Below are positions 1 through 33,260 of a stretch of DNA of 33,260 bases, piece by piece (position 1 is the first letter of the stretch; each line of letters begins with the position of its first letter). The position numbers and the translations under genes are program-made. The DNA lies in contig JABXJW010000015.1 of the NCBI GenBank assembly GCA_013375395.1, forward strand, positions 1-33,260, written 5' to 3'. The stretch comes from Desulfobacterales bacterium. GTDB lineage: Bacteria > Desulfobacterota > Desulfobacteria > Desulfobacterales > C00003060. The notes below the pieces were generated by a model. That model was not told the DNA's origin. It did not search any database and worked only from the letters and a program-made list of their open reading frames with translations.

Positions 1-272
1 GAGTTTTCAGCGCAGCGGTGGAACTCTACAACATCCGCTTTGCCTACTAACCCCAGCCTGAGAGACCGCAAAGGCAGGCCATACTCCATGCGAACATCTC
101 CTCTGGATTCCCGGTCCGCCTTATGCACCCGCTCATGCATAATCCTGCCTTCGGCAGTAAAGAGGTTTTCATTCCACATCTGCTCAATATGGATCAACGC
201 GCACTGCCGCTCACAGAAAAGCAGATGCTGCAGGGCGGAAAGCGGAATGAGGTCGTCTTCGGCAAAGTTCAT
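1..272 (-). CDS. cas4: CRISPR-associated Cas4 exonuclease, N-terminal part (truncated by window edge)
   Basis: Minus-strand translation from ATG at 272: [90 protein letters not shown]..., open to the edge. Typical Cas4 N-terminus with cluster cysteine; follows cas7 in a I-C operon. Confidence 0.9.
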   Translation of the reverse strand, partial: MNFAEDDLIPLSALQHLLFCERQCALIHIEQMWNENLFTAEGRIMHERVHKADRESRGDVRMEYGLPLRSLRLGLVGKADVVEFHRCAEN

Positions 273-841
273 CTTCTGCCCCGATTGCGTGCCTGTATTC
301 TTGTGCGATAAAGCCTTTCCGTGAAGCCGCCCTCTTTCAAGAACTCTTTTTCCAGGGTCCTCAACTGCTGATCGAGCAGATAGTTTGTCTGGTGAATAAT
401 GCACACAGCGGCATTAGCGGCAATCTCAGGAGGAGATTCAATATAGGACCTATAAGTCGTATAAGACCTATTCTTTCGATAACAAAGCCTGCGAACTTCC
501 CGGGCCTTTGGGTGGTCTTTGCTCCAAAGTGCCAGACCCTTTTGCCTCAGATAGTCCTGAAAATCCAGCAGCAATTCCTCCAAGCTCGCCCGCGCAACCC
601 CGATGAGCTTGAGTTCGGTCTTTTTGGAGGTGCCGGAGGCCATGCAGCCCTCGGCAATATTCTGTTTTCCGCTACGCGCCGCCTGCACCATCTGGTCATG
701 GGTGCGCGAGCGCCTGGAAATAAACCGGTCGCAAAACGCCACTGTTGCGTCATAAACAATCTCCGCCATCTGGTACGATTGCAGCTCGCGATAACCGCCG
801 TGGGGAGGGATGAGTGTTGGGGGTTCTTTATGGTCAGCCAT
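269..841 (-). CDS. Four-helix-bundle (S23/IVP-like, 'four helix bundle suffix domain') protein
   Basis: 190 aa ORF with HGGYRELQSYQMAEIVYDATVAFCDRFISRRSRTHDQMVQAARSGKQNIAEG...KKTELKLIGVARASLEELLLDFQDYLRQ, the 23S rRNA intervening-sequence-protein-like four-helix-bundle signature. Its stop overlaps the cas4 start (ATGA). Confidence 0.85.
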   Translation of the reverse strand: MADHKEPPTLIPPHGGYRELQSYQMAEIVYDATVAFCDRFISRRSRTHDQMVQAARSGKQNIAEGCMASGTSKKTELKLIGVARASLEELLLDFQDYLRQKGLALWSKDHPKAREVRRLCYRKNRSYTTYRSYIESPPEIAANAAVCIIHQTNYLLDQQLRTLEKEFLKEGGFTERLYRTRIQARNRGRR

Positions 842-880
842 TTTTCGTTATCTCGCCTTGTTTGTCCGTGAGGTAATCCA

Positions 881-1048
881 TTAGGGCCTCTTAATTTTTG
901 ACCTGATACGCTCATGCATAATCCTGCCTTCTGCAGTAAACAGGTTTTCATTCCACGCCCGCTCAATATGGATCAAAGCGCACTGCCGCTCGCAGAAAAG
1001 CAGGTGCTGCAAGGCGGAGATGGGAAGCAGGTCGTCTTCGGTATACAT
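881..1048 (-). pseudogene. Truncated duplicate of the Cas4 N-terminus (55 aa)
   Basis: Translation [55 protein letters not shown], near-identical to the intact cas4 start through MHER, then divergent and stopped. Below the 60-aa ORF-track cutoff. Confidence 0.85.
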
Positions 1049-1056
1049 GGCAACCA

Positions 1057-2427
1057 CTAAACCATGTGCGTTACCCAGACACCTGGGAAACCTTTGGATT
1101 CCAACGATTGCGGCGTAGGGGTATTCGTATCGTCGCCTTTGCCAGGATATTCCATTCGGGCAGCATAATCCTCGAACTTTCGCGGCTCCTTTCCCTCAGC
1201 ACAAGGTGGAACCTTGATCAGGTCAAACAGCTTGTGAGCGTGTGCGTTGCCCTTGGGATTATCGTGCGAGAAAATCCATAGGCCCATTGTCGCCTGTTCG
1301 CCCGCTGCGGCGGATGAGGCGCTATGCTTTTCGAACATGTATTCCAGTGCCTCCCATAATACCTCGAGATCATTCTCGCGTACGTAAGGCTCCCATTCCC
1401 ATTTATCCTTTTCTACTGGCTTCTTTCGACGCGCCAAAGAAGGGTTGTAGTAGCCGTGAACCCGATAGAGGCCATAGGCTATGTTCGGTTTGCGGGCCAT
1501 CTCGGTTTCCTTGCGCAAAAAATCTTCAGATTTTGTGATGGCGCATCGTGTTATGGAGTGATCCAAAGGAACCACAGGGTCAATCGATCGTCCGAACTTA
1601 ATCTGCATCGGCCCACGCACTTGTCCTGCGTTAATGCCGGTGGACAGCACTGCCCCGAACATGCGGATGTCGAAATACTTCTTGATCATATGATAACGGA
1701 CTTTTTCTCGATCATCTTTGTCTAATTTCCCTTTCGCTGCTCGATCCATTTGAGCTACAAACTCCGATATTTTTTTCTCCATCGCCTTAAGCATACCCAT
1801 CAATTGCTTCTCCTGATCGTTGCTAAATTCCCCGTCACAAATCGCATAACCATCCTCGATTCGGATCGGCATACCTTCCCGGCCTTGAAGGAATTCTAGC
1901 AATTCCTCATCCTCAATAGGAACACGATTCCTCTTCTTTAATGTTTTAATAAGTTCTTTGATTTTATTACCGATCTCTGTCGTCTGTTCTTTGTATAATT
2001 TCTTGAAATTGTCATTTACTGCTTTCTTGTTAAAATCCGTTCCTTGATAACTGAATTCCCTGCCGTCACGTTCAAACTCTTCGGGAACATTGCTCTCCAG
2101 CCAATCAAAAAGCTCATCATCCTCTACTTCCGCATGAGGAGGCTCAACTTTCACTTCCCTCGCAGCTCCGATAATCAGCGAATTCAAGGCGAACTCGCTC
2201 TGGATGAAGATCGGGATTTCCAGTTCGCGATCCACATAATCCCGAACCTTACGCTTTACGCTTACGTCGGTTACGATTCCGTGGCCGGTTTCCGGGTCGA
2301 TGCGGGGGAGGTTTCCGGCATCTGGATTTCCGTTAGGGTTGCCATCTTTGACATCGAACAGCAGAACGAATTCGTGGCGTTTTTCTGGATCAAGGTAAAT
2401 TGGTATGGAATTATTGTTCTCACTCAT
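1057..2427 (-). CDS. cas7: Type I-C Cascade backbone protein Cas7 (Csd2)
   Basis: [48 protein letters not shown]..., [43 protein letters not shown]. Start placed at MSENNNSIP (overlapping the cas8c stop), not at the longer ORF start. Confidence 0.95.
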
Positions 2428-4318
2428 TGTTTTTCTCCTTTCGGTTTTTGCGAAATTTAGCACGTTGAGCATAGAAGCCAAGGGCGAATTCTGCTTGTTC
2501 GCGCATGTTGAGGATTTTAGGAAATCCATTTGCTTCCATGATCTTCTCGTTTACGTTTTCCAGCAATTTTTCCAGTTCATCATGTTTCTTAAACCGATTC
2601 TTGCGCAACTTGGGCATATGTGCCTTGGTAGCCATACTTAGCAGGCTGCCAAAGACCGATTGCGGCGCGGTCGAAGCCGTACCGTAGAATCGGTCCACAA
2701 GTGTTGCATTAAGCCTTTTAGGAAAGGCGTGCTGGTGTTGGACTTCCTCCAGAATCGCCAGCAGCTGTCCGCAAAGATAGGATTGTCTGCCTTCATTTTC
2801 ATCCAGTTGTTCCATACGTTGAACCTCCTTTTCGTAGGTTTCTTTTCCTTTTTTCTCAGCCTCTTTCAGGCGAGAATAAACCAAAACCAGCTTCATGGCA
2901 GCAGCAAGAGCCATGCGGCGGGTATCCATCATCAGCTTCTGCTTCAAGATTTCCGGTTCTTTTTCAAATACTCTGAAGCGCATGACGGCACGCTCCAATA
3001 GACTTTGTGGCGGCAATGCGCCGGTGTAACAACAGCGTAGTAGATTAAGTAGGATGTTGACGTCTTGTTTCTGTGGAATGAATACATCGTCATCTCTGCG
3101 TGAGAGTGATGTCTTTACCGGCTTCAATGCTTCAAATATGACCGGTATCGGTGGTGCCCAGGCTTTTTGTCCGTCAGGCGACACGATTGTTAAAGCATCA
3201 GCATATCGACCAACGTTCCGCAAAAAGTTTACAAGGGAAACTTCCACCCATTCACGTAAAACCAGCCGACTCTTGTTTGGAGAAATCACCGCCAGATAGA
3301 AAGCGTTGTTCTGTATCTCCCGCACGGCCATCATTGGGCTCCACGCATACTTGCAGAGCCGCTTGAGTTGTTCTTCATGTGGTGGTGGCCTTAAATTGTT
3401 TTCGATCTCTGGTGCCTCCAGGATCATTGCCTGAAGATCCTCGAAGTCAATGGTGATGGTTTCGTCTACTTGAGCCGGGGCAAAATCATCCTTGGTCCAA
3501 AACACAGCGAGTTGATTTTTCAGAGGTGTTTTTCCAGCACCCTTAGCTTCGTCTTTGGAAAGGACAGCATGATAGCGCTCATTGTTTATTAAATACTGAA
3601 GAACTTGAGTGGCTGTTCCAGCGCAGTCAAAGCAAGTTGGCGAATTGATAGTTTGGGATTGCCCGAAAGACTCGAAACTCCTGGCATTGAACGATGAGAT
3701 AGGGCAACTGTAGCCGAAAAAGGAAATCTGCCATGGGTAAATTCGAAGCATCTTCTTCTTTTTTCCGCAAATACAGCACTCCGCATCGTTGGAGGCACAT
3801 TCTTCTGCTAAGTACTTCTCCCAAGCATTGGCTATTTGATCATCATCGTAGAAGTATTTTTGGGGATCGGTTCTAAACGCGATCCAGTGGTCAGCTTTCA
3901 TTCCCTTTGACTTGATCTCCCGCTGAATCTGGTCTGTCTTCAAGTCATCCCTGAGAAAATTATAGATTGATCGAGCATCCTTGCTATTCGTCTGTTCGCA
4001 CGCACGGTGTAGCACTTTGATAAATCCTTCGTGGACTAGGGCTGCTCGTTTTTCACCTCCTTTACCGAGGACTCCCAAGGAGTACATAGCTTTGTCAGCC
4101 AGCAAGTATGGCTTCAAATTATCTGCGGCAGGTGTGCCGCTCCGGTCTCCCCGCAATGGGACAGATAATTCTACGCCGTCCTTGCCAAAATCGTGAATCT
4201 GAAAGGAGCTGTCTTTAGATGATATTTCGATCACGTATTTGAACTTGATCTTTCCGTATGACCTTCGGGGCATTTCACCTCGAAAGCGCTTTGCGGATTC
4301 GCATAAAGCCTTAAGCAT
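2420..4318 (-). CDS. cas8c: Type I-C Cascade large subunit Cas8c (Csd1)
   Basis: 632 aa between cas5c and cas7, overlapping both; Csd1-like N-terminus, CxxC pairs (CCICGKKKK, CFDCAG) and ...KPYLLADKAMYSLGV. Confidence 0.9.
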   Translation of the reverse strand: MLKALCESAKRFRGEMPRRSYGKIKFKYVIEISSKDSSFQIHDFGKDGVELSVPLRGDRSGTPAADNLKPYLLADKAMYSLGVLGKGGEKRAALVHEGFIKVLHRACEQTNSKDARSIYNFLRDDLKTDQIQREIKSKGMKADHWIAFRTDPQKYFYDDDQIANAWEKYLAEECASNDAECCICGKKKKMLRIYPWQISFFGYSCPISSFNARSFESFGQSQTINSPTCFDCAGTATQVLQYLINNERYHAVLSKDEAKGAGKTPLKNQLAVFWTKDDFAPAQVDETITIDFEDLQAMILEAPEIENNLRPPPHEEQLKRLCKYAWSPMMAVREIQNNAFYLAVISPNKSRLVLREWVEVSLVNFLRNVGRYADALTIVSPDGQKAWAPPIPVIFEALKPVKTSLSRRDDDVFIPQKQDVNILLNLLRCCYTGALPPQSLLERAVMRFRVFEKEPEILKQKLMMDTRRMALAAAMKLVLVYSRLKEAEKKGKETYEKEVQRMEQLDENEGRQSYLCGQLLAILEEVQHQHAFPKRLNATLVDRFYGTASTAPQSVFGSLLSMATKAHMPKLRKNRFKKHDELEKLLENVNEKIMEANGFPKILNMREQAEFALGFYAQRAKFRKNRKEKNNE

Positions 4319-5036
4319 GTTTACCCTCCATTAAAACCAGTTTCCTATACTTAGATTGCGGCACCCTCAGCACACCGTTCTCCAATTTCGCGTCAAAGAA
4401 CAACGCTTGTTTATATCCTTTTACTTTTGTCTGTCCGTTTTTTTCTGGCTGGAGAAAATAAAGAAAGTCTTCCTTGCGACTCTCTTCCTGTATGAAGGCA
4501 ATATCCAACAGCATCTGGCCGAGATGCACAATGTGGTCTCGTAGTAGCGGGTCGCATTGTTCCTTTCCATTAGGCTTCGAGAAATCCGCCGAAAACTCCC
4601 GATTGCCAAGATAGGGCTGATGAAAGCATTGTCCTTTATCACGTCGTCTAATGAATTGCGGAAGATAGTTCTCTATTTTGTGCTTTGTGTGTGGACGAAG
4701 CACCATTTTGGCCACAATCAGGTATTCTACGTCTTTCAGGATCAAACTGGTCCGCTGTTGACGCTCCTTGTCTTTCTCAATAATAATAGGGTCCTTGTCT
4801 TGTTTACTGGAAATCTCGTTGCGCATGATGGTTGTTTGTGTCCCCTGCTTGAGAATCAAAATTTCCTTTATGAAATAACGGATTTCCGGCTTCCAATAAA
4901 TTGCCTCCAGGACGCCTCGAGCTGCGCTGGGCGTCATTACGGGGTAACTCACACGCTCTACTTTGAATTCCGGGCGTGTGAAGCACGCGTATTCTCCGGT
5001 TACCTTGAGTTTGACTTCCGCTTCTTGCTCATTCAT
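4311..5036 (-). CDS. cas5c: Type I-C Cas5 (Cas5d/Cas5c)
   Basis: EVKLKVTGEYACFTRPEFKVERVSYPVMTPSAARGVLEAIYWKPEIRYFIKEI is the canonical Cas5c N-terminus. Start at MNEQEAE. Confidence 0.95.
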   Translation of the reverse strand: MNEQEAEVKLKVTGEYACFTRPEFKVERVSYPVMTPSAARGVLEAIYWKPEIRYFIKEILILKQGTQTTIMRNEISSKQDKDPIIIEKDKERQQRTSLILKDVEYLIVAKMVLRPHTKHKIENYLPQFIRRRDKGQCFHQPYLGNREFSADFSKPNGKEQCDPLLRDHIVHLGQMLLDIAFIQEESRKEDFLYFLQPEKNGQTKVKGYKQALFFDAKLENGVLRVPQSKYRKLVLMEGKHA

Positions 5037-5057
5037 GGTTTGACCTTTCATGTATGT

Positions 5058-7271
5058 TCATTCATTCGAGACAATCAAATCCGCCGGATCGATAGCTTCG
5101 TTGGATATGCCACGCACATCGTGATACTTTCCGACCCACTGGAAGAGAGTATCTTCTTGCAGGGGATGCAGCCAATCGCGGAATCTTTCGATCTGCCATC
5201 GATAGATGTTCACCACATACGGTTGTAGCCGCCGCCAATTGCGCCGACTTGTATCTCGCTCCCATTCGTTGAGGATCGACAAAGCGTCCTGGTAATTGAC
5301 CACCACCGGAACAGTGTTGTTTGGGATGAGACGATAACGTTTCGATGCTTCAGGGTAGTTCAAGTCCATTCGCAGGTCTTGAATTCTTTTTTCATCCAGT
5401 TTCTCGTTCAAATCGGAGAACAAGCGCTGGAAATATTCCACAAATATCTCAGGGTTGTGCAGTTCATTGGGGCCGTATTTTTGCAACATTGCTTGTGCTT
5501 CCGTCTTGCCAATTAAGTAGGCTCCTCTTGGAATTCCACCTTCTTCTGGCTGGAAGATCACCACTTGCCCAAGCTTCTTGCTATCTCGCCATTCCCGATT
5601 GCATCGCCCCGCGGCCTGAACGATGCGATCAAGGGGGCCAAGGGCGCGGTACACGACCGGGAAGTCGAGGTCTACCCCGGCTTCGACAACCTGGGTACTG
5701 ATTAGACGCACGGGTTGGCTATCATCAAGGCGCTTACGGATTTCATAGAGTTTATCCTTGCGGTGACGCCCGCAAAGGAGTGTGGAGAGATGATATATGT
5801 GGGGAGTTTCACCCATAGCGTCAATCAGAGCAAGGGCGTCTTTTCGGGTGTTAAGCACGACCATGACCTGGTTCAAATTCTCAATCTCCTCCCCCAACTC
5901 CGACCAATCGAGCGACTCAGGACGGAATTCATAATCCACACGCTTGAGCATTTTGAAATGCTGGGCATAGCTTGGGACGATTTCTTTTGCTTCTATATTC
6001 TGAAATGGTTTCAGATAAGGTGTGTTGTCGAAGGCGGGCTGGGTGGCCGTGGAGAGAACGAGGCTAACACCGTAGTGATCCACCAGGTCGCGCAGAACGC
6101 CCAACGTCGGCTTGAGAAGTTGCGGCGGCAGTGTCTGTACCTCGTCGAGGATAAGGACGCTTCTTGCGATGTTGTGGAGTTTTCGCGCACGACCCGGCTT
6201 ATTGCTAAATAGGCTTTCAAAGAGTTGCACCGTTGTCGTGACGATCACCGGCGCGTCCCAGTTCTCCGTCGCCAAACGATAGCGCAGATGCTTCGGGTCC
6301 TGTTCCTCCTTTTTGTCCGGAACGTCCATCTGGCTGTGGTGCTCCAAGACGCATTCGTTTTCTTTTTCCAGAATGTTGCTATACTCGCTAGCCGTCTGAT
6401 CGATGATGCTGGTGTATGGCAGCGCGACAATTATGCGGCAGAAATCGTTTTTATTTTGGATAGCGTGTTGCAGTGCAAAGGCGAGCCCGCTGCGCGTTTT
6501 GCCGCCTCCGGTCGGCACAGTCAACTTGAAGACACCAGGTTTGCTTTTGGCGGCATCCAGGCACGAATTGTAGACTTCGCGCCGAATGCGGTTAACTTCT
6601 GAGGGTTTCGCCTCGGCCTTCTTGAGTAGCTTGTCCTGGTCCTGCCGGAAGCGTTCCCACAATTCGGACAACTCGGGCCATTTCCCGCGATTGTCCGCTT
6701 TTTGCGGCTCGAAATGGTTTTCGGTAGCGAGGTAGTCTGCATCCACAAGGGCGGAAAACACCATGCGAACACGCATTTCCCGGCGGGTGTCGTTGGCGAT
6801 TCTGAAGGATGGCGATTCTGGAGTGAAGCGCTGCTGAAGTTCCGTCCAGGCTGAAACCATCGATTGAAGCTTTGACGGATTGTCCCTCAAAAATTGCGAG
6901 AACTTCTGACTCGCCAGACCGTGAGACTGTAAGCCGGCGTGATGTCCATAGATCGGCAAGGCGAATTCTTTCCAAGCGTCCTTCTGCTTTTTGCACCACA
7001 GGAGGTAGTACATGAATGAAGCGCCCCATATAGCGTGTGGCGCTTTTGGGTGGCTGCGATTTTCTTCCATTGACTTCAGATATGACTGAAAAAGCGGGTT
7101 AATCTTTCCGAGGTCATGGAGAAGGCCAAGCCAGAAAGCAAGTGCTCCGCAATTAAACTTCTCAGCAAAAGATCGAGCCATCACAGCAACATCCCTTAGA
7201 TGATCAATCAAGTGATCTTCTTTCCCGTCTTGCCCTTGTGTATGTGCAATCAATTTAGAAAAATCAACCAT
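5058..7271 (-). CDS. cas3: CRISPR-associated helicase/nuclease Cas3 (HD + helicase, type I-C)
   Basis: HD motif LLHDLGKINPLFQSYL, Walker A PTGGGKTRSGLAFA, motif II LDEVQTLPPQLL, motif VI region QAAGRCNRE. Start at MVDFSK with upstream GGAG; the longer ORF begins at 7286. Confidence 0.95.
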   Translation of the reverse strand: MVDFSKLIAHTQGQDGKEDHLIDHLRDVAVMARSFAEKFNCGALAFWLGLLHDLGKINPLFQSYLKSMEENRSHPKAPHAIWGASFMYYLLWCKKQKDAWKEFALPIYGHHAGLQSHGLASQKFSQFLRDNPSKLQSMVSAWTELQQRFTPESPSFRIANDTRREMRVRMVFSALVDADYLATENHFEPQKADNRGKWPELSELWERFRQDQDKLLKKAEAKPSEVNRIRREVYNSCLDAAKSKPGVFKLTVPTGGGKTRSGLAFALQHAIQNKNDFCRIIVALPYTSIIDQTASEYSNILEKENECVLEHHSQMDVPDKKEEQDPKHLRYRLATENWDAPVIVTTTVQLFESLFSNKPGRARKLHNIARSVLILDEVQTLPPQLLKPTLGVLRDLVDHYGVSLVLSTATQPAFDNTPYLKPFQNIEAKEIVPSYAQHFKMLKRVDYEFRPESLDWSELGEEIENLNQVMVVLNTRKDALALIDAMGETPHIYHLSTLLCGRHRKDKLYEIRKRLDDSQPVRLISTQVVEAGVDLDFPVVYRALGPLDRIVQAAGRCNREWRDSKKLGQVVIFQPEEGGIPRGAYLIGKTEAQAMLQKYGPNELHNPEIFVEYFQRLFSDLNEKLDEKRIQDLRMDLNYPEASKRYRLIPNNTVPVVVNYQDALSILNEWERDTSRRNWRRLQPYVVNIYRWQIERFRDWLHPLQEDTLFQWVGKYHDVRGISNEAIDPADLIVSNE

Positions 7272-7354
7272 CCGTGTTAACTCCATAGACTTCCAAAAAC
7301 TCTTTGACTTTGAAGCCCCTTTGCTAATAGAATTGATTCAAACATAGCCCCCCT

Positions 7355-7369
7355 AACGATAGTATCGTT
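7355..7369. promoter_or_regulatory. Perfect palindrome AACGATA-G-TATCGTT upstream of cas3 (possible operator)
   Basis: Direct reading: 7-bp arms, 1-bp centre, 84 bp upstream of the cas3 start. Confidence 0.4.
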
Positions 7370-7375
7370 GGGCCG

Positions 7376-7405
7376 ACGCCCCTGAAAAGGGGCGTTTCTT
7401 TTTTT
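7376..7405 (+). terminator. Hairpin ACGCCCCT-GAAA-AGGGGCGT followed by a T-rich tract (plus-strand terminator-like)
   Basis: 8-bp perfect stem, GAAA loop, then TTCTTTTTTT on the plus strand. No annotated plus-strand gene precedes it. Confidence 0.6.
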
Positions 7406-7530
7406 AGCCCTTTGCTTTACTCTGGCGTAATGACCTCTTGGGTTCGTCCACATCCAATTTCACAAGCCTGAAAACCGGCACTGGCCTTTTCTACCCCGGC
7501 CATCTAACCCACCGGAAAAAATAGGGGACT

Positions 7531-8709
7531 TCATCTCTTCCTTTCTTCCAACAACTTCCTCGTTCTCTTCAGTTCCTCCGCAATCAGCTTCTCGTCAGGG
7601 AGCACAGTGCGGTATTCGGAGGCGAGGACCTTGTTCGGCAATCCTTCCAAGGCGTATTTCGCCAGGGCCGAATTTTTCATAGCGCACAAGATTAGACCAA
7701 CGGGAGGATTCTCGTCAGGATGGGTCCAGTGCTCACGGGCATAGGTCAGATACATGTGCATCTGGCCCGCATCGGCGTGCGTGAATTTTCCCCGTTTGAG
7801 ATCGATCACCACCAGACACCGCAAGCGGCGGTGAAAGAAAATTAGATCTACGCGGTACCATTCATCACCAATACGCAAACGCTTCTGTCGGCCCACAAAG
7901 GTAAAGTCGCCACCGAGTTCCAGTAGGAAATGCTCAAGGTGCAGGATCAGGGCTTCCTCCAATTCGTTTTCGGAGTATTCGTCTTTCAGGCTCAGGAACT
8001 CCAGAACATAGGGATCTTTGATCTGCTCTTCCGGGGTAACGGCGTCCTGCGGTTTCGGCTTCGCGCCCCTTGTCAACATAGCGGCTTTGTTCTTCGAGAG
8101 AGCGGTTCGTTCGTAGAATTGGGACTCGATCTGACGGTCAAGCTGGCGCACGGACCAGCCGCCACGCAAGGCTTCCTGTTCATAGAACGTCCGGGCATGC
8201 TCGTTCCTCACGGATAGCAGGCGCACGTAGGCGGACCATGGAAGCGGAAATCGGTCTGAGAGAGCCTCAACAGTGAATTCCGCAGACGGCGTCTGCGAAT
8301 TGCGAGGCTGAGATTTTCCAGACGGTGTCTGGAATTTTCGGGACTTTGATTCTCCAGACACCGTCTGGAGAATATCCTGATACGTCACATAGAAGGCCCG
8401 CATCTGGTAAAGATTGCTTTTCGCGAAACCCCGACCAAACCGGCTTGTAAGATCGGCCGAAAGTTGCTTGAGCAGAGCCTCTCCATACCCAGCCCGCCGT
8501 TTCCCGCCCTGCTCGTTCTCGACAATCCTCCGACCCATTTCCCAGTATGTGGCGGTAATGATCGCATTGACGGTACGGGCTGAGACCCGCCGTGCTTCTT
8601 CAATAAGAGACACCATGCCGGAAAGAAGGCCATCATACCCCTGTATGCTCACAGGCTTGTCACTCTTCCTTTTGATCGGCTTCGCTGTCATTGACACCCT
8701 CCAATCCAT
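7531..8709 (-). CDS. DUF1016 / YhcG-type PDDEXK nuclease domain protein
   Basis: TYWEMGRRIVENEQGGKRRAGYGEALLKQLSADLTSRFGRGFAKSNLYQMR...; C-terminal FVGRQKRLRIGDEWYRVDLIFFHRRLRCLVVIDLKRGKFTHADAGQMHMYL. Confidence 0.93.
   Translation of the reverse strand: MDWRVSMTAKPIKRKSDKPVSIQGYDGLLSGMVSLIEEARRVSARTVNAIITATYWEMGRRIVENEQGGKRRAGYGEALLKQLSADLTSRFGRGFAKSNLYQMRAFYVTYQDILQTVSGESKSRKFQTPSGKSQPRNSQTPSAEFTVEALSDRFPLPWSAYVRLLSVRNEHARTFYEQEALRGGWSVRQLDRQIESQFYERTALSKNKAAMLTRGAKPKPQDAVTPEEQIKDPYVLEFLSLKDEYSENELEEALILHLEHFLLELGGDFTFVGRQKRLRIGDEWYRVDLIFFHRRLRCLVVIDLKRGKFTHADAGQMHMYLTYAREHWTHPDENPPVGLILCAMKNSALAKYALEGLPNKVLASEYRTVLPDEKLIAEELKRTRKLLEERKR
8281..8372. repeat. Three palindromic units at exact 36-bp spacing inside the DUF1016 gene
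   Basis: CGCAGAC-GGC-GTCTGCG (8281-8297), TTCCAGAC-GGT-GTCTGGAA (8316-8334), TTCTCCAGAC-ACC-GTCTGGAGAA (8350-8372); centres 8289, 8325, 8361. Confidence 0.9.
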
Positions 8710-8870
8710 TCGCGGCTGACGCAGTCTGCCGATCTGCGCCTCTCGCGCATCTCGTCCCTGATATCCAGAAGGGCATGCGACAACGCTCCGAGTTTCGGCA
8801 ATTTGATCCGCCGCCAGCGCTTTTCGTCGCGGTTAAACTGATCAACGAGTTCCTGTTTGCGTTGTAACAT
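8688..8870 (-). CDS. Small conserved-looking hypothetical ORF upstream of the DUF1016 gene
   Basis: 60 aa MLQRKQELVDQFNRDEKRWRRIKLPKLGALSHALLDIRDEMRERRRSADCVSREWIGGCQ; close co-orientation with DUF1016. Confidence 0.4.
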   Translation of the reverse strand: MLQRKQELVDQFNRDEKRWRRIKLPKLGALSHALLDIRDEMRERRRSADCVSREWIGGCQ

Positions 8871-8873
8871 GGT

Positions 8874-9010
8874 CTACTTGAACCCCATCTGCACGAAGAC
8901 TTTTACCAGGTCAAAGTCGATTTTTTTCGCTTCCTTCTCCAACCCTCTGAGTTCTCCAAGAACCTCGGGAATTGGTCGATAATCCTCCTTGTCACTTGAG
9001 GAAGTTCTGG
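8874..9010 (-). pseudogene. Possible C-terminal remnant of a DNA methylase-like gene
   Basis: Minus-strand frame reads DKEDYRPIPEVLGELRGLEKEAKKIDFDLVKVFVQMGFK*, helical and reminiscent of N6-methylase C-termini. No upstream gene body. Confidence 0.25.
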
Positions 9011-9217
9011 ATGTCCATGAAATTTCAATATTCGCCTCTGTAATTGATAGCAAATCGCCAATAGCTCATAGGTCATATGTCAGGGATCAGTCTATAGGCT
9101 CGCCTGATCAACGCAAAACCCAACGCAGGTTCATCTTGTAGTAACTTTGTTCCAAGTTCCGCGCGATCGTTCTTGCCGGGTTTCATTTCATTCAATCCAG
9201 CCTATGGACTGAACCGC

Positions 9218-9778
9218 TCATATCTTTCCCATTTCAAGCCAGATCATGGCCGCGAGTCTTGCGTCAGCCAGGGCGCGGTGCATTTTCATCTCTCTCATAG
9301 ATTCCCCGAATAGATATCGTCCCACTGTTTTCAGTTTATGGTTTGGCAGATGAGGATATCGCTTTCTGCTCATTTTTAGTGTGCATAAATGCCTGTTGGT
9401 TAAGTTCAGCTTTAATCTTTCAAACTCATGCTTGAGAAAACTAACATCAAACTTTGCGTTATGGCCTATGAGGGTCGCCCCAGCTATGAATTCGTGAAAC
9501 AGAGGGATAACTTGTTCAGACCTTGGTTTCCCTGCAAGCATCTCATTGGTTATTCCGTGTATCTTTTGAACTGTTTTCGGAATCGGTCTTCCTGCATCTA
9601 TCAAGCTATGAAATTCTTCAACAATGCTTTTGTCCTCGATGGCAACAGCGCCGATTTCTATAACCCGATCCCCATTTCCAGGGGAAAGCCCTGTTGTTTC
9701 AACATCAAAAACCACATAACGATGCATTGCTTCAATTGAATTGCTTAACGGGCTTCCACCCATAATGTCTTTATTCAT
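9218..9778 (-). CDS. 3'-5' exonuclease, DnaQ/Pol III epsilon-like (DEDDh)
   Basis: YVVFDVETTGLSPGNGDRVIEIGAVAI, LIGHNAKFDVSFLKHE, MHRALADARLAAMIW motifs. Confidence 0.92.
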   Translation of the reverse strand: MNKDIMGGSPLSNSIEAMHRYVVFDVETTGLSPGNGDRVIEIGAVAIEDKSIVEEFHSLIDAGRPIPKTVQKIHGITNEMLAGKPRSEQVIPLFHEFIAGATLIGHNAKFDVSFLKHEFERLKLNLTNRHLCTLKMSRKRYPHLPNHKLKTVGRYLFGESMREMKMHRALADARLAAMIWLEMGKI

Positions 9779-9789
9779 CAGGGCATTCT

Positions 9790-10800
9790 TTATTTTGAGC
9801 CTTCCTGAGACGTAAATGTAGATTCTTCACCATATTTTCCCGCCGTAGCCACAAGCTCTTCGGCTACAGCCTGTCGCAGATGGGCTGGCTCCAACACTTC
9901 GGCCTGCCTTCCGAATCCCATCACCCAACTCATGACCTCGACAAGTCCCCCAACCTCCATGGTCAAAAGGAGGCTGCCGTCTTCGCCTTTCTTGAAGACC
10001 TGCGAGGGGTGCCAGATGTTTTCCTTGAGATATCTTTCCAAAGATGCGTCAAACCGGATGACTACCTTTTCCACATCCGTATGAATAACGCCGAAACAGT
10101 CTTTCATGTATTCATCCAGGTCAAAGCCATCGGGGGAAACAAATCGTTCTTTTGTTACGTGGAGGAGCCTGATGCGGTCCAGCACGAACATGCGGATTTC
10201 ATTGTGCACATGGCACCATCCGATCAAGTACATGGTGCCGTTGAAGAACCAAACCTTGTAAGGGTCCACCTTGCGGGTGGTTTCGCGTTTGGAGGACATG
10301 GAATAGTAGCGCATCTCAATGACCAGGCACTTTACAACCGCCTCATTGATCTGCTTGATGATCTCCTTGAAGCCGGCGTAGTCCTTGAAAGGCTTGAAGC
10401 CGATATGAAAGGTCTGCTCAATGCGCCTGAGATAAGACAGGCTCTCTTTAGGCAGGGTGGACCTGATTTTGCGGAAGAGTTCATCCAGGGATTCATAAAA
10501 GACCGTGTCTTTGAAGATCCGGAGGATGTCCCGGTAAAAATAGAGGCTCATCAACTCCGTGACGGTAAAAGGGACGGGCAGTTTGAACCTGTAGCCTTCA
10601 ACGAAGTTCCATCGGTTCTTATGGCTGTCTCTTTCGGAGTAAAGAGGAAAACCGCCAGCCTGGATGGCAGCGAGATCTCGCCAGATGGTGCGGGGAGTGC
10701 TGCCTTCTTGTTGGGCAAGTTCGGCCACAGTGGCGCCGTGGGCTCGCGACTCGATGGTGCGCAAGATACGCCACTGCCTGGCTAACTGTTCCCCCCGCAT
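9790..10800 (-). CDS. HTH + WYL-domain transcriptional regulator
   Basis: N-terminal HTH (GATVAELAQQEGSTPRTIWRDLAAIQAGGFPL) and WYL core (RKVDPYKVWFFNGTMYLIGWCHVHNEIRMFVLDRI). Confidence 0.93.
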   Translation of the reverse strand: MRGEQLARQWRILRTIESRAHGATVAELAQQEGSTPRTIWRDLAAIQAGGFPLYSERDSHKNRWNFVEGYRFKLPVPFTVTELMSLYFYRDILRIFKDTVFYESLDELFRKIRSTLPKESLSYLRRIEQTFHIGFKPFKDYAGFKEIIKQINEAVVKCLVIEMRYYSMSSKRETTRKVDPYKVWFFNGTMYLIGWCHVHNEIRMFVLDRIRLLHVTKERFVSPDGFDLDEYMKDCFGVIHTDVEKVVIRFDASLERYLKENIWHPSQVFKKGEDGSLLLTMEVGGLVEVMSWVMGFGRQAEVLEPAHLRQAVAEELVATAGKYGEESTFTSQEGSK

Positions 10801-10929
10801 AGTGCACCACCCAAAGCGGTTTTGGTTGGATTAACTTGTCGTATTTTTACATGATTTGAATTACATGGTTATTACGAACCTGTGCCGAAGAGCCGATTAG
10901 GCCCCGGCTCATTGTTTTAATTGTTGCTC

Positions 10930-11388
10930 TTATAATATGACACTGTGACAGATCAGGTCACACTTGTGCTTTTCTTGAAGAAATTCTTTGTTGGTTGCCC
11001 GCGTGATGGCTGCCGCCGCCATGTGCCGTGCACCCAGTCCCAGTGGCATACTGATTCCGGTGGAATCAGCGTTGAGATAACGTGCCGCCGAGAGAAGTGT
11101 GCCGTCGGCAGAGATGACAAAGGCGCCGTCCAGTTGAGCCAGTTCCTTGGCGGTCTCCCGCATATTGAAATTATCAATTCTCTTGAGCTCCCGGCCGTGC
11201 CCTTGCAGCGGATCTAAGATCAAAGAACGTGATTCCCTTAACACCGCTTCTTCGTCACCGAGGATGAATATGGTACCAATTTTTCGGCCCTCCCTCCCTT
11301 CACGGGCAATTTCCACCGCCAATTGGACGGTCTGTTCCAGCACCGTGGCTTCGCAACTGAGGGTCATCTTGCAAATTGACTCAAACAC
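10930..11388 (-). CDS. DisA_N/DAC (diadenylate cyclase)-domain protein
   Basis: VQLAVEIAREGREGRKIGTIFILGD, LDGAFVISADGTLLSAARYLN and PLGLGARHMAAAAITRATN match DAC motifs. GTG start at 11388 preferred (AAGGAGAGAATCA-GTG); the ORF-track start 11454 lies inside a terminator-like T tract. Confidence 0.8.
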   Translation of the reverse strand: MFESICKMTLSCEATVLEQTVQLAVEIAREGREGRKIGTIFILGDEEAVLRESRSLILDPLQGHGRELKRIDNFNMRETAKELAQLDGAFVISADGTLLSAARYLNADSTGISMPLGLGARHMAAAAITRATNKEFLQEKHKCDLICHSVIL

Positions 11389-11445
11389 TGATTCTCTCCT
11401 TCGAAAAGTAGCAAGGGGTACGGACCAATCATGTTGAGTTAGCCC

Positions 11446-11488
11446 GAAAAACACAAAACCCCATCTCTCTGTGTGCGAGAAATGGGGT
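11446..11488 (-). terminator. Terminator-like hairpin upstream of the DAC gene (same strand)
   Basis: Minus strand ACCCCATTTCT-CGCACACAG-AGAGATGGGGT then TTTGTGTTTTT: 11-bp near-perfect stem plus T-rich tail. Confidence 0.6.
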
Positions 11489-11730
11489 ACCGATATTCAT
11501 GGCATCCTCTTGGTTGGAGTTAAGGGATTGTGGCAGACTGTTTGGGCTGTATCATGGCAGTGCGGTTTTGTCAAGGATTTCCAGCGGTAAGAAGTTGCTG
11601 GTTATTCCTGGGACATATAATGCCAATTTTGTTGCCTTGGGGCTGTATTTTTGACAAGGGGCGACCATGACGCGTATAGCAAGAGCAGTTCGTGAAATAT
11701 ACGGGCTAGCTGCACCTGCAAAAATAACGG

Positions 11731-11897
11731 TGTCAGAACTACACGGGCTGTTGCCCAAACCATATTCTTGTGTCTCTGCCGTGTTTTGATACAGAAACCC
11801 ATTGGATAACCAACTGATTATATTAACAGCGGATTCGGGCAAAATCATCGCTTGTGGTGTCATTCTGATTTGGGCAACAGCCCGTACACATCTGACA
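11731..11897. mobile_element. MITE-like element with ~29-bp terminal inverted repeats
   Basis: TGTCAGA..TACACGGGCTGTTGCCCAAA (11731-11759) is inverted at 11869-11897; the inner 17 bp ACGGGCTGTTGCCCAAA is a perfect inverted repeat. No transposase ORF between. Confidence 0.6.
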
Positions 11898-12013
11898 AAA
11901 TTGAATTCAATATTGCTATAAATGTAGCGAGGCCCCGATTGGCTCTACTATTATGATGGCAATAGTAATTTGTCAATTGTGTGGGTCTGACATCATTGTC
12001 CTGCAAGGCATGG

Positions 12014-12370
12014 TTATTCGATACACCGACGGATACGGACGGTTCCCGGTCTTATTACGACAAAAGTGTTCGGGATTTCCGAGAGGCGCTCATTGATGGC
12101 AAGAGAAACGATGTCCGCCTTTTTCAGTGGAGATAGCCCGGCTAACCTTATTAGTACAACACCCGCTGTAATCCGGCTTTGGCGAAATATCAGCTCACCG
12201 AAATCTCTGTCGGCGGTCAGCAGTAACGCAGATTCCTCGTTCGCTGTATCCAGTACTTCATCATCCGAAATGCCGGGATCCATCTCGGCAACGCTACGAA
12301 TATTATGACCATCCTGCCGTAGGCGGTCGACTATTTGGCGGTCTACGTTTTCATCAGCTATGAAATTCAT
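12014..12370 (-). CDS. DUF5615 family PIN-like toxin
   Basis: MNFIADENVDRQIVDRLRQDGHNIRSVAEMDPGISDDEVLDTANEESALLLTADRDFGELIF. Confidence 0.92.
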   Translation of the reverse strand: MNFIADENVDRQIVDRLRQDGHNIRSVAEMDPGISDDEVLDTANEESALLLTADRDFGELIFRQSRITAGVVLIRLAGLSPLKKADIVSLAINERLSEIPNTFVVIRPGTVRIRRCIE

Positions 12371-12603
12371 GCAGATTTGACAATAGGATAGATTACGTCA
12401 GCTCGCAAAGCCTCAGCAGCGAACGACAAGGCAGCCTGGATAGCCTCTTGCGTCAAACGGGGATGTTCGTCGAGAATCTGCTCAACGCTTTCACCGGCAG
12501 CTAATTTTTCAACAAGAAGCTCCACCGTGATGCGCGTACCTGCAATAACCGGTTTGCCCATCATTATGGCGGGATCTGACACGATTAGTTTCTTTGTGTC
12601 CAT
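12367..12603 (-). CDS. DUF433 domain antitoxin
   Basis: IVSDPAIMMGKPVIAGTRITVELLVEKLAAGESVEQILDEHPRLTQEAIQAAL; 4-bp overlap with the DUF5615 gene. Confidence 0.93.
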   Translation of the reverse strand: MDTKKLIVSDPAIMMGKPVIAGTRITVELLVEKLAAGESVEQILDEHPRLTQEAIQAALSFAAEALRADVIYPIVKSA

Positions 12604-12706
12604 TCGGCATACCCCCTATTTTGTACAGTAAGCCAGCAACATTTATTATAAATTAACATAAATTTGGAGGAAAAACAAACTAATGGTTGTAGATGTAAGG
12701 AGTTGC

Positions 12707-14875
12707 CTAGCTGCACCTGGAAAACCCGCAGGAACGACACACCAGGCAGCCCCCCTCGTGCTCCAAGGCGCTGCCGCAGTCCGGGCAGGCGCCCATCATG
12801 GCCGGCGCCTCGGTCGTGCTGATGTTCGTGTAGTGCTTTATCACTTGGGACATGGCGTCAGGACACGAGAGAACCATTCCACCGTTTTGCCAAATTGGCG
12901 AGGGGCAGCGGATACCACTGAGCTGCTTGAGAATCGCCTCTATTTTGACTCCGCTTCGCAGCGCCAACGATATGAGCCGTCCTGCGGCCTCGATCTGTGA
13001 AGAGGCGCAACCTCCGGTCTTGCCCATTTGGGCAAAGACTTCACATATACCCTCATCATCTTCGTTGATCGTGACATAGAGTTTGCCGCAACCCGTATTT
13101 ATTCGCTCGGTCACACCCCTGGTGCACACAGGCCGGGTGCGCGGCACAATGGCGGCGGCCTCTTCTTGACCTATGCCAATATTGAGCACCTGGTGGCCCC
13201 GGCTGCCGTAGCGATAAATTGTTACACCCTTGCACCCGCTTTCATAGGCGAGCCTGTAAACCTTTTCTATGTCTTGTGGGGCGGCGTCCTGCGAGAAGTT
13301 GACGGTCTTGGACACGGCATTGTCCGTGTATTCTTGGAAGGCCGCCTGGATGCGGATGTGCCACTCAGGTGCTATATCATGAGCAGTTACAAAAAGACGC
13401 TTTATCTTGTCGGGAATCCCCTTCATTTGCTGAATCGAGCCGACCCGGGCAACCTCTTCGGCCAGCTCATCGCTGTAAAAACCGCCCTGCTTTGCCATCT
13501 TCTCAAAGAGCGGATGTATCTCGAACAAAGACTCCCCATCCAGAACCCTGCGCTCATAAGCCACTGCAAAGACGGGCTCGACACCACTAGAACATCCGGC
13601 TATGATGCTGATCGTGCCCGTAGGGGCAATGGTCGTTGTGGTTGCATTTCGCATATGGGGGGTCTTGGGATTGTCGAAGATGCTTCCCTCATAGGCAGGA
13701 AAGTTTCCTCGCTTTTTGGCCAACTCACTTGAAGCCTTTCTTGCCTCTCGCGAGACAAACGCCATGACCTGTTCGGCCTGCCGCACCGCAGCCTTGGAAT
13801 CATAGGCAATACCCAGTTTGACAAGCATATCGGCAAACCCCATGACGCCCAGGCCGATTTTTCGGGTCTTCATGCTCGTGGCCTCGATCCGGCTCATGGG
13901 ATATTCGTTTATCTCCACCACATTATCAAGGAAGTGGACCGCACCGTGAACAGTCTGTTTCAGCTTGTCCCTGTTCAATTTGCCGTCGGCAACCATCTTG
14001 GCCAGATTAATGGAGCCAAGATTGCACGATTCATAAGGAAGGAGCGGCTGCTCGCCGCAGGGATTTGTCGCCTCGATTTCACCGAGCAGAGGGGTGGGAT
14101 TAGCACGGTTGATGTGGTCTAAGAAAATGATCCCCGGCTCCCCGCTCCCCCAGGCCGCCTGTACAATTTTGTCAAAGACGCCCCTTGCCGACACCCGACC
14201 GACGGCTTTCCGGGTTCTCGGGTTAATCAAGTCATAGTCTTTGTCGCCATCCAGGGCCTCCATAAAAGATGAGGTGAGGGCGACTGAGATATTAAAGTTA
14301 GTCAATTTGGCAAGGTCGCTCTTGCTTCTGATAAATGCTTCAATATCCGGGTGGTCCACCCTGAGGATCCCCATGTTCGCGCCCCGCCGGGTCCCCCCCT
14401 GCTTCACCGTCTCGGTGGCCACGTCAAAGACCTTCATAAACGAAATGGGACCACTCGATATCCCGCGTGTAGACAGCACCATATCACTTTGAGGCCGCAC
14501 ACGGGAAAACGAAAAACCGGTGCCCCCGCCGCTTTTGTGTATCATGGCCGTGTGTTTGAGCGTTTCAAATATACTCTCGATGGAATCCTCAACAGGAAGG
14601 ACAAAACAGGCAGCCAACTGCCCGAGCCTGCGCCCTGCATTCATGAGTGTTGGAGAATTTGGCATGAAGACCAAATCGGCCATTAATCCGTAAAACTCCT
14701 CTTCGGTCTTGCCGATATCAGCCCTTGGATCGAATTCGGCGTCGCCTTGGGCCACCGAATGCGCCACCCGCCTGAACAACTCCTCCGGAGTCTCGGCAGG
14801 CTTTCCCTTACGGTCCTTCTTCAAATAGCGCCGCTCAAGAACAACCAGAGCATTTGGGGCCAGATCTGTTGCCAT
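12707..14875 (-). CDS. nrdJ: Adenosylcobalamin-dependent (class II) ribonucleoside-diphosphate reductase
   Basis: [61 protein letters not shown], and C-terminal [25 protein letters not shown]. Confidence 0.93.
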
Positions 14876-15000
14876 AATATTTCCTCTTATGTCCTAACAC
14901 GGATAAACCGGAACCAAAAAAAGAAAAGATTATCACGAAAGCACGAAAGGACGAAAACACGAAATAAGGTAATTTCAAATGCCAAAAACCAAGTGTGAAG

Positions 15001-15040
15001 CCTCCCCGCCCTGAAGGACGGGGCTTGCGGGGAGCGAGCC
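15001..15040. repeat. GC-rich hairpin resembling an IS200/IS605-type end or REP-like element
   Basis: CCTCCCCGCCCTGAAGGACGGGGCTTGCGGGGAG: inner stem CCCCG..CGGGG with an alternative outer stem CTCCCCGC/GCGGGGAG. No TnpA/TnpB ORF nearby. Confidence 0.4.
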
Positions 15041-15156
15041 GGTCAAATCAAATCCCAATGACAAATTACCAAAGTTTCTTACCTTGAATTTCTGCGTATT
15101 GCATTTATTTGGGCTTTGACCTTCGTCAAAGAACACGAATTCTACAACTAAAAGAA

Positions 15157-16071
15157 CTACTTGCCTTCTACATCCTGACGCAAACGTTCCTGCTTCAAAA
15201 ACTCAATAAAGGTTCGACACAACGGTGATTGGGTTCGGTGCTTATGGACGATCAAATAAAAGGCCCTATGAAAGGACAGCCCATTTATACCCACTTTCTT
15301 GAGAATTCCGGCAGCCAGCTCGTCGGCAACAGCGCATTCAGACAGGATAGAAACACCCACCCCTGCCTTGATCCCCTGGCGCACGGCCTCGGTACTGCCC
15401 ATCTCGGCCACCACATTCAAGCGACCAAGCCAATGGCCCGATCCGTCCAGTAGCTCCTCGATGGACCTGCGAGTGCCGGAGCCGGATTCACGCATAATGA
15501 ACGGCTCACCCATGACCTCATCCATGCCCACACTGCCTCTGGCTGCCCACCTATGAGCAGCCGGTACGATGAGGAACATCTCATCGGCCATGATTTTTTC
15601 TTGAATAAGCTGCACCTCTCGTGCCTTGGCACCCACAATGCCCAGCTCCACGCGCCCCTCAATGGTACTCCGGATGATTCCTGCCGTATCGCTTTCTATT
15701 AGTGTCACTGTCACCTCGGGGTAGACCTGCTTGAACCTGCCCAGCAAGGGCGGCAGAATATAGCCGCCCGGTATTGTGCTGCCCCCGATTGTGAGATGCC
15801 CCCTGGTTTTGCCTTGAAATTCAGCCAGGGTCTTTTCAGCATCCTCTTTGAGGGCGATCATCTTTGTCGCATATTCATAAAGAAGCTCCCCTGCTTTGGT
15901 GGGAGCAACCTCCCTGCCCAGCCGGTCAATGAGTTTGCATTCGTAATGGTTTTCAAGGTCTTTTATGTGGCTGCTTACCGTGGGTTGTGAAAGGTAGACT
16001 GCACCGGCAGCCTTAGAAAAGCTCTTCAGCTCAATCACCTTGCAGAATATATGGAGTCTCCACAAATCCAT
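15157..16071 (-). CDS. LysR family transcriptional regulator
   Basis: MDLWRLHIFCKVIELKSFSKAAGAVYLSQPTVSSHIKDLENHYECKLIDRLGREVAPTKAGELLYEYA; LysR substrate domain. Confidence 0.95.
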   Translation of the reverse strand: MDLWRLHIFCKVIELKSFSKAAGAVYLSQPTVSSHIKDLENHYECKLIDRLGREVAPTKAGELLYEYATKMIALKEDAEKTLAEFQGKTRGHLTIGGSTIPGGYILPPLLGRFKQVYPEVTVTLIESDTAGIIRSTIEGRVELGIVGAKAREVQLIQEKIMADEMFLIVPAAHRWAARGSVGMDEVMGEPFIMRESGSGTRRSIEELLDGSGHWLGRLNVVAEMGSTEAVRQGIKAGVGVSILSECAVADELAAGILKKVGINGLSFHRAFYLIVHKHRTQSPLCRTFIEFLKQERLRQDVEGK

Positions 16072-16093
16072 GTTCGCAACAGGTTTAGCCCGT

Positions 16094-16588
16094 TTAGCTG
16101 GTTATGCCGAATTTCTCCCTTAGCCTTTCAGAAACGATCTCAGGAACCATGCTCCGGGTGTCTCCCCCGAATTGAGCAGCCTCCTTAACGATCGAGGAAC
16201 TGATGAAAATCCACCGCAACCCCGTCATGAGAAAAACCGTTTGCACATTTCTGTTCAGCTTGCGGTTCATCAGGGCCAGCTGAAATTCATACTCAAAGTC
16301 CGACACGGCTCGAAGGCCACGCAGGATCGCGTGTGCGCCTCGCTTGACAACATAATCGACCAGGAGTTCATCAAAGCTGTCCACCTCAACATTCGGCACG
16401 TCTTTGAAGATTTCCCCCGCCATCTCCAGCCGTTCTTCAATTGTAAAAAGGGGATTCTTGCTTCCATTTCTGGCTACCGCAACAATGATCCCATCAAAGA
16501 GCCTCAGCCCCCTCGAGACAATATCACAGTGCCCATTGGTTATGGGGTCAAAAGATCCAGGGTAAACGGCAACCTTTCTGTTCTTCAT
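16094..16588 (-). CDS. coaD: Pantetheine-phosphate adenylyltransferase
   Basis: VAVYPGSFDPITNGHCDIVSRGLRLFDGIIVAVARN; LRGLRAVSDFEYEFQLALMNRKL; ISSSIVKEAAQFGGD. Confidence 0.97.
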   Translation of the reverse strand: MKNRKVAVYPGSFDPITNGHCDIVSRGLRLFDGIIVAVARNGSKNPLFTIEERLEMAGEIFKDVPNVEVDSFDELLVDYVVKRGAHAILRGLRAVSDFEYEFQLALMNRKLNRNVQTVFLMTGLRWIFISSSIVKEAAQFGGDTRSMVPEIVSERLREKFGITS

Positions 16589-16609
16589 CCCGTATCCTCA
16601 CGAGTTATG

Positions 16610-16626
16610 AAATCGCTACGCGATTT
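16610..16626. repeat. Palindrome AAATCGC-TAC-GCGATTT within a dispersed motif (second copy 31651-31677)
   Basis: AGTTATGAAATCGCTACGCGATTTTAT here; reverse complement at 31651-31677 reads AGTTATGAAATCGCTGCACGATTTTAT. Confidence 0.7.
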
Positions 16627-16832
16627 TATGCAACGCGGCCTCCGGCCCGTAGGCTTCCGGCTCGGAGAGGCCTACGCCCCAGAGAGCTTCGCCGCTCGAA
16701 AATCGAAAAAGTAATTGAACGTCTCGTAATTTCTACAACCTATTGAAAATATAGGAGGTTTTCGAGACCTGGATTTTTGCCTCGCGCATGGAATAATGGG
16801 CACGGAGTGAAGCGAACTAAGTTCAATTGAAA

Positions 16833-17393
16833 TCATAACACAAACCTGTAAAACGAAACAAGGGTGTTCCCGTGCCGCCTCTCGTCGGCTCTATTCAAAC
16901 GTGCCACCTTTTCAGGGAGAGTTTCACGTATGCTGTGCTCGACAACAATAGAGGCTCCCTCGACCGTACACTCGGCCCGGCCCAGAAGGCGGAGGGTGCG
17001 CTCCACAAATCCTTGATCATACGGAGGGTCAATAAAAACCAGGTCAAAAGCATGCCCGATTGACTTTAGGAAGTTCAAACCGCGCAGGACATCTCTTCTC
17101 ACCACGGTGCATCTCTCTTGGAGGCCGCAAGCGGAAATGTTTCGAGCGACGGTCTTGATGGCCTGTGGACGGGTGTCAACAAAGACCGCTGAAGCAGCGC
17201 CTCGGCTAAGGGCCTCTATCCCGAGACTCCCGGTTCCGGCAAACAGGTCAAGCACAACCGCATCTTCCACACAATCTGCAAGGATGTCAAAGATCGATTC
17301 CCGCAGGTAGTCTGTGGTAGGGCGGATTGCAAGGCCGCTGGGGGGGTAAAGCTTTTTGCCCTTTAGGGCGCCACCGATAACCCTCACGGGCAC
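16833..17393 (-). CDS. rsmD: 16S rRNA (guanine(966)-N(2))-methyltransferase RsmD
   Basis: MPVRVIGGALKGKKLYPPSGLAIRPTTDYLRESIFDILADC...VLDLFAGTGSLGIEALSRGA...LVFIDPPYDQG. Confidence 0.95.
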   Translation of the reverse strand: MPVRVIGGALKGKKLYPPSGLAIRPTTDYLRESIFDILADCVEDAVVLDLFAGTGSLGIEALSRGAASAVFVDTRPQAIKTVARNISACGLQERCTVVRRDVLRGLNFLKSIGHAFDLVFIDPPYDQGFVERTLRLLGRAECTVEGASIVVEHSIRETLPEKVARLNRADERRHGNTLVSFYRFVL

Positions 17394-17410
17394 TCCTAAT
17401 AAAATCGCGG

Positions 17411-17720
17411 TATCATTTTAGCCCTATGAAAGAAACACAATGAAACACGCTGAAACGGCGGTTAAATTTTAATTCGTGTAACTGTCTGAGTCCGCCGCAG
17501 GCGGATTAAGAAAGAACAGTCAGGTGCTGGGTGTCTTTTGAGTGCAGGACAAAGTGCCGACCCTGGCGGCCTTATTTAAGAGGGATAAGCTGTTTTTTCT
17601 TTACGCTCACTTAGACGCGAGTTTTACATGAATCAAAATTTGATCGCCGTCGAAGCCGCCATCCTTTCAAAAGGCTAAATTAACGTCTCGGAATTTCTAC
17701 AACCTATTGAAAGTATAGCT
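17411..17720. repeat. Dispersed non-coding inverted-repeat element (related copy at 30565-31135)
   Basis: Blocks shared with 30565-31135: ATCATTTT(A/G)GCC(C/T)TATGAAA...GCTGAAACGGCGGTTAA, and a 93-bp block 17589-17681 vs 31043-31135. Internal inverted arms ACGGCGGTTAAATTTTAATTCGTGTAA / TTACATGAATCAAAATTTGATCGCCGT. Confidence 0.75.
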
Positions 17721-17813
17721 ATATATTGGCCGTCTTGGACGCTCTATCAGGGAATACTGGAATACTGGAATAATGTACAAGATAAAAAGACCAAAATCCT
17801 CTTCAACCCAATA

Positions 17814-17885
17814 TTCCAATATTCCAGTATTCCAATATTCCAGTATTCCAATATTCCAGTATTCCAATATTCCAGTATTCCAATT
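17814..17885. repeat. 16-bp tandem repeat TTCCAATATTCCAGTA, about 4.5 copies
   Basis: Units at 17814, 17830, 17846, 17862 plus a partial; opposite-orientation GGAATACTGGAATACTGGAAT at ~17752. Confidence 0.9.
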
Positions 17886-17927
17886 GTGAGCGAAGCGAGC
17901 TAAGTTCTTACAGATCGCGAAGCGATC

Positions 17928-19283
17928 TTATAAGCTGATGCCGAAAGACTTTATCTTCTTGTACAGGTGGCTCCTTTCAATGCCGATTGCATCTGCGGTT
18001 TGAGAAATGTTGTTACCATTCTCCGAGAGCTTTCTGAGGATATATGCCTTTTCAAATTCCTTCTTTGCTTCTTTCAAGGCGCCCATATCAAATAAGTTGA
18101 AATCCTGTGTCACGGCATCCCGCTGCCTGTATGAAGGAGGGACATCCTCTCCGTCGATGACTTCTGATTGCGTCATGATGGCCAGTCGCTCCACCAAGTT
18201 TTTCAACTCGCGAACATTGCCGGGCCACCGGCAAGCCTTCAGGTGTTCGATGACCAGGGGCGTCACGGTCTTTTGGCTGCGGTGGTCCTCTTGAGAAAAT
18301 TCTTTCAGGAAAGTCTCAACCAGCAAGGGGATGTCTTCAGGGCGATTGCGCAAAGGGGGCACTTTGATGGGAATGACATTCAATCGATAATACAAATCCT
18401 CCCGAAAGGACCCAGTTTCAATCTCCTTTTCCAGGTCTTTGTTGCTTGCCGCCAGCACCCGTACATCCACGGTCAGGGTCCTGGTGCCTCCCACCCGTTC
18501 GAATTTCTGTTCCTGCAAAATTCGAAGAATCTTGGCCTGGGTTTTCAGACTCATGTCTCCTATCTCATCCAAAAAGATTGTACCCTTATCGGCTACCTCG
18601 AATTTGCCTCGCTTCTTGCTGGTAGCTCCTGTGAATGCCCCCTTCTCATGCCCGAAGAGTTCACTTTCGATCAACTCGTCAGGAATGGCGGCGCAATTCA
18701 CATCGATCATGGGCTTATCAGCTCGGTCGCTCATCTGGTGAATTGTGCGGGCCACAAGCTCCTTTCCAGATCCGTTTTCGCCCGTAATCAGGATCCAGGC
18801 ATTGGTGGGAGCAGCAACTGCAATCTGCTTCTTCAGTGCCTGGATGGGAGGACTGTTGCCTGTAATGGAATGTTTTTCGAGTGTCTTTTTGCGTAGAAAC
18901 CGATTCTCCTCCTCCAGTCGCCGGAAGTTGAGAGCATTATTGATGGTTACTGTGACCTTATCAATGGAAAGGGGTTTTTCGATAAAATCATAGGCTCCCA
19001 ACTTGGTTGCCTTAACGGCGGTCTCAATGGTTCCGTGACCGGAAATAATAACCACCTGGAGAAAGGGGTTGGCATCCTTGATTTCCCGAAGTGTTTCTAT
19101 ACCGTCCATACCCGGCATCCAGATGTCCAAAAGGACCAGGTCCGGAGATTCCTGCTCTATGATTTTCAAGGCTTCGTATCCGTTCAAAGCTGTCAGAACC
19201 TCAAACCCTTCATCGGAAAGGATGCCGCTCAGAGACTGCAATATGGTGGCTTCATCGTCCACAACCAGTATTGTAGGAAACAT
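17928..19283 (-). CDS. ntrX: Sigma-54-dependent response regulator, NtrX type
   Basis: Receiver ILVVDDEATILQSLSGILSDEGFEV; AAA+ GENGSGKELVARTIHQMSDRADKPMIDVNCAAIPDELIESELFGHEKGAFTGA; C-terminal Fis HTH. Confidence 0.93.
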   Translation of the reverse strand: MFPTILVVDDEATILQSLSGILSDEGFEVLTALNGYEALKIIEQESPDLVLLDIWMPGMDGIETLREIKDANPFLQVVIISGHGTIETAVKATKLGAYDFIEKPLSIDKVTVTINNALNFRRLEEENRFLRKKTLEKHSITGNSPPIQALKKQIAVAAPTNAWILITGENGSGKELVARTIHQMSDRADKPMIDVNCAAIPDELIESELFGHEKGAFTGATSKKRGKFEVADKGTIFLDEIGDMSLKTQAKILRILQEQKFERVGGTRTLTVDVRVLAASNKDLEKEIETGSFREDLYYRLNVIPIKVPPLRNRPEDIPLLVETFLKEFSQEDHRSQKTVTPLVIEHLKACRWPGNVRELKNLVERLAIMTQSEVIDGEDVPPSYRQRDAVTQDFNLFDMGALKEAKKEFEKAYILRKLSENGNNISQTADAIGIERSHLYKKIKSFGISL

Positions 19284-19485
19284 AGATCATCTCCTTTGAG
19301 GTCATTGGTCAATGGTCATTAGTCATTGGTCAATAATCGGCAGTTAGTAGTCGGCAAACAACCCAAAACCCCATGTAGCCGCCGGAGCCGTGATGACCAC
19401 CATCCCAATAGGACCATTACCTGCTTGTTAAGGACATCTGGAAGCTTGAAGTCTCCCATCCCAATGACCAGTGACTAATGACCAA

Positions 19486-21699
19486 CTACGCCGGCAATTC
19501 CACAATAAACTTTGTGCCGGTTGGGTGGTTGTCCTGGACTCGAATGAAGCCATTGTGATCCTCAATAATTGTGTTAACAATAGGCAGCCCCAGCCCTGTG
19601 CCGGCCTTCTTTGTGGAAAAATAAGGTTCAAAGAGACGAACCTTGTCCTCAGGCGGTATTCCGGTCCCTGTATCAATTACCTCCATTCGTACAAATTTCA
19701 AAATCGGGTCAAAGGTTAGTCGGACGGCAATCGCCCCCTGCCCGTCCATGGATGCAATCGCATTGTCAATCAGATTAAGCATCACGCGCTTCATCTGTGC
19801 TCGGTCTAAATTCAGCAGCGGGATATCCGACTGCGTGTCGATGTCTAATAAGATATGGGGATGTGCTTCCCGGTAAAGTGCTACAGCATCTTCGACAATA
19901 TCGGGCAGGTTGCATGGCTCAGGGTTTGACGCCGGCAGTTGGGCAAATGAAGAAAACTCGTTCACAAGGTTTCTGATCTGATCTACCTGATCAATAATAG
20001 TCTGCGTACACTCTATGAAAATCAAACTATCCCTTTGAATTTGATGGCTATACTTACGCCTTAGTCTTTGGGCGGAAAGTTTGATGGGAGTCAGCGGATT
20101 TTTTACCTCGTGAGCTATGCGCCTTGCCACCTCGCGCCAGGCCGCCATCCTTTGGGCCTTTTCAATCTCGGTCATGTCATCAAAAACGGCCACTGTACCC
20201 ATATAATGATCCTTTTCGTCTCTAAGGCCGGTTGCGTGGACCACAAAGGTGCGGGTCGTTTGACCAATGGTCAACCTCATAGTCCTTTCCGCCGAAAGTC
20301 CGGGACTGTTGTCCAGTTGTTCCAACAGCTCCTCAGCCAATGCCAAGTGTTGGGGCTTGAGAAGCTTCTTGTAGCTTCGATTCAATATCTCGTCCCCTTG
20401 CAAGCCCAGCATCTTTTCTGCCGATTTGTTGATGGTCGTAAACCCCCCCTTGGCATCAAGCGAGATAACACCGGTAGACACATTCCGCAAGACAGCCTCC
20501 ATGTAGATACGTCTTTGTTCAATCTCAAGGTTCCTTTTCTTAAGTTCCTGGGTCGACAGCTCAAGCTGTTGCTTTCCCGACCTCAGATCCCGGGTCATCT
20601 TGTTAAAGGCATTAACCAGGGTGCCCATCTCGTCATCGGCAACCATATCTATCATAAAGTTCAGGTCTCCTTCGGCCACGCGGCGCGTCCCCTCCGCCAG
20701 ACCCTGGATAGGGATGGTCAAACTCTTTGCCAGGTGGAATCCAAGCCACGTGGCGCAGAATATGATCAGCAGAGCCACAATAGACAGGGTCACCAAGTGA
20801 CTTGTCTGGATGGGGTTTTTGAGCATCCTCATCTGCTGATATTGATCAAACCCCCGGGAAATGGCCGCCATGTTTTGCGAAAGGCCCGGGGGAATAATGG
20901 TGGTCACGGCAACGACCCCCAGGGCCTTGTCCGGGCCTGCGTTAACCGGGATGCATCCAAGGGTCCTGATCATCTCTCCCGATGGAAGCAATCCTGTCAG
21001 GGTCAAAAAATCGCTCTCATGCAATTGCTTTTGAATGTCACCTGTCGATACCGGCTCCAATGGCGTCCCTTCCAGGTCTGCATCCAGTGCCACGGCCAGC
21101 CGCTCAGAGCGGATAGAGTAGATCTCAATGGCCTGTAAATTGAAAGCTCCCTGCACAACCCGCGCATAGTGTCTGAGGATCTTTTTATTTTCGTTGCCCA
21201 GCAAGTCCCGGCCCACGATTTGATAAGCAATCCGCTCAAGAAAGAAGCGGTTGTTGTCCGCAATATGCCTGTATACCTGTTTGCCCGCCTCTAAAGACTT
21301 TTCCAAGGACTGTTCCACAGGCACATTGAACCAAAAAGCCACACTGGAGGTGATGAACTGGACTGAAAAGAAGAACAGAAGAACAGTCGGAACCAGGGAT
21401 AGGCCGGCAAAGGCCACCACAAGCTTTGTCCGCAGATTGGTCCCCATCACTTTGCGCTTCCGGTCATAGAGGAGCTTAACGATGTTTCTGAAGACCAGAA
21501 AGGTCAACATCAACAACAGAAGCATATTGACGTTGATGAGGACGAACGTGATAATCGTATTGGAAAGAGGCAGTCCAGCCCCAAAGCGCACAACCTTAGT
21601 TTCCAAATAGGTGAACAGGCATACCAAGGTTAAAAGGATCAGGATAATGATCCGTTCACGCTTTCTGCGTTTGGCTTCTTGTTGCGAGATTGGACACAT
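19486..21699 (-). CDS. ntrY: Membrane sensor histidine kinase, NtrY type (HAMP-PAS-HisKA-HATPase)
   Basis: N-terminal TM helices, HAMP, PAS, MAAWREVARRIAHEVKNPLTPIKLSAQRLRRKY, STKKAGTGLGLPIVNTIIEDHNG. Confidence 0.93.
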   Translation of the reverse strand: MCPISQQEAKRRKRERIIILILLTLVCLFTYLETKVVRFGAGLPLSNTIITFVLINVNMLLLLMLTFLVFRNIVKLLYDRKRKVMGTNLRTKLVVAFAGLSLVPTVLLFFFSVQFITSSVAFWFNVPVEQSLEKSLEAGKQVYRHIADNNRFFLERIAYQIVGRDLLGNENKKILRHYARVVQGAFNLQAIEIYSIRSERLAVALDADLEGTPLEPVSTGDIQKQLHESDFLTLTGLLPSGEMIRTLGCIPVNAGPDKALGVVAVTTIIPPGLSQNMAAISRGFDQYQQMRMLKNPIQTSHLVTLSIVALLIIFCATWLGFHLAKSLTIPIQGLAEGTRRVAEGDLNFMIDMVADDEMGTLVNAFNKMTRDLRSGKQQLELSTQELKKRNLEIEQRRIYMEAVLRNVSTGVISLDAKGGFTTINKSAEKMLGLQGDEILNRSYKKLLKPQHLALAEELLEQLDNSPGLSAERTMRLTIGQTTRTFVVHATGLRDEKDHYMGTVAVFDDMTEIEKAQRMAAWREVARRIAHEVKNPLTPIKLSAQRLRRKYSHQIQRDSLIFIECTQTIIDQVDQIRNLVNEFSSFAQLPASNPEPCNLPDIVEDAVALYREAHPHILLDIDTQSDIPLLNLDRAQMKRVMLNLIDNAIASMDGQGAIAVRLTFDPILKFVRMEVIDTGTGIPPEDKVRLFEPYFSTKKAGTGLGLPIVNTIIEDHNGFIRVQDNHPTGTKFIVELPA

Positions 21700-21711
21700 G
21701 GGAATTTGGCT

Positions 21712-22272
21712 TTAATACATGAAGTCGGTAGTGTACCAATCGGTTTCAAAATCCCAAAGAAACAGAAAGAACCGAAACACGTAATGGAGGTAAAAAGGTA
21801 GAGTGATCTTGCTGAGTTCGGCCTTTATTCTTACCTGATAGCGAAGGTCTTTCTCAAGGGTTTCAAGCTTGGCAATTCTGAGATTCCCCACTTCCGCCAT
21901 GATACTCTTGGCCTCGGATAAAGAATTTACCACAATCGGCCTTCCATTGCCCTCGCTACTGGTAATGACAAACTCGTTTTTCAGGTTGTTGTACTTTACC
22001 GTGTGGTGGATCTCCAATCTGGCAATGTTTTTGTCTTTCCAAAAATTTCGCACCCGGTCCAGCAAGGCCAGGAACGTGAAGGTCGTAGGAACGCCGCTTA
22101 GGATGGCCTGCTCAAGATCCTCCGTAAAACACCCTCTAACTCTAAAATACAAGATGAGGTCATCCCTGGTGTTGGTCACAATGACCTCGGTTATCCTGGC
22201 ATCCTGACCCCAGGCCGACCCCGAGGCCAAAAGGTACGCACACAGGGTAAATATCCAGACCTTTTTTCTCAT
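21712..22272 (-). CDS. DUF4390 domain-containing secreted protein
   Basis: Signal peptide-like start; ITEVIVTNTRDDLILYFRVRGCFTEDLEQAILSGVPTTFTFLALLDRVR; directly upstream of ntrY. Confidence 0.85.
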   Translation of the reverse strand: MRKKVWIFTLCAYLLASGSAWGQDARITEVIVTNTRDDLILYFRVRGCFTEDLEQAILSGVPTTFTFLALLDRVRNFWKDKNIARLEIHHTVKYNNLKNEFVITSSEGNGRPIVVNSLSEAKSIMAEVGNLRIAKLETLEKDLRYQVRIKAELSKITLPFYLHYVFRFFLFLWDFETDWYTTDFMY

Positions 22273-22417
22273 GGAAAGCTTTACCTCAAAAATTCACGAA
22301 AAGACCCAACCGGCACGCAACTTAACGAGCAGCGTGGCCGATAGAAGCAAACCTTTTAATACAATAGCCAATCAGGCATTAAATTGCAAGGATTTAAAGG
22401 AGTAAGGATGGAGGACC

Positions 22418-23299
22418 TCAGCGTATGGCAACCGAGGCTTCCAAGGTTTCCCAACAGGACTTTTCGTCTATGAATCTTCTCAGAAGGGCATGATTGAGGG
22501 CGTGGCCCGATTTGTGAGCTACAATATGGCCAATAATAGGCATACCGAGAAGGGAGAGGTCACCGATGCAGTCCAGTATCTTGTGGCGGACAAACTCGTC
22601 TTTGTACCGAAGCCCTTCAGGGTTCAAAATCCTGTCCGCGTCAATAACCACCGCATTTTCCAGGGACCCGCCACGGGCGAATCCATTCCGTTTCAAGTAG
22701 TCGACCTCACGGAGGAAGCCGAAGGTCCTGGCCCGGCTGATTTCCCTCTCAAATTGGCCATCAATCAGTGAAATGGAATATGACTGATGTCTTAGCAATG
22801 GATGTTGAAAATCTATGGAACAGGTAACTTTAAGGGTGTCTGACGGATAAAGCCCGACCTTCTTGTCTTCATCCAGCATCTCGATCGGTTTCTTCACGAC
22901 GAACATATATCTGTTGCCAGGCAGGGCCTTGATCCCCGCTTCTTTCAGCATGGCCGTAAAAGGCCCGGCGCTACCATCCATGATAGGGGCCTCATAGGCA
23001 TCCATCTCCACCAAGGCGTTATCTATGCTGAGGCCGACAAAAGTGGCCATCAGATGTTCGACGGTGGATATAATCACGCCATCGGTCCCAAGTGTCGTGG
23101 CCAGGCTCGTGTCAACCACATTGCGAAAATGGGCGCTAATAACAGGCTTGTGGAGGAGATCGGTACGTACGAATTTGATGCCGTGGTTGGCCGGCGCAGG
23201 CTTGATGGTCAAAGTCACTTTCTTGCCGGAGTGAAGTCCTATGCCGGTGCATTGAACAGGGCGGGCCACTGTGCGCTGATGAGTATACATATCGCGCAT
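22418..23299 (-). CDS. lpxC: UDP-3-O-acyl-N-acetylglucosamine deacetylase
   Basis: QRTVARPVQCTGIGLHSGKKVTLTIKPAPANHGIKFVRTDL; STVEHLMATFVGLSIDNALVEMDAYEAPIMDGSAGPF; HKILDCIGDLSLLG. Confidence 0.97.
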   Translation of the reverse strand: MRDMYTHQRTVARPVQCTGIGLHSGKKVTLTIKPAPANHGIKFVRTDLLHKPVISAHFRNVVDTSLATTLGTDGVIISTVEHLMATFVGLSIDNALVEMDAYEAPIMDGSAGPFTAMLKEAGIKALPGNRYMFVVKKPIEMLDEDKKVGLYPSDTLKVTCSIDFQHPLLRHQSYSISLIDGQFEREISRARTFGFLREVDYLKRNGFARGGSLENAVVIDADRILNPEGLRYKDEFVRHKILDCIGDLSLLGMPIIGHIVAHKSGHALNHALLRRFIDEKSCWETLEASVAIR

Positions 23300-23806
23300 C
23301 CTTTATTCAAAAATTGCTTCTTTGTAAAGGCAAAAATCGTATATTCCTACAAAGATGCATAAGAAACAAAATAGTTTTAGAAAACCTTTCATGCAATAAA
23401 CATACCAGAGGCAAACCCGGCTTGAAAACGGCCATTAATATGCAACTTCTTGAATAAACACAAAATTGGTTCACAACCAAATCTCTTGCCGATGTCATGT
23501 TATTTCACGCTACAGCTACTGTGTGTGTAGAAAAACATTCACTGCTCTTGAAAGCCGTGTCCTTTTTGCAACAAAGCGCCTTCACTCAGGGAATGCCGCA
23601 GCCACCCACATAACTGGTGTCAACAAAATGCTTGCTTTTGAGAAAACTCTCTGTTATACGTTGTAAAATCGCAGTGTTAGGCTTGAAGTGAGCGGCTCAA
23701 GCATCAAGCATATGGCCCATATGTACACGAAGCGCTCATTTTACTCCTTTCTTTTCTACCCCAAATAGCTTTTTTTTTAAAGGCCAAAATACCCAGTGGA
23801 GGCATA

Positions 23807-25342
23807 TTGCTTGCCAGGGCTTTGAGCAGCGCTGTTCTCGGCGTTGATGCCTATATCGTCGATGTGGAGGTCGATATCAGGCGCGGTTTGCCGAGTTTTC
23901 ATACAGTAGGTCTGCCTGAGGCTGCTGTCAAGGAAAGCAAAGACCGTGTCAAATCTGCTATTAACAATTCCGGTTACAGATTTCCGGACGATCGGATCAC
24001 CGTCAACCTGGCGCCCGCCGATATCAAGAAGGAAGGAACCGGGTTCGACCTTCCCATAGCCGTCGGCATCCTGGCAGCCACAGGCATTGTACCCCGAAAC
24101 ATACTTTCCGAATACCTTATCCTGGGCGAACTCTCCCTTGACGGACGCATCAAGCCGATCAGGGGCTCACTGCCGGTTGCATTATCAGCCAAAAATTCCG
24201 GTCTTCGCGGCATTATAGTACCAAAGGACAATGCAAAGGAAGCCAGTGTGGTAAACGGCATAGGAGTTCTTCCGGTTGTCAACCTGGCCGAACTGGTGGA
24301 GTTCCTTTGCGGCTTGAGTGCCATACGCGCGGAATCGATCGATGTGCAGAGCATTTTTGAGCAACCCCCATCAGATGACATTGACTTTTCCGAGGTAAGA
24401 GGCCAAGAGCATGCAAAGCGGGCCTTGGAGGTGGCAGCAGCCGGCGGGCATAACATGATTATGATAGGCCCGCCCGGCGCCGGCAAGACCATGCTGGCCA
24501 AGCGTCTGGCCACTATCTTGCCCCCTATCACGTTTGAGGAAGCCATTGAAACGACAAAGGTGTATAGCGTGGTAGGGATGCTGAAAAAGGACCGGGCCTT
24601 GATTACGCAACAGCCCTTTCGCTCCCCGCACCACACCATTTCAGATGCCGGCCTCATAGGCGGGGGTCATATCCCCAGGCCGGGCGAGGTAAGCCTTGCC
24701 CACAACGGAGTTCTTTTCCTCGACGAACTTCCGGAGTTTAAAAAAAATGTACTTGAGGTGCTGCGCCAGCCCATGGAAGACGGCCGCGTAACTATCGCCA
24801 GAGCCCTTACCAGCATCACCTACCCGGCAAGGTTCATGCTGGTGGCTGCCATGAATCCCTGCCCGTGCGGTTACTTTTCCGACCCCAATCATGAGTGCAC
24901 GTGCACTCATGCGAGGATTTATCGGTATCGGTCAAAGGTATCGGGCCCGCTCATGGACCGCATCGACATCCATGTAGAGGTTCCGGCCGTGCGCTATAAG
25001 GATCTTTCCGGTCAGTATGAAGCAGAAAGCTCTGCTGCCGTAAGAAAGCGGGTAAGGCAGGCTCGCGCCATACAGTCTGAAAGGCTCAAACGGACCAAGA
25101 TTCACTGCAATGCCCAGATGACAAACCGGCAGATCAAAAGATATTGCCCCATAGACGGCGATTCCCACAGCCTCCTTGAAACAGCCATCGACAAACTCGG
25201 GCTTTCTGCCAGGGCATTCAACCGGATACTCAAGATCGCAAGGACCATAGCCGATCTTGAGCAAGCCGAGCAGATTGCCGTCCATCATGTCTCAGAAGCG
25301 ATCCAATACCGCAGCCTCGACCGTGCCGGCCTGTTTACCTGA
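23807..25342 (+). CDS. YifB/ComM family Mg-chelatase-like AAA ATPase (TTG start)
   Basis: [92 protein letters not shown] upstream of TTG at 23807. Confidence 0.95.
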
Positions 25343-25402
25343 ACAAAGGAGAAAAATGGTATCTTTGAAGTATTGACATCTCTCCTCGGCGTAAGGAGCG
25401 TT

Positions 25403-25690
25403 TTAATGTCCAGCTTTTGCAACCTTTTCGATAACCTTCTGTAATTTTACCGAAACCTCCTCGGCAATATTTCTTGGCTTCTCACTTTGGATTATCTCGA
25501 GAGCAAAAACGGGATTGAGGGCTGAAATACAGGATTTTTTATCGTCGGTTTCATAGACAATGACGTTACAAGGCAAAAGAAGCCCCACGTCAAGATCGGC
25601 CTCCAGAGATCGAAGCGCATATGGTGGGTTGCATGCCCCCAATATCGCATACTTTCTAAAATGCTTTTGAGGTCAATAGGGTAAATACAG
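25403..25690 (-). pseudogene. DUF302 domain remnant with frameshift
   Basis: Frame KHFRKYAILGACNPPYALRSLEADLDVGLLLPCNVIVYE is the DUF302 C-terminal half; the preceding IDLK is in another frame. One extra A in the A-run would restore IDLKKHFRKY. Confidence 0.7.
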
Positions 25691-25869
25691 TATTTCTCTT
25701 CATGAAATGCTGTATTTGGAGATATCGCTTGCAGGCAGCCTAGGGGGGTTAGGCAGGCCATAACAAGTCACAAGGATCAGGTTGTGGGCTTCTATAGATT
25801 AGGGGCAGCTTGGGGACATCCTTAAGAAGAGGAATTGTCCAAAAAAGGGTAAACGGCGCCATATAGTCT

Positions 25870-26040
25870 TCAGGAAACAGGTCGTTCGGATTGCTGATCT
25901 TGACATCCTATGTTCCCCTGGGATTCACTTGCATGCAGCGAGTTGCGTTCATCTCTTTGCTTGGACTTTTTCCAAAACCTTATGATTTGTTCGGCGAATC
26001 GAAAACGCATATCAACGTCCCTATTGCGGCATTCATCCAT
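25870..26040 (-). CDS. Small hypothetical ORF (56 aa) downstream of the riboswitch-like element
   Basis: ATG at 26040 behind CAAGGAGG: MDECRNRDVDMRFRFAEQIIRFWKKSKQRDERNSLHASESQGNIGCQDQQSERPVS*. Below the ORF-track cutoff. Confidence 0.4.
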   Translation of the reverse strand: MDECRNRDVDMRFRFAEQIIRFWKKSKQRDERNSLHASESQGNIGCQDQQSERPVS

Positions 26041-26109
26041 TTTAATTTGAACCTCCTTGAGTCACACGCTATCCATACAAAACCCCATCCTCTTCGAGAA
26101 AGAAAATGA

Positions 26110-26216
26110 GTTCGCCTATTGTATGCTCTACCACCCGTGCAGTCCCGTTGCCCATCATTGTCGGGCCGGAGACTTTGCATCCCGCGCTTTCGGGAGGTTT
26201 GCCTTTTTCACAATGT
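26110..26216 (-). ncRNA. GEMM-I-like cyclic-dinucleotide riboswitch (c-di-GMP-I class)
   Basis: Minus strand AAAGGCAAACCTCCCGAAAGCGCGGGATGCAAAGTCTCCGGCCCGACAATGATGGGCAACGGGACTGCACGGG carries GEMM-I hallmarks: GGCAAACC, GAAA loop, (A)NGCAAAG, CTCCGGCC. Boundaries approximate. Confidence 0.72.
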
Positions 26217-26340
26217 CTTATCGTCCTTGTTATCGGAATGTGCGGGACAAGCCTTTAGACTCATTTGGAACTGTTTCACGATAACCCGAGAAAATGCAAT
26301 GATGCGTAATTCGTTGATATTTTGGGCTATTAAACCCAAC

Positions 26341-26375
26341 ATCCCAGTATTCCAATTGTGAGCGAAGCGAACTAA
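26341..26375. repeat. Copy of the CCAGTATTCCAATTGTGAGCGAAGCGA(A/G)CTAA element (other copies 17874-17905 and partial ~16806-16825)
   Basis: Near-identical string; each copy sits within about 30 bp downstream of the stop of a minus-strand gene. Confidence 0.75.
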
Positions 26376-26388
26376 CTTTTATATACAC

Positions 26389-28302
26389 TTAGATCCTCAG
26401 TGCCGACTCTGTGGCGCTCCTTAATGCCGAGCCGAGATTTCCGACACAGGCTGCATCCCCCACACCGATGACTTCCTTGATCTTTCCCCTCAGGTCCGTC
26501 AAAAGACTGTTTTCCGGCTCCGGGCAAACAGCCAATATCACCTGGTCTGCCTCAAGCGCAAGCTCTTTTTCGTCTTTGTTTTTGAGACGCACACTATTTT
26601 TTTCAATAGAGGCAACTTGAGTTTCAGTTAAAATGGTCACTCTTTTTTCAGAAAGCCTTGAAAGGAGTCGTTCGCGAGGTATCTTTTTCATCTTGGAAAG
26701 CACTTGAGGCAACATTTCCACTACCGTCAGCTCTTTTTCAGGACCGGCCAGCCAGTCGGCTGTCTCGCAACCGGTATCACCTCCGCCTATAATTACTATC
26801 TTTCGGCCTGGGGCAATTTTTTGCTCATATATCTGCCGGACATCGCAAACCATATCAGATTCAGCACCGGCAATGGCCGGGCGGCCTGCGCGCGAACCCG
26901 TGGCCACAATCACTACGTCCGGACTAAGATCGACAATATCGGAGACTTCGGCTCGACGTTCGAGACAAACCCGGACTTGGGTTTTGCTGAGAGAGTGTCT
27001 CAGATAGCGGAGGAGTTCCGACATTTCTTCTTTAAAAGGCGCAAGACCGGCAAGCCTGGCCTGGCCTCCGAGGGCGGCATCCTTCTCCCACAGCTCCACA
27101 TCGTGTCCTCTCTGTGCGGCTATGATGGCGGCCTGGATACCGGCCGGTCCCCCGCCGGCCACCAGCACCTTCTTTTTTTTCTCAGCAGCAGAGATCTTCA
27201 AGCAATACTCAAGGCCGGCAAAGGGGTTGACCGTGCAGGCTCTTCCCAATTTTGGGACCCCTTTCTGTGCGCAGTCCTCCAGGCAGTAGACGCATCCACG
27301 GATATCGGCTGTCATATCCGATTCAGCCTTTCGGGCAAAATCAGGATCAGCAACCAGGGCACGGGCCATGGCCGCAAAATCAGCCTTCCCCTTGGCAATG
27401 ATGTCATCGGCAATATTCGGTGTATTTATCTTTCCTATGGCCGCCACTGGGATCTTGACCGAGGCCTTGATCTGTGCTGCCAGATCGACCAATGGCCCCG
27501 GCTGGCTCTCGTGTGAAGGGATCGTTACAAACTTGGTCGATTTATTACCCGCGTTGGCCACGATGGCATCAGCCCCCGCTGCCTCGACCAGCACGGCTAT
27601 GTCCTTGGCATCCTCAACAGACAATCCACCTTCGACAAACTCGTCACAGACCAGCTTGATCATCACCGGAAAATCCCGGCTGGCAAACCTTTTCACTTTA
27701 CCGATCAATTCGGTCAGAAACCGGGTACGGTTCTCCAACGACCCTCCCATCTCATCTTTGCGTTTATTTGAAAGCGGAGAAAGGAGCTGTGCAATCAGGT
27801 CGCCGTAGCTCGCCTGGATTTCCACTCCATCGTAGCCGATCTGCCTCGCCCTCTTGGCCCCATTGGCCATAATGTCGATGATCTCGACTGCCTCTTGGGA
27901 AGACATTGCATTTGCCAGAGAAACGACCCAAACATCACCCTTTTTCTTGGCGCCGGGAACCTCTTTTTCAAAAGTCCTCTCCTTTGGATAATTGAGGTGC
28001 ATAAAGGCCCTGGCCCCTTCTGCATGAATGACATCGAGAAGCTCTGATATGCCATTGGCGTATTCTTCGGTGTCAAAGCGAAGTTCTTGAGGGCCTTTGT
28101 AGGCCCTCGGATAATCGAGGCACGGACAGTCCAGTACGATCAAGCCCACGCCGCCTTTGGCCCTGGCCCGATAAAACTCTGCCATCCTCGAGTTAACCTT
28201 GCTCTCAGTAGCGTATTTGGTGGGAAAAAGGGACATGATGATTCTATTCTTGAGACGGCACTCACCTATGCTGCCCGATTCGAAGAGACGGGAAAATTTC
28301 AT
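26389..28302 (-). CDS. NADH:flavin oxidoreductase / 2,4-dienoyl-CoA reductase-like protein (OYE + FAD/NAD(P) domains)
   Basis: MKFSRLFESGSIGECRLKNRIIMSLFPTKYA...; GVEIQASYGDLIAQLLSPLSNKRKDEMGGSLENRTRF; CVYCLEDCAQKGVPKLGRACTVNP; VLVAGGGPAGIQAAIIAAQRGHDVELWEK. Confidence 0.93.
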   Translation of the reverse strand: MKFSRLFESGSIGECRLKNRIIMSLFPTKYATESKVNSRMAEFYRARAKGGVGLIVLDCPCLDYPRAYKGPQELRFDTEEYANGISELLDVIHAEGARAFMHLNYPKERTFEKEVPGAKKKGDVWVVSLANAMSSQEAVEIIDIMANGAKRARQIGYDGVEIQASYGDLIAQLLSPLSNKRKDEMGGSLENRTRFLTELIGKVKRFASRDFPVMIKLVCDEFVEGGLSVEDAKDIAVLVEAAGADAIVANAGNKSTKFVTIPSHESQPGPLVDLAAQIKASVKIPVAAIGKINTPNIADDIIAKGKADFAAMARALVADPDFARKAESDMTADIRGCVYCLEDCAQKGVPKLGRACTVNPFAGLEYCLKISAAEKKKKVLVAGGGPAGIQAAIIAAQRGHDVELWEKDAALGGQARLAGLAPFKEEMSELLRYLRHSLSKTQVRVCLERRAEVSDIVDLSPDVVIVATGSRAGRPAIAGAESDMVCDVRQIYEQKIAPGRKIVIIGGGDTGCETADWLAGPEKELTVVEMLPQVLSKMKKIPRERLLSRLSEKRVTILTETQVASIEKNSVRLKNKDEKELALEADQVILAVCPEPENSLLTDLRGKIKEVIGVGDAACVGNLGSALRSATESALRI

Positions 28303-28385
28303 ATTATCCCTCCATAACCCGGATAACCCGGAACCAAACAAGAATAGCTTAAGACTTAGAAAATAAAGTCAAATCTAACTCGAAC

Positions 28386-28531
28386 AAGTGCCTAAAGTGA
28401 ACTAAAGTTAAAAGTGCCTAAAGTTAAGGAATGCGCTTTCAGCGCAACCTGTTTTTAAGACTGACCACGCCGAAGGCGTGCACATTAACTTTAGCTCACT
28501 TTAGACACTTTAGGCACTTTAGCTCACTTTT
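28386..28531. repeat. Imperfect inverted repeat built from (AAGTG)CCTAAAGT/GAACTAAAGTT units
   Basis: Left arm 28386-28427, right arm 28486-28531, with an internal small hairpin CACGCC-GAA-GGCGTG. Confidence 0.75.
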
Positions 28532-28593
28532 TGTTGAACATGGCAAAAATTTTCTGCCGGAAAAAACACGAACTTCATAACTAAGGGCTACGC

Positions 28594-29100
28594 CTAACCC
28601 TCCTGGACATGCCTTATCAGGTGGCCCAGTTCAGGGAAGATGAGTTCTTTGCACGCGAGTTTGCACGCCTTGATACTTCCCGGCATGCAAAAGAGGAGAG
28701 TTTGACCGATAATACCTGCCGTGGCCCGTGACAGCAGGGCGGCAGACTCAATTTCTTCATAGCTTAGCTGGCTAAAGAGGGGGCCGAAGGCGGTCAGTTC
28801 TTTGGTGAACATGGGCCGGACCGCCTCAATGGTCACATCAGCAGGGCCGATTCCGGTACCGCCGGTCACGAGGATCGCATGAGGGTTGTGATCGTAAATG
28901 ACCGTGCGGATCTTGTCGGCGATCCTGTCTTTATCGTCAGGCACCACCTGATGAAAGACAACGCCGTGGCCCTTTTTCTCGGCTTGCTTCCTTATCCAGT
29001 GCCCGCTCTTGTCATCGGCGAGGCTGCGAGTGGTAGAGACCGTAAGGATGGCAAGGTTCAGTGACTTTGGTGTCCCGGCTTTGTGTTCTTTGGTACTCAT
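28594..29100 (-). CDS. Molybdopterin adenylyltransferase / MoaB-Mog family protein
   Basis: LNLAILTVSTTRSLADDKSGHWIRKQAEKKGHGV; AILVTGGTGIGPADVTIEAVRPMFTKELTAFGPLFSQLSYEEIESAALLSRATAGIIGQTLLFCMPGS. Start at MSTKEH; the longer ORF begins at 29175. Confidence 0.92.
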   Translation of the reverse strand: MSTKEHKAGTPKSLNLAILTVSTTRSLADDKSGHWIRKQAEKKGHGVVFHQVVPDDKDRIADKIRTVIYDHNPHAILVTGGTGIGPADVTIEAVRPMFTKELTAFGPLFSQLSYEEIESAALLSRATAGIIGQTLLFCMPGSIKACKLACKELIFPELGHLIRHVQEG

Positions 29101-29495
29101 GGGCGGAACCGTTCTTGAGTTTCTTATAGGTGTATGACCTGAGTAATTGTGCTGTTTCTTGCACAACGTTGTCAAGAGGAAAAACTTTTCAAGGGGCTGT
29201 TGACATCCCAGGAGGACACCGGTATTTGAATTGTAATGATCTCAAAATCGCGAAGCCACAAGAAATAGTGTCGTGACAACAAACAAGACGTCAAAAAGGC
29301 TCAAACAAAGTCAAAAGAAAAGCTGGTTCAGGAGGTTTTTGGAGCGTCTGGCCAAACACAACCGGCAAAGCGGCGGCCAGGTGTGTGCTGCTTGAAAGAT
29401 CAGATCTAAAGGCGCCGGTGGGCGCTAAAGAGGTCATTAGTCACTGGTCATTGGTAAATAGTTATTGACTAATGTCCAACAGTTGGGAGGGCCCT

Positions 29496-30542
29496 ATGTC
29501 CTCAAGCACAGGCATCATTCGCGACGACCTTTACAAAGAGCATCTTTCCGGCCTTCCTCATGTTGAAAGCCCGCAGCGCCTTCAGGTCGTTTATGACATG
29601 CTGGATCAGGCCGATATGGCGGGGAGATTTGTTGCCATCTCCCCTCGTGCCGCTATCCACGACGAACTGGCATGGGTCCACAGCGAGTCTTATATCCAAA
29701 GGGTCACCGGCACGGACGGCAAGCCTCAGGTGTCGCTCGATCCCGACACCCAGGCGACGGCATTATCGTATCAGGCGGCCAAACTGGCGGCCGGCGGCCT
29801 GTTCTCCCTCATCGACAAGATCTTTGAAGGCACGGTACAAAATGGTTTTGCCCTGGTAAGACCACCCGGACATCATGCAGAAAAAGACCGGGCCATGGGG
29901 TTTTGTCTCTTCAACAATGTGGCACTTGGCGCCCGTTATGCCATGAATACTTATTCAGTGATTAAGGTCCTCATCGTAGACTGGGACTTACACCATGGCA
30001 ATGCCACCCAGCACACCTTTTACGAAGACCCTGCCGTCCTCTATTTTTCCACCCACCAGTTTCCCTACTATCCCGGAAGCGGCAACCTGAGGGAAGTAGG
30101 CAGTGGGGACGGCACGGGATTTACCGTCAATGTCCCCCTGCAACCTGGACATGGAGACGCTGAGTTTTACCAGATCTTCAAACAAATCCTTTGCCCGATT
30201 GCTGCCGCCTTCAAGCCAGAGTTTATCCTTGTATCTGCCGGCTTTGACACCTACGTCGAAGATCCCCTCGGGGGAATGCGGGTAACCCCAAAGGGCTATG
30301 CATCATTCACGCGTATCATAATGGACCTCGCAAATACGTATTGCTCCGGGAAGCTCGCTATCACACTGGAGGGGGGCTACCATTTGGGAGGGCTGCGCGA
30401 GTCAGTAAAGGCCGTGCTGAAGGAGCTTGCACAGGAAAGTGTGCTCACAAAAGGGGATCTTGAATCCCTTGAACAGGCGAGCGCACCTCCCATTATAGAA
30501 GAAGTGCTCCGGGTTCAAAAACCTTACTGGCCTTCTTTATAA
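29496..30542 (+). CDS. Histone deacetylase / acetoin utilization (AcuC-like) family protein
   Basis: TGIIRDDLYKEHLSGLPHVESPQRLQVVYDML; RPPGHHAEKDRAMGFCLFNNVALGARYAMN; VDWDLHHGNATQHTFYEDPAVLYFSTHQ; SAGFDTYVEDPLGGM. Confidence 0.95.
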   Translation: MSSSTGIIRDDLYKEHLSGLPHVESPQRLQVVYDMLDQADMAGRFVAISPRAAIHDELAWVHSESYIQRVTGTDGKPQVSLDPDTQATALSYQAAKLAAGGLFSLIDKIFEGTVQNGFALVRPPGHHAEKDRAMGFCLFNNVALGARYAMNTYSVIKVLIVDWDLHHGNATQHTFYEDPAVLYFSTHQFPYYPGSGNLREVGSGDGTGFTVNVPLQPGHGDAEFYQIFKQILCPIAAAFKPEFILVSAGFDTYVEDPLGGMRVTPKGYASFTRIIMDLANTYCSGKLAITLEGGYHLGGLRESVKAVLKELAQESVLTKGDLESLEQASAPPIIEEVLRVQKPYWPSL

Positions 30543-30564
30543 AGCTGAAAGTTGAACGCCCGGC

Positions 30565-30896
30565 ATCATTTTGGCCTTATGAAATAAACAGAATGAAACA
30601 GGCTGAAACGGCGGTTAAGTTTGTAACAATTTAGGTCTTTGGAAATACGGTCGCTGCAATGACAATCAAATTTTGAACCGTGTAAAACTCGGGCCTAAGT
30701 GAGCCTAGAGAACGAACTGCATTCACTTGTTAAATCGAACCAGGAAAATTCGCTCTTTTTGAGCAGTTAAGTGCGGTCCCTCCAGTTACCCGTTCTTTCT
30801 CAAAGCTCACTAAGCCCCTCAGACAGTTACCCGGTTCAAAATTTGATTGTCATTGCAGCTCCCTCGAATCCGATTGTTTCATAAGGCAAAAATGAT
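30565..30896. mobile_element. MITE-like inverted-repeat element with nested 28-bp perfect inverted repeat
   Basis: Outer TIRs ATCATTTTGGCCTTATGAAA (30565-30584) / TTTCATAAGGCAAAAATGAT (30877-30896); inner perfect IR GCTGCAATGACAATCAAATTTTGAACCG (30653-30680) / CGGTTCAAAATTTGATTGTCATTGCAGC (30832-30859). Confidence 0.75.
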
Positions 30897-31042
30897 ACTT
30901 AGATTTTAATTTGTGTGTAACTACTCAGGTTGTCGGGTTCACGGTTGGCGTATCGCAAAAACCGCATAAACTCCGCATTCATCGCTCTCTAACCTTGAAC
31001 CTTGAACCGTGAACCTTGGAACTTTGAACCTGAGGAGTTACA

Positions 31043-31135
31043 GCTGTTCTTTCTTTACGCTCACTTGGACGCGAGTTTTACACGAATTAAAATTTGATCG
31101 CCGTTGAAGCCGCCAGCCTTTCAAAAGGCTAAATT
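31043..31135. repeat. 93-bp dispersed repeat block (second copy 17589-17681)
   Basis: GCTGTT(C/T)TTTCTTTACGCTCACTT(G/A)GACGCGAGTTTTACA(C/T)GAAT(T/C)AAAATTTGATCGCCGT(T/C)GAAGCCGCCA(G/T)CCTTTCAAAAGGCTAAATT in both. Confidence 0.9.
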
Positions 31136-31209
31136 CTTACAGTTTTTTGAGTTTCTTCCGTGCATAACCCTGAAGCGAAGCGCCAGGGTCAATTGCTGAA
31201 TTGTTACCT

Positions 31210-31641
31210 TCACTTTAAGCCCGTGTTTCCTACGGTGCGAACCTCCATGGCCCTGGGGGGACAGGCCGGCACGCAAAGGCCGCATACGCTGCATCTCTTG
31301 TGATCGAAAACAACGTTCATCTCCGGCCGCACGATGGACAGAGCAGCTGTGGGACAAACTGCAATACAGGCTCCGCAGTGTGTGCACTTCGCCTTGTTAC
31401 GCTTGATGTCCTGGCCGACCGGCTGCACCTGCACACCATGCTCTTTCAGGTATTGAACCCCTTTGTTGAAGTTCTTTCTGGTCCCGGACAGCTCCATGAC
31501 CATGACCCCTTCCTTGCGGGGCAGGATGGTCGCCTTAAGAATGTTGAATGTTAGGTTGAAGTCACTGGCAAGGAAACAAACGATCGCTTTTTCAACTTCC
31601 GTCTTTGGAAACCGAAGCACAAGCATTCTGGAATACATCAT
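31210..31641 (-). CDS. NIL domain + 2x[4Fe-4S] ferredoxin-like protein
   Basis: N-terminal NIL-like region; KCTHCGACIAVCPTAALSI and KRCSVCGLCVPACPPRAMEV clusters. Confidence 0.9.
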   Translation of the reverse strand: MMYSRMLVLRFPKTEVEKAIVCFLASDFNLTFNILKATILPRKEGVMVMELSGTRKNFNKGVQYLKEHGVQVQPVGQDIKRNKAKCTHCGACIAVCPTAALSIVRPEMNVVFDHKRCSVCGLCVPACPPRAMEVRTVGNTGLK

Positions 31642-31675
31642 TACACCTCTATAAAATCGTGCAGCGATTTCATAA

Positions 31676-32320
31676 CTACTGATGCTGCGATTGCCTATAA
31701 ACGTAGAACATCCGTTGCAGGGCGGTAAAATTCGTCAATAAAGCAAGGACAAAAAGCCCGACTGGAAGTTGCTCGGTCAGCAATATGATGGTCAAAATAA
31801 TAAATCGTTCCAAACGCGTGAAAAACCCCACTCTACATGAGATTTCCAGCCCCTCGGCTCTGGCGCGGGCATAACTGACCATCAATGAGCCCACCAAGGT
31901 TAGAAATGTAAACAGCTCCAGGATGTGGCGGTCATGAAGGATGGACCAGCAAAAGATACCAAAGAGAACAACTACCTCTGAATATCGGTCTATGAAGGAG
32001 TCCAGGAAGGCGCCGAACCGTGTCTCAAGACCTGCTGTTCGGGCCAGGGCGCCGTCCAGGGCGTCAAAAGGGCCGGAGAAAAGAAGCAACCAACCGCCGT
32101 AATAGATATGGCCTGCTGCTATAAGCGCTCCGGAAGCGGATGCGGCAAAGAAACCGATCACGGAAAGGAGGTTGGGTTGCACTCCCAGGCGGGCCAGCAA
32201 ACGAGCAAGAGGGTCAAGTATGACGTCTGCCCAACTTTTCACCCAGACCGTCAGTGTCCAGTACTCACCGTCTATTCGTGGAGCTGCCGGACCTTCATCC
32301 CTGTCCTCAGGCGCATTCAA
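31676..32320 (-). CDS. CDP-alcohol phosphatidyltransferase family protein
   Basis: Motif FDALDGALARTAGLETRFGAFLDSFIDRYSE (DxxDGxxAR...GxxxDxxxD) with several TM helices; adjacent to the inositol-phosphate synthase remnant. Confidence 0.92.
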   Translation of the reverse strand: MNAPEDRDEGPAAPRIDGEYWTLTVWVKSWADVILDPLARLLARLGVQPNLLSVIGFFAASASGALIAAGHIYYGGWLLLFSGPFDALDGALARTAGLETRFGAFLDSFIDRYSEVVVLFGIFCWSILHDRHILELFTFLTLVGSLMVSYARARAEGLEISCRVGFFTRLERFIILTIILLTEQLPVGLFVLALLTNFTALQRMFYVYRQSQHQ

Positions 32321-32322
32321 CC

Positions 32323-32788
32323 TTAATCCTCTCTTTTGCCTTCGATGAAGTCTTCGGTCATCCTGAATCCATCGTCATCACAAAATTGCTTAGGCGGATG
32401 CTTCATGAAGTAGGCAGACACAGAGTAAAGAACGCCTCCTTTCCCTCGGTCTAGTGCAAGCTTGCAACACCTGATGGCATCTATTGCAATAGCGGCGGAA
32501 TTGGGAGAGTCTTCTACGGAAAGCCGCAGTTCCAAATCCATGGGCACGTCGCCAAAGAGCTTGCCTTCAAGCCTTATGAAGCACACCTTATTGTCACGTT
32601 GCCACGGCACATAGTCGCTGGGGCCAATGTGTATATTATCCGGCTCAAGCCTTTTGGCCAGGACTGATTGAACGGGCTCGGTCTTTTTTGTCCCTATAGT
32701 AAGCTGTGCCTTGCACCAGGGAACTTGCACAGTTTCCAACCCACACGATCGCAATTCTTATCTTGGCCACCTTATCAGACTCCTTCAC
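32323..32788 (-). pseudogene. myo-inositol-1-phosphate synthase with internal deletion and frameshift
   Basis: N-terminal frame VAKIRIAIVWVGNCASSLVQGTAYYRDKK, then, across the A-run at 32684-32689, a second frame KKTEPVQSVLAKRLEPDNIHIGPSDYVPWQRDNKVCFIRLEGKLFGDVPMDLELRLSVEDSPNSAAIAIDAIRCCKLALDRG. The central domain is missing. Confidence 0.88.
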
Positions 32789-32850
32789 ACTTGAAAGTCC
32801 AAGAAAAAAAGTGCCCGAAAAACTAGCATAAGATCGAAGAAACATCAAGG

Positions 32851-33260
32851 TCAAACACCCTTTGTGCCAATGTCAGCCAAGGCTTCCGATAAGATAGTCT
32901 GAATCGCTTCAGACCATCCCGTTGGGCCGGCCTTGTCTGAATAGACAACAGAGTCGATCCCCTGGATGCGCTCCCATTCTCCGGTCTTTTTCCTGATTAC
33001 AACCGGCATGTCCACATGCCTAAGCATTGGGATATCGTTGGCGCTGTCTCCCAGACCGGCAGTCAGGATCATTCTGTCCGGGTATGTGTCGGCATAAAGC
33101 CTTTTTAGAATTTGGACCGCCATCCCCTTATCGTTTCCTCCCGTCAAGTGGTAAAAACGTCCCCCCTTGGTAATGCTGAGATCCCTTTCTTTCAAAAGCC
33201 CTTCAAAGAGGCGGAATTTGGCCGTGGTGTCAGAGAATACGAAAGGTTCCGAGTGCTCGC
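32851..33260 (-). CDS. HAD family phosphatase, mannosyl-3-phosphoglycerate phosphatase-like (truncated by window edge)
   Basis: Frame open to the edge: EHSEPFVFSDTTAKFRLFEGLLKERDLSITKGGRFYHLTGGNDKGMAVQILKRLY...TAGLGDSANDIPMLRHVDMPVVIRKK. Confidence 0.85.
   Translation of the reverse strand, partial: EHSEPFVFSDTTAKFRLFEGLLKERDLSITKGGRFYHLTGGNDKGMAVQILKRLYADTYPDRMILTAGLGDSANDIPMLRHVDMPVVIRKKTGEWERIQGIDSVVYSDKAGPTGWSEAIQTILSEALADIGTKGV

Follow-up and report, generated by a model that had tools for sequence, protein, structure and literature searches.

To our knowledge, the protein family TIGR04258 is without known function. An open reading frame (ORF) inside a type I-C cas operon of a Desulfobacterales genome shares full sequence membership and fold with this family (taken together with TIGR02436/PF05635), and this ORF, its relatives and their possible route into cas operons are our subject here. 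Its closest described relatives in structure are the proteins of 23S rRNA intervening sequences (IVPs), which have the same four-helix fold (2gsc), and, at a greater distance, the Avd proteins of diversity-generating retroelements (DGRs); IVP and Avd have been suggested to be homologous (PMC10053308). The ORF differs from an IVP gene in lying outside any rRNA gene, among the protein-coding genes of an operon, and in having extra suffix helices, and it differs from Avd in having no reverse transcriptase (RT) beside it. Like the accessory CRISPR-linked genes, it is non-core, patchily distributed and embedded in cas operons, but unlike others of that kind it is tied to adaptation genes across type I-C, type I-E and a Cas4-Cas1 fusion. 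In the literature that we searched, no earlier description of such an association, or of a TIGR04258 clade tied to CRISPR adaptation genes, was found; the coverage of this search was incomplete and the novelty is provisional.

A further described process concerns the way in which such a gene may arrive. Homology-facilitated illegitimate recombination, described in experiments on natural transformation and conjugation (PMC3240628), combines one homologous with one non-homologous end and would yield the structure reported below. We consider it probable that the ORF belongs to a CRISPR-dedicated TIGR04258 lineage, which has spread laterally among type I cas operons and settled by recombination ahead of adaptation genes. 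Such a CRISPR-tied clade offers a concrete and testable setting for a role of the widespread S23/IVP four-helix bundles outside retroelements and provides a candidate accessory factor for spacer acquisition; its scars would illustrate the way in which genes are taken into cas operons where the interference module meets the adaptation module.

The ORF and its operon

The window, that is, the whole stretch of DNA analysed here, comprises 33,260 nucleotides and is the entire contig C241 of the metagenome-assembled genome G000, which consists of 591 contigs. Its features are collected in Table 1. The genes upstream of the ORF in the operon, namely cas7, cas8c, cas5c and cas3, were assigned by profile matches and stand in type I-C order. 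Behind the ORF, cas4 runs into the end of the contig, and its remainder was not found in the G000 assembly; the copy that the sequence-only reading had called intact is thus intact at its start, with the rest of the gene missing. The TGA of the ORF overlaps the ATG of this cas4 (ATGA, 269-272), as that reading had noted, and the ORF may be translationally coupled to the gene behind it.

Table 1. Annotated features of the window, with positions counted from its first letter
Feature	Position	Strand	Basis or remark
cas4 5' part, 90 codons, cut by contig end	3..272	-	TIGR00372 54 bits; 89% to G020 cas4
Repeat copy within cas4 at contig end	130..262	-	direct-repeat scan
Four-helix-bundle-suffix ORF (S23/IVP-like), 190 aa	269..841	-	TIGR04258 80.8 bits (cut-off 40), TIGR02436 33.3 bits (cut-off 24); fold 2gsc
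9-nt tandem repeat in ORF (AGGTCTTAT ACGACTTAT AGGTCCTAT, read RSYTTYRSY)	442..471	-	sequence; just before suffix domain
Linker, 70 nt, between truncated cas4 and ORF	842..911	-	96.7% (59/61) in G020
Truncated cas4 5' end, ORF of 55 codons	881..1048	-	repeat; TIGR00372 26.8 bits; cas4 homology ends ~909
Repeat copy within truncated cas4	909..1041	-	direct-repeat scan
cas7 (Csd2), type I-C, large internal insertion	1057..2427	-	TIGR02589 242 bits, two stretches
cas8c (Csd1)	2420..4318	-	TIGR01863 310 bits
cas5c	4311..5051	-	TIGR01876 133 bits
cas3, helicase + HD nuclease	5058..7286	-	TIGR01587 and TIGR01596
YhcG/DUF1016 nuclease gene	7531..8709	-	upstream of cas3
Dispersed intergenic repeat, 89%	17408..17469 / 30561..30622		
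Dispersed intergenic repeat, 94%	17588..17681 / 31042..31135		
8-nt tandem array (CCAATATT/CCAGTATT)	17792..17898		
c-di-GMP-I riboswitch	26135..26213	-	49.2 bits

The ORF passes the cut-offs of TIGR04258, with the four-helix core in front, and of TIGR02436, and stays just under the gathering cut-off of PF05635 (23S rRNA IVP; 29.7 versus 33.8). A sequence search of the PDB found no relative. An AlphaFold model of the product, built from 45 relatives (pLDDT 87), has as its best Foldseek match the IVP structure 2gsc (prob 1.00, TMt 0.77, E 0.11). By this model, the product is an IVP-fold protein and, more distantly, Avd-like, in agreement with the fold that had been proposed from the letters alone.

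Several known kinds of gene were considered for the ORF and set aside. It does not represent a 23S rRNA intervening sequence, as the window is without rRNA and the ORF sits in a cas operon. Judged by the location of RT domains, it is not the Avd part of a DGR either, as those of G000 lie only on other contigs and none stands beside the ORF. A transposon was rejected on the grounds that the unit is without transposase or recombinase and that the flanking copies are cas4 starts, 89% alike, which are missing in most loci. The presence in only 11 of 60 type I-C loci, together with one remnant, rejects a core Cas component of type I-C.

Recurrence ahead of adaptation genes and the cas7-cas4 gap

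The linkage to adaptation genes was counted in 297 genomes of the phylum, drawn evenly and searched independently with TIGR04258 and with TIGR03640, the model of type I-C Cas1. In these genomes, 11 TIGR04258 matches sit 0.65-1.3 kb 5' of Cas1c on the same strand, against an estimated chance expectation of about 0.003 (from 61 matches, 64 targets each 1.5 kb long and 297 genomes at ~3.7 Mb, counting one strand). Sixty Cas1c loci were refetched; the ORF is present in 11 (interrupted in one and more divergent in another), a remnant remains in one, and 48 are without it.

More widely, 84,980 species genomes were scanned, the queries being seven relatives of the ORF, and 542 relatives were obtained, of which the best 80, most of them 68-88% identical, were fetched with their flanks; this set is biased towards CRISPR because five of the seven query rows were CRISPR-linked. 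In 40 of these best 80 relatives, the first cas gene to follow downstream in the same orientation is cas4 or cas1, and it starts mostly between -35 and +31 nt from the ORF stop. Some 30 loci have the type I-C order cas7-ORF-cas4, preceded by cas3-cas5-cas8c and followed by cas1-cas2 where the contig reaches that far. The ORF also stands immediately ahead of cas1e in two type I-E loci (L096 and L100), ahead of a Cas4-Cas1 fusion in L102, and ahead of cas1 in the Brocadia loci L098 and L108, in the latter also ahead of cas4. Among the phyla represented in the 80 loci are Desulfobacterota, Nitrospirota, Planctomycetota, Acidobacteriota and Deferribacterota. A CRISPR-associated accessory gene is expected to be linked to cas genes repeatedly, beyond chance and in several lineages, and these counts (40 of the best 80 relatives; 11 of 60 type I-C loci at cas4/cas1) make the new accessory gene suggested by the sequence-only reading plausible. 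The same counts, and a second genome with the same junction (G020, see below), show that the arrangement is not the one-off that this reading had named as evidence against itself.

The gap between cas7 and cas4 is a landing site, and the ORF is its commonest occupant. In ORF-free loci the gap has a median of 52 nt, and in 8 of the 40 ORF-free loci in which it was measured, it spans 379-1136 nt, most of these gaps holding other small genes. Fic, BRO, RhuM, HicAB and a plain four-helix bundle were named there, by eye from the sequence and, for BRO and the four-helix bundle, by tblastn. Since the gap takes such genes too, position alone is no proof of function. The ORF could be a pure passenger, the most frequent inhabitant of a tolerant gap where the interference genes end and the adaptation genes begin, maintained because it is often transferred and not because CRISPR immunity uses it, and we give this explanation a substantial chance that falls somewhat short of even. 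Besides the occupied gaps, it draws on the ORF remnants named at G065, L068, L098 and L198, on interrupted copies in G005 and L196, and on those relatives which adjoin recQ, argG, an hsdR-like gene and others, away from CRISPR. It accounts less well for an orientation that is constant and a spacing that is close everywhere, for the placement ahead of cas1 in type I-E loci too, and for the near-single CRISPR-dedicated clade and the low dN/dS described in the last section. In any case the ORF is dispensable, as most type I-C operons lack it and some hold it in a decayed state.

BRO-family genes were observed in the same gaps of type I-C and type I-E loci (L081:9125-9961, L086, L116, L119, L215, L230, L246 and L064:14320-15075), and the one in L081 matches PADLOC PDC-S13 (E 1e-123).

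Duplicated gene starts and the mode of entry

Two cas4 5' ends in the same orientation flank the ORF (133 nt, 89% identical, spacing 779), and the truncated one begins 8 nt past the cas7 stop, where cas4 should follow cas7; the two flanking starts and the place of the truncated one had been noted correctly from the sequence. An assembly artefact was rejected as the source of this junction, because an independent genome has it as well. In G020, which belongs to the same genus and was assembled separately, a different cas7 end is followed by a cas4 start that is truncated and contains an in-frame stop, then by the linker, the ORF, a complete cas4, cas1 and cas2. Between G020 and G000, the linker is identical at 59 of 61 nt (96.7%) and the ORF at 90% of its nucleotides.

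Direct repeats across the ORF were scanned in all 80 fetched loci, and gene starts in front of the ORF were detected in three of them: L075 (= G020), with 137 nt of cas4 (81%); L085, with 77 nt of cas4 (73%), where the cas7 stop is followed by ~35 cas4 codons and then by the ORF; and L119, where the first 99 nt of cas1 (90%) lie 5 nt ahead of the ORF and the intact cas1 farther downstream. With G000 included, truncated starts thus occur in about 4 of some 50 CRISPR loci, a minority. No duplicated gene start was found in 31 further TIGR04258 loci, CRISPR and non-CRISPR, or at the gene starts of the non-CRISPR TIGR04258 relatives that were scanned. The proposal of the sequence-only reading that duplication of the host gene start could be an insertion mode is, in that form, not supported by these counts; the duplicated starts do recur in cas operons (G020, L085, L119), and not in the non-CRISPR relatives.

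It is unlikely that insertion simply duplicated the cas4 start in tandem. In favour of this version, two copies flank the ORF, and those of G000 are each other's closest match (88%), but most insertions are without duplication, and the truncated copies of G000 and G020 are only 78% alike despite the 96.7% identity of the adjoining linker. As 16 of 135 positions separate the G000 copies, and as at least seven sequences match the truncated copy of L085 more closely than the intact cas4 of that locus does, two cas4 alleles joined by recombination would fit at least as well as duplication. A closer match of the truncated fragment to another cas4 lineage, with recombination between two cas operons, had been listed in advance as speaking against the first reading; this is borne out in part. 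With 135 nt, the resident and the incoming G000 copy are not separable by lineage. Outside the G000 pair, third codon positions hold most of the differences between truncated and intact starts, which is the pattern expected between genes that diverged while functional. The fragments of G000 and G020 end at nt 135, the point at which the mean conservation of cas4 declines, from 0.69 before it to 0.54 after it. The duplicated cas4 start looks like the scar of a recombination anchored in the conserved first ~135 nt of cas4 rather than like a target-site duplication.

Under the reading that we prefer, a laterally spread lineage settled by recombination, the ORF would move between type I cas operons and usually settle between cas7 and cas4, and the incoming DNA would bring the ORF together with an attached cas4 (or cas1) start. 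At one end, this DNA would be anchored by homology to the well-conserved opening ~135 nt of the cas4 or cas1 gene; on the ORF side, the joint would need no homology. A resident gene start that escaped removal would persist as a truncated copy ahead of the ORF, giving the structure in the window. The architecture of G000, G020, L085, L119 and L081 would fit such one-sided homology, the last being a type I-E locus in which the ORF is followed by ~105 nt of a cas4 start and then by cas1e. In the exchange between L081 and L083, the most recent part spans ORF nt ~11-460 and the cas4 tail is only ~75% alike, for which reason L081 is used for architecture and not for identity. The earlier suggestion that the ORF entered at cas4 while the operon stayed translatable is supported.

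Two further comparisons were discarded. The cas4 of L082 was considered as a chimera, as its nucleotide match ends at +108-128, but cas4 conservation ends there too. No relative came to light that has these flanks in the state before insertion; L165 and L166, type I-C loci of the same genus compared in the search for an empty-site homologue, are alike (~90%) in cas1 and in the 3' half of cas4 and differ in cas7 and the 5' half of cas4. With cas7 differing too and the switch lying near cas4 nt 320, this pair is a module exchange and offers no clean empty site.

The junction behind the ORF bears a second kind of trace. In 67 of the best 80 relatives, a 9-nt tandem repeat of the kind RGNCYTATA lies inside the ORF, ahead of the suffix domain. 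In 23 of 38 loci with the ORF, this repeat crosses the ORF stop into the cas4 start, reading MTYKTY or similar, whereas cas4 begins in the repeat in none of 22 loci without the ORF, so that the cas4 start of the 23 loci seems to have come along with the ORF. The cas4 genes of L113 and L116, ~40% identical to the rest, also begin in the repeat, and L082 shares this start.

The 9-nt repeats, which lie within the ORF and run past its end in frame with cas4 starts from different lineages, are also compatible with an active element. The protein of such an element would help to insert its own gene at the starts of other genes, for example through an intermediate made of RNA or cDNA, and the 3' repeats would supply the new start codon; Avd, which helps the retrohoming of DGRs, is the model for such a process. 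The two ORF copies in one operon of L108 and the match of a related plain four-helix bundle in L098 to Avd (phrog_3206, 8e-12) point in the same direction. We nevertheless regard an active element as improbable, given that the unit contains neither RT nor transposase, that it has neither precise ends nor target-site duplications, and that searches for the ORF gave no match in a phage collection and IMG/VR and one distant match only in plasmids.

Other TIGR04258 genes (L002, L013, L014, L021, L029 and others) have different 9-nt repeat linkers (SDKSD, TDRTD), and they overlap downstream genes that appear by eye to be hsdR- or Fic-like.

Exchange, selection and a possible role

The CRISPR-linked copies of the ORF form nearly one clade. 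In the ORF tree, which is a quick tree of a short protein, CRISPR-linked rows need 6 label changes versus 26.6 when shuffled (0 of 500 as low), and a clade of 42 CRISPR rows and 3 others has an SH-aLRT of 92. Mapped on the Cas1 tree, the ORF has a patchy distribution that takes 14 changes. Among 28 type I-C loci, of which a few divergent ones weigh heavily, distances correlate strongly between cas1 and cas4 (r=0.93), weakly between the ORF and cas1 (0.31) or cas4 (0.33), and not at all between the ORF and cas7 (-0.04). The dS values diverge in both directions: for L094/L097 they are 0.52 in the ORF, 0.15 in cas4 and 0.19 in cas1, and for L077/L080 they are 0.20, 0.45 and 0.69, respectively. 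Discordant distances and dS together show that one lineage has been swapped many times between adaptation modules. In close pairs, the dN/dS of the ORF is 0.06-0.24, as low as in cas4, which shows that the ORF is maintained as a protein by purifying selection.

A laterally spread accessory gene, settled by recombination, is the statement that the evidence carries. As to what the gene does, a role in adaptation and a well-placed passenger are about equally likely. The former is favoured by fixed orientation, close spacing to cas4/cas1, persistence in one clade and purifying selection, and the latter by patchiness, decay, the other occupants of the gap and the non-CRISPR relatives. If there is such a role, the protein would act, probably in a modest way, with Cas4-Cas1-Cas2. 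The more far-reaching proposal, that type I CRISPR adaptation has an unrecognised component or modulator with the Avd/IVP fold, spread across several phyla by a cassette with its own coupled cas4/cas1 start, is one that we put forward tentatively and are inclined to doubt. Array length was dropped as a sign of better adaptation, since the loci are too few and the arrays are often cut by contig ends (3-35 copies in five loci with the ORF versus 1-204 in 21 others).

Two minor observations concern neighbouring positions in cas operons. In G062 (L063:9164-9748), cas3 is the gene directly behind a close copy of the ORF, again with an ATGA overlap. A plain four-helix-bundle gene stands behind cas1 in L092, L095, L098 and L108, and, where the contig has cas2 (as in L098), it stands before cas2.
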